Shown here: one piece after another, positions 1 to 64,000 of the stretch
Position numbering within the stretch: the first letter of the stretch is position 1
Layout of the letters: each line of letters opens with the position of its first letter
DNA from: Mesorhizobium sp. 131-2-1
Lineage (GTDB): Bacteria > Pseudomonadota > Alphaproteobacteria > Rhizobiales > Rhizobiaceae
Assembly: GCF_016756535.1 (NCBI RefSeq)
Contig: NZ_AP023247.1
Location: forward strand, 6,076,501-6,140,500
DNA length: 64,000 bases
Direction of reading: 5' to 3'
Position numbers and translations under genes: made by a program
The notes under the pieces: generated by a model
Seen by the model: the letters and a program-made list of their open reading frames with translations, nothing else
What the model was told of the DNA's origin: nothing
Database searches by the model: none

Positions 1-3000
1 CGACAATCATCTGGCCGGCATCCGGCATCGCCGTCGGGGCATTGATCGCCTACGGGCGCTCACTGTGGCCGGGGATCTTCGTCGGATCGCTCGCGCTCAA
101 CGCCGTGATCGGCGGCGGCTATTCAGCTGAGACCGGCTGGGCGTTCGACAAGCTCGCCATTGCCGCCGCGATTGCCGCCGGTTCGACCGCGCAGGCCCTG
201 GTCGCGCGCTGGCTTGTCGGCCGCGTGGTCGGGATACCGATCGATCTCAGGGGCATGCGCGACATCATCGCGCCGTTGCTTGCCGCGGGTCCGGTCAGCT
301 GCGTCGTCGCGCCCACGGTCGGCGTGACCTCCCTGTACCTCGCCGGCGTCGTTCCGTCCGCGGGCGTAGCGCACAACTGGCTTACATGGTGGAGCGGCGA
401 TGTTCTGGGCATCGTCATTTTCCTGCCAATCGTGCTCATTGCCCCCGGCGCCGAGCGCCAGCTCAGTTGGCGCGGCACACCGCTGGGCACATTGCCGATC
501 GCCGCGATCCTTACGCTGCTTTTGCCTCTCGGCCTGACGTTCTATGGCTGGAAGGCAACCAACCAGTTCATCTACGATCGCAACAGCGCGATCTTCGCCT
601 CCATGGCTATCGAAAACGAACAGGCGCTGATGCACCGCCTGGCGTCCTACGACCAGGCCTTGCTTGGGGGCGTCGATTTCTTCGAAGGATCAAGCTACGT
701 CAGCGCCGACGAATGGCGCTCCTATGTCGACGTCCTCGACCTCAAGCGCAGCATGCCCGGCGTCAACGGCATCGGCTACATCGAGAACGTTCCGGCGGAA
801 AAGGTATCGGACTTCCTTTTCCGGGTTCAAAAGGCGCAACCGCAATTCACCATCCATCCCGACGTTCCCGGCGGACCTCGCATTATCATCACCTATATCG
901 AGCCGCTGGCGCCGAACCGTCCGGCGCTCGGACTCAACATCGCGTTCGAGAGCAATCGCCTGGAGGGCGCGACACTCTCGCGCGATACCGGCAAGCCGGC
1001 CATCACCAGGCGCATCGTGCTGGTGCAGGACCAGACAAAGAGCAACGGCTTCATCCTGCTCCATCCGATGTACCGCAAAAACGTGCCGCTCGGATCGGTC
1101 GACGAGCGACGCGCGGCCCTGACCGGCTGGATCTATGCGCCCTTCGTCGCGCAGAAATTCATGAGCGGGCTGACGACGAGCGAAGACCGTTCGCTGACAT
1201 TGCAGGTCTATGACGGCGACGGCGAGGACGCCGATGCATTGATCTACCAAAGCGGTGAGCCCAACGCGTCCGCGCCCGCGCCTGCGTTTTCGATACGAAA
1301 GCAGGTCGACGTGATGCAGCAGCGTTGGACACTTTCGTGGCACAGCACGCCCGCGTTCGAGCAGAGCGTCGCCAGCCAGGAGCCGCTCCTCGTGCTCGCA
1401 AGCGGCATCGTCTTCACTGCCCTGTTCGGCGTCCTACTGTCCTTGTTCGCCCATCGTGCCGAAACCATCAAGGTGCTCGTCGATCGAAAGACAAGCGAAT
1501 TGGCCGAGCGGGAAGCGCTCTATCGCCTCCTGGCCGAAAACACCTCGGACATGATCAGCCGCGTCGCCTTCGACGGGACGCGGCTCTACACCTCGCCCGC
1601 GTGCCTGCGGCTTCTCGGCTACACCGCCGAGGAACTTCAAAACTCAAATGCGTTTTCCGATGTCCATCCAAAGCAGCGATCTCGTCTCCAGGCCGAGTAT
1701 GCAAGGCTGGCGCGCGGCGAAATCGACGAATCGAAAGGCGTGTTCACGCTGCACCGCAAGGACGATGACTGGGTGCAGGCGGAGATCACCCTGCAGTTGG
1801 TGCGCGACCGGGCGGGAAATCCTGCCGAACTGGTCGTCACCGAGCGCGACGTTACGCTTCAGGAACAGAGAGCCGAGGAGCTCAAGCTTGCCAGGGCCGA
1901 AGCGGAAGTCGCCAAGATGAATGCCGAGCAGGCGAGCGAGGCAAAGACGGCCTTCCTTGCCACCATGAGCCATGAAATCCGCACGCCGCTCAATGGTGTG
2001 ATCGGCTATGGCGACCTCCTGCTTTCCTCCAACGAACTGTCCGAACAAAACAGACGCTACGCCGAGCGCATCGGCACGTCGGCCGCAGCCTTGCTGACCG
2101 TCGTCAACGATATTCTCGACTTCTCCAGGATCGAAGCCGGTCAGGTCGAGATCGACGCCCATCCGTTCTCGCTTGGCGCCTTGATCGACAATGCGCTCTC
2201 GATCGTCGGCGGCGTCGCGACGCGCAAGGGTCTTGCACTGGTCCGGCAGGTCGATCCGACCTTGCCGCCTCGCCTGGTCGGCGATCAGGACAGGCTGAGA
2301 CAGGTCCTTCTCAATCTTCTGAACAATGCCGTGAAGTTCACCGCCACGGGAACTGTCACCCTGGCCGTCGACCGCATCGGCGACTCCGGTGCCGGACCGG
2401 TCGGGCTGCGCTTTGCCGTCCGCGACACCGGCATCGGCATCTCGGCTGAACAGCAGGATCGTCTGTTCCAGCGCTTCTCGCAGGTTGACGGATCGATCCG
2501 TCGCGAATTTGGCGGCAGCGGTCTCGGACTGGCGATCTCGAAGCGTCTTGTCGGGCTGATGGGTGGGCGGATCGGCGTTGACAGCACGGCCGGCGAAGGG
2601 TCGCTGTTCTGGTTCGAAGTCGCGCTTGCCGAGGCCACCTCGGACGCGGAACCCTCGCGATTTGTCGAGGCGATGAACGAGACGAGGGCGCCTGCCCGCA
2701 TCCTGCTGGTCGAGGACATGGAGATCAACCGTGACATCGCTAGCGCGGTGCTTCGATCCCACGGACACGAAGTCGACATCGCGGTTGACGGCACGGAGGC
2801 CATCGCAGCCATCCAGAACCGGACCTATGACGTCGTGCTGATGGACGTTCAGATGCCGGTCATGGACGGGCTCAGCGCAACCCGGCATATCAGGGCGCTC
2901 AATCCCCCCGTACGGGATATCCCGATCGTCGCGCTGACCGCCAATGTGCTGCCGTTCCAACTCGCCGAGTTGCGGGCCGCCGGCATGACCGACCATGTCG

Positions 3001-3434
3001 GGAAGCCTTTCAAGCAGGCCGAACTGCTGGCGGCGATCGTCCGCAACACCGGCAGCGGGCCGGATCGGCACGTCGGCGAACCGGGTCCGGCCGCTACCGG
3101 CGGGCGGGACTTCAATGCCGATGTCTTCGGAAACCTCGAAACGGTGCTCGGCAAGAACAGAGTGGAAAAGCTGCTCGACAAGCTGGCCGACGTGCTCAGG
3201 ACCCGGCTCGTGTCGATCTCGCCTGACACGATAGAGCTGGACGTCGTCCAGAGAGATGCGCACTCGCTGGTGTCGTCGTCGGGCATGCTCGGCTTTGAAG
3301 CCCTGTCCAATCTGTGTCGCGACATCGAGACGTCCTGCATCGCCGGCACCGACCTGATGCCCGCCCTGCAACGTTTCGAGCGCGCGCGTGACGCCGCCCT
3401 GAACAAGATCGAGGCGCTCAAATCCGCTGTCTGA
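1..3434 (+). CDS. Hybrid sensor histidine kinase (MASE1-CHASE-PAS-HisKA-HATPase-REC-HPt), 5' end outside window
   Basis: The reading frame is open to the left edge. Codons before the first TTG (42) still encode MASE1-like sequence with a WPASG motif, so the true start lies upstream. Counting residues from position 42: membrane MASE1 region to about 180; extracytoplasmic CHASE-like sensor about 200-400; a TM near 445-470; PAS about 490-615; HisKA with MSHEIRTPLNG and phospho-acceptor His644; HATPase with DTGIGIS and GGSGLGLAIS; a receiver with phospho-acceptor Asp935 in MDVQMP; and a C-terminal HPt with a DAHSL...SSGMLG helix. All phosphorelay residues are present, so it should run a complete His-Asp-His relay. 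The ligand and output partner are unknown; no response regulator follows on the same strand. Confidence 0.92.
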   Translation, partial: TIIWPASGIAVGALIAYGRSLWPGIFVGSLALNAVIGGGYSAETGWAFDKLAIAAAIAAGSTAQALVARWLVGRVVGIPIDLRGMRDIIAPLLAAGPVSCVVAPTVGVTSLYLAGVVPSAGVAHNWLTWWSGDVLGIVIFLPIVLIAPGAERQLSWRGTPLGTLPIAAILTLLLPLGLTFYGWKATNQFIYDRNSAIFASMAIENEQALMHRLASYDQALLGGVDFFEGSSYVSADEWRSYVDVLDLKRSMPGVNGIGYIENVPAEKVSDFLFRVQKAQPQFTIHPDVPGGPRIIITYIEPLAPNRPALGLNIAFESNRLEGATLSRDTGKPAITRRIVLVQDQTKSNGFILLHPMYRKNVPLGSVDERRAALTGWIYAPFVAQKFMSGLTTSEDRSLTLQVYDGDGEDADALIYQSGEPNASAPAPAFSIRKQVDVMQQRWTLSWHSTPAFEQSVASQEPLLVLASGIVFTALFGVLLSLFAHRAETIKVLVDRKTSELAEREALYRLLAENTSDMISRVAFDGTRLYTSPACLRLLGYTAEELQNSNAFSDVHPKQRSRLQAEYARLARGEIDESKGVFTLHRKDDDWVQAEITLQLVRDRAGNPAELVVTERDVTLQEQRAEELKLARAEAEVAKMNAEQASEAKTAFLATMSHEIRTPLNGVIGYGDLLLSSNELSEQNRRYAERIGTSAAALLTVVNDILDFSRIEAGQVEIDAHPFSLGALIDNALSIVGGVATRKGLALVRQVDPTLPPRLVGDQDRLRQVLLNLLNNAVKFTATGTVTLAVDRIGDSGAGPVGLRFAVRDTGIGISAEQQDRLFQRFSQVDGSIRREFGGSGLGLAISKRLVGLMGGRIGVDSTAGEGSLFWFEVALAEATSDAEPSRFVEAMNETRAPARILLVEDMEINRDIASAVLRSHGHEVDIAVDGTEAIAAIQNRTYDVVLMDVQMPVMDGLSATRHIRALNPPVRDIPIVALTANVLPFQLAELRAAGMTDHVGKPFKQAELLAAIVRNTGSGPDRHVGEPGPAATGGRDFNADVFGNLETVLGKNRVEKLLDKLADVLRTRLVSISPDTIELDVVQRDAHSLVSSSGMLGFEALSNLCRDIETSCIAGTDLMPALQRFERARDAALNKIEALKSAV

Positions 3435-3515
3435 CCGTCTGGTCCGTCATTCGGCCACGCGCCTCCTGACGGCCAGCGTCGCGAGGACCTTCCTCGCGCA
3501 GCGTCGGAGCCGGTC

Positions 3516-4733
3516 TCAGATCACCGCTTCCTCCAGGAAGGGCTCGTTGCGCGGAATGCGCTCGTAGCAGAAGGGCGACAGGTCGAGCGTCTGGAAGGCG
3601 CCGTGGATGATCAGCTCCGACACCGCCCGGCCGACCGCCGGCGACTGCTGCAGGCCGTGCCCGGAGAAGCCGTTGGCGAACATGAAGTTCCTCACCTCGG
3701 GATGGAAGCCGACAATGCCGTTGTGATCGAGCATGTTGTATTCGTAGTGACCGGTCCAGCTGGTCTGGACCTTCAAGGCGTCGAAGGCCGGAATGCGGTG
3801 CCAGAGCGCCGGCCAGATATAGTCGTCGAACTCCTCGAAGTGCATTTCGAAATCGTCATAGTCGGCCGGGCCGTCGCCCTGAGGCGTGTTGCCGGTGAGG
3901 AAAAGCTCGCCTTCCGGGCGCACGAACGTGCCGGAAAGATCGATGACATTGGGCATGCGGCCGGGGATCGGATTGGCGCTGGCGAAGACGAAGCTGTAGC
4001 GCTTGTAGGGTGCGACGGGGATGGAAAGTCCGGCCATGGCGGCGACCTGCTGGGCCCGCGGGCCCGCCGCGTTGACCAATGTGCCGCAGGCGACCGTCTG
4101 GCCGGTCGCGAGGCGGACCGAGACGACCCGCCCATCAGCGAGATCCAGTGCGGTCACGGCGTTGTCGATATATTCGACGCCGCTGGCGCGGGCGGCGCGG
4201 CGGAAGCCGTTCATCATGCCCATGGAATCGAACCAGCCTTCCTCGCGCGATCCCCAGGAGCCGCCGCCGAGATCGTCGACATTCAGCCATGGAAAGCGCT
4301 CCTTCAGCGGGCCCGGCTCGAGGAAGACCGTATGGGCGCCGAGGCTGCGCTGCAGCTCGACGCGCTCGCGCGCCGCGTCCACGCCCTCGGGCGAGCAGCA
4401 GTAGAGATAGCCGTGCTCGCGAAAACCGAGATCGGGCGCCGGCTCGTCCTTGTAGAAGGGCTCCATGCGTTCCTGGAAGGTGCGGATGATCTCGATGCCG
4501 AACTGGCTGATCTTCACATTGATCGGATTGGAATATTGCTGCCGGATGGCGCTGGTCGAGAGCGCTGTCGAGGAAAACTCGTAGCTTGAGTCGCGCTCGA
4601 CCACGAGGATCGAGGCGCCGCTGCCCAGCGCCTGGCTCAGCCAGTAGGCCGTCGACGAGCCGATCACGGCGCCGCCGACGATGACGATGTCGTAGGCCGA
4701 GCGCGACGGCGCTTTGTAAGCAGGGATTGCCAC
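3516..4733 (-). CDS. FAD-dependent amine/amino-acid oxidoreductase (DAO family)
   Basis: A 405-residue protein of the DAO family (sarcosine oxidase beta, glycine or D-amino acid oxidases). The N-terminal dinucleotide fold is seen at about residues 15-45 (DIVIVGGAVIGSS). A GHYEYNMLDHNGIVG stretch and FANGFSGHGLQQSPAVG near the C-terminus are typical of the FAD and substrate regions of this family. The start is GTG at 4733, preceded by a GGAG ribosome site. The gene lies 14 bp after the aldolase gene on the same strand, so the two are probably one transcript. It likely oxidises an N-methyl or secondary amino acid to an imine or oxo acid, which would suit the nearby RidA, but the substrate is not known. 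Confidence 0.85.
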   Translation of the reverse strand: MAIPAYKAPSRSAYDIVIVGGAVIGSSTAYWLSQALGSGASILVVERDSSYEFSSTALSTSAIRQQYSNPINVKISQFGIEIIRTFQERMEPFYKDEPAPDLGFREHGYLYCCSPEGVDAARERVELQRSLGAHTVFLEPGPLKERFPWLNVDDLGGGSWGSREEGWFDSMGMMNGFRRAARASGVEYIDNAVTALDLADGRVVSVRLATGQTVACGTLVNAAGPRAQQVAAMAGLSIPVAPYKRYSFVFASANPIPGRMPNVIDLSGTFVRPEGELFLTGNTPQGDGPADYDDFEMHFEEFDDYIWPALWHRIPAFDALKVQTSWTGHYEYNMLDHNGIVGFHPEVRNFMFANGFSGHGLQQSPAVGRAVSELIIHGAFQTLDLSPFCYERIPRNEPFLEEAVI

Positions 4734-4747
4734 AGTCTGTCTCCGGT

Positions 4748-5512
4748 TTACTGGTTGAACGAAGCGATCAGGGCATCCGAACCCCGCGCCAGCAGGCCGA
4801 GGTCAGAGCCGACGGCAGCCATGGTAAAGCCGTCGGCGAGATAGCGGTCGGCGTCGGCCTTCACCGGCGCCAGGATGCCGCCGGCCTTGCCCGCCGCGGT
4901 GGCGGCCCTGCGCACCGAGGCAATCGCTTCTTGCACATGCGCCGCGCCTGGATTGCCCATCGCCCCCATGTTGGTCGAGAGGTCGCCGGGGCCGACGAAA
5001 AGCACATCGACGCCGTCGACCGCGGCAATCGCGGCGGCGTTGGCGACGCCGGTTTCGTCCTCGATCTGCACGGCAAGCAACTGCTGTTCGCGCGCTTTGG
5101 CGTGATAGCCGGCGATACGGCCGAAGGCGTTGGCGCGGTGACCGACCGAGAAGCCGCGAAAACCGCCAGGCGCATAGGTCATTGCGGCGACGTTTGTGCG
5201 CGCCTGATCGGCCGTCCGCACGTTGGGGATCATCAGGCTGCGCGCGCCGATATCCAGCGCCTGCTTGATCAGATTTGCATCATCTGACGGCAGGCGCACC
5301 ACAGCTTCACAGGGAAATGCCGCCGCGACCTGCAGCTGCGCCATGATGCTGCGCAGATCGTTCGGGCTGTGCTCGCCATCGACCAGCAACCAGCCTGCTC
5401 CCGAGCCCGCGACGATCTCGGTCGTGAGGGCCGAAGCCAGCGAGCACCAGATGCCAATGTGAGCCCGGCCGGCCTGAATAGCGGCCTTCAGCGAATTGAC
5501 GCGCTCTTGCAT
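4748..5512 (-). CDS. HpcH/HpaI (GarL-type) class II aldolase
   Basis: A 254-residue protein that fits the HpaI/GarL metal-dependent aldolases, which split 2-keto-3-deoxy or 4-hydroxy-2-keto acids into pyruvate plus an aldehyde. Visible landmarks are the catalytic-His segment DGEHSPND (about residue 45), the metal-ligand Glu in VQIEDETG (about 148) and the metal-ligand Asp in FVGPGDLS (about 175). Length is normal for the family. It is the first gene of a two-gene minus-strand transcript with the FAD oxidase, and starts 44 bp from a palindromic operator candidate. The true substrate may be a sugar-acid or amino-acid-derived keto acid. Confidence 0.87.
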   Translation of the reverse strand: MQERVNSLKAAIQAGRAHIGIWCSLASALTTEIVAGSGAGWLLVDGEHSPNDLRSIMAQLQVAAAFPCEAVVRLPSDDANLIKQALDIGARSLMIPNVRTADQARTNVAAMTYAPGGFRGFSVGHRANAFGRIAGYHAKAREQQLLAVQIEDETGVANAAAIAAVDGVDVLFVGPGDLSTNMGAMGNPGAAHVQEAIASVRRAATAAGKAGGILAPVKADADRYLADGFTMAAVGSDLGLLARGSDALIASFNQ

Positions 5513-5555
5513 TTTGCCATCGATCTCCCATGAGAAGAAGGTGCATTGAAATTTG

Positions 5556-5574
5556 TATGATGTCCTATATCATA
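5556..5574. promoter_or_regulatory. Candidate GntR/FadR-type operator
   Basis: A 19-bp imperfect palindrome with arms TATGAT and ATCATA around a 7-bp centre (7 of 9 positions match across the dyad). It sits between the minus-strand aldolase/oxidase pair and the plus-strand SDR remnant, ridA-like and gntR genes. This is where an autoregulating FCD-type GntR protein would be expected to bind. The link to the regulator at 6370 is inferred. Confidence 0.5.
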
Positions 5575-5627
5575 TGGGTAGATTGAGCTGCAAGACGCTT
5601 GAACGCCGCACAGGAGTTGGCACATGA

Positions 5628-5960
5628 AAATCGGTGCTGGCGCTGACCCAGATCCTGGCGGCCGAGCTCGGCCCGCATGGCGTTCGCGTCAACGCGGTGG
5701 CGCCAGGCTACACGCTTTCCGACGGGCTAAAGGCCAGGATCGCCAAGGGCGAGCGCAACCCCGAAGCCATCCAGGCGACCACGGCGCTACGCCGCTTCGT
5801 CGAGCCTCGTGATGTCGCCGAGGCCGCCCTGTTCCTCTGCTCCGACCGCGCCGCCTCGATCACCGGCGTCACCTTGCCGGTCGATGCCGGCTGGCTGGTT
5901 CAGGCGCCTTACGCGCAGTACCTGCAAGGCAATCCCATTCGGCAGGCGCCGGCGATCTGA
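5628..5960 (+). pseudogene. C-terminal remnant of a short-chain dehydrogenase (SDR)
   Basis: The open frame begins immediately after a TGA (5625-5627). Its first codon encodes the Lys that normally ends the SDR YxxxK motif, followed by SVLALTQ...ELGPHGVRVNAVAPG and the usual C-terminal SITGVTLPVDAGW. The Rossmann NAD-binding half and the catalytic Ser/Tyr are missing. Upstream is a leader with an ATG (5624) in a different frame, so the sequence looks like a deletion that fused a promoter and start region to the back half of an SDR. About 110 residues could still be translated from GTG 5634, but they cannot form an active enzyme. Confidence 0.8.
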
Positions 5961-5973
5961 CAAGGAAAATCCA

Positions 5974-6321
5974 GTGAGCGACATCCAGCGCTTTGACTTC
6001 GATACCCGCATCCATCACGGCGTCATCCACAACGGCACGCTCTACCTCACCGGTCAGGTCGCCAGGCCGGGCCAATCGGCGGCCGACCAGATGCGCGAGG
6101 TGCTTGGCAAGATCGATGCGCTGCTCGCCAGGGCGGGCACCGACAAAACCCGCATCCTTCACGTCCAGATGTGGCTGGACGACATCCGCGACTTCGACGA
6201 GGTCAACACGATCTGGGACGCCTGGATGCCAAAGGCACATGCGCCGGCGCGCTCTTCCGGCGAGGGCCGGATGGCGAAGCCCGGAATGCTGGTCGAGCTG
6301 ATCGTCACCGCGGCGGTTTGA
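5974..6321 (+). CDS. RidA/YjgF family protein (enamine/imine deaminase-like)
   Basis: A 115-residue protein with the RidA fold pattern: NGTLYLTGQVA near the N-terminus, KTRILHVQMWLDDI in the middle and HAPARSSGEGRM...VELIVTAAV at the end. The conserved Arg of the active site is in PARS. The start is GTG 5974 with AAGGA seven bases upstream. RidA proteins hydrolyse reactive enamines and imines made by amino acid oxidases or dehydratases, which fits the neighbouring FAD amine oxidase and aminotransferase. Group-level RidA function is inferred, not shown. Confidence 0.85.
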   Translation: MSDIQRFDFDTRIHHGVIHNGTLYLTGQVARPGQSAADQMREVLGKIDALLARAGTDKTRILHVQMWLDDIRDFDEVNTIWDAWMPKAHAPARSSGEGRMAKPGMLVELIVTAAV

Positions 6322-6369
6322 ATGGTCTTGCCGGTTCGGGCATCATCCCGAATCTGCGGAGGGGAACTG

Positions 6370-7158
6370 ATGACGAAGCGCAAGCCACTTTCGACAGTCG
6401 TGGCCGAAAGCTTGTCCGAAAAGATCCGTTCCGGTCGGCTGCCTCCCGGCGCGCAACTGCCGACCGAGGCGGAGCTTTGCGCGGAGTACGACGTCAGCCG
6501 CACAGTTGTGCGGGAAGCGGTGGCGCGCTTGCGTTCCGACGGCATGGTGGTGCCGCAGCAGGGACGCGGCATGTTCGTCAGCGAGACGCCGGCGCCGCGC
6601 AATTTTTCGATACCGGACGAGGCGCTCAGGACCTTGCCCGAGACGATCGCCCTGCTCGAGCTCAGGCTGAGCGTCGAGGTGGAGTCGGCCGGGCTCTGCG
6701 CGGAACGGCGGAGCGACGCCGAGGCCGGTGAAATCCGCGCCCTGATGGAGCAGGTCGACGCACAACAGGCGGATCCGGCCGTCGTCCAGATCCACTACGA
6801 CTATGATTTCCATCTGGCGATCGCCAAGGCCGCGCGCAACGAATTCATCCACGGCTTCCTGGCCTATCTCCGGCCGATGATCGTGCCGCGCTTCCAGCTC
6901 GGCTATGTGGTCGAACCAGCGCTCAAGGACAGCTACTACGCGCGCATCCACAACGAGCACAAGACAATCGTCGATGCCATCGAAAGGCAGGACGGCCGCG
7001 CCGCCCGCCAGGCCATGCGCAAGCACCTGCACAACAGTCTCGGCCGGGTGCGCGCGCTCGCCCGTGCCTCGGGCGTCGAGGCGACGGAGGCCGAGCAGAA
7101 GGCGGCCGCGGCCTCGCTGTTCACCGAGATGAACAAGCCCGCGCCGACAGCCGGATAG
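6370..7158 (+). CDS. GntR family transcriptional regulator, FadR/FCD type
   Basis: A 262-residue protein. The N-terminal winged helix is clear (LPPGAQLPTEAELCAEYDVSRTVVREAVARL by key residues, about 20-60). It is followed by an all-helical FCD effector domain with the metal-ligand pattern of the family (D...H in YDYDFHLAIAKAARN, then HNEHKTIVDAIE). The start at ATG 6370 is chosen because GGAGGGG lies 5-10 bases upstream; a longer frame to 6322 lacks a ribosome site. It probably controls this catabolic region and itself through the palindrome at 5556-5574. The ligand is probably an organic acid, but this is inference. Confidence 0.9.
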   Translation: MTKRKPLSTVVAESLSEKIRSGRLPPGAQLPTEAELCAEYDVSRTVVREAVARLRSDGMVVPQQGRGMFVSETPAPRNFSIPDEALRTLPETIALLELRLSVEVESAGLCAERRSDAEAGEIRALMEQVDAQQADPAVVQIHYDYDFHLAIAKAARNEFIHGFLAYLRPMIVPRFQLGYVVEPALKDSYYARIHNEHKTIVDAIERQDGRAARQAMRKHLHNSLGRVRALARASGVEATEAEQKAAAASLFTEMNKPAPTAG

Positions 7159-7330
7159 GCTCCGCCGACTTCGACGCGGTCCGCATTCGTCGAGCACGGC
7201 CAGCCGGGCGTTCGCGAAAGCCATTTTTTTGCTCGACCGGCGGCCGAAAGCCCAAGTCCACACGCCGAAAGCTTTTCTTTGCCCAGGTTTGCAGCTTTCG
7301 TGGCCGCGCAGGCGTGCTGGAACATTCCAG

Positions 7331-7372
7331 CAGCCAAAAAGGCTTTCGAAAGTTTATCTTTCCTTTTTGCTG
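7331..7372. repeat. A/T-rich inverted repeat between gntR and SDR genes
   Basis: Arms CAGC-c-AAAAAGG and CCTTTTTGCTG pair over 11 bases with one bulged base, and a smaller AAAG/CTTT pair lies inside. It is in the 280-bp gap after gntR, which contains no gene but several GAAAGC/GCTTTC elements. It could be a transcription terminator (it ends in a T run) or an operator for the next gene. Confidence 0.35.
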
Positions 7373-7438
7373 GTTTTCTTGGTTTCGCGGCATCGGTCGA
7401 AGCCGCACACTGGAAGCCAGGCAATCGGGGAAGCCCAG

Positions 7439-8161
7439 GTGACGACAGCCTTCATCACAGGTGCGACGAGCGGCATAGGGCGGGCCATCGCGGTCGCGTT
7501 GAGCGACGCGGGTTACGACGTCTATGCCGTCGGGCGCAGCCAGGCCGCGCTCAAGGAACTGCAGGCCGAGCGGCCCGGCATCGTGCCGATTGCCGTCGAC
7601 GTTACCGACCGCGAGGCGCTGGAATCGGTGGTGGCGGATCTCACCATCGACGTGCTGATCAACAATGCCGGGATCATGCCGCCGCTCGGCAATTTCGCCG
7701 ACATGAAGATCGCCGACATCGACACCGCGCTGGAGGTGAACGTCAGCGCCGCGATCCTGCTTTCCCGCCTCGTCGTGCCGCAGATGCGCGAGCGGCAGTC
7801 TGGGCACATTCTGTTCACCGGCTCCTCCGCCGGCCATGCGGCCTTCCCCAACGTCGCCGTCTATTCCGCCACCAAGGCGGCGATCGCCGGCTTTGCCGCC
7901 GCACTGCGCGCCGACCTGTCTCAATACGGCATACGCGTCACCGAGATCGTGCCCGGCCGCGTCGAGACGCAGCTCTACAAGGACATACTCGACGCCGAGA
8001 CGCGGGCGGCCATGTATGCCGGCAATGCCGCCGTGCAGCCGGACGACGTGGCCAAAATGGTCGTCACCCTGCTCGGCCTGCCGGCATGGGCCGACGTGAC
8101 CCGCTTCGACATCATGCCGACCCGGCCGACGAGCCCAAGCGGCAGCAAGCAAGGAAAATAG
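7439..8161 (+). CDS. Short-chain dehydrogenase/reductase (SDR)
   Basis: A 240-residue classical SDR: cofactor motif [12 protein letters not shown] at the N-terminus, NNAGIMPP, catalytic SS in FTGSSAG, and Tyr142-x3-Lys146 in YSATK. GTG 7439 is chosen as the start because it places the Rossmann beta strand at residue 3, as is usual; an open frame back to 7229 encodes nothing SDR-like. The ribosome site is weak (GGGGAAG). The stop is 1 bp before the next SDR, so the two are co-transcribed. It resembles SDRs that oxidise hydroxy acids such as serine or 3-hydroxy acids, but the substrate cannot be set. Confidence 0.88.
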
Positions 8162-8162
8162 G

Positions 8163-8912
8163 ATGAAGGATCTTTCCGTTCTCATCGTTGGCGGCGGCGC
8201 CGGCCTCGGCGCGCTTTTGGCTCGCATGGCTGTCGAGGCCGGCGCGGCAAAGATCGGCATCATCGACATCAACCAGGAGGCGGCCGAATCCGCGCTCGCG
8301 CCAGCCAAGGCCAAGGGCCTGCCGACCGCCGCCGCGACCTGCGACATCCAGGTCGGCCCGCAGTGCCATACCGCGTTCGACGCCATCGTTTCGAAGCTCG
8401 GGCGCATCGACACGCTGATCAACTGCGCCGCGATCTATCCCCGCCGCCCGCTGCTCGAAATCAGCGACGCCGATTGGGATGCCTCCAACGGCATCAACAT
8501 CAAGGGCACCTACCACATGATGGTGGCGGCCGTCCGCCACATGCAATCGCAGGAGCCGAAAGCCCAGGTGCGCGGGCGCATCGTCAACCTGACCTCGGTC
8601 GACGCGTTCAAGGCGCATCCGCAGAATGCCCACTATGCGGCGACCAAGGCGGCCGTCGTCAGCCTGACGCGCTCCTTCGCCCATCACGTGGCGAAGGACG
8701 GGATCCTGGTGAATTCGGTGGCCCCGGCCGGCATGGCGACGGAGAAGGCAAAAGCCCTCGGCTTCCTCGAGGAACTGGCCAAGGCGAGCCCGCTCGGCCG
8801 CGGCGCCGAGCCCACCGAGATCGCCGAGTGGGTGCTCATGACCGGCGGTCCGAAGAATACCTACATGACCGGCGAAAACGTAATCGTTTCAGGCGGTTAT
8901 ATCTACGCCTGA
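8163..8912 (+). CDS. Short-chain dehydrogenase/reductase (SDR)
   Basis: A 249-residue SDR with cofactor loop GGGAGLG (TGxxxGxG variant), acidic residue in IIDINQ suggesting NAD preference, [10 protein letters not shown], catalytic Ser in LTSVD, and Tyr158-x3-Lys162 in YAATK. It follows the previous SDR by 1 bp. Two tandem SDRs plus the remnant at 5628 mean three SDR genes were once within 3.3 kb, perhaps acting on successive hydroxyl groups of one substrate. Confidence 0.88.
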
Positions 8913-8995
8913 GGTGACTTCCCGCAGCCGATGGCAGCGGCGATATGGCAGTGCATGATCGACGGAGTCCCAAGCAAGAGGAGGCGGAATTCACG

Positions 8996-9943
8996 ATGAC
9001 CGGCAAGCTTCGCCTTCCCTCGCTCAATGCGCTCAGGGTCTTCCACGCGGTCGCGCAGCACAAGAGCTTCAGGCAGGCGGCCGACGAACTGCTGGTGACG
9101 CCGCAGGCCGTCGGCCAGCAGATCAAGCTCCTGGAAGACACGCTGCAGGTGACGCTGTTCGAGCGCAAGGGGCGGTCGATCGAACTGACCGAGTCGGCGA
9201 TCCTGCTGTCGCACTACGTCAAGGCCGGCTTCGACGAGTTTTCGGAAGGCGTCCGCCGCGTCACCAAGTCGAACTACCGCGACCGCATCAACCTCAATGC
9301 GAGCCCATATTTCGCCACCCACTATCTGCTGCCCAGGCTTTCGCTGTTCCGCGAGATCCTGCCGGGTGCCGACCTGCGCCTGACGACGATGGTCGACCTG
9401 CCGGATTTCGGGCGCGACGACATCGATATGACGGTGCAGTGGGGCTACGGCAGCTGGCCCGACTACGAGACGACGCTCCTGGTGCCGGACCCGAAGATCA
9501 TCTGCTGCACGCCGGCGATCGGCGAGAAGATCAAGTCGGCGCAGGACCTGACGCGGTTCACGCTGCTCGACACGGTCAAGTCGAAGCGCCTGTGGCCGGA
9601 CATATTGCGCCACCTCGGGGTGGAGCTGACGGATGGCGACCGCAGCATCAGCTTCGACGACGCCGCAACCATGCGCCGCGCGACCCTGCAAGGCATCGGC
9701 GTGGGCCTCGTCTCCGTCATCGACGCCGAGGAAGACTTCCGGTCGGGCGCGCTCGTTGCGCCGATCGGCCGCGACGCCATAGCCGACATGAAGCCGGAGG
9801 AAGTTCCCGGCTTCTACCTTGTCGTCCCGCGCGGGCATCTGCGTGTGAAGGCCGTGGCCGCGCTGCACCGATGGCTGGCCCAGCAAGATTGGCGGAGCGA
9901 CCTCAAGATTTCCCTGCCGAAACCGACCCCGCTTTCCGACTAG
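8996..9943 (+). CDS. LysR family transcriptional regulator (GcvA-like)
   Basis: A 315-residue LTTR. The helix-turn-helix covers about residues 8-66 (LNALRVFHAVAQHKSFRQAA, then TPQAVGQQIKLLED), followed by a periplasmic-binding-like effector domain. The start is ATG 8996 with GAGGAGG about ten bases upstream; the frame continues to 8945 without a ribosome site. It stands directly before, and in the same direction as, the amino acid ABC transporter, so it probably activates that operon. PSLNALRVF resembles GcvA-type regulators of amino acid genes. Confidence 0.9.
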   Translation: MTGKLRLPSLNALRVFHAVAQHKSFRQAADELLVTPQAVGQQIKLLEDTLQVTLFERKGRSIELTESAILLSHYVKAGFDEFSEGVRRVTKSNYRDRINLNASPYFATHYLLPRLSLFREILPGADLRLTTMVDLPDFGRDDIDMTVQWGYGSWPDYETTLLVPDPKIICCTPAIGEKIKSAQDLTRFTLLDTVKSKRLWPDILRHLGVELTDGDRSISFDDAATMRRATLQGIGVGLVSVIDAEEDFRSGALVAPIGRDAIADMKPEEVPGFYLVVPRGHLRVKAVAALHRWLAQQDWRSDLKISLPKPTPLSD

Positions 9944-10031
9944 GAGGCGGCTTGGCGACCGAGTTCCGAACGTTGTTTCGGACTCCAACAAAAACAAGAA
10001 ACGGAACAACCTCAACAGTGGAGACAACAAC

Positions 10032-11066
10032 ATGAAAATGATGCAATGGGGGGCTGCGGCCCTGGCCGTTGGCCTGGTTCATTTCGCAGCGCCTGCCGAA
10101 GCCGCCGGCGGCAAGACGCTCGAAACCGTCAAGGCACGCGGCGTTCTGAACTGCACCGGCCATGACGGCTCCTATCTCGGCTTTGCCGAGGTGGACGACA
10201 CGGGCAACTGGAAAGGCATGGACATCGACCTCTGCAAGGCGGTGGCCACGGCCGTGTTCGGCGACCCGGCAAAGCTGAAGGTCGTTCCGATCAGCTGGGC
10301 CCAGCGCTGGCCGTCGCTGCAGTCCGGCGATGTCGACATCATCATCAAGGCCTCGGGCGGCACGCTCAGCCGCGACACCGAGCTCGGCCTGCAGTTCTCC
10401 ATGTCCTATTACCTCGGCACGACCAAGGTGATGGCGCACAAGGAACTCAATCTCAAGTCGCTCAAGGACGCCGATGGCGGCTCCATCTGCATTCCCGCCG
10501 GAACGACCATCGAGCAGCAGGTTGCCGCCTATGCGCAGAAGGTCGGGATCAAGCTGGAACCGGTCGTCATCGAAAAGACGGAAGAGCTCGAGCAGGCATA
10601 CTTCTCGGGTCGCTGCGACATGTACGCCCAGTGGGGTCCGGTCCTTGCAATCGCGCGCGTCGCCAAGGGCAAGGTCGACGACCACGTCATCCTGCCCGAC
10701 GTGCTTGCGGTCGAGCCCGAAGTCATGATCGTGCGGCAAGGCGACGACAACTGGGTCGACGTCGCCAACTGGACGCTGACCGCCCTGCTCTTCGCCGAGC
10801 AGGAAGGCATCACCTCCAAGAATGTCGACGAGATCAAGGCCAAGCCAACCTCGCCGGCGGTCGCCAAGTTCCTCGGCGCAGCACCTGGCATGGGCAAGGG
10901 TCTCGGGCTTGCCGACGACTGGGCCTACAACGTGATCAAGAAGGTCGGCAACTACGGCGAAATCTTCGATCGCGACCTCGGCAAGGACTCGCCCTACAAG
11001 ATGGATCGCGATCTGACCAACCTGTGGAACAATGGCGGCGTCCTGTTCCCGCTGGTGATCGACTGA
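10032..11066 (+). CDS. Polar/general amino acid ABC transporter, periplasmic binding protein (AapJ-like)
   Basis: A 344-residue protein with a cleavable signal peptide (hydrophobic run to about residue 20, then AEAAGG). It has the mature fold of family-3 solute-binding proteins: ARGVLNCTGHDG, GMDIDLCKAVA, ASGGTLSRDTELGLQFS, and LTNLWNNGGVLFPL at the end. Length and motifs match AapJ/BztA rather than the shorter HisJ type. It is the first gene of a four-gene transporter operon (binding protein, two permeases, ATPase). The substrate is an amino acid or amino-acid-like compound. Confidence 0.9.
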   Translation: MKMMQWGAAALAVGLVHFAAPAEAAGGKTLETVKARGVLNCTGHDGSYLGFAEVDDTGNWKGMDIDLCKAVATAVFGDPAKLKVVPISWAQRWPSLQSGDVDIIIKASGGTLSRDTELGLQFSMSYYLGTTKVMAHKELNLKSLKDADGGSICIPAGTTIEQQVAAYAQKVGIKLEPVVIEKTEELEQAYFSGRCDMYAQWGPVLAIARVAKGKVDDHVILPDVLAVEPEVMIVRQGDDNWVDVANWTLTALLFAEQEGITSKNVDEIKAKPTSPAVAKFLGAAPGMGKGLGLADDWAYNVIKKVGNYGEIFDRDLGKDSPYKMDRDLTNLWNNGGVLFPLVID

Positions 11067-11147
11067 TCCGTTCTTAACGCGTCCCGCTTTTAGCTCTGCC
11101 CGGCCTTTGCCGGGTGGAGCAAGCGGCAAATTCGGGAAGGTCGGTCA

Positions 11148-12311
11148 ATGAGCAGCCTGCTGAGAAATCAGAAGGTCCGCAATACATTGTTGCAGGTCCT
11201 TTTTGTCGGTTCGATCGCGGCACTTGTGCTTGCCGGCGTCGCGATCGCCCGGCGCAACCTTGCTGAGCAAGGGATCACCTCGGGATTCGATTTTCTTCAC
11301 AAGTCGACGGGCTGGGACGTAAGCTTCTCGCTGCTGCCCGCCACCGCCAATGATCCCTACTGGTGGTTCTTCCTCATCGGGATCATCAACACGCTGTTCC
11401 TGGGAAGCGTCGGGCTGATGCTCGCAACGACCGTCGGCACGATCGTCGGCCTGGCGCGCACCTCCTCGAACGAATTGGCGCGGCTGCTCGGCCGCACCTA
11501 TGTCGACATCTTCCGCAACATACCGCTGATCCTCCAGGTCTTCTTCTGGTACGCCCTCATCACGCATCTGCCTCCGCCGCGCAGCGCACACGAAGCCTGG
11601 GGCATGCTGCTGACCAGCCGCGGACTCTATGTCCCGTTCCCGAATGTCGGCGGCGCGGCGATGGCATTGGCCCTGGCTGCCTTGATCGCCGCTATTGCGC
11701 TGCCTGTCTGGCTGGGTCGCACGTCACGCCTCAGCCAACCGGTCGGCGAACGGCTCACCTTCCAGCTTGCCGGCACGGCGGCGGCGCTCGCCTGCGCGGC
11801 CCTCATCCTGATCGTTGGTCGTTTGCCTGATGCGCCACTGATCGACTTCCCTGCCCTGCAAGGCCTCAACCTGAGGGGCGGCCTGCGCATTCCGCCCGAG
11901 TTTTCCGCGCTCGCCGTCGCCATCGCCATCTATGGCGGCTCCTACATCGCCGAGATCGTGCGCGGCGGCTTCAAATCTGTCGGCAAGGGTCAAGTCGAGG
12001 CGGCGCTGTCGCTGGGACTCAGCCCCTGGCGGGTCTTCACGCTGGTCAAGCTGCCGCTGGCGCTGCGCGCCATGCTGCCGATCCTCGCCAACCAGTATGT
12101 CTGGCTGATCAAGGCGACGACGATGGGGATCGCGGTTGGCTTCACCGATTTCTTCATGATCGTGGCGCTGACCATCAACCACTCAGGCCAGACGCTCGAG
12201 GCGATCGGCATCCTGATGGCGGGTTTCCTCACCATCAATCTCAGCCTCGCCGCCGTCTTCAATCGCATCAACAAGGCAATCGCCCTCAAGGGCAACCAAC
12301 TGAGGGGATGA
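11148..12311 (+). CDS. Amino acid ABC transporter permease (AapQ/HisM family)
   Basis: A 387-residue inner-membrane permease. An N-terminal TM is followed by a large periplasmic stretch and the permease core. The EAA loop that contacts the ATPase is visible as QVEAALSLGLSPWRVFTLVKLPLALR near residue 285. The long form with an insertion between the early TMs (RNIPLILQVFFWYA...) is typical of AapQ/BztB. It is the second gene of the operon and ends 3 bp before the partner permease. Confidence 0.9.
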   Translation: MSSLLRNQKVRNTLLQVLFVGSIAALVLAGVAIARRNLAEQGITSGFDFLHKSTGWDVSFSLLPATANDPYWWFFLIGIINTLFLGSVGLMLATTVGTIVGLARTSSNELARLLGRTYVDIFRNIPLILQVFFWYALITHLPPPRSAHEAWGMLLTSRGLYVPFPNVGGAAMALALAALIAAIALPVWLGRTSRLSQPVGERLTFQLAGTAAALACAALILIVGRLPDAPLIDFPALQGLNLRGGLRIPPEFSALAVAIAIYGGSYIAEIVRGGFKSVGKGQVEAALSLGLSPWRVFTLVKLPLALRAMLPILANQYVWLIKATTMGIAVGFTDFFMIVALTINHSGQTLEAIGILMAGFLTINLSLAAVFNRINKAIALKGNQLRG

Positions 12312-12314
12312 AAG

Positions 12315-13394
12315 ATGGAGATGGTCGTTGTCGCGCCCCCTGCCCCCGGAAGGATCGAGGATCTGAGACGGCGTTTCTTTGCGACGCCGCTTCAGGCCTT
12401 GTTGTCGCTGGTCTCCCTGGCGGTCATGGTTTTTCTCGCCTGGAAGCTGCTCAACTGGGCGATCTTCTCGGCTGTCTTCACCACCAGCGGCGGACCGGAA
12501 GCCTGCCAGGCGGCGGCCGGAGCCTGCTGGTCGGTCATCGCCGCCAGGTGGCGCATCATCCTGTTCGGGCTCTATCCCTTCGAAGAGCAGTGGCGCTCGG
12601 CGCTGGCCTGCGTGACCGTGGTGGTGATGACGGTGCTGAGCTGTATCCCGGCCTTCTGGACGGGTCGCCGCATCGCGCTGGTTTGGGGAGCCGGAACAGC
12701 CCTCTACTACGTGCTGATGAAGGGCGGCGTGCTTGGCCTTGCCTATGTCGGCGAGGAAGCCTGGGGCGGACTGGCGCTGACCCTGTTCATCTTCGTGACC
12801 ACCTGCCTGATCGGCTTCCCGCTGGCGATCTGCCTGGCCCTGTTGCGCCGGTCGGAACTGCCGTGGATATCGCGGACCACCGGCATCATCATCGACTCGG
12901 TCCGCTCGCTGCCGCTGATCTCGATCCTGTTCACATTCGCCATCGTCCTGCCGTTCGCGCTGCCGCAGTGGCTGGCAGGCGACAAGCTCTACCGGGTGAT
13001 CCTGGGTTCGGCGCTGTTCTTCTCCGCCTATCAGGCGGAGATCGCCAGAGGCGGCATGCAAGGCGTTCCCGGCGGTCAGGAAGAGGCCGCTATGGCGCTC
13101 GGCATGAGCTATTGGCAGCGCATTGGCCGCATCCTGCTGCCGCAGGCCATGCGCAACGCGCTACCAGCGACGATCAACCAGTTCGTGATCTCGTTCAAGG
13201 AGACCTCGCTCGTGGTCATCGTCGGCTTCTTCGAGATACTGGCTTCCGGCAATGCCGCCTATGGAACCGGCGAGTGGCGCTTCGCCTATGTCGAGGTCTA
13301 CGCCTTCATCGCCTTCATCTATTTCGTCTTCGTTTTCAGCCTGTCCCGCTACGGCGCGTTTCTCGAGCGCCGCATGTCGGTCGGCGAACGATAG
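12315..13394 (+). CDS. Amino acid ABC transporter permease (AapM/HisQ family)
   Basis: A 359-residue permease that pairs with the previous gene. It shows several TM segments and the EAA loop (EEAAMALGMSYWQRIGRILLPQAMR by key residues) near 255-280, followed by NQFVISFKETSLVVIVG. It has the AapM/BztC long architecture with extra N-terminal TMs. Start ATG 12315 is 3 bp after the upstream stop and 12 bp separate its stop from the ATPase gene. Confidence 0.9.
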   Translation: MEMVVVAPPAPGRIEDLRRRFFATPLQALLSLVSLAVMVFLAWKLLNWAIFSAVFTTSGGPEACQAAAGACWSVIAARWRIILFGLYPFEEQWRSALACVTVVVMTVLSCIPAFWTGRRIALVWGAGTALYYVLMKGGVLGLAYVGEEAWGGLALTLFIFVTTCLIGFPLAICLALLRRSELPWISRTTGIIIDSVRSLPLISILFTFAIVLPFALPQWLAGDKLYRVILGSALFFSAYQAEIARGGMQGVPGGQEEAAMALGMSYWQRIGRILLPQAMRNALPATINQFVISFKETSLVVIVGFFEILASGNAAYGTGEWRFAYVEVYAFIAFIYFVFVFSLSRYGAFLERRMSVGER

Positions 13395-13406
13395 GGAGGC
13401 CCGCTC

Positions 13407-14171
13407 GTGATCTCAGCCAATCCGGGCCAGTCCAGCGACCCCGCGGTGCGCATCGAAAACCTGGACAAATACTACGGGACATTCCACGCACTGCGGAGTG
13501 TGAACCTTTCCGTGAAGCGGGGCGAGAGGATCGTCGTCTGCGGCCCTTCCGGCTCAGGCAAGTCCACCATGATCCGCTGCATCAACCGCCTCGAGCAGCA
13601 CAATGGCGGACGGATCACCGTGCTCGGCACCGAACTCGACGACGATGTCGGCAACATCGATGAAATCCGGCGCGAAGTCGGCATGGTGTTCCAGCACTTC
13701 AACCTGTTCCCGCATATGACGGTGCTGGACAACTGCATGCTTGCGCCGATGATCGTGCGCAAGCAGCCGCGCGCGGAAGCCGAGGCAACCGCGCGGCGCT
13801 ATCTGGAGAAGGTCCGCATCCCCGAACAGGCGCTGAAGTTTCCCGGCCAACTCTCCGGCGGCCAGCAGCAGCGGGTGGCGATCGCGCGTGCCCTTTGCAT
13901 GCAGCCGCAGATCATGCTGTTCGACGAGCCGACCTCCGCGCTCGATCCGGAAATGATCTCGGAGGTGCTGGACGCCATGGTCACGCTTGCCTCCGAAGGC
14001 ATGACGATGATCTGCGTGACGCATGAGATGGGCTTCGCGCGCCGGGTCGCCGACCGGGTGATCTTCATGGATGCCGGCGAGATCGTCGAGGAGGCGCCGC
14101 CGGAGGAGTTCTTCGCTTCCTCGCGCAACGAGCGCACGCGGCAATTCCTGTCGCAGGTGCTGGGTCATTGA
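13407..14171 (+). CDS. Amino acid ABC transporter ATP-binding protein (AapP-like)
   Basis: A 254-residue ATPase with all expected motifs: Walker [10 protein letters not shown] (about 48), Q-loop [10 protein letters not shown], signature LSGGQQQR, Walker [14 protein letters not shown] and switch His in CVTHEMG. The start is GTG 13407 behind GGAGG. It energises import through the two preceding permeases. The next gene probably begins at 14237, after a 65-bp gap. Confidence 0.93.
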
Positions 14172-14236
14172 ACGGCATTCTGGAAGATGCAACGTTTCGA
14201 AGCAGCACGCCGCCAGGTTCTCTCCCAGGTATCCCA

Positions 14237-15643
14237 ATGACTAATCCCACCGCCAAGCTGAGCGAGATTCTCGGGCCGAAAGGGTGGCTTTCGGGCAGCG
14301 ACGCCGAGCCCTATCGGCGCGATTGGCTCAACCGTTACGGCGTTGCCCCCCTGGGCGTCGCCCGGCCCGCCAACACCGCCGAGGTGGCGGCGGTCGTCAA
14401 GGTGTGCCGGGAGGCCGGGCTGGCGGTGGTGCCGCAAGGCGGCAATACCGGCCTTTGCGGCGGCGCTGTCGCGGAGCAGCCGAACGCGGTGATCGTCTCG
14501 CTGTCGCGCATGGCGGCGATCGGCGAAGCGGATCCGGACAGCGGCTCGATCGTCGTCGAGGCGGGCGTCGTGCTCGCCGCGCTGCATAAGGCGCTGGAAC
14601 CGCGCGGCCTGATGTTCCCGATGCATCTGGGCGCCGAAGGCAGCGCCAGGATCGGCGGCCTGATCGGCACCAATGCCGGCGGCAGCGACGCCTTCCGATA
14701 CGGCATGATGCAGGATCTGGTCCTGGGGCTCGAAGTCGTGACTCCTGACGGCGCCGTATGGGACGGGCTGCGCGCGGTGCAGAAGGACAATGCTGGCTAT
14801 CAGCTCCGCAAGCTGTTCTGCGGCGCGGAGGGAACGCTCGGCATCGTGACGCGCGCCGCGCTGCTGCTCTATCCGACGCCAAGGCAGCAGGCAGGCGCGC
14901 TCCTGGTCCTACCGGACTTTGCCGCCGCCGTCTCCTTCGGCGCCTTCCTGCGCGGCGAGGCCGGTGAATTCCTGACCGGGCTCGAGTTCTTCTGCGATCT
15001 CGGCCTGGAGCTGGCGCTCAAGCATGTGCCCGATCTCGCCTATCAGTTGGAGACGCGAGGCGCTGTCTATCTGCTTGTCGAGCTGGCTTCAGGCTCGCCT
15101 CGGGTTCCCCTCGACGAGATCCTGAACTCGGCGCTGGAGTGGGGCATGGAGCAGGGCCTGGTCCTGGACGGCGCGCTGGCCACATCGGGCGCTCACCGGG
15201 CGCAGTTCTGGCGGCTGCGCGAGGAACAGCCGGAGGGGCAGCGGCTGGAGGGCGAGCAGCTGAAGCACGACATCTCGGTGCCGCCGGGCGCGATCGCCCG
15301 TTTCATCGAGGCGGGCGCCAAAGTCTGCCACGACATCCTGCCCGACGTGCGCATCAACCCGTTCGGGCATCTCGGCGACGGCAACATCCACTACAATCTG
15401 TCGCCGCCGCAAGGCCGTGGCGATTTCGACGGCAAGGCCGGGCAGTTCGCCGAGGCGCTGTCGGCGCTTGCCACCGAAATGGGCGGCAGCTTCGCGGCCG
15501 AGCATGGGCTTGGCCGCGCCAAGATCGCCATGGCCGATCGCAATCGCGGCGCGGTGGAGCGGGACCTCATGGCGCGGCTGAAGAGCGCGCTCGATCCAAA
15601 GGGCACGATGAACCCCGGCGTTCTGGTCCGCTCGCTATTGTAA
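14237..15643 (+). CDS. FAD-binding oxidase/dehydrogenase, GlcD / D-2-hydroxy acid type
   Basis: A 468-residue flavoprotein of the FAD-PCMH/VAO family. The FAD-binding stretch PQGGNTGLCGGAV is near residue 75, GTNAGGSDAFRYG follows near 145, and the C-terminal cap carries NPFGHLGDGNIHYN with the conserved His pair and an AEHGLGRAK motif. These are hallmarks of D-lactate, D-2-hydroxyglutarate and glycolate (GlcD) dehydrogenases. ATG 14237 is preferred; the frame also reads back to TTG 14168, which overlaps the ATPase stop. It probably oxidises a D-2-hydroxy acid to the keto acid used by the TPP enzyme or aminotransferase downstream. Confidence 0.88.
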   Translation: MTNPTAKLSEILGPKGWLSGSDAEPYRRDWLNRYGVAPLGVARPANTAEVAAVVKVCREAGLAVVPQGGNTGLCGGAVAEQPNAVIVSLSRMAAIGEADPDSGSIVVEAGVVLAALHKALEPRGLMFPMHLGAEGSARIGGLIGTNAGGSDAFRYGMMQDLVLGLEVVTPDGAVWDGLRAVQKDNAGYQLRKLFCGAEGTLGIVTRAALLLYPTPRQQAGALLVLPDFAAAVSFGAFLRGEAGEFLTGLEFFCDLGLELALKHVPDLAYQLETRGAVYLLVELASGSPRVPLDEILNSALEWGMEQGLVLDGALATSGAHRAQFWRLREEQPEGQRLEGEQLKHDISVPPGAIARFIEAGAKVCHDILPDVRINPFGHLGDGNIHYNLSPPQGRGDFDGKAGQFAEALSALATEMGGSFAAEHGLGRAKIAMADRNRGAVERDLMARLKSALDPKGTMNPGVLVRSLL

Positions 15644-15760
15644 AGAAAAACTTTCGAATGGACCGCATTTCTTGATTTCGTCCCGGCCTGCCAGCGTGCA
15701 GGTATAGATTTGAAAAGGCAGGCTCGGTCCGCTTGCCGCCAATCGTGAGGATGCCGAAGC

Positions 15761-17431
15761 ATGATCCGCAATGGCGGTCGCCTTCTTGTCGAGTGCCTGA
15801 TCGCGCTTGGCGCGACCAAGAGCTTCGGCGTTCCCGGCGAGAGCTATCTCGCCGTCCTCGACGCGCTGCACGACACCTACGGCAAGCTCGATTACGTGCT
15901 CTGCCGCAACGAGGGCGGCGCGGCCTTCATGGCCTCGGCCTACGGGAAGCTGACGGGATCGCCGGGCATCTGCTTCGTGACGCGCGGCCCGGGCGTGACC
16001 AATGCCAGCATCGGCGTCCATACGGCGATGCAGGACAGCTCGCCGATGATCCTCTTCGTCGGCCAGGTCGGTACCGACATGAAGGGACGCGAGGCCTTCC
16101 AGGAGATCGACTACCGGGCGGTGTTCGGGACTGTCGCCAAATGGGCGGTCGAGATCGACGACGTCTCGCGGTTGCCGGAGATTGTCGCGCGCGCCTGGAC
16201 CACCGCCGTGACCGGACGGCCCGGCCCAGTCGTGATCGCGTTGCCTGAAGACATGCTCACCACCCTGACCGAGGCCGCGCCGCTCAGCGGGCCGGCGGCG
16301 ATCTTCGAGCCGGCCCCATCAGCGGACGCGCTCGCTTCGGCGCTCAAGCTGCTGGCCCGAGCCGAAAAGCCGGTGCTGCTTATGGGCGGCGCCAACTGGA
16401 CGACGGAGGGGGGCGCGGCGCTCCAGGTATTCGCCGAGGCCTCCGACATCCCCGTCGTGGCGGCCTTCCGCTATCAGGACCAGTTCGACAACCATTCGCC
16501 GGCCTTCGTCGGCGAGGCCGGTGTCGGCATGGTCGCGCATGTCAAGAAGCTAATCGGCGACGCCGACGTGATCCTGGCCATCAACGTGCGCTTCGGCGAG
16601 ATGACCACGGATGGCTACACGCTGCTGTCCGTGCCGGTGCCGAGGCAGAAGCTGATCCATGTGCATGGCTCCGACCGCGAGATCGGCAAGATCTATGTGC
16701 CAACGATCGGCATCCATGCCGGCCCGAACGCCTTGGCCAGGGCGCTGAGCCCGGTGAAGGGCGGCTGGGCGGACTGGCGCGCGGCGGCGCGCAAGGCCTA
16801 TGAAGGCACATTCTCAGCACCCGTCCAGCCCGGTCCGGTCGACATGGTGCAGGTTACCGCCTGGCTGCGCGAGACCCTGCCCGCCGACGTCATCCTCACC
16901 AACGGCGCCGGCAATTTCACGGTGTGGCCGAACAAGTTCTTCAAGTTCGGGCCGCAGGCGCGGCTGCTTGCGCCGCAGTCCGGCGCCATGGGCTACGGCC
17001 TGCCGGCGGCGATCGCCGCCAAGGTCGCGTATCCCCGGCGCACGGTCGTCTGCTTTGCCGGCGACGGCGACTTCCAGATGAATTGCCAGGAGCTCGGCAC
17101 CGCCATGCAGGCGGGCGCGCAGCCGATCGTGCTGATCCTCAACAACGGCATCTATGGCACGATCCGCGCGCATCAGGAGCGGCACTATCCGGCCCGCGTT
17201 TCGGGAACCTCGCTCGAGAACCCCGACTTCGTCACCCTGGCGAAGGCCTATGGCTTCCATGCCGAGCGGGTCGAGTCGACAGGGGATTTCGCCGCCGCAT
17301 TCGGCCGGGCGCTCAACTCCGCGACGGGCGCCGTTCTCGACATCGCCATCTCGCCCGAAGCGCTCACGCCCCGGCAGACCCTATCCCAGATGCGCGACGC
17401 CGCGCTCGCTTCCCAGAAGGCCAAGGCATGA
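15761..17431 (+). CDS. Thiamine-diphosphate enzyme, acetolactate synthase large-subunit-like
   Basis: A 556-residue TPP enzyme. Domains in order: pyrimidine-binding (about 1-165, catalytic Glu in LCRNEGGAAFMA), central domain (about 190-320), and PP-binding with GDGDFQMNCQELGTAM...ILNN for the Mg-diphosphate near 430-465. It fits the IlvB-like group, but no small regulatory subunit lies nearby, so a biosynthetic IlvB role is unlikely. It may decarboxylate or ligate a 2-keto acid in the local pathway. A 117-bp leader separates it from the FAD oxidase, and its stop overlaps the hyuA start by ATGA. Confidence 0.87.
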   Translation: MIRNGGRLLVECLIALGATKSFGVPGESYLAVLDALHDTYGKLDYVLCRNEGGAAFMASAYGKLTGSPGICFVTRGPGVTNASIGVHTAMQDSSPMILFVGQVGTDMKGREAFQEIDYRAVFGTVAKWAVEIDDVSRLPEIVARAWTTAVTGRPGPVVIALPEDMLTTLTEAAPLSGPAAIFEPAPSADALASALKLLARAEKPVLLMGGANWTTEGGAALQVFAEASDIPVVAAFRYQDQFDNHSPAFVGEAGVGMVAHVKKLIGDADVILAINVRFGEMTTDGYTLLSVPVPRQKLIHVHGSDREIGKIYVPTIGIHAGPNALARALSPVKGGWADWRAAARKAYEGTFSAPVQPGPVDMVQVTAWLRETLPADVILTNGAGNFTVWPNKFFKFGPQARLLAPQSGAMGYGLPAAIAAKVAYPRRTVVCFAGDGDFQMNCQELGTAMQAGAQPIVLILNNGIYGTIRAHQERHYPARVSGTSLENPDFVTLAKAYGFHAERVESTGDFAAAFGRALNSATGAVLDIAISPEALTPRQTLSQMRDAALASQKAKA

Positions 17432-19524
17432 CCTCCAGAACAGACGACATCCGTCTCGGCGCGGACATCGGCGGCACCTTCACCGACATCGCCCTCGACA
17501 TCAGGGGGGCGCTGTTCTCGACCAAGGTGCTGACCAACTACTCGGCGCCCGAACAGGCAATCCTCGACGGCATCGCCATCGTCACCCGCGATGCCGGCAT
17601 CTCCCCTTCCGAGATCGGCATCATCATCCATGGCACGACGCTGGCGACCAACGCGCTGATCGAACGCCGCGGCGCGAGGACCGCGCTGGTCACGACCGAG
17701 GGGTTCCGCGACGTGATCGAGATGCGCACGGAAAACCGCTTCGAACAGTATGATCTCAACCTGCAACTGCCGACGCCGCTGATCCCGCGCGAGGACCGCT
17801 TCACGGTCAAGGGCCGCATCGGCGCCGAGGGGCAGGAACTGCAGCCGCTCGACGAAGCCGCTCTCGAAGCGATCGCAGGAAAGATCGCCGGTGGCGGCTT
17901 CGGCTCGGTGGCGATCGGCTTCATCCATGCCTACGCCAACGCCGACCACGAGCGGCGTGCCCGCGAGATCCTCGCCCGCAAGCTCAGCATCCCGATCTCG
18001 ATCAGCGCCGAAGTCTCGCCACAGATGCGCGAGTTCGAGCGCTTCAACACGGTCTGCGCCAACGCCTATGTGCGTCCGCAGATGGCCGACTACCTCGCCC
18101 GTTTGCAGATCCGCCTGAAGGAAATGGGCGCCGACTGCCCGGTGTTCATGATCCATTCGGGCGGCGGCCTGATCTCGGTGGAGACCGCCTCGGAATTCCC
18201 CGTACGGCTGGTCGAGTCCGGTCCGGCGGGCGGCGCTATCTTCGCCGCCGACATCGCCCGGCGCTTCGGCCTGGAGAAGGTCGTCTCCTATGACATGGGC
18301 GGCACCACCGCCAAGATCTGCCTGATCGAGGACTATGCGCCGCGCACGGCAAGGACCTTCGAGGTGGCCCGCACCTACCGCTTCTGCAAGGGCTCGGGCA
18401 TGCCAATCTCTATTCCGGTGATCGAGATGATCGAGATCGGCGCCGGCGGCGGCTCCATTGCCTGGGTCGACGCCATGGGGCGCATCCAGACCGGGCCTGA
18501 AAGTGCGGGATCGGAACCGGGGCCGGCCTGCTATGGCCGCGGCGGCAAGCGTCCGGCGATCACCGACGCCGACTTGGTGCTTGGCAAGCTCGATCCCGAC
18601 AATTTCGCCGGCGGCGCGATCAAGCTCGATGCCACCGCATCCGAGCAGGCCATCCTGCGCGATGTCGGCGAGCGCCTGTCGCTCAATGCGATGTCGACCG
18701 CCTTCGGCATCTGTGAGGTGGTGGACGAGAACATGGCCAATGCCGCTCGCGTCCATGCTGTCGAGAACGGCAAGAACATCTCCGACAATCTGATGATCGC
18801 CTTCGGCGGTGCTGCGCCCCTCCATGCGGCAAGGCTCTGCGAGAAGCTCGGCATCGACCAGTGCATCGTCCCCAAGGGCGCGGGCGTCGGATCGGCGATC
18901 GGCTTCCTCAAGGCGCCATTCGGCTATGAGGCGCTGGCGTCGAAGCTGACGCGACTGTCGCGGTTCAAGCCAACCGAGGTGAACGCCCTGCTCGCCGATC
19001 TCAAGGCGTCCGCCGAAGGTTTCGTGCGGACCGGCGCCAGCGGCAGGATCGTCTGCGAGATCACCGCCTTCATGCGCTATGCCGGCCAGGGCTGGGAAAT
19101 CCCCGTGCCGATGGCGGACGAGCCGTTCGGCGACGATGCCGCCGAGAAGCTCAAGGCGCTGTTTGAGACCAACTACCAGCGCTTCTTCGGCCGCGCCATC
19201 GAAGGGCTCGACGGGCTGGAGATTGAAATCGTCACCTGGTCGGTCAAGGCGACGGATGTTCGCCCCGCAGTCGCCAGGCACGAGCTCACCCCCGGCAAGC
19301 GGACCAGTGAGGCGGTCACGACCCGCGCCGTCTTCGATCCGGCCAACGGCGCGCCGCAGACCTATGGCATCATCGACCGCGAGACGCTTTGCGCCGGCGA
19401 CCGGGTGGCCGGGCCGGCGGTCATCGTCGAGCGCGAGACATCCACCGTCATCACCACCAGCTTCGACGCCGTCATCCAGAGCGACGGCGCAATCCTCCTG
19501 ACCCGCAAAGGCAGCCAGGCATGA
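17428..19524 (+). CDS. hyuA: Hydantoinase/oxoprolinase subunit A
   Basis: A 698-residue ATP-dependent amidohydrolase subunit. The N-terminal actin-like ATPase motif GADIGGTFTDIALD begins at about residue 11, followed by IIHGTTLATNALIERRG, SGGGLISVE and SYDMGGTTAKICLI. The order and length match HyuA (N-methylhydantoinase A / 5-oxoprolinase alpha). ATG 17428 overlaps the TPP-enzyme stop by four bases; a longer frame reading back to 16924 is out-of-frame TPP-enzyme DNA. With HyuB it would open a cyclic imide or lactam ring with ATP. Confidence 0.92.
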   Translation: MTSRTDDIRLGADIGGTFTDIALDIRGALFSTKVLTNYSAPEQAILDGIAIVTRDAGISPSEIGIIIHGTTLATNALIERRGARTALVTTEGFRDVIEMRTENRFEQYDLNLQLPTPLIPREDRFTVKGRIGAEGQELQPLDEAALEAIAGKIAGGGFGSVAIGFIHAYANADHERRAREILARKLSIPISISAEVSPQMREFERFNTVCANAYVRPQMADYLARLQIRLKEMGADCPVFMIHSGGGLISVETASEFPVRLVESGPAGGAIFAADIARRFGLEKVVSYDMGGTTAKICLIEDYAPRTARTFEVARTYRFCKGSGMPISIPVIEMIEIGAGGGSIAWVDAMGRIQTGPESAGSEPGPACYGRGGKRPAITDADLVLGKLDPDNFAGGAIKLDATASEQAILRDVGERLSLNAMSTAFGICEVVDENMANAARVHAVENGKNISDNLMIAFGGAAPLHAARLCEKLGIDQCIVPKGAGVGSAIGFLKAPFGYEALASKLTRLSRFKPTEVNALLADLKASAEGFVRTGASGRIVCEITAFMRYAGQGWEIPVPMADEPFGDDAAEKLKALFETNYQRFFGRAIEGLDGLEIEIVTWSVKATDVRPAVARHELTPGKRTSEAVTTRAVFDPANGAPQTYGIIDRETLCAGDRVAGPAVIVERETSTVITTSFDAVIQSDGAILLTRKGSQA

Positions 19525-21140
19525 GCGACATTGGCGAAATCCGCATGCAGGTGATGTGGAACCGGTTGATCTCGGTGGTCGAGGAGCAGGCGTTGACGCT
19601 GCTGCGCACCGCCTTTTCGACTTCGGTGCGCGAATCCGGCGACCTGTCGGCGGGCGTGTTCGATCCGCGCGGCCAGATGCTGGCGCAGGCCGTCACCGGC
19701 ACGCCCGGCCACGTCAACACCATGGCCGAGGCCGTGCTGCATTTCATGAACGAGATCCCGCGCGAGGAGATGTACGAGGGCGATACCTACGTCACCAACG
19801 ATCCATGGCAGGGCACGGGCCATCTGCACGACATCACTATGGTGTCGCCGTCCTTCCTGAACGGCGAGCTCGTCGCGTTCTTCGCCTGCACGGCGCATGT
19901 CGTCGATGTCGGCGGGCGCGGCTTCGGTGCCGACGGCAAGTCGGTCTACGAGGAAGGCATCCAGATCCCGATCATGAAGTTCGCGGAAAAGGGCAAGGTC
20001 AATCTCGACCTGGTCAGGATCCTGCGCGCCAATGTCCGCGAGCCCAACCAAGTGGTCGGCGATTTCTATTCGCTCGCTGCCTGCAACGAGGTCGGCCATC
20101 GCCGCCTCGTCGACATGATGAAGGAGATCGGCCTGGCGTCGCTGGACGGGCTGGGCGACTTCATCTTCTCGCGCACTCGCGACGCCATGCTCGACCGTAT
20201 CAAGGCGCTGCCCAAGGGAAGCTGGTCGAACGAGCTGGTGACCGACGGCTATGACGCGCCGGTGAAGCTCGCGGCCAAGGTTTCGGTCCGCGACGACCAC
20301 GTCGAGGTCGATTTCACCGGCACCGACCCGATGAGCCGTTGGGGCATCAACTGCCCGATCATCTACAGCAAGGCCTATGCCTGCTATGCGCTGAAATGCG
20401 TGGTTGCTCCGGATATCCCGAACAATGCCGCTTCGCTGGCCTTCTTCACTGTCTCGTCGCCGGTCAACATCCTGAACGCCGTGCGGCCGGCGCCGGTGGC
20501 GCTCAGGCATATCTTCGGCCACATGGTTCCGGACCTCGTGCTGGGCGCCATCTCCCAGGCCCTTCCCGGCAAGATCCTTGCCGAAGGTGCGGGCGCGCTG
20601 TGGAACATCCACATATCGGCGCGTCCGGTCGCCGGAGCATCCGGCCGCCGCGCCGAGGTGCTGATGTTCAATTCCGGCGGCATGGGCGCCCGCCCCGGCC
20701 TCGACGGCCTGTCGGCTACTGCTTTCCCGTCGGGCGTGCACACGATGCCGATCGAGGCGACGGAACATACCGGCCCGATCGTCATCTGGCGCAAGGAGCT
20801 GCGCCCGGACTCCGGCGGCGACGGCGAGTTCCGCGGCGGCCTGGGGCAAGTCATCGAGATCGAGGCGACCGACGGCCATGAATTCGACTTCTCGGCCATG
20901 TTCGACCGCGTCAATCACCCTGCCCACGGGCGCAACGGCGGCAAGCCGGGCGTCGCCGGCGTGGTCAAGCTCGACGACGGCACGAAGATGCGGCCGAAGG
21001 GCTGGCAACACGTTCAGGCCGGCCGCCGGCTGATCCTGGAATTGCCGGGCGGTGGCGGCTATGGCGATCCGTCCAAGCGCAGCCCTGACGCGCGGGCGAA
21101 CGACCGGTCCAAGGGTTACATCTCGGAGAACGACCAATGA
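19521..21140 (+). CDS. hyuB: Hydantoinase/oxoprolinase subunit B
   Basis: A 539-residue subunit with HyuB landmarks: QVMWNRLISVVEEQA at the start, TSVRESGDLSAGVFD, TNDPWQGTGHLHD, and PGGGGYGDPSKR at the end. The start ATG 19521 overlaps the hyuA stop (ATGA). It partners HyuA in an ATP-driven ring-opening hydrolase. Its own stop overlaps the aminotransferase start in the same way, which indicates tight translational coupling of these genes. Confidence 0.92.
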   Translation: MSDIGEIRMQVMWNRLISVVEEQALTLLRTAFSTSVRESGDLSAGVFDPRGQMLAQAVTGTPGHVNTMAEAVLHFMNEIPREEMYEGDTYVTNDPWQGTGHLHDITMVSPSFLNGELVAFFACTAHVVDVGGRGFGADGKSVYEEGIQIPIMKFAEKGKVNLDLVRILRANVREPNQVVGDFYSLAACNEVGHRRLVDMMKEIGLASLDGLGDFIFSRTRDAMLDRIKALPKGSWSNELVTDGYDAPVKLAAKVSVRDDHVEVDFTGTDPMSRWGINCPIIYSKAYACYALKCVVAPDIPNNAASLAFFTVSSPVNILNAVRPAPVALRHIFGHMVPDLVLGAISQALPGKILAEGAGALWNIHISARPVAGASGRRAEVLMFNSGGMGARPGLDGLSATAFPSGVHTMPIEATEHTGPIVIWRKELRPDSGGDGEFRGGLGQVIEIEATDGHEFDFSAMFDRVNHPAHGRNGGKPGVAGVVKLDDGTKMRPKGWQHVQAGRRLILELPGGGGYGDPSKRSPDARANDRSKGYISENDQ

Positions 21141-22339
21141 GCTATGTTGCCTCGCGCCTGTCAGCGGTGAAGCCTTCCGCTTCGATGGCGGCCTCGCAGG
21201 CGGCCAAGGCACTGCGCGCCAAGGGCATCGACGTGATCGATCTCGGGCTCGGCGAACCGGATTTCCCGACGCCCATGCACATCATCGATGCCGCCCATTT
21301 CGCGGCGAAGGCCGGCCAGACGCTTTATACGGGTGCCGCCGGCACGCCCGAGGTGCGCGAGGCCATTGCCGGCAAGTTCCGGCGCGAGAACGGTCTCGAC
21401 TACACGGCCGACGACATCGTCGTCGCCAACGGCGCCAAGCAGATCATCTTCAACGCGCTGATGGCGACGCTCGAGAGCGGCGACGAGGCGATCCTGCCGG
21501 CGCCGTACTTCGTCTCCTATCCCGAAATGGTGAAGCTGCTCGGCGGCACGCCTGTCGTCGTCGAGTGCCCGGAGACTACAGGCTTCCGGCTGACGCCGGC
21601 CTTGCTGGAAAAGGCGATCACGCCAAGAACCAAGTGGCTGTTCCTCAACATGCCCGGCAACCCGTCAGGCGCCGTCTATTCGGAACCCGATCTCGAGGCG
21701 CTGGGCACGGTGCTGGCAAGGCACCCGCAGGTGCTCGTGCTTTCCGACGAGATCTACGAGCACATCCTCTTCGACGGGCGCGAATTCGTGTCCTTCGGCA
21801 AGGCCTGTCCCGACCTCAAGGACCGCACGCTGATCGTCAACGGCGTTTCGAAATCCTATGCGATGACCGGCTGGCGTGTCGGCTATGCGGCTGGCCCGGC
21901 GCCGCTTCTCAAGGCGATGTCGACGATCCAGAGCCAGTCCTGCACCTCCGTCTGCTCGATTGCGCAGGCTGCGACGGTCGCGGCGCTCAACGGCCCGCAG
22001 GACGAGGTGGCCCGCTTCCGCGGGGCATTCGAAGCGCGCCGCGACCTGGTCGTCGACGGTATCCGCAAGATCAACGGGCTCACGCTGTCGCCGCCGGACG
22101 GCGCCTTTTATGCCTATATCGGCTGCGCCAGCCTGATCGGCCGCAAGACCCCGAAGGGCGTCGTGCTCGAGGACGATGCGGCCGTGGCGAACTATCTTCT
22201 CAACGAAGGCCGGGTGGCGTCGGTGCCGGGCGTCGCCTATGGACTGTCACCCTATTTCCGCATCTCGACCGCGACCAGCGAAGAGGTGCTGACCGAAGCG
22301 ATCGCGCGGATCAATGCCGCCGTCGCGCAAGTGGAGTAA
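21137..22339 (+). CDS. PLP-dependent aminotransferase, class I (aspartate aminotransferase family)
   Basis: A 400-residue fold-type I aminotransferase. The PLP Lys is Lys239 in VSKSYAMTGWRVGY; the Asn/Asp contacts are in NMPGNPSGAVYS and LSDEIYEHI; the substrate-carboxylate Arg lies in the C-terminal PYFRISTATS. It resembles the AspC/AatA branch common in rhizobia. The start overlaps hyuB by ATGA, so it belongs to the same transcript. It probably interconverts the ring-opening product and a keto acid. Confidence 0.92.
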   Translation: MSYVASRLSAVKPSASMAASQAAKALRAKGIDVIDLGLGEPDFPTPMHIIDAAHFAAKAGQTLYTGAAGTPEVREAIAGKFRRENGLDYTADDIVVANGAKQIIFNALMATLESGDEAILPAPYFVSYPEMVKLLGGTPVVVECPETTGFRLTPALLEKAITPRTKWLFLNMPGNPSGAVYSEPDLEALGTVLARHPQVLVLSDEIYEHILFDGREFVSFGKACPDLKDRTLIVNGVSKSYAMTGWRVGYAAGPAPLLKAMSTIQSQSCTSVCSIAQAATVAALNGPQDEVARFRGAFEARRDLVVDGIRKINGLTLSPPDGAFYAYIGCASLIGRKTPKGVVLEDDAAVANYLLNEGRVASVPGVAYGLSPYFRISTATSEEVLTEAIARINAAVAQVE

Positions 22340-22342
22340 ACG

Positions 22343-23155
22343 ATGCCGCACTACGAACGTATCCTGATCACCGGCGCCGCCGGCCGCCTCGGTTCGGAAC
22401 TGCGCAAGGGGTTGGTGCCGCTGGCCAGAACCATCCGCCTGGCGGGGCGCGAGCCGTTCGGTGATCTGGCGACGCACGAGGAGGAAGCGGTCTTCGACCT
22501 CGCCGACATGGAGGCGACGATCGCGGCGACCAAGAACTGCGACGCGATCGTGCATTTCGGCGGCGCGCCGCTCGAATGCGAATGGCAGACGATCCTTGAT
22601 TCCAGCATCCGCGGCTCCTATCACATCTATGAAGGTGCCCGGAAACACGGGGTGAAGCGCGTCATCTACGCTTCCTCGGTGCATGCCATCGGCTATCACG
22701 AGGTCGAGGCGCATATCGGCGTCGACGCGCCGGTGCGCCCGGACAGCCTCTATGGCGTGTCGAAGAATTTCGTCGAGAGCCTGAGCCGGCTCTACTGGGA
22801 CAAGTTCGGCATCGAGACGGTGTGCCTGCGCATCTTCTCGTCTTTCCCGGAGCCGGCCGACCGGCGCATGCTGTGGTCCTACCTCTCCTTCGCCGACTGC
22901 GTGCGCCTGGTCGAGGCCTCGCTCACCGCGCCGCGCGTCGGCCACACGATCTCCTTCGGCATCTCCGACAACAAGGTGAAAACGGTCGACAACAGCGGCG
23001 CCAACCATCTGGGCTTCATCCCGCAGGACAGCGCCGAGCCGTTCCGCGCCGTCGTCGAGGCGAAAACGCCCGTTCCCGACCCGAAAAGGCCGTCGGTCAG
23101 ATATCTCGGCGGCTGGTTCTGCGAACTCGGCCATCCGGACGACAAAGCCGAATAA
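22343..23155 (+). CDS. NAD-dependent epimerase/dehydratase family, uronate dehydrogenase-like
   Basis: A 270-residue extended-SDR protein: NAD motif TGAAGRLG at residue 10, FGGAPLE, YEGARKHGVKRVIYASSVHAIGY, and Tyr137-x3-Lys141 in YGVSK. The overall pattern resembles uronate (hexuronate) dehydrogenase Udh, which oxidises galacturonate or glucuronate to the lactone. Together with the HpaI-type aldolase this hints at sugar-acid chemistry, but the hyuAB and aminotransferase genes beside it point to a nitrogen compound. It is the last gene of the operon, 3 bp after the aminotransferase. Confidence 0.82.
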   Translation: MPHYERILITGAAGRLGSELRKGLVPLARTIRLAGREPFGDLATHEEEAVFDLADMEATIAATKNCDAIVHFGGAPLECEWQTILDSSIRGSYHIYEGARKHGVKRVIYASSVHAIGYHEVEAHIGVDAPVRPDSLYGVSKNFVESLSRLYWDKFGIETVCLRIFSSFPEPADRRMLWSYLSFADCVRLVEASLTAPRVGHTISFGISDNKVKTVDNSGANHLGFIPQDSAEPFRAVVEAKTPVPDPKRPSVRYLGGWFCELGHPDDKAE

Positions 23156-23262
23156 CGGTCAGCCGGGCCAACTCGCATCGGTCAAAGCGGTCTTGCTGCT
23201 CCTGAAAGGTTGAAGACCTTTCGAACAGCGAGCCGCGCAGGGCTGTTCCCACCAAGGCGATT

Positions 23263-23284
23263 GCGAACGCGCCGGGGCGTTCGC
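23263..23284. terminator. GC-rich hairpin after the catabolic operon
   Basis: GCGAACGC and GCGTTCGC form an 8-bp perfect stem with a 6-base loop, between the end of the catabolic operon and the convergent tRNA-Thr gene. No strong T run follows on either strand, so terminator function is only possible. Confidence 0.35.
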
Positions 23285-23373
23285 GCCTGTCCGTTTGTCG
23301 CGGGATCTTGTCGCGTCGGAACGGTCAGAAGACCTTGCCTGCCAAGGGTTTCGGCGATTTCAAGGAGATAGGC

Positions 23374-23448
<75 letters not shown>

Positions 23449-23671
23449 CGATGGCGGGGCTTCTGCCATAACGAACCGGCGAGCGCAAGGCCAAGAAAAA
23501 CCTAAAGTGTCGCGTTTCATTGTCGCAAAACCGCTGGGCTGTTTTGGGCGGCATGCACGGCAGCGCCGCGGCTGTGGAAGCCGCCTTGCAACGGCTTTCC
23601 CGGACATGGCCGCGCCACAATGTTGGCTATCCCTCAACAGGGGTTGGCGGTCAGCCAGCCGGGACAGGACG

Positions 23672-23872
23672 ATGATCGACAAGGCAAATCCACCGAAAAA
23701 AGGCGGCAGCGACCGCAAGGACCGGCTCGCCGAAGCGTTGCGCGCCAATCTCGGGAAACGCAAGGTGCAGTCGCGCTCGCGCCGCACAGGCGGCGCCGAC
23801 GAGCGGCGCGCCGGCGAGCCCGACCAGCGGCCGGAAGGATTGCCGACTGCTGGAAAAATGCACAAGGACTAA
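23672..23872 (+). CDS. Small conserved-type basic protein upstream of murA
   Basis: A 66-residue Lys/Arg-rich protein (MIDKANPPKKGGSDRKDRLA, then ALRANLGKRK). No known domain is recognised. The start is ATG 23672, preceded by GGACAGGA. A short basic protein directly before murA is the sort of small conserved gene seen in rhizobial genomes, which is the main reason to believe it. No function is proposed. Confidence 0.55.
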   Translation: MIDKANPPKKGGSDRKDRLAEALRANLGKRKVQSRSRRTGGADERRAGEPDQRPEGLPTAGKMHKD

Positions 23873-24013
23873 CCCAAACCGGCCACACTGCCCGGCCACA
23901 CTTGGCCCAAGGGACCAAAAATCCTATTTCTTGAACCAAGCCGGCCAATGGTCTAGACGGGCCGATACTCAAACGATTGAAACCGGCCGTTCTGGCCGAG
24001 GGGACATTCTCTC

Positions 24014-25306
24014 ATGGATCGCATCAGAATTGTCGGCGGCAACAAGCTGGCCGGAAGCATTCCGATCTCCGGCGCGAAAAACGCAGCATTGCCGCTGATG
24101 ATCGCCTCGCTGTTGACCGACGACACGCTGACGCTGGAAAACGTGCCGCATCTGGCCGATGTCGAGCAATTGATCCGCATCCTCGGCAATCACGGCGTCG
24201 ACTATTCCGTCAACGGCCGCCGCGAGAAGCAGCAGGAAGGCTATTCGCGCACCATCAATTTCTCCGCCCGCAACATCGTTGATACCACCGCGCCCTACGA
24301 GCTGGTGTCGAAGATGCGCGCCTCCTTCTGGGTGATCGGACCGCTGCTTGCCCGCATGGGCGAGGCCAAGGTGTCGCTGCCGGGCGGCTGCGCCATCGGC
24401 ACGCGCCCGGTCGACCTGTTCCTGGAAGGCCTGCAGGCGCTCAGCGCCGATCTCGACGTCGATACCGGCTATGTCATCGCCAAGACCAAGAACGGCCGTC
24501 TCGTCGGCAACCGCTATGTGTTCCCGAAAGTGTCGGTCGGCGCCACCCATGTGCTGATGATGGCAGCCTCGCTGGCCAAGGGCGAAACGGTGCTGGAAAA
24601 CGCCGCTTGCGAACCCGAGATCGTCAACCTGGCCGAATGCCTCAACGCCATGGGTGCCAGGATTTCCGGCGCCGGCACGCCGACCATCACTATCGACGGC
24701 GTCGAGGCGCTGTCGGGCGCCCGCGTGCGCGTCATCCCCGACCGCATCGAGACCGGCACCTATGCGATGGCGGTGGCGATGACCGGCGGCGACGTCGTGC
24801 TCGAAGGCGCCCGCCCCGAGCTGCTGCAGACGGCGCTCGACGTGATTTCGCAGACCGGCGCGGAGATCACGCCGACCAATTCCGGCATCCGTGTCCGGCG
24901 CAACGGCGCCGGCATTGCGCCGGTCGACGTGACGACGGCGCCCTTCCCGGCCTTCCCGACCGACCTGCAGGCGCAGTTCATGGGCCTGATGACGATGGCC
25001 AAGGGCAAGTCGCGCATCACCGAGACCATCTTCGAGAACCGCTTCATGCATGTGCAGGAGCTCGCCCGCCTCGGCGCCCACATCACGCTGTCCGGCCAGA
25101 CGGCGATCGTCGACGGTGTCGCCAAGCTCAAGGGCGCGCCGGTGATGGCGACCGATTTGCGCGCCTCAGTGTCGCTGGTCATCGCCGGCCTTGCCGCCGA
25201 AGGCGAGACGACGGTCAACCGCGTCTACCACCTCGACCGCGGCTTCGAGCGGCTGGAAGAAAAGCTTTCCGGCTGCGGCGCGGTGATCGAGCGGATTTCC
25301 GGCTGA
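24014..25306 (+). CDS. murA: UDP-N-acetylglucosamine 1-carboxyvinyltransferase
   Basis: A 430-residue protein with the two-lobed EPT fold. It performs the first committed step of peptidoglycan synthesis: transfer of enolpyruvyl from PEP to UDP-GlcNAc in the cytoplasm. [13 protein letters not shown] is near residue 21. The catalytic Cys is Cys126 in [20 protein letters not shown] context ([14 protein letters not shown]), so it is the fosfomycin-sensitive Cys form. [11 protein letters not shown] and TDLQAQFM are also present. The length is normal. Confidence 0.97.
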
Positions 25307-25393
25307 CGGCCGCAAGCTGACCAATTGGAAGTCGACGCTACCATTGCCCCCTGCCTTCCGCGGTGGTGGTTGGCGAAGCCTGAAGCGGCATCT

Positions 25394-25577
25394 GATCTCC
25401 CCCTTTGCGGGGGAGATGTCCGGTAGGACAGAGGGGGGTGTGAAGGATCGCCAACCTTCGACCTAACCCACTACGAACGGGAAACTCGGGCGAGGACCTA
25501 GCTCCGATTGACGACAAGCCGGAGGGACAGCACCCCTCTCTGTCCTGCCGGGCATCTCCCCCGCAAGGGGGGAGATT
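25394..25577. repeat. Paired inverted hairpin repeat (Mesorhizobium-type intergenic repeat)
   Basis: Two copies of a ~47-bp unit, 25394-25440 and 25531-25577, face each other. Each holds its own hairpin (ATCTCCCCC with GGGGGAGAT) followed by a CCGG...AGGACAGAG block ending in GGGGTG. About five positions differ between the copies. The pair fills the 391-bp gap between murA and the DUF2948 gene; no gene is seen between them. This kind of GC-rich palindromic unit is frequent between genes in Mesorhizobium. Confidence 0.85.
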
Positions 25578-25697
25578 GGCAGTTTCGCCGACGGCGTCTG
25601 TCTACTGATTGCCTTGGGCAGTATCCGTGTCGAGGTTGCACGGACCAGAAAGACCGCCTAACAGGAAGCTGAAACCAACCTTAGGTACAAATTCCGC

Positions 25698-26129
25698 ATG
25701 GCTCTCAAGCTCATCGCGCTCGACGACCAGGACCTGGGCATCGTCTCGGCCCATGTCCAGGATGCCGTGATGAAGGTCTCGGACCTCGAATACCTGCCCG
25801 CGGCCAAGCGCTTCGTGCTGACCATGAACCGTTTCGTCTGGGAGGCGAAATCCGGGCTGTTCCGCCAGCACAATGAGCGGCGCCAGGCGGTGCTGCATTT
25901 CGACCGCGTGCTTGGCGCCAAGACCAATGGCATCCCCCGCGGCAAGCCGGCCGAAGTGCTGTCGCTTTTGGCGATCAGCTTCGTCGAAATCAGCAAGCCC
26001 GCCGGCATCGTCGAGCTTATCTTTTCCGGCGGCGGCACAATCATGCTCGATGTCGAATGCATCGAGGCGCGGCTTGCCGACATAGGCGGCGCCTGGGAAG
26101 CTTCCTCGCGTCCCGTGCACAGGGCTTGA
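25698..26129 (+). CDS. DUF2948 family protein
   Basis: A 143-residue protein of a family found in Rhizobiales next to hisD (ALKLIALDDQDLGIVSAHVQ at the N-terminus, IMLDVECIEARLAD near the C-terminus). No enzymatic motif or membrane segment is visible. It lies 9 bp before hisD on the same strand and is probably co-transcribed. The function is unknown. Confidence 0.85.
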   Translation: MALKLIALDDQDLGIVSAHVQDAVMKVSDLEYLPAAKRFVLTMNRFVWEAKSGLFRQHNERRQAVLHFDRVLGAKTNGIPRGKPAEVLSLLAISFVEISKPAGIVELIFSGGGTIMLDVECIEARLADIGGAWEASSRPVHRA

Positions 26130-26138
26130 GCGCAGCAG

Positions 26139-27431
26139 ATGGCCATCACACTCAGCCAATCCGACGCCGATTTCGAGCAGCGTTTCGCCGCCTTCCTGAC
26201 GACCAAGCGGGAGGTGTCGGCCGACGTCGACGCCGCGGTGCGCGAGATCGTCCAGCGCGTGCGCGCCGAGGGCGACAAGGCCCTCATCGACTATACGCTG
26301 AAGTTCGACCGCGCCGATCTCACCAGGCTCGGCATCGCCGTCTCCAGGGATGACATCGCCAAGGCCTATGCCGAGGCCGATCCGCAGACGGTCGAGGCGC
26401 TGCGCTTCGCCCGCGACCGTATCCGCTCCCACCATGAGCGGCAGAAGCCGAAGGACGACCGCTATACGGACGCCGCCGGCGTCGAGCTCGGCTCGCGCTG
26501 GACGGCGATCGAGGCGGTCGGCCTCTACGTGCCCGGCGGCACGGCAAGCTATCCGAGCTCGGTGCTGATGAACGCCGTGCCGGCCAAGGTCGCCGGCGTC
26601 GAGCGCATCGTCATCGTGGTGCCGGCGCCGGGCGGCGTCATCAACCCGCTGGTGCTGGTGGCCGCCGACATCGCCGGCGTCTCCGAAATCTACCGCGTCG
26701 GCGGCGCGCAGGCGATCGCGGCCCTCGCCTATGGCACGGAGACGATCAGGCCGGTCGCCAAGATCGTCGGCCCCGGCAATGCCTATGTCGCAGCGGCCAA
26801 GCGCCAAGTGTTCGGCACGGTCGGCATCGACATGATCGCCGGACCGTCGGAAGTGCTGGTGGTGGCCGACGGCAGCAACGACCCGGACTGGATCGCCGCC
26901 GACCTCCTGGCCCAGGCCGAGCATGACGTGTCGGCGCAGTCGATCCTGATCACCGACGATCCCGCCTTCGGCAAGGCGGTGGAGGAAGCCGTCCAGCGCC
27001 AGCTGCAGAGCCTGCCGCGCGCCGAGACTGCCGCCGCAAGCTGGCGCGATTTCGGCGCCATCATCCTGGTGCCGACCATCGAGGCCTCGCTGCCGCTGGT
27101 CGACCGTATCGCCGCCGAACATGTGGAACTCGCCATCGACGACGCCGAGGCCTTCCTTGCCAGGATGCGCAATGCCGGCGCCGTCTTCCTTGGCCGCCAC
27201 ACGCCCGAGGTCATCGGCGACTATGTCGGCGGCTCGAACCACGTGCTGCCGACGGCGCGCTCGGCGCGCTTTTCGTCGGGGCTTTCGGTGCTCGATTTCG
27301 TCAAGCGCACATCGATCCTCAAGCTCGGGCCGGAGCAGCTGCGCGCGCTGGCGCCGGCGGCGATCGCGCTCGCCAGGGCGGAAGGGCTCGATGCGCATGG
27401 CCGTTCCGTCGCGATCAGGTTGAACATGTAG
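26139..27431 (+). CDS. hisD: Histidinol dehydrogenase
   Basis: A 430-residue enzyme that oxidises L-histidinol to L-histidine in two NAD-dependent steps. Landmarks: [71 protein letters not shown] with the Zn-ligand His, and SNHVLPT near the end. It is full-length and intact. It is located in a DUF2948-hisD-UPF0262-phosphatase-infA array rather than in a his operon, an order shared by related rhizobia. Confidence 0.97.
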
Positions 27432-27433
27432 CG

Positions 27434-27919
27434 ATGTCCGACTACGACCGAACCCGCGCCAGGCTGATCGATGTCGAGCTCGACGAATCGATCGGCCGTT
27501 CGACGCCCGATGTCGAGCACGAGCGGGCGGTGGCGATCTTCGACCTGATCGAGGAAAACAGTTTCCAGCCGGTCAATGACGACGGCGCCGGACCCTACCG
27601 GCTCAAGCTGTCGCTGGTCGATTCCCGCCTGGTCTTCGCGGTGACGCGCGAGGATGGCGCCGGCGTCGTCACCCACATCCTGTCGCTGACGCCGCTGCGG
27701 CGGATCGTCAAGGACTATTACCTGATCTGTGAAAGCTATTACGACGCCATCCGCTCGTCGACGCCGAGCCACATCGAGGCGATCGATATGGGCCGGCGCG
27801 GCCTGCACAATGAGGGCTCGCAAACCTTGATGGACCGGCTTGCCGGCAAGATCGACATCGATTTCGACACGGCGCGCCGGCTGTTCACGCTGGTCTGCGT
27901 GCTGCACTGGCGGGGCTAG
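27434..27919 (+). CDS. UPF0262 family protein
   Basis: A 161-residue cytosolic protein of the alphaproteobacterial UPF0262 family ([19 protein letters not shown] at the start, [20 protein letters not shown], and [21 protein letters not shown] at the end). It starts 2 bp after hisD. Its UAG stop (27917-27919) is in the same frame as the following phosphatase gene, with only three codons between the stop and the first CTG. The function is unknown. Confidence 0.88.
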
Positions 27920-27922
27920 GCC

Positions 27923-28372
27923 CTGGCCTCGCTGCCTCATTCGATCCTGTTTCTGTGCGGCATGAACGCCGTGCGTTCGCCGATGGCCGAGGCGCTGGCG
28001 CGGCGCATGTTGCCCTCGGCCATTTTCGTCGCCTCGGCCGGCGTGCGCGCGGGCGAGCGCGACCCGTTCGTGGACGCGGTGCTGACCGAGGACGCGCTGT
28101 CTCTGGGCGAACGCCAGCCGAGGACCATGGACGAGCTGGAGGACGACTACTTCGACCTGATCGTGACACTGGCGCCGGAGGCGCATCACGCGGCGCTGGA
28201 GCTCACCCGCTCGCTCGCCGTCGAGGTCGAATACTGGCCGATGCCCGACCCGACGGATGCCGGCGGCACGCGCGAGCACATCATGGCCGCCTATCGCGAC
28301 GTTCGCGAGCGGCTGAAGGCGCGCATTGCCAGACGTTTTCCTGCATCCGAGGCAAAAACGCCCGTGGATTAA
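27923..28372 (+). CDS. Low-molecular-weight protein tyrosine phosphatase / ArsC-like family; probable CTG start
   Basis: The P-loop is CGMNAVRS (C-x5-R-S), with nucleophile Cys codon 27956-27958 and Arg six codons later. A general-acid Asp is seen in PMPDPTDAGG. The first in-frame ATG (27962) comes after the catalytic Cys, so it cannot be the true start. Between the UAG of the upstream gene (27917) and the Cys there is no in-frame ATG, GTG or TTG, only CTG at 27923 and 27932. With CTG 27923 the product is 149 residues and begins (M)ASLPHSILFLCG, the right length for the family. Readthrough of the UAG would instead give a fusion to UPF0262. The phosphatase/arsenate-reductase distinction cannot be made here. 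Confidence 0.75.
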   Translation: MASLPHSILFLCGMNAVRSPMAEALARRMLPSAIFVASAGVRAGERDPFVDAVLTEDALSLGERQPRTMDELEDDYFDLIVTLAPEAHHAALELTRSLAVEVEYWPMPDPTDAGGTREHIMAAYRDVRERLKARIARRFPASEAKTPVD

Positions 28373-28459
28373 GCGTGTTCACAAGCGGACGATTATCATA
28401 TAGGTTCCGCCGAAATTCCGGCCGGGGCGCCGGAACCGAAATCCAAGCAAAGGTATCGA

Positions 28460-28678
28460 ATGCCGAAGGAAGAAGTCCTCGAGTTTCCGGGTGTGGTCAC
28501 GGAGCTGCTGCCCAACGCGATGTTCCGGGTGAAGCTCGAAAACGAACACGAGATCATCGCCCACACGGCCGGCCGCATGCGCAAGAACCGCATCCGCGTG
28601 CTGACCGGAGACAAGGTCCTGGTCGAGATGACACCCTATGACCTGACCAAGGGCCGCATCACCTACCGTTTCAAGTAA
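28460..28678 (+). CDS. infA: Translation initiation factor IF-1
   Basis: A 72-residue S1/OB-fold protein: [20 protein letters not shown] then [31 protein letters not shown], and [11 protein letters not shown] at the end. Length and sequence are textbook for IF-1, which binds the 30S A site during initiation. It is followed 19 bp later by maf. Confidence 0.98.
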
Positions 28679-28697
28679 CAGCCCGGCGCGACCCCAG

Positions 28698-29324
28698 ATG
28701 AGCATCCTGCAGAAGCTCGTGCTTGCCTCGGGTTCGCCGCGCCGCATCGAGCTGTTGCAGCAGGCCGGCATCGAGCCGGACCGCGTGCTGCCCGCCGATG
28801 TCGACGAGACGCCGCTGCGCGCCGAGCATCCGCGCTCACTGGCCAAGCGCCTTTCCAAGGACAAGGCCGAGAAGGCGTTCGCCTCGCTGAAGAGCGAGGA
28901 GGATTACGCTCCGGGCTTCGTGCTGGCCGCCGACACGGTGGTGGCGGTCGGACGGCGAATCCTGCCCAAGGCCGAGACGATCGACGACGCCGTCAACTGC
29001 CTCGGCCTGCTTTCGGGCCGCTCGCACCGGGTCTACTCCGGGCTCTGCCTGATCACGCCTGGCGGCAAGCTGCGCCAGAAGCTGGTCGAGACAAGGGTGC
29101 GCTTCAAGCGATTGCCGCGCGAGGAGATCGACGCCTATGTCGCCTCCGGCGAATGGCGCGGCAAGGCCGGTGGCTATGCCGTGCAGGGGCTCGCCGGCTC
29201 GTTCGTCGTCAAGCTGGTCGGCTCCTACACCAATGTCGTCGGCCTGCCGCTCTACGAGACGACGGCACTGCTTGCCGGCGAGGGCTTCAAAGTGCATGCG
29301 AGCTGGCTGACCCCGCGACCATGA
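28698..29324 (+). CDS. maf: Maf-like nucleoside triphosphate pyrophosphatase
   Basis: A 208-residue Maf/Ham1-fold protein with [19 protein letters not shown] at residue 8, the SKDKAEKAF motif, [12 protein letters not shown] and [10 protein letters not shown]. Members hydrolyse non-canonical or modified NTPs (for example dTTP/UTP or m7GTP) to the monophosphates. It lies between infA and yacG and its stop overlaps yacG by ATGA. Confidence 0.93.
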
Positions 29325-29542
29325 GCATGGACGACAAGGTCACGCCGCTGCGCCCCCGACGCCCCTGCCCCGAATGCGGCAAGGCGTCGGCGCGCGAGCA
29401 TTATCCGTTCTGCTCGGTCCGCTGCAAGGACATCGACCTCAATCGCTGGCTGAAGGGCGCCTACGTCATCCCCGGCCGCGAGAGCGAGGAGGAGGAAAAC
29501 GATGGACCGGGCCATGACCCGTCGCCCGGGAACGAGCCGTAA
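29321..29542 (+). CDS. yacG: DNA gyrase inhibitor YacG (zinc-finger protein)
   Basis: A 73-residue protein with one zinc-ribbon, C-P-E-C then [11 protein letters not shown], i.e. Cys-x2-Cys-x15-Cys-x3-Cys, followed by [12 protein letters not shown]. YacG proteins bind GyrB and block DNA binding by gyrase. ATG 29321 overlaps the maf stop (ATGA); a second ATG two codons later is also possible. Confidence 0.93.
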
Positions 29543-29704
29543 GCGCGCGACAAGCACGGTTTTCCAGCGGTTTTCTTTTCCCGGCTGAAATCCGTGCTTA
29601 GGCGCTGGACAGGCTGAATTCCCGTGCTATAACCCACGCGCTTTCAAGGGGCGCCGGCGGCGTCTTCTAGAAATCCGGCCTGCGAAATCTCGTTTGCCGG
29701 CGAG

Positions 29705-29780
<76 letters not shown>

Positions 29781-29927
29781 TCCCCTCTTCTCCCGACAGT
29801 CCCTTTCGCCGAAGCTTCTACTCTCCTGTCTCGGCAACTAGCTGAAATACTTACTGATTTCGCTGCCCAAAGCGCGGATGGTCGGGTTTCGTGGAATTTC
29901 GGCGCAGTTGGTCCAACGAGGCGGGGG

Positions 29928-29948
29928 GCTGGTATTTTCGCTGGTATT
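29928..29948. repeat. Direct repeat just before the integrase (possible integrase arm sites)
   Basis: GCTGGTATT occurs at 29928-29936 and again at 29940-29948, with a related GATGGTATC at 29959. The 212-bp stretch between tRNA-Phe and the integrase has no gene. Short direct repeats between att core and int are typical of integrase arm-binding sites, so this role is plausible but unproven. Confidence 0.35.
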
Positions 29949-29992
29949 GGAGATCCTGATGGTATCGATGCAGCCAAATGGAGGTCCCGAAA

Positions 29993-31303
29993 ATGGCTCT
30001 TTCCGACGTAAAATGCCGTAATGCCCGACCCGCTTCCAAGCTCGTGAAATTGTCTGACGGTGGCGGGCTCCAGCTTTGGGTGCAGCCTACCGGATCTCGC
30101 CTATGGCGCCTCGCCTATCGTTTTGGCGGCAAGCAGAAGCTTCTGGCGTTGGGCAGCTATCCCCTCATCTCCCTCGCTGAGGCACGCGAGGCGCGCGATA
30201 CCGCCAAACGTCTCCTCCTACGTGGCATCGACCCCGCACAGGAGCGTAAGTCGCAAAAGGCTTCGGCGGAGGACACCTTTCGCTCAATCGCGGAGGACTA
30301 TGTCGACAAGCTGAAGAAGGAGGGACGTGCCGACCGGACCATCACCAAGGTCAAATGGCTGCTCGACTTTGCCTATCCAACGTTTGGGGACAAAAGCGTT
30401 CGGGAGATCGATCCGGCCACAATTCTTGCCGCTCTCCGCAGCGTGGAGGTTCGTGGTCGATACGAGTCGGCCAGGCGAATGCGCTCCACCATCGGCAGCG
30501 TGTTTCGATATGCAATCGCAACCGCACGCGCCGATGTAGATCCGACGATCGCCCTGAGGGGCTCACTCGTCGGTCCGACGGTCACGCCCCGTGCCGCGGT
30601 TACCGATCCTAAGGCCTTGGGAGGCTTGCTGAGGGCGATTAATGCATTTGACGGACAGCCTACAACCCGAGCCGCTCTGAAGCTGATGGCCCTGCTATTT
30701 CCCCGCCCCGGCGAGCTGCGCGCGGCCGGATGGGACGAGTTCGATTTCGAAAGCTCGGTGTGGAGCATCCCTGAAGGACGCATGAAGATGCGACGGCCGC
30801 ACCGCGTACCTCTTTCCACGCAGGCCGTCAGCGTCCTGACCTCACTTAGAGAAATCTCTGGTGGTGGATCGCTGTTGTTTCCTAGTGTTCGATCGGGTTC
30901 GCGTCCGATTTCCGACAACACGCTTAACGCCGCCCTTCGCCGTATGGGCTATGGCAAAGAAGAAGCTACCGCGCACGGCTTTCGAGCAACGGCATCAACT
31001 CTGCTAAACGAATGCGGCAAGTGGCACCCGGACGCCGTAGAGCGGCAGCTGGCCCACATTGAGAACAACGACGTTCGGCGCGCCTATGCCCGGGCAGAGC
31101 ACTGGGAAGAGCGCGTCAGGATGATGCAATGGTGGGCCGATTATCTGGATGAACTCGAGAGCAAAAACTCGCGGGTGGTCTCAATCGGGGGACGCGAGGC
31201 AAGCCTGCTGTCCATACATCCTCGCGAGGGTCTAGTTTGGAAGCCAACAGCGACGGTTCGCCAAACGACGAGACGAACCTCCAATCTCCGAAAATCACAC
31301 TGA
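29993..31303 (+). CDS. intS: P4-family tyrosine site-specific integrase (IntS-like)
   Basis: A 436-residue protein. N-terminal DUF4102 arm-binding domain (about 1-90, LSDGGGLQLWVQPTGSRLW, RFGGKQKLLALGSYP), core-binding domain about 100-190, then the catalytic domain with Arg in PGELRAAGWDEF, HGFRATASTLLNE (HxxR) and Tyr in DVRRAYARAEHW. Start ATG 29993 has GGAGG eight bases upstream. Its place 212 bp from tRNA-Phe in the same direction matches intS of ICEMlSym-type elements. A degraded relative of its C-terminal half is at 42047-42554. The final ~45 residues are a poorly conserved-looking tail. Confidence 0.93.
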   Translation: MALSDVKCRNARPASKLVKLSDGGGLQLWVQPTGSRLWRLAYRFGGKQKLLALGSYPLISLAEAREARDTAKRLLLRGIDPAQERKSQKASAEDTFRSIAEDYVDKLKKEGRADRTITKVKWLLDFAYPTFGDKSVREIDPATILAALRSVEVRGRYESARRMRSTIGSVFRYAIATARADVDPTIALRGSLVGPTVTPRAAVTDPKALGGLLRAINAFDGQPTTRAALKLMALLFPRPGELRAAGWDEFDFESSVWSIPEGRMKMRRPHRVPLSTQAVSVLTSLREISGGGSLLFPSVRSGSRPISDNTLNAALRRMGYGKEEATAHGFRATASTLLNECGKWHPDAVERQLAHIENNDVRRAYARAEHWEERVRMMQWWADYLDELESKNSRVVSIGGREASLLSIHPREGLVWKPTATVRQTTRRTSNLRKSH

Positions 31304-31427
31304 ACCCCGTCGAAAACACCGAAACTGGGCGACCAATGTTGCAGGCCCGGAGGGTCATCGTTTTCCACAGGAAATCAATTGGCCACACATTTCCTTCGTA
31401 TTCTCTCGTATGGTCTGGCGAACCTAA

Positions 31428-32379
31428 GAGCCTGACCCGAAACTCTGGTTTGAGCGGGGAACTGGTTGAGTGGCCCCGTCCGTTGTGATTCGCTTGAGTT
31501 GTCTAGACTTGAGCGAGGTCACAACATGGGTTGGACGGAGGCCACCCGCCGGCAATATTGCCGCGCGGGGCAGCGGGATGCAAATGCATTGACGGACAAG
31601 GAATGGGCGCTGATCGAGCCGTTCCTGCCGGGAGCGAAGGCGACGGGACGACCGCGGACGACCGAATTGCGGGCGGTCGTGGACGCGCTCCTCTTTATCG
31701 CCTGGACGGGTTGCCAGTGGCGGGCATTGCCTGAGCGGTTCCCGCCGGTTTCGACGGTTCAACGCTATTTCTATGCCTGGCGGGACGATGGGCTGTGGAA
31801 GACCATCAACTTTCACCTGGTGGCGGCGGCTCGCGTCGCCCTCGGTCGCGAGGCGAGCCCCAGCGCCGGCGTCATTGACAGCCAATCGGCAAAGGCCACG
31901 GACGTTGCCGGTTTGCGTGGCTACGACGCCGGCAAGAAGATCAAAGGCCGCAAGCGCCATATCATCACCGACACCGAGGGGCACCTGGTCGGGCTGACGG
32001 TGCATACGGCCGATATCCAGGACAGGGATGGGGCAGTCGGCGTCATCGCCTCCATTCGACAGCTTTACCCGTGGTTGCGCCATCTATTCGCCGACGGCGG
32101 TTATGCCGGAGAAAAACTGACGCAGGCTCTGGCCGATTTGGGCACGTGGACCATCGAAATCATCAAGCGCTCCGACACGGCCAAAGGCTTTGAGGTGCTG
32201 CCGCGACGATGGGTCGTCGAGCGAACTTTCGCCTGGCTGGGACGTTGTCGCCGGCTCGCCAAGGACTTCGAGGCGACCATCGCCAGCGCCGAGGCGTGGA
32301 TCTTCATCGCGTCGATCCGCCTCATGCTTCGCCGCATGGCAGCTCCGCGTCGTGCCTAGCCGGGTTTCGAGTCAGGCTC
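31428..32379. mobile_element. IS5-family insertion sequence (952 bp), intact
   Basis: Terminal inverted repeats GAGCCTGACCCGAAAC (left, from 31428) and, read inward from the right end at 32379, GAGCCTGACTCGAAAC differ at one position. Both ends are flanked by TAA (31425-31427 and 32380-32382), a 3-bp target duplication of the TNA type expected for the IS1031 subgroup of IS5. It contains one full transposase gene and has landed between the integrase and the DUF3800 gene. Intact ends, TSD and ORF suggest a recent insertion. Confidence 0.9.
31526..32359 (+). CDS. IS5-family transposase
   Basis: A 277-residue DDE transposase. The N-terminal LTDKEWALIEPFLPG motif opens the IS5 N-terminal domain (DUF4096-like). 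The catalytic residues appear as Asp in GVIDSQSAKATD, Asp in FADGGYAG and Glu in RRWVVERTFAWLGRCRR. It starts at ATG 31526, about 100 bp from the left end, and stops 20 bp from the right end. No frameshift or stop is seen, so it is likely active. Confidence 0.93.
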   Translation: MGWTEATRRQYCRAGQRDANALTDKEWALIEPFLPGAKATGRPRTTELRAVVDALLFIAWTGCQWRALPERFPPVSTVQRYFYAWRDDGLWKTINFHLVAAARVALGREASPSAGVIDSQSAKATDVAGLRGYDAGKKIKGRKRHIITDTEGHLVGLTVHTADIQDRDGAVGVIASIRQLYPWLRHLFADGGYAGEKLTQALADLGTWTIEIIKRSDTAKGFEVLPRRWVVERTFAWLGRCRRLAKDFEATIASAEAWIFIASIRLMLRRMAAPRRA

Positions 32380-32382
32380 TAA

Positions 32383-32757
32383 GGACCAGGAGGAGGACTA
32401 GTATTCCCTCCGCGGTGTCTCGTCGTCCACAAGAAGGGTCGATTAACCCGTGACGAACGTGGCTGGTTTGGGGCCGTGTCCAGACGGTCCGGTTGCGGCA
32501 AACTCGCGGCAGTAAGCTGCCATTCCGCAGCCGACGCCATTGCGGTCATTTGCTCTTCTTCGGAACAACGACCGGGCCTAAAGTTGCCCCTTACATTGGG
32601 ATTTGAGAAGTCGAAGGGTGTGAGAGCTGATGTGCCTACCTTGGCGCTGATCCTCGTGACCCGTCCTGACAATGGACAAGATTGCAGTCTTACAAATTTT
32701 TCTACAATCAGTCGTACCGAAAAACTATTGGATGCACTATTGGGAGATGCACTGCTA
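32383..32757. other. Intergenic stretch without a recognised gene
   Basis: About 375 bp between the IS element and the DUF3800 gene. The frame of the next gene is open here back to 32476, but the translation has no recognisable similarity and the base composition becomes A/T-richer after 32680, as for a promoter region. Nothing else was identified. Confidence 0.5.
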
Positions 32758-33687
32758 ATGAGGATCATTTTTGCCTGCGACGAGTCAGGTGCGAAGGGGT
32801 ACGCGGATCGCGACGAGGCATTCGACGGTGAAGTTGGCCTCTTCGCAGGTGTCATGGTGCCCGAAAGCCATCTTGCAGCGGTAGAGGCCGACCTGCAAAT
32901 CGTCGTGCAGAGGTATCAGACTGACGCTCAGAAGCTGCATATCGCCGACTTACCGCCTGACCGACAGGGAGCTCTGCGCGATGACATCTATGCGGTCATT
33001 CGCAAACATCAACTTCCTTGCTTTTGGTACGCCATCCACGTCGCCGGCTTTCATGCCTGGCACCTCAGCCAGATCGAGGCACGCAAGCAGGCGAAGGCCC
33101 TGCCCGCCGCCGCTTCAAGCCAACCTCCGCGCTATAAGGGAGGCAGTCCAAGAGAAACCCCGGATTCGTTGCACGTCGCGATTTTTGACGGTCTCTACGC
33201 CCATCTTGTTGCCTTCCTCGAGGAGCGCGGCTGCAAGGATGTCGAGATCGAGGTGCGGACCGACCGTGTGGACAATCCTATTGTTAAGGATTTCATCGCG
33301 GTCGCCGAAAGACTATTGGGCGACATGACTTTCACTAGGACGTCCCGCCGCTTCGATACGGTTACCAAGACGTTGGTCGATAGGCAAATCCGCATCTGTA
33401 CAGTTCTCCCTCCCGAGTTGCAGATTGAGCTGCAGGTGAGGAGCCTCGAGATCAACGCTGTCGATCACGACAGTGACGGTCTGGTGCTGGCTGCAGACGT
33501 GCTGGCAAACAGTCTCGCCTACCTTTTCAAACAGCGCATCGGCACCGAGAAGTACACTAGGCTGAACTGGCCCGATGCCGTGACCGGCCACCCCTTGGAG
33601 GAAAATCTACTGACCTTCAACAACTGGGGCGACGGCGACCTCGTCGGGGACGTTCTCTACCGGCATCCTAAGGCGGTTGCTGGCTAG
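32758..33687 (+). CDS. DUF3800 domain protein
   Basis: A 309-residue protein. The N-terminal IIFACDESG motif is the acidic D-E-S-G signature of DUF3800, and a second acidic cluster is at DSDGLVLAADVLANSLAYLF near the C-terminus. This resembles the RNase H-like layout suggested for the family. ATG 32758 is chosen since it places the first beta strand at the N-terminus. DUF3800 genes are frequent in mobile elements and defence islands and their function is not established. It is convergent with the SLOG-HTH gene. Confidence 0.8.
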   Translation: MRIIFACDESGAKGYADRDEAFDGEVGLFAGVMVPESHLAAVEADLQIVVQRYQTDAQKLHIADLPPDRQGALRDDIYAVIRKHQLPCFWYAIHVAGFHAWHLSQIEARKQAKALPAAASSQPPRYKGGSPRETPDSLHVAIFDGLYAHLVAFLEERGCKDVEIEVRTDRVDNPIVKDFIAVAERLLGDMTFTRTSRRFDTVTKTLVDRQIRICTVLPPELQIELQVRSLEINAVDHDSDGLVLAADVLANSLAYLFKQRIGTEKYTRLNWPDAVTGHPLEENLLTFNNWGDGDLVGDVLYRHPKAVAG

Positions 33688-33857
33688 ACCTGCCACGGCG
33701 CGGGGGACCGCTACTGGCGCGCAGCAGTCGCTAATGCCTCTACATAGGACTCACCCCAGTCCGGCCGTAGGCGTCCGGCCGCCTTGCTGCACATTGGGAA
33801 ATGGACGCTTCGAGCTTCCCGAGCGCTCCGATCGAAACTGAAGGATCTCAAACTGTA

Positions 33858-34727
33858 TCAGCCGGCAGCGCCGTGAGGCTCGCGAACTTGCATCTCCACT
33901 TGCAAGCCGGCGGCAGCAGCCATGTTGACCAGTGCGTCGAGGCCGAACAGGTCGACTTTGCCGCGGGTAAGGTCTGAGATCCGCGGCTGGGTCACCCCAA
34001 AGACTTTGGCCGCTTGAGACTGACTTAAATGCGTGCGGGAAATATGCTCTTTGAGCGCCGTCATGAGCACCGCGCGTAACTTTGCGCTCTCGCTCTGTTG
34101 CGGGCTCGGCTCGGCAGGTGCCGCCGGCTCCAGATCCTTCACCGGGCCTGCAGACGATTCGCTATTCGCACCGATGTCCAGCAAGAATTGCTCGTTGGCG
34201 ATACTGGCGATTTTCGCGGTGAGGCCGATCTTCTCTTCCGCCTTTGCGCGAGCATGATCCGACATGAAGGCGAGAAGGCGCTCCAAGCCACCCTTGTCCG
34301 ATACGGTTACAAAATCCTTGTTCTTGTTCACGAAGACCACGGACTTCTTCTTTTCTCGAAGAAGCTCGATGACATTGCTTAGTGTGCCGGTGCTTTTGCA
34401 ATCCCAGACCATGAGGCCATAGTCGCTGTTGCGCGCCATCTCCAGGTCTTTGGCGGTAAAATAGGCGCGCGTGCCAGCCTTCGCCTTCGAGACGACCCTG
34501 TGGACCGGCCATTCTGCGACATTGTTCCGGGGCGAATCGCCGGTGCAATACACAGTCACCTTTCTGGCTTGGTACTGCTGGAGGCATTCTTGAATTGAGG
34601 TATCGGCACCATCGGCATCTCCGACCACGACGTCGAAGTCTGAAGATACGATCTTGTTGATCCTATCCGCCACCTTCTCATGCAGGCGACTGATGGAGAT
34701 TGATCCGGCGATGAAGACAGTGGTCAT
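33858..34727 (-). CDS. SLOG-like (DUF2493/YspA-type) nucleotide-binding domain fused to an XRE-type HTH
   Basis: A 289-residue protein. Residues 1-150 have a Rossmann-like fold with TVFIAGSISISRL, VVVGDADGADTSIQECL (GxxxGAD of YspA-type SLOG proteins) and GLMVWDCKSTGTLSNVIELL. A linker (160-220) rich in Pro/Ala/Ser follows. Residues 225-285 form an XRE/HigA2-type helix-turn-helix (LSQSQAAKVFGVTQPRISDLTRG). The start ATG 34727 lies 4 bp after the stop of the phosphoribosyltransferase gene, so they form an operon. A ligand-sensing repressor is the simplest idea: SLOG binds a nucleotide-derived ligand and the HTH binds DNA. This is inferred. Confidence 0.72.
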   Translation of the reverse strand: MTTVFIAGSISISRLHEKVADRINKIVSSDFDVVVGDADGADTSIQECLQQYQARKVTVYCTGDSPRNNVAEWPVHRVVSKAKAGTRAYFTAKDLEMARNSDYGLMVWDCKSTGTLSNVIELLREKKKSVVFVNKNKDFVTVSDKGGLERLLAFMSDHARAKAEEKIGLTAKIASIANEQFLLDIGANSESSAGPVKDLEPAAPAEPSPQQSESAKLRAVLMTALKEHISRTHLSQSQAAKVFGVTQPRISDLTRGKVDLFGLDALVNMAAAAGLQVEMQVREPHGAAG

Positions 34728-34731
34728 GGCA

Positions 34732-35322
34732 TTACTTCCATGTGATCGAAGCGGCGTAGATATGGTTGATTTTCTTGTACGTGCGCAGCGTTTTGCAGAC
34801 GGCGTCCATCGTGGCGCCCGTGTCGAAAAGGTCATCAAGGACAAGCGCGTTCCAACACCCTTCGTTGGTGATGGACGGGTTGATGCTGAACCGTCCCTCC
34901 AATGCGGCGTCCTTAGCCTCGCGGCCATGCAGATTCTTGAGCTGCGGGCTACCTTCCGGCGCTGGCGCCTTGACGATGATATCATCGAACACCGGCGTTT
35001 TCGTCAGTTTGCCGAGTTCGTTGGCGATCTCATTGACCGGCTGGCGCGCGCGCACCGTGGAGGCCGGCATCGGGATAATAAGGCCAATCTTGCCGAACAA
35101 AGGCAGCAAGGATTGCTGCACTTGCGCTGCGAGCGCTTGCACCTGATTCCAATCGGCTCGATATTTAAGCTGGTATAACGCCTCGCCGGGCTCTGAGCGC
35201 GTCGTGTCAAATCGAGGGTGGCCGTATTCGTCGTCGCCCAGGTAGACGCTCGACAGCGTATGCTTGTGCAGCGCGTAACCGAGATCCCAACTGCCTTCGA
35301 GCTTTCGAACCTGAACCTTCAT
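34732..35322 (-). CDS. ComF-like phosphoribosyltransferase
   Basis: A 196-residue type I phosphoribosyltransferase. The PRPP-binding loop is ALVLDDLFDTGATMDAV near residue 165, and LIIPMPASTVRARQPVNEIA near 85 resembles the ComF/GntX family, but the N-terminal zinc ribbon of ComF is absent. ATG 35322 follows an AAGGA site; the frame extends upstream without signals. It is first in a two-gene unit with the SLOG-HTH protein. A nucleotide-modifying enzyme beside a nucleotide-binding SLOG regulator suggests a signalling pair, an untested idea. Confidence 0.75.
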   Translation of the reverse strand: MKVQVRKLEGSWDLGYALHKHTLSSVYLGDDEYGHPRFDTTRSEPGEALYQLKYRADWNQVQALAAQVQQSLLPLFGKIGLIIPMPASTVRARQPVNEIANELGKLTKTPVFDDIIVKAPAPEGSPQLKNLHGREAKDAALEGRFSINPSITNEGCWNALVLDDLFDTGATMDAVCKTLRTYKKINHIYAASITWK

Positions 35323-35378
35323 GATGATGAGTATTCCTTGCAGGCCCTGGGAACGCCAACTGCGCGCCCACCTTATAT

Positions 35379-35394
35379 ATACAAAATATTGTAT
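35379..35394. promoter_or_regulatory. Palindromic operator candidate in the divergent promoter
   Basis: ATACAA-AATA-TTGTAT, a perfect 6-bp dyad with a 4-base centre, within an A/T-rich TATATATA tract. It lies between the phosphoribosyltransferase/SLOG-HTH pair (minus) and the helicase gene (plus). An XRE-type regulator encoded next door could bind it and control both directions. Confidence 0.5.
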
Positions 35395-35502
35395 GAGACG
35401 CAATGGCCCCGGGGCGGCTCGTCAATGGCATCCGGAGCTCACGGCGCCAGCGTAGTCACGTCGGGGATTGACCAATTGCGTAAGGTTGCATAATGTTGCC
35501 GT

Positions 35503-37557
35503 ATGTCACAGAATGATGCCCCCGATTTCCTGACCCTTGCCGAGGCCGCAGAGTATGTTGGCGTCTCGAAGGACACGCTTCGACGGTGGGATGCCTCGGG
35601 CAAGCTCAAGCCCGTGCGCCGTCCAGGGAGCGGCTATCGCTTCTATCGCCGGCCTGACCTTGAGCCCTTCCGCCTCGAGTACCGGCGCGCCGAACAGGCC
35701 GCCAACGAGCCGGACCATATGTTTCAGACCCTGACCGCAGATATTGAAGCGAACCCCAAGATACGCGAGCCGCAACAGGGCGCGCACCGGGCAGTGCGGA
35801 CCCACTTCGAAGCCTCGAACGAGCCGGTGATCCTGCAGATACCCGTCGGATGCGGAAAGACTGGCGTCATCGCGACATTGCCCTTCGGCGTCGCCAAAGG
35901 GCGCGCGCTCGTCATCACACCGAACCTGACGATACGGTCGGGTGTCGCGGAGTCGCTCGACATCAGCAACCCGAAGAATTTCTGGCGGCGGACAGGGGCG
36001 CTCCACGATTTTTCCGCGGGGCCATTCCGCGCTGTTTTGGATGGCGTTGATGCCAATCTCCACGACTGCAACGCAAGCCAGTTCGTCGTGACCAACATCC
36101 ACCAGTTGGCCAGCTCGGCCGATCGTTGGCTCCCGCAGTTTCCGCCGAACTATTTCGACATGATTATGATCGACGAGGGCCACCACAACGTGGCGCCGAG
36201 TTGGGCGAAGGTCTTCGACCGCTTTCCGAACGCCAAGGTCGTCAGCCTGACGGCGACGCCGTTCAGGGGTGACGGAACGCGGCCGGTCGGCAAGGTGATC
36301 TATCGCTACCCGTTCACTCGGGCGATGGTGAAGGGGTACATCAAGCAGATTCACTCTCGGAACGTCGCGCCGTCAGAGCTGTCCTTCACCTACCGTGACG
36401 ACATGAAGCGGCACACACTGGAAGAGGTGTTGGCCTTGCGAGAACATGCCTGGTTCCGGCGAGGTGTCGCGTTGGCGCCCGAGTGCAATCGTCACATCGT
36501 TGATGCCAGCATCAAATATCTCCAGGAGCTGCGAGAGCGCAGCGGTGTCCGTCACCAGATCATCGCCGTTGCCTGTTCCGTCGACCATGCCCGCCAAGTG
36601 CGAGGGCTGTACGAAGAGCGGGGCCTGAAGGCGGCCGAAATCTATGGTGAGATGGATCGTGAAAAGCAGGACGTCGTTCTTGCCGATCTGCGCAGCGGCA
36701 AGCTCGATTGTATCGTGCAGGTGCAGATGCTCGGGGAGGGCTTCGATCATCCGCCTCTGAGTGTCGCGGCCATCTTCCGGCCGTACGCGAGCTTGTCGCC
36801 TTACATCCAATTCGTCGGGCGCGTGATGCGCGTCGTCCACGAGGCGAAGCCGGACCACCCGGACAACCACGCATTCGTGGTCTCCCATGTGGGCTTGAAC
36901 ACCGACGCCCATTGGGACGATTTCCGGGAGCTCGACTTCGACGATCAGGCGATGGTCAAAAAGTGGCTGGAGGCCGGTGACGAGAATGGCGATGGCGACG
37001 GCTCAGGAGAGCCCCGTCGCTTCGATATCGGTATGCTGGTCGATAACGAGATCGTCGGCTCATTCATCAATCGGTCGTTCCTTGATCCCGAAGACGATCG
37101 CGTCCTCGAAGAAATGCTGGATCATGAGATCGGCGCAGGCCTCCGCCTGCGCGACGTCATCGCGAAGGACAAGCTCCGGGAGACGCTGCGCCGAAAGCAA
37201 GCGGAGCTGTCCCAGGTCAGCAGTTCCGGTGACCTTCCGGTGCAGCCGCAGGCGCGGCGGGTCGGCGCGCGCAAGCGGCTTTCCGAACGCACAGGCTCCG
37301 TGGTCGCCCGCATTCTCAAGGACCTGAAGCTCTCGCCCGCCGGGCGCGAGGTCGGCCAGCGAGACAAGACCGTCGCGGGGCGTGACAACCGGGCCGCCGT
37401 TACATCGCTGCTGAACAAGGCGATCAACGAACATCTCGGGATCAAGTCCGGGAGCCGCAAGGCACCCGACGCGGGCGACAATGAGGACGCTTTGGCTGCG
37501 CTCGATATGCTGGGAGACAACGTGCGCGACGCCCTGAAAGGGAAGAACGATGGCTAA
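35503..37557 (+). CDS. HTH-containing SF2 DNA helicase (restriction/DEAD-like)
   Basis: A 684-residue protein. Residues 8-55 form a MerR/excisionase-type HTH (LTLAEAAEYVGVSKDTLRRW then GYRFYRRPDLE). The SF2 core follows: Walker A IPVGCGKTG (Lys119), DEGH box 224-227, SLTATP near 248, then LGEGFDHP and QFVGRVMR (437-443) in the second RecA lobe. The C-terminal ~190 residues carry an acidic Asp/Gly stretch and a helical tail of unknown type. A DNA-binding head on an SF2 motor is unusual. It starts at ATG 35503 and overlaps the next gene by 8 bp. Confidence 0.85.
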   Translation: MSQNDAPDFLTLAEAAEYVGVSKDTLRRWDASGKLKPVRRPGSGYRFYRRPDLEPFRLEYRRAEQAANEPDHMFQTLTADIEANPKIREPQQGAHRAVRTHFEASNEPVILQIPVGCGKTGVIATLPFGVAKGRALVITPNLTIRSGVAESLDISNPKNFWRRTGALHDFSAGPFRAVLDGVDANLHDCNASQFVVTNIHQLASSADRWLPQFPPNYFDMIMIDEGHHNVAPSWAKVFDRFPNAKVVSLTATPFRGDGTRPVGKVIYRYPFTRAMVKGYIKQIHSRNVAPSELSFTYRDDMKRHTLEEVLALREHAWFRRGVALAPECNRHIVDASIKYLQELRERSGVRHQIIAVACSVDHARQVRGLYEERGLKAAEIYGEMDREKQDVVLADLRSGKLDCIVQVQMLGEGFDHPPLSVAAIFRPYASLSPYIQFVGRVMRVVHEAKPDHPDNHAFVVSHVGLNTDAHWDDFRELDFDDQAMVKKWLEAGDENGDGDGSGEPRRFDIGMLVDNEIVGSFINRSFLDPEDDRVLEEMLDHEIGAGLRLRDVIAKDKLRETLRRKQAELSQVSSSGDLPVQPQARRVGARKRLSERTGSVVARILKDLKLSPAGREVGQRDKTVAGRDNRAAVTSLLNKAINEHLGIKSGSRKAPDAGDNEDALAALDMLGDNVRDALKGKNDG

Positions 37558-37792
37558 AGTCAGGGACATTCTAATCGACGTGAGGATCGAGCAGGCGCAG
37601 CGCCAGCGCAAATGTCGAAGGAACAGCTCCCACGTCATCCCGAAGGGCGAGTGGTGTCTCGTTGTTCGAACCAACGCGACCAACGATGACTACAGCTACA
37701 GCCGAGACGCTGCGAAACCCATGCTCGATGCGGCTTGGGCGAAGCTCAGGACCATCTACGAAGGACTCGGAATGTCACCGCCTGATGGCTAA
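37550..37792 (+). CDS. Small Cys/His-containing protein, helicase-coupled
   Basis: An 80-residue protein overlapping the helicase stop by 8 bp. The segment KCRRNSSHVIPKGEWCLVV has a Cys-x6-His-x7-Cys spacing that could bind a metal or resemble a PARP/ADP-ribose-type zinc element. No family is recognised with confidence. Tight coupling to the helicase argues that it is real and works with it. Confidence 0.6.
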   Translation: MAKVRDILIDVRIEQAQRQRKCRRNSSHVIPKGEWCLVVRTNATNDDYSYSRDAAKPMLDAAWAKLRTIYEGLGMSPPDG

Positions 37793-37803
37793 AGGACGGG
37801 GGA

Positions 37804-38271
37804 ATGAGCGACGGATACAACTTTCAGCAACTCAAGGCCGCGATTTTAGCGCTGAGCCGGGCCACTGATTGGGAAGTGGCCAAAAAGGAGTGGCGCCTCG
37901 TCGAGATTTCCGAAGCCGACGAGCCCGAGACCTGTCTGTGCGGCCATTTCCCAATCATCGAGTTGTGCACCATCTCCAATGCTACGACCCGAAAATCGGT
38001 GGACGTAGGCAACGTCTGCGTGAAGCGGTTCTTGGGTTTCCGCTCCGATTTGATTTTCCAGTCTCTGAAGCGTGTCCGAGCCGACCCAGATAAGCCGATC
38101 GGCCCGGATGCCACCGCGTTCTTTCACGAACGCGGGGTCATCAACGATTGGGAGTATCAGTTCCAGCAGAGCACCATGCGGAAGCGCAACCTGTCTCAAC
38201 GGCAGTTGGCGACCAGGCGTTCGATAAATCAGAAAGTGATTGCGGCCGTGCGGCGTCGTGGTCTTTCATAA
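37804..38271 (+). CDS. Hypothetical protein with Cys cluster, helicase operon
   Basis: A 155-residue protein 11 bp after the previous gene. The stretch ETCLCGHFPIIELCTISN, followed by VDVGNVCVKRFLGF, gives Cys-x-Cys...Cys...Cys, a plausible zinc-ribbon of the VGNxC type. The C-terminus is basic (RKRNLSQRQLATRRS). No family name can be given. It forms a three-gene unit with the HTH-helicase and the 80-residue protein. Confidence 0.65.
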   Translation: MSDGYNFQQLKAAILALSRATDWEVAKKEWRLVEISEADEPETCLCGHFPIIELCTISNATTRKSVDVGNVCVKRFLGFRSDLIFQSLKRVRADPDKPIGPDATAFFHERGVINDWEYQFQQSTMRKRNLSQRQLATRRSINQKVIAAVRRRGLS

Positions 38272-38760
38272 TCCCGGGGCGACGCCGGCTCCCGGCCTCT
38301 CTCCTACGAGCCATAAGAGTGCGGCTGCAGGAACTCCGTCTCCTGCTTGGTCAGCACCCTCCAGAGGCCCGGCCGCGGTCACACCTTAGCAATAAGGTAC
38401 AGCTCGACGTTGAATCCCAAAAATTGAAAGCCCTCCGCAACCGCGATTGGCGCACCACTCTCAAGCTGGCCGTGAGGTCTGGGCACAAGGGCGACTTCGG
38501 TCGTCGAGATGGCGTCGTACACCAAGCTGCTCGGACGGCGGCTTTCAGGATCGCTGGCTGGGGTTGGGAATGAGGGAAATCGAGGCGCTAAGCGGACGCT
38601 CCAGATAGGCTGCGCCGCCGTGCTGCAGGCCTGCAATTTGCTCGATACTTCAGTCAGATATGAGCAATGCCAAGAAGATTCTGTGGTCGCGTTCATAAGA
38701 ATCAGATCAGATATTGTCTGGTGCGTAAGAATTAAGGACAAAAGGAGCACGCAAGCGCAA
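38272..38760. other. Intergenic stretch of uncertain content
   Basis: About 490 bp between the helicase operon and the DUF4238 gene. Several short frames are open on both strands. One minus frame (38379-38870) could encode a protein with one hydrophobic segment but shows no family resemblance. The A/T-rich part after 38650 probably holds the promoter of the DUF4238 gene. Confidence 0.4.
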
Positions 38761-39894
38761 ATGGCGAGGGCTCCCAGATACTTCGGCGCATGGGGCAACG
38801 TGCCCGTAGATGATGATGTGCGGCCGTTCAGCATGATCAATCCCGTGGGGAGCAATGCCAACCGGACCAACCGCCGACATCACTTTATCTCGGCCGTCTA
38901 TATGAACGGCTTCGCGGATGACCGGGGCCGAGTGCTGGCCTATCTTTGCGAGGCGCCCGAAGACCCGCTGCCGCCAATGAATCCACGGGCCATTGGTTTC
39001 GAGCGAGACTACTATTCCCAGAAGCTGCCCGGGGGTGGTCAGGAAAACCATTGTTTCGAGGATCTGTGGAACACCATCGAGACCGGATGGCCGGAAACGG
39101 TGCGGGCGCTCGCGGCACGCCGCCTGTCGGCCGCCATCTCCTTCAACGTGCTCGGCATGCAAACGATCTTGCGCGCGCGTGTTCCGGCGACGCGCGATCG
39201 GCACGCGCTGATGATCGAGGCCAAAATTCGCTGCGAGCACAAGATCGGCGAAGAACTCGGCGTCCTTCCTCCGCCGCTCGAGCGCTATGCGGGCCAGTTC
39301 GACACCGTGCCGATAGGCGTCAACCCACATGAAACGCTGCTGGCAATGAAAGGTGAGTTCAAGGATTTCGGCGACCTCTGTTTCCGCCTCGGCTTCGAGG
39401 TGCTCCACAACAGGACAAGCACGCCTTTCCTCACATCGGACAATCCGGTCTGCAGCTACGATCCGCGTCAGGCGTTCCATGCGCGTACGCCTTACGAGCA
39501 TTCCGGCGAGGTCGAGCTGATCTTCCCGGTTTCGGCGCACATGCTTGTGCGCGGTTCCAGCAAGCGCGGGCCGGTGAACATGATCTCGCGCCATCGCGAT
39601 ATCTCCGACAGCCACAAGGTGCGGCAACTCAATCGCACGATCGCGCAGTTTTCCTATCGCATGACCATCGGCCAGGATCGCTCTAGCGACGACCTGATCC
39701 GCGCCCATGGCGCGATCGTGCCGACCATCACCACTAGAGTGCGGCGACTTGGGAAAGAGGTGCATATCATCTGCCGGAATGTTTTCGGTCCCCGGCCGAG
39801 GTTATCTCAATACATCGACACGCCTGAAAAGGCCGCGCGCCTTGAGGCCAGGATGGCTGCTACATCGAGCCACGCGGACCCGATCCTCGAATGA
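38761..39894 (+). CDS. DUF4238 family protein
   Basis: A 377-residue protein with the DUF4238 opening NRRHHFISAVYMNGFAD (HH-F-x-x-x-Y-x-x-GF), followed by IGFERDYYS, and a middle TSTPFLTSDNPVCSYD motif (DNPV is characteristic). No transmembrane or catalytic signature is obvious. ATG 38761 is chosen with AAAGGAG 13 bases upstream; ATG 38833 is an alternative but lacks a ribosome site. DUF4238 proteins are common in mobile and defence-rich DNA and their function is not established. Confidence 0.78.
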   Translation: MARAPRYFGAWGNVPVDDDVRPFSMINPVGSNANRTNRRHHFISAVYMNGFADDRGRVLAYLCEAPEDPLPPMNPRAIGFERDYYSQKLPGGGQENHCFEDLWNTIETGWPETVRALAARRLSAAISFNVLGMQTILRARVPATRDRHALMIEAKIRCEHKIGEELGVLPPPLERYAGQFDTVPIGVNPHETLLAMKGEFKDFGDLCFRLGFEVLHNRTSTPFLTSDNPVCSYDPRQAFHARTPYEHSGEVELIFPVSAHMLVRGSSKRGPVNMISRHRDISDSHKVRQLNRTIAQFSYRMTIGQDRSSDDLIRAHGAIVPTITTRVRRLGKEVHIICRNVFGPRPRLSQYIDTPEKAARLEARMAATSSHADPILE

Positions 39895-40807
39895 CCGGAT
39901 TGATGGAAGAGCCTTCCGTTTGCGCGGTGTTTTGGACTGCCGGGGTCAAATGCGACCATTCGCGGCATCACCGGAAGGCGACAGATGGTATTTCCCACCC
40001 AACCATGCCCGTAACAATCACGCGGTTTTGTCTCTCACGCGAGAACACCCCTGATGGAGAAAGCGAAGCTCTCCGAGTTGAAAAAGCTGCGACATCTCAA
40101 CATCGAAACCTTGAATGGTCGGGTCATCAACATGATGCCGCTCTTGGGAGGACCGATCCTGGCACCTCTGGATTCCGAACCTCGATGGCACGCTGATGGA
40201 GATGTGTCCGGTTGACGCCGCCCATTCGCCTATTGGGGAAAGAGTGCCGCCCGCGACGAAGACGTGTGCTTCGGCCTGCTCGAGATATTGTGGCAACGCG
40301 CGAGCTTTCCAGACGTTGTGCAGGCGTATTTGCTCTTGTCGGCGCGTACCTATTGTGGGTTCAAATCCAGCGTCAAAGACGCCAGTTGCGATTTGAGAGC
40401 GAATGGATCGCGCTCAAACGCAAAGGTGAGAACCTGGCGGCCCGCATCGGGCTTCCACACGCGCTCGCAGAGCTCAGCAGATATTGGGCTGCCTCGTTCG
40501 AGTCCTCGCGCAGCCTGGTCGCAGCGTCGCGTGCTTCCGCAATCTCTGGAGAATCATTTGGAGTCGCCTGTATTTTCCTGGTCGTATATCCTAGCCGGCG
40601 CGACCGGCGAAGTTCGGCCAAGCGATCGGCCAAATCGACCTACCGATCGCAAATTCGTATATGCTATCAATGCGCTAAGCATAGCGAATATCGGCCATCA
40701 TCGGCATCGGCATTGGCGTCGTCGATCAACCGTCTCGGTGAAGCTGAGGTAGCGCCTAACATCGGCCAAATGATCGGCCAGTTATGGGCGCTCAGCTAAA
40801 ATTTCTG
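39895..40807. other. Low-information stretch with possible small genes
   Basis: About 900 bp before the Fic gene. A 54-codon frame (40054-40215, MEKAKLSELKKLRHLNIETL...) overlaps by TTGA a 195-codon frame (40212-40799) that begins at TTG. The latter has one hydrophobic segment (FALVGAYLLWVQI) followed by a charged stretch (RQRRQLRFESEWIALKRKGE). Neither resembles a known family and both lack good ribosome sites, so they may be remnants. Confidence 0.3.
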
Positions 40808-40845
40808 TTGACATATACGTACTTAGCGCGATCTAACATCGGCCA
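40625..40845 (+). repeat. Five copies of the octamer ATCGGCCA upstream of fic
   Basis: ATCGGCCA is found at 40625, 40690, 40761, 40773 and 40838, all in the same orientation, within 221 bp. Two are preceded by CTAAC. The last copy spans the expected transcription start, 3 bp before the fic ATG. This arrangement looks like an iterated operator, perhaps for autoregulation through the C-terminal winged helix of the Fic protein. Confidence 0.55.
40808..40837 (+). promoter_or_regulatory. Predicted sigma-70-type promoter of fic
   Basis: TTGACA (40808-40813), an 18-bp spacer and TCTAAC (40832-40837). Transcription would begin about 3-8 bases before the ATG at 40849, so the mRNA may be leaderless or nearly so. 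No Shine-Dalgarno sequence is present. Confidence 0.45.
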
Positions 40846-40848
40846 ATC

Positions 40849-42036
40849 ATGGAAGAGACCGTACAGCGCATCGAGCCGGCGCGCCTGGAAGACGTTGCGG
40901 AGCCTATCTCCGACGCGCTGGCTGAGCTGTCAGCAAGCTCGGCGGTTCTCGGCGCCAAGCTGCATCCGCGCACGGCCGCGAACCTGGCGGATCTCGTGCG
41001 CATCATGAACACCTATTACAGCAACCTGATCGAGGGCCACAACACGCGCCCCCGCGACATCGAACGCGCCCTCGCCGGCGAATTCGACAAAGACCAGGAA
41101 CGACGCAACCTGCAGGTGGAAGCCGCGGCCCATGTTCGACTGCAGGGGGAAATCGATCGCCTGGCCGCAGAGGGTCAGCTCCCAGAACCGGCTTCGCTTG
41201 ATTTTTTGCGCTGGCTGCATGCGGAATTCTACCGTGACGCCGATGAGGCGATGTTGCGCATTCGCGGCGCAGACAGAGAATTCTTGATGGTTCCGGGTCG
41301 GTGGCGATCACAGCCCGAACATGATGTCACTGTCGGCCGCCACCAGCCGCCGTCAAGCGATCGCGTCGAAGCGTTCATGGAGCATTTCGCTAGCCGGTAC
41401 CGCTTCCAACGTACGGGCAAAGCGGCTAGGATATTGGCGATTCCGGCCGCGCATCATCGGTTCAATTACATTCATCCCTTCCCAGACGGCAATGGACGCG
41501 TCAGCCGCTTGATGAGTCACGCCATGGCCCATGAGGCAGGAATCGCCGCGCATGGGCTGTGGTCGATTTCCCGAGGCCTGGCGCGGGGTCTGGAAAGCCG
41601 CGGCGACTATAAACGCATGATGGATCACGCCGACATGCCACGCCAAGGCGATCGCGACGGCCGCGGTAATCTTTCTATGCGGGCGCTGCCGGATTTTACC
41701 TTATGGTTTCTACGCGTATGTATCGACCAGGTCAGTTTCATGTCGAGCCTGTTCGATTTGAACCAACTAGCCCGGCGCCTGCAGCGGTTCGTTCAACGCT
41801 ACGACCTGAAGCCCGAAGCTTTCCGGCTGATCGAGGAGGCGCTTCTGCGCGGCGAGTTCGATCGCGGTGAGGCCTCACGTATCGCTGGCTTGCCGGAACG
41901 TACGGCCCGCCGCGTGTTTACCGAGGTGCTCGAGCTTGGCCTGCTTGCGTCCGATACCCCGAAAGGACCGGTATCGCTACGCTTCCCGGTCGACACGTTG
42001 GACGAACTGTTTCCTAAGCTATTTCCGGAAACTTAG
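40849..42036 (+). CDS. Fic family protein with N-terminal inhibitory motif and C-terminal winged helix (class II)
   Basis: A 395-residue protein. The Fic core motif is [12 protein letters not shown] from residue 209, with the catalytic His, the Gly/Asn anion loop and the Arg, so it should transfer AMP (or another nucleotide) to a protein target. An inhibitory helix motif S58-x3-E62-G63 (SNLIEG) precedes the core, placing it in class II with built-in autoinhibition. The C-terminal ~70 residues resemble a winged helix ([20 protein letters not shown]), as in DNA-binding Fic regulators. It directly abuts the integrase remnant. Confidence 0.92.
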
Positions 42037-42046
42037 CGTCGCATAA

Positions 42047-42554
42047 CTGCGCCTACTGTTTCCCCGCCCCGGCGAGTTGCGAGCCGCCGGATAGGAAGAG
42101 TTCGACTTCAAAGGTTCGGTGTGGACCATCCCGGAAGCACGTATGAAAATGCGGCGGCGGCACCGCGTTGCACTTTCGAGGCAGGTCATCAAAATCCTGA
42201 CCGATCTCAGAGACATTTCCGGCAGCGAGGCGCTGCTGTTTCCAAGTGTGCGATCGGGTTCTCGTCCGATTTCCGACAATACACTTAACGCCGCCCTGCG
42301 TCGCATGGGTTACAGCAAGAAAGAAGCAACGGCTCACGGTTTCCGAGCAACGGCATCAACTCTGTTGAATGAATGCGGCAAGTGGCATCCAGACGCAAGA
42401 GAGACAGCTGACCCATATTGAAAAGAACGACGTTCGGCGCGCTTACGCCAGGGCAGAGCATTGGGAAAAGCGCGTCAGTATGATGCAGTGGTGGGCCGAT
42501 TATCTGGACGAAATTGGGTGCACGAAACCTGCAGTTGAACCCAAACAAGTGTAA
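42047..42554 (+). pseudogene. Degraded second integrase (C-terminal half, intS-like)
   Basis: The translation follows the catalytic domain of the integrase at 29993: LLFPRPGELRAAG, then TAG (42092-42094) where the intact copy has Trp, MKMRRRHRV, RPISDNTLNAALRRMGY, HGFRATASTLLNECGKWHPDA. A 2-base loss near 42400 then shifts the frame, and RQLTHIEKNDVRRAYARAEH...WWADYLDE continues in another frame. The N-terminal half is missing. It lies only 10 bp after the Fic gene and marks the edge of an older or tandem element. Confidence 0.9.
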
Positions 42555-42777
42555 CTGCAACCCCGTGTCCGCACCTATCGTGAACATGAACATCAGCTTT
42601 GCGTACGTTATGACATTGGCCGCGTCTATGTTGGGGCGGAACCGGCGACGCAGTCCTTCGAGGGACAGGGGCTTTTCAAATCTACGTCAAGCGGCTTAAC
42701 TGGTTGTGGAGCTTCAATCGTTTTTCCGAGTCGGCTGACGGGAGGCGTCAGCACAGCGTCAGGAACAGCGGTCTGGC

Positions 42778-42927
42778 TCAGCGTTCCGGCTTGTCGTCCC
42801 GGAGGATGCGCTCAGCGGCTCCGTCAAGATCCTCATATTGGCCACTCTTCAACGCCCACAGAAAGCCAGTCAGCCCCAGTGCGCCAAGAAATAGGGCGAC
42901 TGGCATGAGGTAGACGAGTATCGTCAT
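42778..42927 (-). CDS. fixS: Cytochrome cbb3 oxidase maturation protein FixS/CcoS
   Basis: A 49-residue protein with one TM (VALFLGALGLTGFLWAL) followed by SGQYEDLDGAAERIL, the CcoS signature Q-[YF]-[ED]-D-L-[DE]-x2-[AG]-x2-I. It overlaps the fixI stop by ATGA. FixS is needed for delivery of cofactors to the cbb3 oxidase. It is the last gene of the fixGHIS operon. Confidence 0.93.
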   Translation of the reverse strand: MTILVYLMPVALFLGALGLTGFLWALKSGQYEDLDGAAERILRDDKPER

Positions 42928-45212
42928 GATGACCGCGCTGATGGGTGAATGCCGGAATGCGTTGCCGAAGAAGCCCTCGTCAGCTCGGCGAGCCTAAAGC
43001 CCTGCAGGCGCAGCGCGTTTCCGATGACCAGCAGCGATGAGGCCGACATCGCGATCGCCGCGATCAACGGCGTGACGTGCCCGAGAATGGCAATCGGCAC
43101 GGCGACAGCGTTGTAGACGATCGCAATGGCGATATTCTGCCGGATCAGCCTTCCCGCTTGCCGCGAGACATCCAGCGCCAGGGGCACCGCCAGCAGGCTT
43201 TCGCGCAGGAAGACGAAATCGGCGGCGTTGCGGCCGACATCGGCGGCGGTTGCCGGCGCGATCGAGACATGCGCGGCAGCGAGGGCCGGCGTGTCGTTGA
43301 GCCCGTCGCCCACCATCAGAACCTTGTGGCCCGCCCTGGCCAGCACCTCGATCCGCTCAACCTTGCCGGAGGGAAGCAGCGCCGGAACGAAACTCTCGAT
43401 ATCCAACGTCCCGGCAACCTCGCCGCAGGCATGGGCTATATCCCCGGACAGCATTTCGACCGACACGCCGGCATCCTTCAATTGCCCGACCGCCGCCTTG
43501 GCGTCGGCGCGCGTAGCGTCCTCGAACGTGAAGGAGGCGACGATCCTCCCATTCTTCGAGAGCACCGTCCCGCCATAGCCGCCATACTTGCCTTCGCCAC
43601 CGGACCGGGCTTTCCATCCGGCCCAGCCGCGCCGGCCAAGACGCCAGGTGCTGTCCGCGGTCGTCGCTTCGATGCCGAGACCCGGGTGCTCGCTGACGGC
43701 TTCCAGCTTAGGCTGGCCGGCAAAACCCGCGAATGCGGCGATGGCCTTCGAGAACGGGTGACGGGAGTACGCCGCCATGTCGGCTGCGATCGCCAGCATC
43801 GCCGGATCGATGGTCGACGCGTTGACCAGCCTGGGCTGACCGAGCGTTAGCGTGCCCGTCTTGTCGAATACCGCCACGTCTATCGCGGCCAGGCGCTCCA
43901 TGGCCGATCCGTCCTTGACCATCATGCCGGCTTCGAACAAGCGGCGCGCCGCGACCACTTGCACGATCGGCACGGCCAGACCGAGCGCGCACGGGCATGT
44001 GATGATGAGAACGGCGATCGCGATCGTCACTGCCCGGTGCCAGTCGCCGGTTTCCGCCATCCAGCCAAGGAACGTCACGAAGGCGGTGAGATGGACCACC
44101 GGCGCGTAGAGCGCCGAGACACGGTCCGCGATCCGCCGATAGTGCGCACGACCACCTTCGGCGGCTTCCATCAGCCGAACCATTTCCGCCAGGAAGGAGT
44201 CCTTTGCGGCAGCGGTCGCTTCGATGGTCAGCGGGCCGGTAAGATTGAGCGTGCCGGCCTGAACCTGTTCCCCGGACGCCACCGTTTTCGGTGTGCTCTC
44301 GCCGGAAACCAGCGAGCAGTCGAGATCCGACGCGCCGCGAATGACCCTGCTGTCGACAGGCACCCTTTCGCCGGCGGCGACCAGCAGTTGCATGCCCGGT
44401 TCGATCTCGCCAACCGGCAGGTAGTCGCGCGCGCCATCGCCGCGCAGCACCATGGCGCCACGTGCGGCCAACTGGGACAGGCCTTTCACGGCGGTCCGTG
44501 CCCGTTCGCGCATGACGTGATCCAGGGTGCGGCCGATCAACAGGAAAAACAGCAGGGATACGGACGCGTCGAAATAGGCGTGATCGCCATGATTGATCGT
44601 CTCGTAGAGGCTCATGGCATAAGCGAGCGACACCCCAACCGCGATCGGCACGTCCATGTTCATGCGGCCGTGGCGCAGTGCATTCCAGGCCGAGCGGAAG
44701 AAGATGCCGCCGGCAAAGGTGAGCGCCGGGATGGCGATCAATGCAGAGACCCAGTGAAACAGGTCGCGGGTAGCACCTTCGGCGCCGGACCAGACCGAGA
44801 CCGAAAGAAGCATGATGTTGCCGGCGGCGAACCCGGCGACCGCGACCGCGCGGATCAGCTCGGCAAGCGTCTTGTCCTTCTTATCAGCGTCGGCTTCGAA
44901 CAGGTGCGCCTGAAAGCCCAGCCGTCCCAGCGCGGCGACAAACGGAGGCACAGAGTCCCCACGCCACCGGATCGCGACCCGTTTCGTCGACAGGTTGACA
45001 CGAGCGCCTTCGACGCGATCGAGCCTTCCGAGAGCCGTCTCGATGGCCTGGATGCACGCCGCGCAGTGAACCGTCGGCACTGAAAGGTCGGTCTGCCAAA
45101 GATTGTCGCCAAGCGATCGGCTCGCCAACCTGATCTCCTGGCTAGACGGCAGGACCGATGTGGTACTGGTCAGATCCAGCGCCAGTTCCGCGCTGGGTGC
45201 ACAACAGCTCAT
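42924..45212 (-). CDS. fixI: Cation (copper) transporting P1B-ATPase FixI/CcoI
   Basis: A 762-residue P1B ATPase. N-terminal Cys pair MSCC, a heavy-metal domain with Cys50-A-A-Cys53, eight TM segments, the CPC metal-site motif in TCPCALGLAVP, DKTGTLT phosphorylation site and MVGDGLNDTPAL hinge motif. FixI exports copper for the assembly of cbb3 oxidase. It overlaps fixH (start) and fixS (end) by four bases each, so translation is coupled. Confidence 0.96.
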   Translation of the reverse strand: MSCCAPSAELALDLTSTTSVLPSSQEIRLASRSLGDNLWQTDLSVPTVHCAACIQAIETALGRLDRVEGARVNLSTKRVAIRWRGDSVPPFVAALGRLGFQAHLFEADADKKDKTLAELIRAVAVAGFAAGNIMLLSVSVWSGAEGATRDLFHWVSALIAIPALTFAGGIFFRSAWNALRHGRMNMDVPIAVGVSLAYAMSLYETINHGDHAYFDASVSLLFFLLIGRTLDHVMRERARTAVKGLSQLAARGAMVLRGDGARDYLPVGEIEPGMQLLVAAGERVPVDSRVIRGASDLDCSLVSGESTPKTVASGEQVQAGTLNLTGPLTIEATAAAKDSFLAEMVRLMEAAEGGRAHYRRIADRVSALYAPVVHLTAFVTFLGWMAETGDWHRAVTIAIAVLIITCPCALGLAVPIVQVVAARRLFEAGMMVKDGSAMERLAAIDVAVFDKTGTLTLGQPRLVNASTIDPAMLAIAADMAAYSRHPFSKAIAAFAGFAGQPKLEAVSEHPGLGIEATTADSTWRLGRRGWAGWKARSGGEGKYGGYGGTVLSKNGRIVASFTFEDATRADAKAAVGQLKDAGVSVEMLSGDIAHACGEVAGTLDIESFVPALLPSGKVERIEVLARAGHKVLMVGDGLNDTPALAAAHVSIAPATAADVGRNAADFVFLRESLLAVPLALDVSRQAGRLIRQNIAIAIVYNAVAVPIAILGHVTPLIAAIAMSASSLLVIGNALRLQGFRLAELTRASSATHSGIHPSARSS

Positions 45213-45706
45213 TGCAGCGCTCCTTGCGAAATCATGATCCGGCGAACGTCGCGATAGGGCTCTGTCAGACCGGCATCGGCGTCGACTTCGACGATCCAGA
45301 CGCCATCCCTTGGCAAGTGCTGCGCGGCAAATTCCTGGTCCGAGACGAGGGCGAGAGTGACGGCCTTGTCCCCAGCCTCGTAGGCGGAATGACGAAACAG
45401 TATCTTGACGCCATGCAACGGGACCGGCTTGCCGGTGGCATCGCTCAAGCTGTAGCGGACCTCACCCCGAGCGATCGTCAGTTTGCCGGTCCAGCCGAGT
45501 GCCGCCTGCGCGCGCCCTTCCTCGGCCTTTCGGTTGAATTGCTGGCTGGCCACATAGGTGTTCTCGACGACAAGGCCGGTCCAGCTCGTACTGGCGAGTG
45601 TCGCCATCGTGAGATTGACCGCGATGATCACGCCGAAAAAGCCGAGAATGGTGAGCAGCATGTGCCTGCCGGTGAACTCACGCGTCTTTTGCGTATTGGT
45701 GCTCAT
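45209..45706 (-). CDS. fixH: FixH/CcoH assembly protein
   Basis: A 165-residue protein with a single N-terminal TM (HMLLTILGFFGVIIAVNLTM) and a periplasmic domain containing the NRKAEEGRAQAALGW motif typical of FixH. It lies between fixG and fixI with four-base overlaps on both sides. It is required for cbb3 oxidase assembly. Confidence 0.93.
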   Translation of the reverse strand: MSTNTQKTREFTGRHMLLTILGFFGVIIAVNLTMATLASTSWTGLVVENTYVASQQFNRKAEEGRAQAALGWTGKLTIARGEVRYSLSDATGKPVPLHGVKILFRHSAYEAGDKAVTLALVSDQEFAAQHLPRDGVWIVEVDADAGLTEPYRDVRRIMISQGALQ

Positions 45707-47274
45707 CTGGCGATCTCCGGTGCGTTGAAGGTGGCGGTGTATTCGTCCGATTCGAAGCTCGCTCTGTCCTCGACGCGGAACTTGAAGGTTTGTGCAGCGT
45801 GCCGAACCTCACCCGCTGGCTGGCGCACGAAGACCTTCAGCATGTTCAGCCGGTCGGGTTCGACCGCGATGGCGAACAAGCGAGCTGCCGGCAGATCACT
45901 GCCGACGACGCTCATTTCGGCTCCCTGCAAGCCCTGCATCGTGACGACGATCGTCCTTGGCTCGGGGATCATGTTAAGCAGCTTGACGGTGTAACCGTTG
46001 CGGATCGAGCCGTCGGACAGGGTCACGAATTGCGGATTGCGGTCGTGCAGGACGTTGATCTCGAGTCGGTCGCGCGTCAGCAGCGAATAGATCAAGGCAA
46101 GCCCGACCGCCGTCCACGCGCCCATGTAGAAGAAGGTCCTCGGCCGGAAGATCTTGCTAATATGGAAATGCGCCAACCTGTCGGTGAACTTGCCGTCATC
46201 CGTCCTGACAAGGGAGGGGGTCACCGGGGAGGAACCGCCGGCGGTCGCCACCGCCATGTTGGCGTTGTAGTCGGACAGCGTCGCATAGGAGATCAGCCCG
46301 CGCTCCTTGCCGAGCTTGTTCATGACGCCGTCGCAGGCATCAAGGCACAGCGCGCAAGTGATGCATTCGAGTTGTTGGCCGTCGCGAATGTCGATCCCCA
46401 TCGGGCAGACTGCGACACAGGCATTGCAGTCGACGCAGTCACCGACCGGCTGCCCCGCAGCCTGGACCTTCTTGGCGTGCCGCGAACGAGGTTCGCCACG
46501 CCAGTCATTGTAGGTCACAGTGAGCGAATTCTCGTCGAGCATGGCAGCCTGGATGCGCGGCCACGGGCACATGTAGGTGCAGACTTGCTCGCGCATCAGC
46601 CCGCCGAACGTGTAGGTGGTCGCCGTTAGCACCGCGATGGTGACGTAGGCGACCGAAGCGGCGGTGCCGTTGAATACGTCGCCGATCAGCGTCGGCGCAT
46701 TGGCGAAATAGAGGATCCAGGCGCCGCCGGTAGCTGCCGCTATGACCAGCCAGATGGCGTGTTTCGACACACGCAGCACCAGTTTGCGCGCGGTCCAGCG
46801 GCCGGCGTCGAGCTTCATGCGAGCGTTGCGATCGCCTTCGATCGCCCGCTCCACGACTAGGAAAAGATCGACCCATACCGTCTGCGGGCAGGTATAGCCG
46901 CACCAGGCGCGGCCGACGGTGGACGTGATCAGGAAGAGGCCGATGCCGGCCATCATCAGAAGGCCGGCGACATAGTAGAATTCCTGCGGCCATATCTCGA
47001 TGAAGAAGACGTAGAAACGGCGGTTGGCAAGATCGATCAGCACGGCCTGATCAGGAGCAAACGGACCTCGATCCCAGCGCAACCAGGGCATCAGATAATA
47101 GATGCCCAGCGTGATCGCCATCACCAGCCATTTGAAGCGGCGAAAGCTGCCCGAGGCGCGTTTAGGGAAGATTTTCTTGCGCGGAGCATAGAGCGGCTGT
47201 CGTGTCTTGGCGGAGTTGACCGCTTTTGCCTCGAGCCGCTCCATCTGCGTCTTATCCAGCACGTGCATCTCCAC
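45703..47274 (-). CDS. fixG: FixG/CcoG cytochrome c oxidase accessory protein (polyferredoxin)
   Basis: A 523-residue membrane iron-sulfur protein. It shows about five TM segments, a WCGYTCPQTVWVD motif and two Cys clusters, CVDCNACVAVCPMGID and CITCALCLDAC, for [4Fe-4S] centres. A C-terminal FixG Ig-like domain follows. CcoG is implicated in copper reduction for the cbb3 oxidase. The start is near 47274 (ATG), with ATG 47268 as an alternative. Confidence 0.96.
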   Translation of the reverse strand: MEMHVLDKTQMERLEAKAVNSAKTRQPLYAPRKKIFPKRASGSFRRFKWLVMAITLGIYYLMPWLRWDRGPFAPDQAVLIDLANRRFYVFFIEIWPQEFYYVAGLLMMAGIGLFLITSTVGRAWCGYTCPQTVWVDLFLVVERAIEGDRNARMKLDAGRWTARKLVLRVSKHAIWLVIAAATGGAWILYFANAPTLIGDVFNGTAASVAYVTIAVLTATTYTFGGLMREQVCTYMCPWPRIQAAMLDENSLTVTYNDWRGEPRSRHAKKVQAAGQPVGDCVDCNACVAVCPMGIDIRDGQQLECITCALCLDACDGVMNKLGKERGLISYATLSDYNANMAVATAGGSSPVTPSLVRTDDGKFTDRLAHFHISKIFRPRTFFYMGAWTAVGLALIYSLLTRDRLEINVLHDRNPQFVTLSDGSIRNGYTVKLLNMIPEPRTIVVTMQGLQGAEMSVVGSDLPAARLFAIAVEPDRLNMLKVFVRQPAGEVRHAAQTFKFRVEDRASFESDEYTATFNAPEIAR

Positions 47275-47408
47275 TCGCGCGCGGCCTATGACATCGTTGT
47301 GCGACGGACTTGTCTGCTTCGACAGACGTCCGGTCTGCAGTGAGCCCGCTTCGCCGTGTGGGCCGCGCCGCCTTGCTGCAGGTCAATCGCCGCATGCCGG
47401 AATGGTGT

Positions 47409-47434
47409 CGGGGCCCGACTCGTGCCGGGCCCCG
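47409..47434. terminator. GC hairpin between fixP and fixG
   Basis: CGGGGCCCG and CGGGCCCCG form a 9-bp perfect stem with an 8-base loop in the 197-bp gap between the two fix operons. There is no T run after it in the minus direction, so it may be a partial terminator or an mRNA-stabilising hairpin. Confidence 0.45.
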
Positions 47435-47471
47435 TCGCTTGGCGGGGAGGGCCGAGAATAGGCTTCCGTTC

Positions 47472-48335
47472 CTATTCTCCGCCGCCAAGCGAATGGACAT
47501 AAACCGCAAGTTCCTTAACCTTGGTCTCGCCGAGACGCCCGATCCAGGCCGGCATGACACCGTGCTTCGGCGCGCGGACTTGGACGGCGATGGCTGTCTC
47601 GCCGGGTGCGTAGAGCCAGATCGCATCGGTCAGATTGGGCGCGCCAAGCTCTTTGTTGCCTTTCGCATTATCGCCATGACAGGCGACGCAGTTTTCCGCG
47701 AATACCTTGGCGCCGGGCTCGATAAGACTTGCATCCTGGACCTTGCCCGAGAGGCTGGCGACATAGGCGCCGACCTGTGCGATCTGTTCGGGCGTGATGA
47801 TGTCACCGAAGGGGGGCATTTCCGACTGCCGAGTATCCGGGTCGGATGCGAAACGGATGCCGTGCGCGATCGTTTGCTGGATCTGCTCGGTCGTGCCGCC
47901 CCACAGCCAGTCATCGTCGTTCAGGTTTGGAAAGCCCTTCGACCCTTGGGCGCCCGAGCCGTGGCATTGCACGCAATTGACCTTGAAGGTAGCTCCGCCG
48001 GCCGCTACCGCGAATTCACGCAGCGCGTCGTCGGCTGCAATCTCGGATACGGTCTTCTGCTGGATGGCCGCGAAATATTTGCCCTTGGCGGCTTCGGCAG
48101 CCGCCAGCTCAATCTTGACAGCGTTGCGGCTAGAATAGCCAAGCACACCCTTGGTCGCGGAAGACAGCATCGGCCAAGCCGGATACGCAATTGTATAAGC
48201 CACCGCCCAAGCGACGGTGATGTAGAAGGTTATCACCCACCATCGGGGCAATGGGTTGTTGAGTTCCCTTATCCCGTCCCATTCATGACCGGTCGTTGAG
48301 ATGCCCGAGACTTCATCGATATGCTCGCTGCTCAT
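47472..48335 (-). CDS. fixP: cbb3-type cytochrome c oxidase subunit III (di-heme)
   Basis: A 287-residue subunit. An N-terminal TM (WWVITFYITVAWAVAYTI) anchors two cytochrome c domains with CVQCHGSG and CVACHGDN heme-binding motifs. It carries electrons from the bc1 complex or cytochrome c to FixO/FixN. It follows fixQ by 2 bp. Confidence 0.96.
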   Translation of the reverse strand: MSSEHIDEVSGISTTGHEWDGIRELNNPLPRWWVITFYITVAWAVAYTIAYPAWPMLSSATKGVLGYSSRNAVKIELAAAEAAKGKYFAAIQQKTVSEIAADDALREFAVAAGGATFKVNCVQCHGSGAQGSKGFPNLNDDDWLWGGTTEQIQQTIAHGIRFASDPDTRQSEMPPFGDIITPEQIAQVGAYVASLSGKVQDASLIEPGAKVFAENCVACHGDNAKGNKELGAPNLTDAIWLYAPGETAIAVQVRAPKHGVMPAWIGRLGETKVKELAVYVHSLGGGE

Positions 48336-48337
48336 GA

Positions 48338-48487
48338 TCAGTCGTCCTTGAGTGGAATCTGGGCGGCTTGATCGGCCTGTGTTTTGCCGCCGGGACGCAA
48401 GGCAAAGGCAATGCAGCCGACGTAGAAGAGCGCCATGGCAAGCAGACCCCAGCTGTCCGCGAATTCCCGCATCAAATTATAGCTCAT
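48338..48487 (-). CDS. fixQ: cbb3 oxidase subunit FixQ/CcoQ
   Basis: A 49-residue single-TM protein (SWGLLAMALFYVGCIAFALRPG) with a short polar tail. Its position between fixO and fixP, its size and its topology identify it as CcoQ, which stabilises the oxidase. Start ATG 48487 is 10 bp after the fixO stop. Confidence 0.92.
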   Translation of the reverse strand: MSYNLMREFADSWGLLAMALFYVGCIAFALRPGGKTQADQAAQIPLKDD

Positions 48488-48497
48488 TGCGTCCCCC

Positions 48498-49229
48498 TCA
48501 GCGGTAGCCGGCTGCATCGTCATAGGTCTTGAAATCGACCAGTGTTCCCAGCATTTGCAGATAGGCGACGAGGGCATCCATCTCGGTCACCTGCTGCGGA
48601 TTGCCGTCCAGATCACCGAGTTTGGCTTTCGGATAGCGTTTCTCGACGCCGGAGGCATCGGCATTCGGGTCGGCCTGGGCCATCAGATCGGCATTGGCGT
48701 GCGCGATCATGTCATCGGAGTACGGGACGCCAACACGCGCGTTCGCAACCAGATGCGTCGAGAAGTCCTTCACCTCGATCGGAGCGTCCTTCAGGAACGC
48801 ATAGCTCGGCATGATCGATTCCGGCACCACGGAACGTGGATCGGAAAGATGTGCGACGTGCCATGCGTTCGAATAGCGGTCACCGACCCGGGCGAGATCG
48901 GGCCCGGTGCGCTTCGATCCCCATTGGAAGGGATGATCGTACATCGACTCGGCGGCCAGGCTGTAATGGCCGTAGCGCTCGACCTCGTCCCGGAAAGGCC
49001 TGATCATCTGGCTGTGGCAGAGGTAGCAGCCCTCGCGCACATAGATGTTGCGTCCGGCGAGTTCCAGTGGCGAGTAGGGCCGCATGCCTTCGACTTTCTC
49101 GATCGTGTTGTCGAGATAGAAGAGCGGCGCAATCTCGACGATGCCGCCGACGGTCACCACAAGAAGAGAGCCAACGAGAAGAAGCGTGGCGTTCTTCTCG
49201 ATGATCGCGTGTTTGTCCATCAAGCCCAT
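48498..49229 (-). CDS. fixO: cbb3-type cytochrome c oxidase subunit II (mono-heme)
   Basis: A 243-residue subunit. An N-terminal TM ([21 protein letters not shown]) precedes the heme c motif [16 protein letters not shown]. Start ATG 49229 ([13 protein letters not shown]) is chosen; the longer open frame upstream is fixN DNA. It lies 11 bp after fixN. Confidence 0.96.
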
Positions 49230-49240
49230 TGTCTGGCTCC

Positions 49241-50851
49241 CTATTCGGCAGGCCGGAGGGCGGGCTCGGAACCTGGCATTGGTTGCTCTTCGCGCTCGTG
49301 GCCAAGAATGGTCATGGTCACGTTCCAGGCCATGAGCAGGGCGCCGGTGAGGTACATCGCACCGCCGATGGCGCGCATGACGTAGAAGGGATGCATGGCG
49401 GCGACGGTTTCGGCGAAGGAGTAGACGAGGAAACCCTGCTCGTCGTATTCGCGCCACATCAGGCCCTGCATGATGCCGGAAACCCACATCACCGCGGCGT
49501 AGACGACGATTCCGAGCGTCGCCAGCCAGAAGTGCCAGGTGACGAGCCGCAGCGAATAGAGACGTTCACGATTCCACAGTTTCGGCACCATGTAGTAGAT
49601 TGCGCCGAACGAGATCATGCCAACCCAGCCGAGCGCGCCGGAATGGACATGGCCGATGGTCCAGTCCGTGTAGTGCGACAGCGAATTGACCGTCTTGATC
49701 GACATAATCGGACCTTCGAAGGTCGACATGCCGTAGAAGGCGACTGCCATCACCATCATGCGGATGATCGGATCGGTGCGCAGCTTGTCCCAGGCGCCAG
49801 ACAGCGTCATCAGGCCATTGATCATACCGCCCCATGACGGCATCCACAGCATGATCGAGAACGCCATGCCGAGCGTCTGCGCCCAGTCGGGTAAGGCGGT
49901 GTAATGCAGGTGGTGCGGGCCGGCCCAGATGTAGAGAAAGATGATCGCCCAGAAGTGGACGATCGACAGGCGGTAGGAATAGACCGGCCGGTTCGCCTGC
50001 TTGGGCACGAAATAATACATCATGCCGAGGAACCCGGCGGTGAGGAAGAAACCGACGGCGTTGTGGCCATACCACCATTGCGTCAAGGCGTCCTGGACGC
50101 CGGAGAAGGCGGAGTAGCTCTTCGAGCCGAGGAAGGAGGCCGGCATCGACAGGTTGTTGATCACATGCAACATCGCGATGGTCACGATGAAGGACAGGTA
50201 GAACCAGTTGGCGACGTAGATATGCGGCTCCTTGCGCTTCAGGATCGTGCCGAGGAACAGGATGAGATAGGCGACCCAGACGATGGTAAGCCAGATGTCC
50301 ACATACCATTCGGGTTCCGCGTATTCGCGGCTCTCGGTGATGCCGAGCAGGTAGCCGGTCGCGGCCATGACGATGAACAGCTGGTAACCCCAGAACACAA
50401 ACCAGGCCAGTTTGCCGCCAAACAGCCGGGCGCGGCACGTGCGCTGCACGACATAGAGAGACGTGCAAAGCAAAGCGTTGCCGCCGAAAGCAAAGACGAC
50501 GCCGGATGTGTGCAGCGGCCGCAGCCGGCCGAAATTGAACCAGGGTTGGATGTTGAGGTGAGGGTATGCCAGCTGCAGGGCAATGATCACACCGACGAGC
50601 ATGCCGACGACGCCCCAGAATACCGTTGCAATGGCTCCGTAGCGGATTGGGCCATCCATGTAGGCGGAGGTGTCGACCGGAGCCGCCGGCTTGAAATCTG
50701 TGTTGCGCAGCAGGATCGCGGTAAAGCCAGCCACGGCGACGAACAAAACCCCCATATGCTGGCGAAAAGGTCCTTCTACGCCGAAGCCGGCAGCCACCAG
50801 GGCCGCAAAAGCAAACAGGCTTAGAACGACGATCTCCGTGCCGAATTTCAT
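49241..50851 (-). CDS. fixN: cbb3-type cytochrome c oxidase catalytic subunit I
   Basis: A 536-residue polytopic heme-copper oxidase subunit with about 12 TMs. The His ligands appear in [27 protein letters not shown] and [11 protein letters not shown]. The start is ATG 50851 with GGGGA nine bases upstream. It heads fixNOQP and should provide high-affinity respiration at low O2. An FNR/FixK-like box lies 80 bp upstream. Confidence 0.96.
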
Positions 50852-50930
50852 GACATGTCCCCGACCAGGATTCCAATGCGCGGACGCCAAATCCGCGGTG
50901 CATTAATTCCGTAGTTGCCGCCTGCTCGCC

Positions 50931-50944
50931 CTGATCCATGTCAG
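50931..50944. promoter_or_regulatory. FNR/FixK-like box (divergent fixN / hemerythrin)
   Basis: CTGAT-CCAT-GTCAG keeps the TGAT...GTCA core of the anaerobox (TTGAT-N4-ATCAA), but C and G replace the outer T and A. It sits 80 bp before fixN and 58 bp before the hemerythrin-like gene on the other strand, so one site could serve both. Another box with the same outer change is before hemN. Confidence 0.6.
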
Positions 50945-51001
50945 AGCCGCACGATTTTGCTTCGGGCAGCATCGAGTTCGGTGCAATCAGAAGGTGGCGA
51001 T

Positions 51002-51520
51002 TTGAACAAGGAAACGCAGCACGGGCCAACCCGCTCATGGACAAGTGCGGCTTTCTCGCGCCAGGCCGGCACAGAGGCGATTCCGGGCGAGGTCATGAAG
51101 CTTGCCCATCGGGAAAAGCTGGAGCTCTGCTTCTCGCTGGAAAGCATTGCCGATGCACTGCCGAACGTCGACCGCCTCAAATGTCTTGGAACGGCCAAGA
51201 AGATCGTTCCGCTGCTCCGTGACATTCATGGGTTTGAGGAGAGGGTGATTTTCCCTGCGTATGAGGCGCACTTGACCCCGGCCGAGGCCAAACTTGCCTC
51301 TACCAGCCGGTTGCGCATCGAGCACCTTGAGGATCAATGCTTCGCTGGCGAGGTGGCCGAAACGCTCCTAGCGATCGGTCATGGTGATCCGATAGAGAGC
51401 GCGGAAGCTGTCGGATTCATGCTACGCGGCTTCTTCGAAGGCTTGCGGCGACACATCGCTTTCGAACGCGAGCATGTCCTGCCGCGGATCGTAATAAGCG
51501 ACGAAGGCCCCGACGCTTAG
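51002..51520 (+). CDS. Hemerythrin-like (HHE domain) protein
   Basis: A 172-residue protein with a four-helix HHE pattern: LLRDIHGFEERVIFPAYEAH, RIEHLEDQC and RRHIAFEREHVLPR supply His and Glu ligands for a di-iron site. It might bind O2 or NO near the oxidase or repair iron centres. TTG 51002 is preferred since AGGTGG lies just upstream; ATG 51095 would also leave the HHE core. It is divergent from fixN and ends 3 bp from the convergent fnrN gene. Confidence 0.78.
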   Translation: MNKETQHGPTRSWTSAAFSRQAGTEAIPGEVMKLAHREKLELCFSLESIADALPNVDRLKCLGTAKKIVPLLRDIHGFEERVIFPAYEAHLTPAEAKLASTSRLRIEHLEDQCFAGEVAETLLAIGHGDPIESAEAVGFMLRGFFEGLRRHIAFEREHVLPRIVISDEGPDA

Positions 51521-51523
51521 GTC

Positions 51524-52279
51524 TCATTCAAAGGCCGGTTGCCGCGCGCCTCGGCCGCCGCAGCGCTGCTCCAGCCGGCTCATGCTGTCGACCGTTACAT
51601 GGCGTTTGCTCTCGATCCGGATCACGCCGTCAGCCCGCAATCGCGTAAGCTGGCGGCTCACGGTCTCGTTCGTCAGTCCAAGGAAATCAGAGATGTCGGC
51701 ACGTGTCAGCGGCAGATCGAAGCATGCCGACCCAGCCGCCGGGTCGATACTGGAATCCATATTCCGGGCGATCATGAGGAGAAAGCTCGCCACCTTCTCC
51801 GGTGCGGTCTTGCGCCCGAGAGTCACCATCCATTCAAGTGCCTCGTCGAGTTCGTCCAGCGTCTGCTTGAGCAGGCGATGCTCGAGTCCCGGTGATTCCT
51901 TCATTATCCGTTCAACGGCCGCCTTCGGAAACGAGCACAGCGAGACGGAGGTTGCCGCTTCCACATTGATCGTGCTTTTCACCTTGAAGGGCCGTCCCAG
52001 AAAATCCGGTGCGAACCGAAGACCGACAATCTGCTGGCGGCCGTCCGAAAGGCACTTCGTCAGCTTCACAACGCCTGAAAGCAAGTTTGAATAGCTGTCG
52101 ACGGCCTCGGCGTCGGCGATCAGTTCGACCCCCGGCTCGAGCTTGTGCCGCGACGAAGTTTTGGCGAGCCCAACCAAATGGTTTGGATCGAGCGCAGCGC
52201 AGACGCCGCGAAGTCGTGCTGCGCAAGACAGGCAAAGAACGGGAATGCCGGAACTGTGAATGTCTTGCCGTACTGTCAT
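51524..52279 (-). CDS. fnrN: FNR-type oxygen-responsive regulator (FnrN subgroup)
   Basis: A 251-residue CRP/FNR protein. Cys16-x2-Cys19-x7-Cys27 at the N-terminus and a fourth Cys in SLCSFPKA can ligate an O2-labile [4Fe-4S] cluster; FixK-type proteins lack these. The cNMP-like domain follows, then an HTH with LTRADISDFLGLTNETVSRQLTRL whose E-x2-S-R recognition residues read TTGAT-type half-sites. It probably activates fixNOQP and hemN at low oxygen and lies between them. Confidence 0.9.
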   Translation of the reverse strand: MTVRQDIHSSGIPVLCLSCAARLRGVCAALDPNHLVGLAKTSSRHKLEPGVELIADAEAVDSYSNLLSGVVKLTKCLSDGRQQIVGLRFAPDFLGRPFKVKSTINVEAATSVSLCSFPKAAVERIMKESPGLEHRLLKQTLDELDEALEWMVTLGRKTAPEKVASFLLMIARNMDSSIDPAAGSACFDLPLTRADISDFLGLTNETVSRQLTRLRADGVIRIESKRHVTVDSMSRLEQRCGGRGARQPAFE

Positions 52280-52364
52280 TACGCTCGCGCTACCGATCCC
52301 AAGTTTCGACAGGATAGCAAGCGATGGCAGAGAAATCCTTGCGGCAGTTTGTCCGTGCTGGAGG

Positions 52365-52378
52365 CTGACCGAAATCAG
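52365..52378 (+). promoter_or_regulatory. FNR/FixK-like box upstream of hemN
   Basis: CTGAC-CGAA-ATCAG keeps the TGAC-N4-ATCA core with C and G as outer bases. It begins 72 bp before the hemN start in the 157-bp gap between divergent fnrN and hemN, so it may also be used for fnrN autoregulation. Confidence 0.6.
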
Positions 52379-52436
52379 GGCATTGGCTCTTCGACGCGTC
52401 CAGACTTCCGGCGAGGCAAAAACGGCGGACCACCAA

Positions 52437-53786
52437 ATGAGACCGGAATTAGCTGCCAGGCTTGGCGAGAACGTCCCGCGTTATACCAGTTACCCGACCG
52501 CGCCGCATTTCCATCCTGGCGTCGACGCTGATCTCTATCGAAGCTGGTTGAAGGCGCTCGAAAGCGGTGACGAGGTCTCGCTCTACCTGCACATCCCTTA
52601 TTGCGACCGGCTGTGCTGGTTCTGTGCGTGCCATACAAAGCAGACCCGCCGCTACGAGCCGGTGGCTTCGTATCTCCGCTCGCTTCACGCGGAGATCGCG
52701 ACTGTCGCCGGTCTTGTCGGCGGCAAGGCCCATGTCCGCGCCGTGCATTTCGGCGGCGGCTCGCCGACCATGCTGAAGCCCGAGGATATGACAGCCTTGG
52801 GAACTGTCCTGCGGGATAGCTTCGATTTTCTTGCCGATGCGAAGATCAGCGTCGAAATCGAACCCAACGACATGGACGAAGCCCGCCTTGATACACTTGC
52901 CGAGATCGGCATGGCGCGGGCGAGCCTCGGCGTTCAGGATTTCGATCCGAAGGTGCAGAAGGCGATCAATCGCGAGCAGAGCTTTTTGCAGACCAAGGCG
53001 GTTGTAGACGGCATTCGCTCTCGCGGCGTAGGGTCCGTGAACCTCGATTTGCTTTACGGCCTGCCGCATCAGACCAGGGAGAGCGTCTGTTCCACCGTGG
53101 CGCAGGCGCTGACTCTGGAGCCGGACCGGATGGCGCTGTTCGGCTACGCGCATGTGCCCTGGTTCAAGAAGCATCAGACTATGATCGACGAGGCATGGTT
53201 GCCGGGTCCGGCCGAACGGTTCGCTCAGTGGCAAATTGCCGCCCGTCTGATCATGGGCGCCGGATACGAGGCGATTGGAATAGACCATTTCGCCAGGCCG
53301 GATGATGCGCTTGCAGTCTCGGCTCGCGCGGGAACAATCCGCCGCAATTTCCAGGGCTACACCGAGGATCGCTGCGAAACACTGATCGGGCTCGGGCCGT
53401 CATCGATCAGCCGGTTTCGACAGGGCTATTCGCAGAACATGCCGTCGACAGCCGAATATGGACGCATGGTCGAGGGGGGACATCTGGCCACGGTCCGCGG
53501 CATCGCGTTTTCCGAAGATGACCGTGTTCGCGGCTGGATCATCGAGCGCTTGATGTGCGATTTCGGCTTTTCAGCAGCCGATCTGGTGGAACGCTTCGGG
53601 GAAGCCGGACAAAAGCTTCTTTTCCAAGCAAGCTCCATCGCCATTGGCGACCCTGCTCGACCGCTTGAACTCCAAGGTGACAGTTACGTCGTATCGGCGG
53701 AAAGTCGTCCCTTTGTAAGGAGCATTGCAGCGAAGTTCGACAAATATTTCGAAAGTGGAACGGCCAGGCACTCAGTGGCAGTCTGA
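52437..53786 (+). CDS. hemN: Oxygen-independent coproporphyrinogen III oxidase
   Basis: A 449-residue radical-SAM enzyme of heme synthesis. YTSYPTAPHFH at the start, the cluster motif CDRLCWFCAC (Cys-x3-Cys-x2-Cys), VHFGGGSPT and the C-terminal HemN domain with SSISRF are all present. It makes protoporphyrinogen IX without O2, supplying heme for the cbb3 oxidase. ATG 52437 is chosen; the open frame extends into fnrN DNA. Confidence 0.95.
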   Translation: MRPELAARLGENVPRYTSYPTAPHFHPGVDADLYRSWLKALESGDEVSLYLHIPYCDRLCWFCACHTKQTRRYEPVASYLRSLHAEIATVAGLVGGKAHVRAVHFGGGSPTMLKPEDMTALGTVLRDSFDFLADAKISVEIEPNDMDEARLDTLAEIGMARASLGVQDFDPKVQKAINREQSFLQTKAVVDGIRSRGVGSVNLDLLYGLPHQTRESVCSTVAQALTLEPDRMALFGYAHVPWFKKHQTMIDEAWLPGPAERFAQWQIAARLIMGAGYEAIGIDHFARPDDALAVSARAGTIRRNFQGYTEDRCETLIGLGPSSISRFRQGYSQNMPSTAEYGRMVEGGHLATVRGIAFSEDDRVRGWIIERLMCDFGFSAADLVERFGEAGQKLLFQASSIAIGDPARPLELQGDSYVVSAESRPFVRSIAAKFDKYFESGTARHSVAV

Positions 53787-54323
53787 GTGCCACAGACGAA
53801 CGTCACCGTCTTCAGTCGATCGCGAACCTCCTCAAAATCGCCGAAACCAGCAGCTAACAATTCGATAGTGCATATGACGCCACTTTACGATGCTGTGACG
53901 ACGCGGGTATTTCCCAAAGGGGGTCGCATGGCAGAGGGCTGGGACCCGCCGGAACCCTGCAGGCAGGGCTCCACTTCGTATCCGCCCAAGCAGGTTGGAT
54001 TGTTCGGCCCAGTCTTTCACTGAATGTCAGCGACGCACCCCATTGCGGCTTCCGCTACTCAGCGCTGCGGCTCTTGAATGCCCCTTTGAGATGAGCTCAT
54101 TCTGAGTAACAACCGCACGGCGTTCCCACGGGTCTGAAACCATGCATCAGTGCGGCTAGCACGCCCTGCGCCTGTTCGCGGTTTCCGGGCCGCCCAGGCA
54201 CTTACTTGACCTCCAGCTGCTCGAAGTTCGCGCATAGGCCTTACATGACGGATCGGTAGGCCGCGACCGCCGGGAAATTAGGCACCCGGGCGGCTGCGCC
54301 AATTGACCAACTTTATGCTTCGA
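53787..54323. other. Non-coding stretch between hemN and the trb operon
   Basis: About 540 bp with no credible gene on either strand. A CCCTGC-AG-GCAGGG palindrome at 53955-53968 and ATGAGCTCAT at 54092-54101 are the only structures noticed. The far end of the trb transcript should terminate here. No oriT or other known site was recognised. Confidence 0.5.
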
Positions 54324-54593
54324 TTACTCGGAATCTGAACCTGACACGCGTCGCGATTTCTCTGACATGCCGGCGGGCAAGCTTTCCTTTCTGGCCTTGG
54401 CAAACGCTCTGTCACCTTCCAGAAACCCTGCCAGCATGAAAGGTATGAGTTCCGCTACCGTTTCAGACTCGCCATAGGTCTGGCGGTAAAGCGCCGCATA
54501 GTCCTTGAGTGCTTGGTTCAGGTCCGCGCTAACGGTGATGGTCATCTTCGAAGGTGTCCGGTCCGGAAGCTTTCCAAGTTTCAGATCTGCCAT
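54324..54593 (-). CDS. DUF2274 family protein (end of trb operon)
   Basis: An 89-residue protein, MADLKLGKLPDRTPSKMTIT then ADLNQALKDYAALYRQTYGE, typical of the small DUF2274 protein that follows trbI in ICE-type trb operons. The pattern suggests a ribbon-helix-helix-like fold (KMTITVSADLNQALKDYA). It lies 12 bp after trbI. Its function is unknown. Confidence 0.85.
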   Translation of the reverse strand: MADLKLGKLPDRTPSKMTITVSADLNQALKDYAALYRQTYGESETVAELIPFMLAGFLEGDRAFAKARKESLPAGMSEKSRRVSGSDSE

Positions 54594-54605
54594 GATTACT
54601 CCTGT

Positions 54606-55820
54606 TCAAGTCGGGTATGGGCGCAGCACAAGATCCTTGTGTACAATCACGCGTAGGGGCCAACCGGGGCGGACGATAATGGTGGGTTGAATATTCAGGT
54701 TCTTTTCGGTGATGCGCTGGCCGGCTTGACTGATGTTTTGCTGAGTGGATTCCCGGATCGCCTTAACTAGGTCGCTTTCGTTTTCCCCAAAGCTCAACTC
54801 GGTACCAACGCCCAGTAGCGTCGCTAGAGCAACTCCCTTGATCAGCTGCCAGGTGTGAAAATCGACCTTGTCTTCAAGCCCAGCATAGCCGGCAGTATCC
54901 GTCGCTGGCAGATTGTCGATTTCGATCGAGGAACCGTCGGGCAGGATTATTCGCTGCCAGACCAGCAATGCGCGCCTCTGCCCAAAAGCCACGACGCTGT
55001 CATAAGTGCCGATGAGGCGTGAGCCTTGCGGAATGAGCACAATGCTGCCGGTGACTGTGTCGTGCACATTCTCGGTGACCTGCGCGACGACAAGGCCAGG
55101 CAAGTCGGAATTTATGCCGGTGACGAGACTGGCCGCGATCACGCTGCCGGCCATCAGTTGGTAGGGCGAGGCCGGCGTCTGCAGCGCATGCGGATTGTAG
55201 ATCCCGCTTGTGTTTCGCTGACTGACAAAATCGAGCTTGCGCTGTTGGTTGTTCTGGTCACCCTCGGCTGGGGCAACGGAAGCTGACGTGCGCGTCGCTC
55301 CGGATTGCGGAAGCGCCTCAGACGGCTGCTGCGCACTCGGCCCGCCGCCGGCGACATCTCTCTGTCTGGGTCGATTGTCGATCCGGAACAAGACTTGCGA
55401 CTCGCGCGCCTCAATTGCTTGCTGGGCAAGGCGCTGCTCCTCGGCGGAGATATCCTGCCCTGGCGCGATGCCGAGCTGACGTTGGCGTTCAAGGATGGGG
55501 CGACCGAGGTCGCCGGGCAGTGGCGGTCCGAGCACAGGGGCCTTCGGCATGATCCCGGAATAGTCCTTGGGAAGCGCTTCTAGTCCCTCGGCGGGTGGCT
55601 TGCGCTCGGTGTTATAGCGGTCCTCTGCCTGGTGCTTGATACGCCATGCCGGTCCTTGAAGCGCCATCATCGTGACGCCCAGAATGGCACCGGATCCGAC
55701 TGCAGCGATGGCGATGATCACACCGCGCCTGAATCGGACAGCGCGGCGGGGCGAGGCTCGCAATTGCAGCTGCTCGGGATCGAGTTTCGGCGGCGCATCG
55801 GATCGGGAAGTATCGGTCAT
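54606..55820 (-). CDS. trbI: Conjugal transfer protein TrbI (VirB10-like)
   Basis: A 404-residue protein with an N-terminal TM (GVIIAIAAVGSGAILGVTMM), a Pro-rich periplasmic region and the VirB10 C-terminal domain (AGSVIAASLVTGINSDLPG, IPQGSRLIGTYDS). It spans the envelope as part of the mating-pair core complex. ATG 55820 is chosen over GTG 55835. Confidence 0.94.
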   Translation of the reverse strand: MTDTSRSDAPPKLDPEQLQLRASPRRAVRFRRGVIIAIAAVGSGAILGVTMMALQGPAWRIKHQAEDRYNTERKPPAEGLEALPKDYSGIMPKAPVLGPPLPGDLGRPILERQRQLGIAPGQDISAEEQRLAQQAIEARESQVLFRIDNRPRQRDVAGGGPSAQQPSEALPQSGATRTSASVAPAEGDQNNQQRKLDFVSQRNTSGIYNPHALQTPASPYQLMAGSVIAASLVTGINSDLPGLVVAQVTENVHDTVTGSIVLIPQGSRLIGTYDSVVAFGQRRALLVWQRIILPDGSSIEIDNLPATDTAGYAGLEDKVDFHTWQLIKGVALATLLGVGTELSFGENESDLVKAIRESTQQNISQAGQRITEKNLNIQPTIIVRPGWPLRVIVHKDLVLRPYPT

Positions 55821-55831
55821 GAGCGCTCCCC

Positions 55832-56860
55832 TCACCTGCTGGGCCGCGCAAAGAGCGGAATCCGCCGCGGCGGTTGCCGGCCGTCAGTCCTGGTGATGCG
55901 CACCACCTGCTGCTGCTTGCTGCCTAGACGCAGTTCTGCAGCGCCAAAGAGGCGATCGACGATGTAGTAGTTGCCGCGCATGCGATAATTGACGAGCTGG
56001 CTGTCCCCATCGGCACCGACGATGAAGAGAGGAGGCGCTTCACCCTGATCAATGCGACGGGGGAATTCGATATAGACCTTGCTGCCATCGTCGAAAGCGC
56101 GCGTCGGCCTCCAGGGTGGTGTTTCGCCGGTGATTGAATACCGAAAGCGGATATTCTCGAGCGCCACATTCGACGCCACCGGCGTGGCAGCCTCGGCTTG
56201 GGCGTTGCGCTGGCGTAGCGCGATGATCTGGTCCTCGCTATAGGTCCAGGAGATCGCCGCCATTGAGGTCTTCTCGGTGCTTTGAAGCTGCAAATGGTAG
56301 GTGCGTCGTTCCGTGGTGATCACCAGATTTGTGTTAAGTCCCGGCGCGAAGGGTTTTACCAGCACATGGGTGCGCTGATTGTCACCGGTGCCGCTGACGG
56401 TATCGCCGATCACCCAACGCACCGTGTCGCCGGCCGACACGGCTGTTAGCTTCTCGCCCGGCTGGAGTGCGATATCGGTAACGCGCTCCGGCGCGGCATA
56501 GAGCTGATAGAGTGCGCCATCGGCGAATGGATAGACCTGAACCGCATTCACGTACCCATACCTGGTGGGTTGCTGCGTCGCTGCTTTATTGGCATCGGAG
56601 ACCCGTTCTTCAGGAGAGCGCTTGTCATCGGCCACCCTGCCCGGATCGGGCTGTAGCTGACCTGGCAACGGCAGCGGCTTTGGCACTTCGACTATCTTGA
56701 CCGGCTTCTCCGGCGGCTTCTCGATTGCGGCTGGTTTGAAATCGGCAGCATCATAGGAAATCTCAGGCGGCGGTACCGGCTTCGACGCGCAGGCGGAGAG
56801 GACTGCTGTAGAGGCCGACAGGATCAGCACGGCACGGACCGACGACATTCTATTCTTCAT
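55832..56860 (-). CDS. trbG: Conjugal transfer protein TrbG (VirB9-like)
   Basis: A 342-residue protein with a lipoprotein-type signal (LILSASTAVLSAC), a Pro/Lys spacer and the VirB9/CagX domain (YGYVNAVQVYPFADGALYQL, FIVGADGDSQLVNYRMRGNYY split by key residues). It overlaps trbF by 4 bp and builds the outer ring with TrbI. Confidence 0.93.
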   Translation of the reverse strand: MKNRMSSVRAVLILSASTAVLSACASKPVPPPEISYDAADFKPAAIEKPPEKPVKIVEVPKPLPLPGQLQPDPGRVADDKRSPEERVSDANKAATQQPTRYGYVNAVQVYPFADGALYQLYAAPERVTDIALQPGEKLTAVSAGDTVRWVIGDTVSGTGDNQRTHVLVKPFAPGLNTNLVITTERRTYHLQLQSTEKTSMAAISWTYSEDQIIALRQRNAQAEAATPVASNVALENIRFRYSITGETPPWRPTRAFDDGSKVYIEFPRRIDQGEAPPLFIVGADGDSQLVNYRMRGNYYIVDRLFGAAELRLGSKQQQVVRITRTDGRQPPRRIPLFARPSR

Positions 56861-57582
56861 TGGTGGACTCCTTTTGGGGAAACGGACGTCGGCGCAGCAC
56901 TGTCGAGCTCGCGCGACCAGTCGATCGCATTGATGAAGACGCCGAGCGGGTTGTTGCGCAGTTGGTCAGTATTACTTGGCGGGCGGATCACGATGGTGAG
57001 GATCGCGGTCCAGCGCGTCGTGCTGGCAAGGCTGCCGCGCTCAAAAACCTGCTCGGCCCATTTGACCTGGAACGAGCTGTCGGAAGCCCTGACCACGCTG
57101 GTCACTTGCACCGACACGCTGCGTGTGCCGATCTGGCCGAAAGGATCGTTCGCCTTGGCGTACTCGTTGAGAAAGAGCGCCGCGCGGTCGGTGGCGAAGT
57201 CATAGGCCGAAAGCCAGTTCTGCCGCACCAGCACCGGATCGGTGGAAACGGAACGGACATTCTGAATGAAGCGGCCGAGATGCCACGCGATCTGGGCATC
57301 GGAGGGCTCGTAGCCCCGGATTGCCGGCGCAACGGCGCGTGCCTCGCCGAAGCCGTCGACCTCGACGACGTAAGGCACGACGCGGCTCTGCATCGACTGC
57401 CACACGAGTCCGCCGGAAAGTCCGGCCGCCAAGGTCAGACAGCCAAGAGCCATGAACCGCCAGTTGCGGGCCTGCACTCGAGATGAGCCTATGCGCTCGT
57501 CCCAGAGCTGCGCGGCCTTCTGATACGGCGTGACCGGCTCGGGCGTCTTGCCGTAACGTTGAATGGGTCGCTTGAATAGCAT
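56857..57582 (-). CDS. trbF: Conjugal transfer protein TrbF (VirB8-like)
   Basis: A 241-residue protein with one TM (FMALGCLTLAAGLSGGLVWQS) and a periplasmic VirB8-like domain (YVVEVDGFGEARAV, WHLGRFIQNVRS). It directly abuts trbL (0 bp) and overlaps trbG. It acts as an inner-membrane scaffold of the T4SS. Confidence 0.94.
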   Translation of the reverse strand: MLFKRPIQRYGKTPEPVTPYQKAAQLWDERIGSSRVQARNWRFMALGCLTLAAGLSGGLVWQSMQSRVVPYVVEVDGFGEARAVAPAIRGYEPSDAQIAWHLGRFIQNVRSVSTDPVLVRQNWLSAYDFATDRAALFLNEYAKANDPFGQIGTRSVSVQVTSVVRASDSSFQVKWAEQVFERGSLASTTRWTAILTIVIRPPSNTDQLRNNPLGVFINAIDWSRELDSAAPTSVSPKGVHQ

Positions 57583-58905
57583 TTAGTCGTCCTTGTCGTT
57601 GAGAGAGGGATTGGCGCTGCCTCCCGGCCTGTCGCCTTCACGGACGGCCTGCATGGCGGTGTGACGGTGGGCACGGGCTGTCTGTTCGGAACGCAGGCGC
57701 CTGGCCCAGCCGGGCGCGGCATCAGCGACCGGACCAGTAGGGCTTCCGGTCATGGATGCGGTCGGCGCACCACCGGTCGCGGTCCAGGCAGCTTCGCGCC
57801 CGGCATCAACGCTGCGCCCGAAGCCTCCTGCGGCAGATCGTGCCGCCCGCATTGCGGCGCCGCCGGCGGCGCTGGTCACACCATGCATTCCAGCAGCTAC
57901 ACCGGACAGGCCGGACTCGGGCGATGTTGCGCGCCCGATCTGCCAGGCCGTAGAAGCCGCTGACCCCATGGTCGTGCCGGCACGGAGTGCGGTGAGACCG
58001 CTGCCGGTTGCCGTGCGCGCGCCGGCAAATGCTGCGCCTGCGGCAACGAGCGATGCACCGGCTGCGGCTGCCGTGGTTCCAAGTGCGGCGCCCGCGCCAA
58101 GCTGCGGCGCGCCCGAGACAAGACCGGAGGCTATCCCAGGTCCGAAAATGCCGAGACCAAGGAGCGCCAAGGCGCCCAGGACCTGTGACATGGCGGCGGC
58201 CAGATCCGGCTCCTTGCCTTGCAGCGCGGAAGCGAACTCGCCAAAGAGCGTGGAGCCGATGCCGATGATGACGGCCAACACCATCACCTTGATGCCCGAC
58301 GAGATGACATTGCCGAGCACGCGCTCGGCGAGAAACGCTGACCGGTTCCAAAGCGCGAAGGGCACAAGAATGAATCCGGCCAGAGTGGTGAGTTTGAATT
58401 CGAGGATGGTGATGAAGAGTTGGATGGAGAGGATGAAGAAGGCGATGATGACCAGGAACCAGGCCACGAGCAGCACGAAGATGGTGAGCGCGTTGCCGAA
58501 GATTTCTGGGAAGCCGAGAAGCTGGCTTGCCTGATCGAGAAGCGGCCAGGCGCCCTCGAAACCGGTTGCGGCAATGCGGCCCGGATGCAGGAGATTGTCG
58601 GCGGAGAGATTGCCTGAGGACGCATTGATGCCGAGGCCAGCGAAGGACCGATAGATGATGTCGGCGAGGTTCTTGAAGTTATTCAAGATGAAGGCAAAGA
58701 CGCCGACATAGAGCACTTTGCGGATGAGCCGGCCGAATATGTTGGGTTCGCCGCCGAATGCCCAGGCGAGGCCGGCAAGTGTGACGTCGATGCCGATCAG
58801 GGTCGTGGTAAGGAAGGCGACATCGCCCGAGAGCAGACCGAACCCGCTATCGATGTAGCGGATGAAGGTCTCCATGAAGCGATCAATGACCCCAAGGTCG
58901 TTCAT
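57583..58905 (-). CDS. trbL: Conjugal transfer protein TrbL (VirB6-like)
   Basis: A 440-residue polytopic protein; MNDLGVIDRFMETFIRYIDS opens it, several TMs lie between about 35 and 260, and a long Ala/Gly/Thr-rich C-terminal tail follows, as in TrbL. The start is ATG 58905. The open frame continues to 59262, but that part is trbJ in another frame. TrbL forms the inner-membrane channel. Confidence 0.93.
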   Translation of the reverse strand: MNDLGVIDRFMETFIRYIDSGFGLLSGDVAFLTTTLIGIDVTLAGLAWAFGGEPNIFGRLIRKVLYVGVFAFILNNFKNLADIIYRSFAGLGINASSGNLSADNLLHPGRIAATGFEGAWPLLDQASQLLGFPEIFGNALTIFVLLVAWFLVIIAFFILSIQLFITILEFKLTTLAGFILVPFALWNRSAFLAERVLGNVISSGIKVMVLAVIIGIGSTLFGEFASALQGKEPDLAAAMSQVLGALALLGLGIFGPGIASGLVSGAPQLGAGAALGTTAAAAGASLVAAGAAFAGARTATGSGLTALRAGTTMGSAASTAWQIGRATSPESGLSGVAAGMHGVTSAAGGAAMRAARSAAGGFGRSVDAGREAAWTATGGAPTASMTGSPTGPVADAAPGWARRLRSEQTARAHRHTAMQAVREGDRPGGSANPSLNDKDD

Positions 58906-58936
58906 GCCGCCTTCCTCGTCGTCAAGAGATTGGTGA

Positions 58937-59662
58937 TCAGTTGCCGGGATAGGCCGTGCCTGTGCCGAGGAAGCGCTTTGTCGTCTCGCGCGCGGCCTCC
59001 TCGGACTGCGCCTTGCGCGCCGCATCCTCGGCCTCAGCGCGGAACTGCGTTGCGAGCAGCGTCTGGATCTGCATCTGCTGCTTGGTCGAAAGCGCAAGGA
59101 GCTGGTTAGTGGCCTGACTTGCCTGAAGCGCACCGGCCGCGCCTTGGCTGCGGTTGACGAGATCGGCAAGCAGGTCGCCATCACCGCGAACATTCTCGAC
59201 GATCTGCGACTGAACACCCATGGTCTGACGGAATGCCTGCATTGCGCTTTGCCAGCGGTCACGTGCGGCGCTCGCTACATCGCTGACCTTGATCGTGGCG
59301 TCGTAGCTTTCCGGATATTGATTACGCCACTGGTCCTGAAGCTTGTTGAGATCAAAGCTCAGGCCACTTGCCTGGTCCATCAGACCGTCGATCCGTTGGA
59401 GCGAGCCGGTAAGCTGACCCACGGAAGAAAAATCCAGACTCTGAAGATTGCGTGCCATGTTCTGCAGCACGGTCGCCTGGTTCTGGAGCGACTGGATCTG
59501 GTTGTTGATCTGCTCCAGCGAGCGCGCCGCCGTGAGCACGTTCTGAGCGTAGTTCGACGGATCGAACACGATGAGCGCGTAGGCCGGCTGCACGTAGTCG
59601 GCCATCGGCTTGGCGATCAACGAAAGGGTGATCAGGCCCGAGAGAAAGCGGCGCCGCATCAT
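58937..59662 (-). CDS. trbJ: Conjugal transfer protein TrbJ (VirB5-like)
   Basis: A 241-residue exported protein: signal peptide (RRRFLSGLITLSLIAKPM), mature helical coiled-coil-rich body (LEQINNQIQSLQNQATVLQN), and MGVQSQIVENVRGDGDLLAD. ATG 59662 overlaps the trbE stop. No trbK gene fits in the 31 bp between trbJ and trbL. Confidence 0.92.
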   Translation of the reverse strand: MMRRRFLSGLITLSLIAKPMADYVQPAYALIVFDPSNYAQNVLTAARSLEQINNQIQSLQNQATVLQNMARNLQSLDFSSVGQLTGSLQRIDGLMDQASGLSFDLNKLQDQWRNQYPESYDATIKVSDVASAARDRWQSAMQAFRQTMGVQSQIVENVRGDGDLLADLVNRSQGAAGALQASQATNQLLALSTKQQMQIQTLLATQFRAEAEDAARKAQSEEAARETTKRFLGTGTAYPGN

Positions 59663-62109
59663 GACGATTGCTCCTTGGTTGGTTGAGGGAATTGCTGGAG
59701 AAGCTCGGCCGCCCAATCGAGGCCGCGGGCGCCGAGGAAGCGAAAGACAAAGCTGTCCTGCCCGTGCTCGGACAGGACCCTGTCGATCAGGCTTTGCGCG
59801 GCTGGACCCGAGGCGCCGCAAAGTGCAAGCGCGATGGGGCCGAGCCCGAGCTCGAAGAGACGGTTGCCGCAGCGCGACTGCAAATAGTAGTGCCGCTTCG
59901 GCGTGGCCCGGGCGATCAGTTCGATCTGCCGGTTGTTGAGACCGAAGCGCTCATAGGCAGTCCGTGCCTGCGGTTCCACGGCACGATCATTGGGGAGAAA
60001 AATGCGCTGTGGGCAGCTCTCGATGATCGCCGGCGCTATTGCAGAGCCGGCGATGTCGGCAAGCGACTGCGTGGCGAAGATCACCGATACGTTCTTCTTT
60101 CGCAGCACCTTCAGCCATTCGCGGATGCGGGCAGCAAAAAGCGGATTGTCGAGATAGACCCAGGCCTCATCGAGCATGAGCAGCGTCGGTCGCCCGTCGA
60201 ACCGCTCCTCAAGGCGATGGAAGAGATAGGTGAGCACAGGCAGCACAGCGCTTTGGCTATGCATCAGCTCCTCGGTCTCGAAGCACTGCACATCCGACAA
60301 GGCCAGCCGATCGTCATCGGCATCGAGCAATCGGCCGAAGGGACCGTCGAGCGTGTAGGGCATTAAGGCGGACTTCAGTGCATTGGACTGAAGCAGGACC
60401 GACAGACCGGTCAGCGTGCGCTCCTGCGCCGGCGCGGTGGCGAGGCTGTTGAGCGCCGACCAGATCGCCTCCTTCACCTCCGGCGTGAGGGTGACGTTCT
60501 CATGGGCAATCAGGCCGGCGATCCATTCAGCTGCCCAGCTGCGCCTACCCTGATCACCGATATTGCGCAGTGGCTGGAAGGCAAGCGCACCGTCCGAACC
60601 CAAGACATGATGCTCTCCACCCATGGCGAGCGTTGCCGCGCGCGCCGAATTGCCTTTGTCGAAGACATAGACCTGCGCGCCGGCATAGCGACGAAACTGC
60701 AGGGCGATCAGGGCAAGCAGCACCGATTTTCCGGCGCCGGTCGGTCCAACGATCAGCATGTGGCCGACATCTTCGACATGGGAAGAAAGCCGGAACGGAG
60801 TCGACCCGCTGGTTTCGGCGATGAGGAGCGGCGGGGCCTCTCGTCCAGTGACTCCAGCCAGATGCTCGTTCGCCGCAGGACCGGCCCACACCGAGGAAAG
60901 CGGCATGAGATGGGCAAGGTTCAGCGTGTGAACGAGCGGCTGACGAACGTTGGCATAGACATGACCCGGCAGCGAGCCGAGCCAGGCTTCGACCGCATTG
61001 ACGCTTTCGCGGATGGTGGTGAACCCGAGCCCATTGATGATGCGCTCGACCGCGCGAAGTTTCTCAGCGGCGGCTTGGCGATCCTCGTCCCATACCGTCA
61101 CCGTTGCAGTGAGATACCCGAAGCCGACATGATCGCCGCCCAACGCCTGAAGTGCTTCATCGGCGTCGAGCGCCTTATTGTCGGCGTCGCTGTCGACGAG
61201 CGGAACGGGTTCGTTGCTTACAACCTCGCGCAGGATTGCGACGATCGATTTGCGCTTGGCAAACCACTGCCGGCGCAAGCGGGTCAGCGTCTTGGTGGCC
61301 TCGGTCTTGTCGAGCGGAATGAAGCGCGTCATCCAGCGATAGGCGAAATCCTGATGATTGAGGGCATCGAGGATTCCGGGCCGGGTGAGGTTCGGAAAGC
61401 CGAGGATGGTAAGTGTGCGAAGATGTTGCTCACCCAGCATCGGCTCCAAGCCGCCGGTAAGCGGCACATCGACCAGGATGCCGTCCAGATACATTGGCAT
61501 TTCCGGCACGGCGACCGGATGGCGGCGGGTCGAGATCGTGTCGTGCAGGTATGTCAGCGTCTCGGCGTCATCGAGCGGACGCACTTCGGGCATGAAGCCC
61601 GACAGAAGATCCAGCACACGGTCGGTCTCGTCACGGAACCGCGCCATCTCCTGGCGCCAGTCTCTTTCGCCTTCTGAATGATGCGAGTCGACGAGCGCGC
61701 TTTCCGCCCGCGCCTGGGCGTCCGGTGGCGGCATGGACAGCAAGGTCAGGTGATAGCGGCTCTCGAAATGCGCGACCTTGCCTTCGAAGGCAGCACGCCG
61801 TTCTTCATCAACCAGCCATGACGCCGCGTCCGGGAAACGCGAGGACGGATAGCCCAGCGCTTCGATGCGCTCGGCCTCGAAAAACAATGTCCAGCCGGAG
61901 CCAAAGCGTCTAAGCGCATTGTTGGCCCGGGCGCAGATGCCGATGAGTTCGGCTTCGGTCGAGCTTTCCAGATCGGGCCCGCGAAACCGAAGAGTCCGCT
62001 GAACGCTGCCGTCCTTGTTGAGCACGATGCCGGGCGCCACCAGTGCTGCCCAGGGCAGATGGTCGGCAAGCCGGTCGGCCTTGCCGCGATATTCCGAAAG
62101 GTTCAGCAT
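59659..62109 (-). CDS. trbE: Conjugal transfer ATPase TrbE (VirB4-like)
   Basis: An 816-residue ATPase. MLNLSEYRGKADRLADHLPW is the usual N-terminus. Walker A is IVGPTGAGKSVL and Walker B is LLMLDEAWVYLDN; FATQSLADIAGSAI follows. It powers pilus assembly and transfer. ATG 62109 is favoured on family grounds; ATG 62118 is possible. It overlaps trbD by 7 bp. Confidence 0.96.
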   Translation of the reverse strand: MLNLSEYRGKADRLADHLPWAALVAPGIVLNKDGSVQRTLRFRGPDLESSTEAELIGICARANNALRRFGSGWTLFFEAERIEALGYPSSRFPDAASWLVDEERRAAFEGKVAHFESRYHLTLLSMPPPDAQARAESALVDSHHSEGERDWRQEMARFRDETDRVLDLLSGFMPEVRPLDDAETLTYLHDTISTRRHPVAVPEMPMYLDGILVDVPLTGGLEPMLGEQHLRTLTILGFPNLTRPGILDALNHQDFAYRWMTRFIPLDKTEATKTLTRLRRQWFAKRKSIVAILREVVSNEPVPLVDSDADNKALDADEALQALGGDHVGFGYLTATVTVWDEDRQAAAEKLRAVERIINGLGFTTIRESVNAVEAWLGSLPGHVYANVRQPLVHTLNLAHLMPLSSVWAGPAANEHLAGVTGREAPPLLIAETSGSTPFRLSSHVEDVGHMLIVGPTGAGKSVLLALIALQFRRYAGAQVYVFDKGNSARAATLAMGGEHHVLGSDGALAFQPLRNIGDQGRRSWAAEWIAGLIAHENVTLTPEVKEAIWSALNSLATAPAQERTLTGLSVLLQSNALKSALMPYTLDGPFGRLLDADDDRLALSDVQCFETEELMHSQSAVLPVLTYLFHRLEERFDGRPTLLMLDEAWVYLDNPLFAARIREWLKVLRKKNVSVIFATQSLADIAGSAIAPAIIESCPQRIFLPNDRAVEPQARTAYERFGLNNRQIELIARATPKRHYYLQSRCGNRLFELGLGPIALALCGASGPAAQSLIDRVLSEHGQDSFVFRFLGARGLDWAAELLQQFPQPTKEQSS

Positions 62110-62375
62110 GCGAGCCATCCCCTCAGGCGAAGGTGACGGACAAGCACGCTGGCAAAGTCGGGATCGCGCCTTGCGGCAAAGACCGCGAGCGTGTGGCCGC
62201 CAAGCCAGAGCACTAGCCCGGCAATCCATTGCTGCAAGCCTAGTCCGATGGCCGCAGCCACCGTGCCGTTGAGGATCGCCACCGCCCGCGGCGCGCCGCC
62301 CAGCAGGATCGGTTCAGTCAAGGCCCGGTGAACGGGAACCTCGAAGCCCTCGATATGTTGCACTCCGGCGGCCAT
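62103..62375 (-). CDS. trbD: Conjugal transfer protein TrbD (VirB3-like)
   Basis: A 90-residue membrane protein: EGFEVPVHRALTEPILLGGA followed by two TM stretches (AVAILNGTVAAAIGLGL and WIAGLVLWLGGHTLAVF). Its start shares one base with the trbC stop (TGATG) and its end overlaps trbE. Confidence 0.93.
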   Translation of the reverse strand: MAAGVQHIEGFEVPVHRALTEPILLGGAPRAVAILNGTVAAAIGLGLQQWIAGLVLWLGGHTLAVFAARRDPDFASVLVRHLRLRGWLAC

Positions 62376-62683
62376 CAGACGAGCGCCCCGCCGCCGAAGG
62401 AGAAGAACGAGAGGAAGAAGCTCGATGCGGCGAAGGCGATCGACAGGCCGAAGACGATCTGAATCAGCCGGCGGAAACCGCCTGCAGTATCGCCGAAGGC
62501 AAGGGTCAAGCCGGTGGTGATGATGATGATCACCGCGACGATTTTGGCGACCGGTCCCTGCACCGATTCCAGGATCTGCTGCAGCGGCTGTTCCCAAGGC
62601 ATGCCGGAGCCGGCAGCGTGCGCCGGAACTGTGAGAAGAAACGCGAGCGCGGCAAACGAAAGAAAGCGGAGCTTCTTGCGCAT
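62375..62683 (-). CDS. trbC: Conjugal transfer protein TrbC (VirB2-like pilin)
   Basis: A 102-residue prepilin with a signal peptide (RFLSFAALAFLLTVPAHAAG) and two TMs (AKIVAVIIIITTGLTLAFG and IVFGLSIAFAASSFFLSFF). ATG 62683 lies 10 bp after trbB. In IncP systems the homologue is cyclised into the pilus subunit. Confidence 0.94.
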   Translation of the reverse strand: MRKKLRFLSFAALAFLLTVPAHAAGSGMPWEQPLQQILESVQGPVAKIVAVIIIITTGLTLAFGDTAGGFRRLIQIVFGLSIAFAASSFFLSFFSFGGGALV

Positions 62684-62693
62684 AAGGGGCCTT

Positions 62694-63662
62694 TCAGAGT
62701 TGCTGGAGTTGCGGAGGCGTGAGTGGGGTGAGGGCGTAGTCGCCGCTGCCGTCGAGACCTGTGACCTCAGCGATTGCATCGATGCGGCGCGACGAGCCGC
62801 GCCCCGCGATGAAGACGATGAGATCGATGGCATTGGCGATGAGGCGGCGCGGCACGGTGACGACAGCTTCCTGTGCAAGCTGCTCGATGCGATAGAGGGC
62901 AGAGCGCGCCGAATTGGCATGAACCGTGGCGATGCCGCCGGGGTGCCCGGTGTTCCATGCCTTGAGCATGTCCAGCGCTTCCGCGCCCCTGACTTCACCG
63001 ACGATGATGCGGTCGGGGCGGAGCCGGAGCGTCGAGCGCACGAGATCGGCGAGTGTGACCGAGCCCCGCCTGGTTCTCAGGGCAACGCAGTCCTTTGCTG
63101 CGCATTGCAGTTCGCGGGTGTCCTCGATGAGGATCACTCGCTCGTCGCATTCGGCGACTTCGGCCAGCAGCGCATTGGCAAGCGTCGTCTTACCCGACGA
63201 CGTGCCTCCGGCGACAAGGATGTTGCGCCGTTCTCGGACTGCCTTTATCAACGCATCGGCCTGCAGCGGCAACATGATGCGATCCGCAACATAGTTGGCC
63301 AGCGTGTAGAGCTTTGCGGCTGGTTTGCGGATGGCAAAGCAAGGCGCCAGCACGACAGGCGGCAGCAGTCCCTCGAAGCGTTCGCCCGATGGCAATTCGG
63401 CGCTGACAATCGGATTGTCCGCATGCGCCTCGGCACGCACGTGGGAAGCGACCAGGCGGATGATGCGTTCCGCCTCGGAAGGATGCATATGCACGGCCGT
63501 ATCGATTCGGCCTTCTCCCAGCCGGTCGAGCCGCAGCGCACCATCGGGATTGACCATCACCTCGATGACCAATGGATCGGCCAGCGCCTCAGTGATCGTC
63601 GGACCCATGGCGGTGCGCAGCATGGCGCGGCGTCGGTGGTCGGCCTCTGGATGAGCGCTCAT
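62694..63662 (-). CDS. trbB: Conjugal transfer ATPase TrbB (VirB11-like)
   Basis: A 322-residue secretion ATPase. Walker A is AGGTSSGKTTLAN, Asp box ERVILIEDTRELQ, Walker B RLRPDRIIVGEVRGAEAL, and His box GGIATVHANSA. The family-typical ITEALADPLVIEVMVNPDG region opens it. It overlaps the CopG-like gene by 4 bp. Confidence 0.96.
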   Translation of the reverse strand: MSAHPEADHRRRAMLRTAMGPTITEALADPLVIEVMVNPDGALRLDRLGEGRIDTAVHMHPSEAERIIRLVASHVRAEAHADNPIVSAELPSGERFEGLLPPVVLAPCFAIRKPAAKLYTLANYVADRIMLPLQADALIKAVRERRNILVAGGTSSGKTTLANALLAEVAECDERVILIEDTRELQCAAKDCVALRTRRGSVTLADLVRSTLRLRPDRIIVGEVRGAEALDMLKAWNTGHPGGIATVHANSARSALYRIEQLAQEAVVTVPRRLIANAIDLIVFIAGRGSSRRIDAIAEVTGLDGSGDYALTPLTPPQLQQL

Positions 63663-64000
63663 CCTTCCCCTCCTCCGCCATTGTCTTTGCCAAACGAGCG
63701 TTTCCCCGATGCGATCTGGCGACCGACCTGCTCGACGAATTTGTCGAAACGCTCCTGAGCAATCGCCTGCGTCGCCTTGTCCGGAACAGGCGTGTGGGCA
63801 TGAAGCGTGATCGAAAAGCGGATGAAGAGCGCCAAGCTTTCCAATGTCATGTCGACATCGCGCCTGACGTGACTGAGGTCGCGGGAAAGACGGTCCAGCC
63901 TCATGCCATAGCGCCGATCGAGTTCATTCTCGCCACGCCGCTCGATGAAAGCTTCTACGGCCTTCGCGACGACCGCGGATTTTGTGGTCGAGGGATCGCG
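63659..64000 (-). CDS. CopG/ribbon-helix-helix-type protein upstream of trbB (start outside window)
   Basis: The frame is open to the right edge. The visible part reads STTKSAVVAKAVEAFIERRG, typical of a CopG-type RHH second helix, then a helical C-terminus (LESLALFIRFSITLHAHTP). In ICE-type trb operons such a gene lies between traG and trbB, so traG is expected just outside the window. ATG 63904 is only an internal codon. Confidence 0.8.
   Translation of the reverse strand, partial: RDPSTTKSAVVAKAVEAFIERRGENELDRRYGMRLDRLSRDLSHVRRDVDMTLESLALFIRFSITLHAHTPVPDKATQAIAQERFDKFVEQVGRQIASGKRSFGKDNGGGGEG

Follow-up and report, generated by a model that had tools for sequence, protein, structure and literature searches.

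RadD (YejH), a repair helicase of E. coli, carries two zinc fingers behind its motor. The C437A mutant fails to rescue UV sensitivity, and the protein works with RecA (excerpts of PMC9049331 and PMC8887467). BldC is a free regulator of 68 residues that binds 9-bp direct repeats (PMC5859096, in excerpt). Hachiman (HamAB) consists of two genes, and its SF2 helicase may act as the DNA sensor; HamB is described as Ski2/Brr2-like in a portion of PMC12278908. According to part of the text of PMC4670107, RqlH joins a helicase and a phosphoribosyltransferase in one chain, RqlI consists of a DprA region and an HTH, and the two are toxin/antitoxin-like.

The locus described here lies in a window of 64,000 nucleotides, the whole stretch of Mesorhizobium DNA that was analysed. 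Its core is a conserved pair in which an SF2 helicase is joined by a small zinc-finger-like protein, and an optional gene for a 155-aa protein accompanies it. No account of the helicase/80-aa pair was found in the open-licence literature (titles and abstracts, the best 20 at most of sometimes thousands, subscription papers being outside the scope), and the excerpts of PMC12839542 and PMC5512222 held nothing relevant to it. If the reading is true, this would be an undescribed two-gene helicase module, with carriers as different as islands of Rhizobiales and enterobacterial plasmids of 5.9 kb.

Layout of the locus and its surroundings

The three plus-strand genes of the preliminary description were confirmed by ORF calls at 35503-37557 (684 aa), 37550-37792 (80 aa) and 37804-38271 (155 aa). 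They were spaced as it had stated, with an 8-bp overlap (ATGGCTAA) shared by the helicase and 80-aa genes and an 11-bp gap between the 80-aa and 155-aa genes. At E 0.001 the 155-aa protein had 755 relatives and the 80-aa protein had 115, so these genes are not chance ORFs. A terminator scan found no terminator downstream of the three genes. The features of the locus were as follows.

33858..34727, minus strand: gene following the phosphoribosyltransferase, with a SLOG-like N-terminus (by eye) and HTH_37 (1.7e-20); start taken from the ORF
34732..35403, minus strand: divergent ComF-like phosphoribosyltransferase of a neighbouring module outside the core (Pribosyltran 0.0016, below cut-off; PADLOC PsyrT 1.4e-6); the true start may be internal
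35379..35394, no strand: palindrome ATACAA-AATA-TTGTAT in the divergent promoter region, a possible phosphoribosyltransferase/HTH_37 operator, found in 6 of 7 fetched loci with that operon
35468..35473, plus strand: TTGACC, a putative -35-like element just 5' of the repeats, with TTGAC conserved
35476..35505, plus strand: three 10-bp direct repeats, TTGCGTAAGG, TTGCATAATG and TTGCCGTATG, the third running into the start codon; proposed as the operator bound by the HTH of the helicase itself, from repeat scoring and relatives
35503..37557, plus strand: SF2 (RadD/XPB/ResIII-like) helicase, 684 aa, from Pfam, NCBIfam, PDB and PHROG matches and motif alignment
35527..35673, plus strand: N-terminal MerR/excisionase/BldC-like HTH head, residues 9-57 (Pfam MerR 9.7e-11 and HTH_17 3.8e-9; excise 2.4e-9, BldC 1.1e-5)
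35758..36267, plus strand: ResIII, RecA-like domain 1, with Walker A PVGCGKT and DEGHH (Pfam ResIII 1.1e-21)
36517..36834, plus strand: Helicase_C, RecA-like domain 2, with motif VI QFVGRVMRV (Pfam 1.6e-12)
37550..37792, plus strand: 80-aa partner, an eroded version of the small zinc-finger-like proteins of its family; C22 and H29 kept, the YCxxC pair of the relatives being S51 and A54 here
37804..38271, plus strand: 155-aa accessory protein, optional third gene, with four invariant Cys (C44, C46, C55, C72)

The placement of the three genes on mobile DNA among defence-type genes was upheld, and the term ICE cargo zone used for it was plausible: a tRNA-Phe gene (29705-29780) adjoined an integrase at 29978, VirB4/TrbE-like matches lay at about 60943-61566, and a TraG-like gene was located about 0.5 kb beyond the window end. 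Among the named neighbours, the DUF4238 and Fic genes were confirmed by Pfam. The DUF3800 gene gave no Pfam match with the start codon chosen, and Pfam matched only the C-terminal HTH_37, not SLOG, in the supposed SLOG gene. Defence neighbours may, however, be common around island genes of any kind, which tells against a defence reading.

The helicase, phosphoribosyltransferase and SLOG-like/HTH genes stand together in this island, as do their counterparts in RqlH/RqlI, and the three could form a split toxin-antitoxin defence of the PsyrTA type. The one-chain precedent and the PADLOC PsyrT match of the phosphoribosyltransferase speak for this reading, as does the linkage of the operon to the helicase: of 8 fetched loci with a helicase at least 96% identical, 7 carry it. 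However, the operon was not found at locus L012 or in the other 22 of the 30 fetched loci, whose helicases are all less than 96% identical, so that the link is limited to one recently spread cassette; each of its two genes occurred in 7/30 helicase loci. Unlike the single RqlH chain, the genes here are separate and lie in two divergent operons, and members of the helicase family do not generally share their linkage. The split-PsyrTA reading was considered very improbable.

The helicase and its partner proteins

The helicase with an N-terminal MerR/excisionase HTH was borne out by the ResIII, Helicase_C and MerR matches, and an alignment of 21 sequences showed SF2 motifs I, II, III, V and VI to be intact (PvGcGK, DE.HH, aTP.R.D, LgEGfDh and QFvGR.mRv). 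In the same alignment the tail had no conserved catalytic set, and the 80-aa and 155-aa proteins had no family match in Pfam, NCBIfam, PADLOC or PHROGs, in agreement with the earlier impression that the combination is not a recognised named system; thus, no nuclease or other effector was evident in any of the three proteins. Three relatives of the 80-aa protein likewise had no PADLOC match. Hachiman is also a two-gene module with an SF2 helicase, but no HamA-like nuclease was recognised here, neither small protein matching any Pfam or PADLOC family, DUF1837 included, and the partner belongs to a tiny zinc-finger-like family.

The small zinc-finger-family gene lay directly downstream of the helicase, usually overlapping it, at 23 of 24 helicase-anchored loci. 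When the small gene was the anchor, the helicase was upstream at 38 of 39 plasmid places (four counted as decayed, two of those unchecked), many of the plasmid records being near-identical. Among the helicase-anchored loci the exception was a Priestia helicase (L074) without the small gene; given its very long branch, this helicase may not belong to the family. The pair ranged over Alpha- and Gammaproteobacteria and Actinomycetota, and took about 2 kb of its smallest carriers, 5.9-kb plasmids. At E 1e-80 the helicase was sporadic, occurring in 1/41 near relatives, 6/397 genomes of the order and 5/385 of the class (own genome counted); the phylum-wide search gave 3/388 genomes, all already in the set. 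Module copies more than 96% identical occurred in different genera.

For the 80-aa protein the size reported earlier was correct, and the attribution of a Cys/His cluster (C22, H29, C36) held weakly. In the alignment the four ligand positions read C22-H29-S51-A54, compared with C-H-C-C or C-C-C-C in relatives, and two probable zinc ligands have been lost from the window's protein. A profile built solely from the CHCC group recovered the window's 80-aa gene at 1.4e-13 among 3314 ORFs; it is chiefly their position and Cys pattern that link the CCCC proteins to the family. A formal assignment to zf-PARP (PF00645) was rejected in favour of mere resemblance, one of 23 family members matching at E 0.0092 and the window protein giving no match.

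A serious rival was suggested by the motor. Its top match of all was PHROG 16 'DNA helicase' (7.1e-52, residues 82-481), and RadD was its best match both among PDB sequences (3.6e-14, residues 338-445) and in NCBIfam (2.8e-22). The helicase could then be a RadD-like or phage-type enzyme of recombination, repair or replication serving the mobile element or the host, with RadD's zinc fingers split off as a subunit and the pair accelerating strand exchange or the repair of forks, for instance upon entry by conjugation. Both motors are of the same broad SF2 kind with zinc fingers acting behind the core, the gene order motor to finger parallels the RadD domain order, and the carriers were often conjugative or mobilizable plasmids (6/14, 15/20, 4/7 and 2/4 in four sets of small-gene records).

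The window helicase, however, scored 78.7 bits against a cut-off of 720 for the RadD equivalog (NF053632), has an extra N-terminal HTH, and contains no Cys in residues 450-684 that could form RadD-type CxxC fingers behind the motor. Its zinc-finger-like part is a separate protein, and the small-protein profile found no RadD chain. For the relative L006, 7clg and XPB chains scored above RadD. Sporadic presence and repeated company of a defence-island gene suit conflict better than housekeeping. The motor core is that of the PHROG 16 phage helicases, but head and tail are unlike, and none of the 832 phage records matching the window helicase covered 80% of its length. The RadD-like or phage-type reading was rated as possible rather than probable. 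The PHROG 16 match itself is compatible with replication or recombination too.

The fixed three-gene cassette was rejected. All three genes occurred together at 1 of 24 helicase-anchored loci and at 6 of the 28 genome loci that searching with the 155-aa protein had yielded, the rarity that the preliminary description had named as half of what would speak against it; the cassette is therefore to be read as a conserved pair, which stood, plus an optional third gene. The 155-aa gene was an operon-end partner where present and occurred in two helicase clades, most simply explained by its having been recruited twice.

Direct repeats and the HTH head

A repeat score of at least 12 of 20 was obtained for 13/14 HTH-bearing helicases versus 1/9 HTH-less ones, a comparison weakened by uncertain start codons of several HTH-less helicases, and for 5/278 control upstream regions. 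The exceptions were an HTH-bearing Rhodococcus helicase (L005; score 10, p 0.22, not significant) and an HTH-less one with a repeat (L071; score 12, p 0.006). The repeats stood at or just before the start codon, were phased by 10 bp and had lineage-specific sequences. This association of HTH-headed, and rarely of HTH-less, helicases with 10-bp repeats appears to be new. TTGAC occurred at the same place in the window and in all 13 window-type relatives printed. A sigma-70 promoter scan found no promoter upstream of the helicase and did not flag the element, which is thus offered as our reading of the site.

The MerR match of the head was above the Pfam cut-off, as expected of a MerR-like winged HTH. 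The BldC model gave it 25.2 bits where the cut-off is 77, so it is similar to BldC and not a BldC. In both cases a MerR-like winged HTH goes with direct repeats roughly one helical turn long, whereas BldC is a free protein on 9-bp repeats and the present head forms one chain with a helicase and has 10-bp repeats. We proposed that the head is most likely a repressor of the helicase's own promoter, with the repeat counts, the single place of the array in the genome and the BldC precedent in favour. The HTH head described earlier was confirmed by sequence; autoregulation of the helicase promoter accounts for it better than guidance to invader DNA does, and both could hold. If true, a helicase would govern its own promoter.

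Direct repeats adjoining a gene for a DNA-binding protein may also be iterons, and a pair filling so much of a small plasmid could be a replication or partition factor maintaining plasmids or islands. Four annotated carrier plasmids, however, have their own replication gene, no comparable repeat was present in 8 of the 9 HTH-less helicases, and in the 7.1-Mb genome the array had one match with up to 3 mismatches allowed, namely the helicase promoter. On the last two grounds the iteron reading was disfavoured, and a maintenance role was regarded as very improbable.

Proposed function and the 155-aa accessory protein

Pairing and autoregulation form the firm part of the explanation that best fits the sequences, namely a mobile, self-repressed, two-subunit DNA-processing helicase, which we hold to be evenly balanced between right and wrong. 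The head would bind the repeats head-to-tail, in the fashion of BldC, and hold the operon low. The motor and its partner may load on abnormal DNA (ends, forks, recombination intermediates), like RadD with its one-chain zinc fingers. Protein drawn to invader or damaged DNA would empty the operator and raise expression, and foreign DNA would thereby be interfered with as it enters or replicates, the 155-aa protein assisting at those loci that encode it.

The helicase module is probably directed against invaders, defence as its outcome being about equally likely and unlikely. The possible new defence type proposed earlier agreed with the mobile DNA, defence neighbours and sporadic spread, the last two being the basis of the defence reading; the PADLOC 2023 matches of the window helicase and 7 relatives were confined to the motor core and the HTH head. 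Tentatively, the motor may be its own repressor and alarm, sitting on the three promoter repeats through the BldC-like head while the zinc-finger subunit reads structure, recruitment to foreign or broken DNA then pulling it off the operator and switching the system on. This doubtful but possible scheme would make the pair a widespread unnamed two-gene defence module and the 155-aa protein an add-on common to several unrelated defence systems.

The CxC...C...C cluster assigned earlier to the 155-aa protein was substantiated: none of C44, C46, C55 and C72 varied among 26 aligned sequences, that of the window among them. At several other loci its gene adjoined Gabija, XhoI-type restriction and methyltransferase genes; it resembles these islands in company, but the protein matches no PADLOC model. 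If the add-on reading is true, a promiscuous four-Cys protein may aid several defence systems. The Rts1 version had no match in the phage collection, and 7 IMG/VR contigs encoded relatives of the 155-aa protein.

The helicase and its small partner

The three open reading frames of the preliminary description were confirmed by an ORF and sequence check, including the overlap of the first two genes and the short gap after the second:

35503-37557, + strand: SF2 helicase, 684 aa
37550-37792, + strand: small zinc-finger-like partner, 80 aa
37804-38271, + strand: third gene, 155 aa

The helicase matched ResIII, Helicase_C and N-terminal MerR/excisionase HTH profiles (Pfam/NCBIfam-type), and its top family match was PHROG 16, a phage DNA-helicase family (7.1e-52, residues 82-481). 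RadD was its best PDB match by sequence; for the relative at locus L006 (L-numbers denote fetched relative loci), 7clg, a restriction-type helicase, and XPB chains outranked RadD. In an alignment of 21 sequences, including the outlier L074 from Priestia, the motor motifs were conserved and no conserved catalytic set was found in the tail. At E 0.1, searches of the Pfam, NCBIfam, PADLOC and PHROG models gave no match for the window's 80-aa and 155-aa proteins.

Twenty-four helicase-anchored loci, the window itself excluded, were collected: 14 plasmid loci picked for diversity from the best 40 of 261 plasmid records, nine loci from searches of genomes of the class and the order, and an IMG/VR contig, L045, which the 80-aa protein retrieved first and the helicase a second time; L003/L004 and L005/L077 were near-copies. 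A small gene of one family began within ~70 bp of the helicase stop, mostly overlapping it, in 23 of the 24. It was missing only from L074, whose branch in the helicase tree is very long. In the reverse direction, four small-protein queries led to 39 places in 38 plasmid records, many of them near-identical (e.g. 5.9-kb enterobacterial plasmids). For Methylobacterium aquaticum, the second of the record's two places was not listed and was assumed to be L075. The helicase was immediately 5' of the small gene in 38 places, decayed copies included, as judged by feature labels, coordinates against helicase records, or local tblastn. Four of these were counted as decayed (three Zymomonas records, one of them examined, and one Erwinia), and the one exception, Pseudonocardia L100, had an IS630 transposase upstream. 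Judged from gene order, the conserved core is the pair of helicase and small partner. At L013 (Novosphingobium endophyticum), found via the 155-aa protein and outside the 24 loci, a transposase gene (~6425-7591) sat between the two genes, both present.

The homology of the small genes was assessed with profiles from single clades only, searched across 31 loci with 3314 ORFs. The profile of the CHCC group, named by its putative zinc-ligand pattern, matched the window's small gene at 1.4e-13, and members of the CHCC group scored between 4e-13 and 4e-5 with the window-clade profile. Against the latter profile, the CCCC group (L006, L009, L023, L061, L065 and L070) gave 3.6e-4 for L061 and mostly non-significant values otherwise; its members appear weakly tied to the family, mainly by position and Cys pattern.

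The relatives carried C...H...YCxxC or CxxC...CxxC, with C22 and G33 invariant in 23 sequences. The window's protein retained C22 and H29 in the alignment; because S and A replace the last two cysteines of the relatives, it is probably a zinc-finger fold with part of the metal site lost. A PARP-type finger matched one of the 23 family members (E 0.0092), so that a resemblance to such fingers is suggestive only.

The 155-aa gene and its neighbors

The three-gene cassette proposed earlier was not borne out as a fixed unit: the 155-aa gene, sought with 26 sequences, was found in one of the 24 helicase-anchored loci (L006). This helicase was present in six of 28 genome loci found via the 155-aa protein (L010-L013, L023 and L034, the gene being truncated in L034), and L036 held a distant helicase only (22% identity) on the opposite strand. 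Four cysteines (44, 46, 55 and 72) were invariant in 26 sequences of the protein. In a tree of 21 helicase cores, the carriers belonged to two distinct clades, and both clades also held close relatives lacking the gene, a pattern most simply read as two recruitments, repeated loss being the alternative. The gene began 11-15 bp after the small partner in both clades. By its distribution, it is an optional third gene.

At loci without this helicase, the 155-aa gene lay 2 bp after GajB inside a Gabija operon (L021), divergent from Gabija (L018) or from a Gabija remnant identified by sequence clustering only (L032), after an XhoI-type endonuclease gene (L019), or before a methyltransferase gene (L030). 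Among the helicase loci, Gabija followed it at L012, and Shedu lay two genes beyond it at L023 and, by annotation, at L006. Twenty chosen neighbors were scanned singly, most of which, outside the named loci, gave no notable defence-model match. The neighbors at 21 loci, namely the 28 less L028, a short contig, and the six that carry the helicase, were then pooled; their 126 ORFs matched 134 PADLOC models at 1e-20, versus one model for 105 ORFs of 16 unrelated stretches that were unmatched for mobile DNA. The signal comes from few proteins, since the 25 of the 134 models that were inspected were all redundant Gabija models, each matched by two members.

Unknown genes surrounded the 155-aa protein on IncT-type plasmids such as Rts1. 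On the Klebsiella and Rts1 conjugative plasmids (L007:6527-9937, L008:7845-9941), a large protein with no significant Pfam match preceded it and an unknown ~150-aa protein followed. In Pedobacter (L033:6306-7799, L037:6545-7960), genes of one sequence cluster directly preceded the relatives of the 155-aa protein, the cluster gene of L037 matching PrimPol-type models, and in Boseongicola (L020:6228-7952) a DUF6119 protein stood directly before the 155-aa gene.

Direct repeats at the helicase start

35476-35505: three 10-bp direct repeats at the helicase start codon

Period-10 self-similarity was scored in the last 60 bp at 23 loci, some near-identical, with 1000 shuffles each. A score of at least 12 of 20 (p < 0.05) was reached by 13 of 14 HTH-headed helicases versus one of nine without the head (Fisher p = 0.00016, relatedness ignored), the HTH-less side being weakened by uncertain start codons, and hence scored stretches, for L062, L066, L067 and L075. 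Among 278 other upstream regions, five scored 12 and none reached 13. About four repeat families were distinguished by eye (the window type, the L006/L009/L023/L065 type, L061 and L070), and the flanks beyond the repeats diverged in more distant window-type loci. The window's array was the only match in its own 7.1-Mb genome at up to three mismatches.

The MerR-like regulator BldC is described as binding 9-bp direct repeats head-to-tail (PMC5859096). It was proposed that the helicase's own head would hold its expression low. Against such self-control, the HTH-headed L005 (Rhodococcus) scored only 10, the headless L071 scored 12, and a promoter scan of the region upstream of the window's helicase flagged no standard promoter.

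Genomic setting and possible function

The left side of the island was marked by tRNA-Phe and an integrase (29705-31303), and an integrase remnant 82% similar to the first lay on the right side (42052-42512), suggesting stacked insertions. VirB4/TrbE- and TraG-like genes were located near and past the right end of the window. Another operon was read divergently:

33858-35403, divergent: ComF-like phosphoribosyltransferase and SLOG-like/HTH_37 protein, palindrome upstream

Of the 30 helicase loci fetched, seven had these divergent genes, and helicase identity was 96% or more in every one of the seven. They resemble parts of RqlH/RqlI as described in PMC4670107, and a stripped-down toxin-antitoxin pair of the PsyrTA/ShosTA type is possible.

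The simplest model of the pair would be a two-subunit RadD cousin, consisting of a motor and a separate finger subunit. The zinc fingers of RadD, one of which is reported as required in vivo (PMC9049331), come after the motor in the same chain, whereas here the finger is a separate small protein. The pair may fight invaders or assist recombination. A role in defence would be consistent with its sporadic spread (1/41 relatives, 6/397 and 5/385 genomes at a strict E of 1e-80, own genome counted), with a third gene common to defence islands, and with restriction or Shedu genes annotated near pairs in three of the 14 plasmid loci (L006, L070 and L076). The likeness of the helicase to RadD and PHROG 16 points to recombination, as does the large number of carriers that can conjugate or be mobilized.

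Near the pair, the Rhodococcus plasmids L005 and L077 also encode a helicase-type protein of very large size. The L005 protein contains NPPY, a motif typical of adenine methyltransferases.
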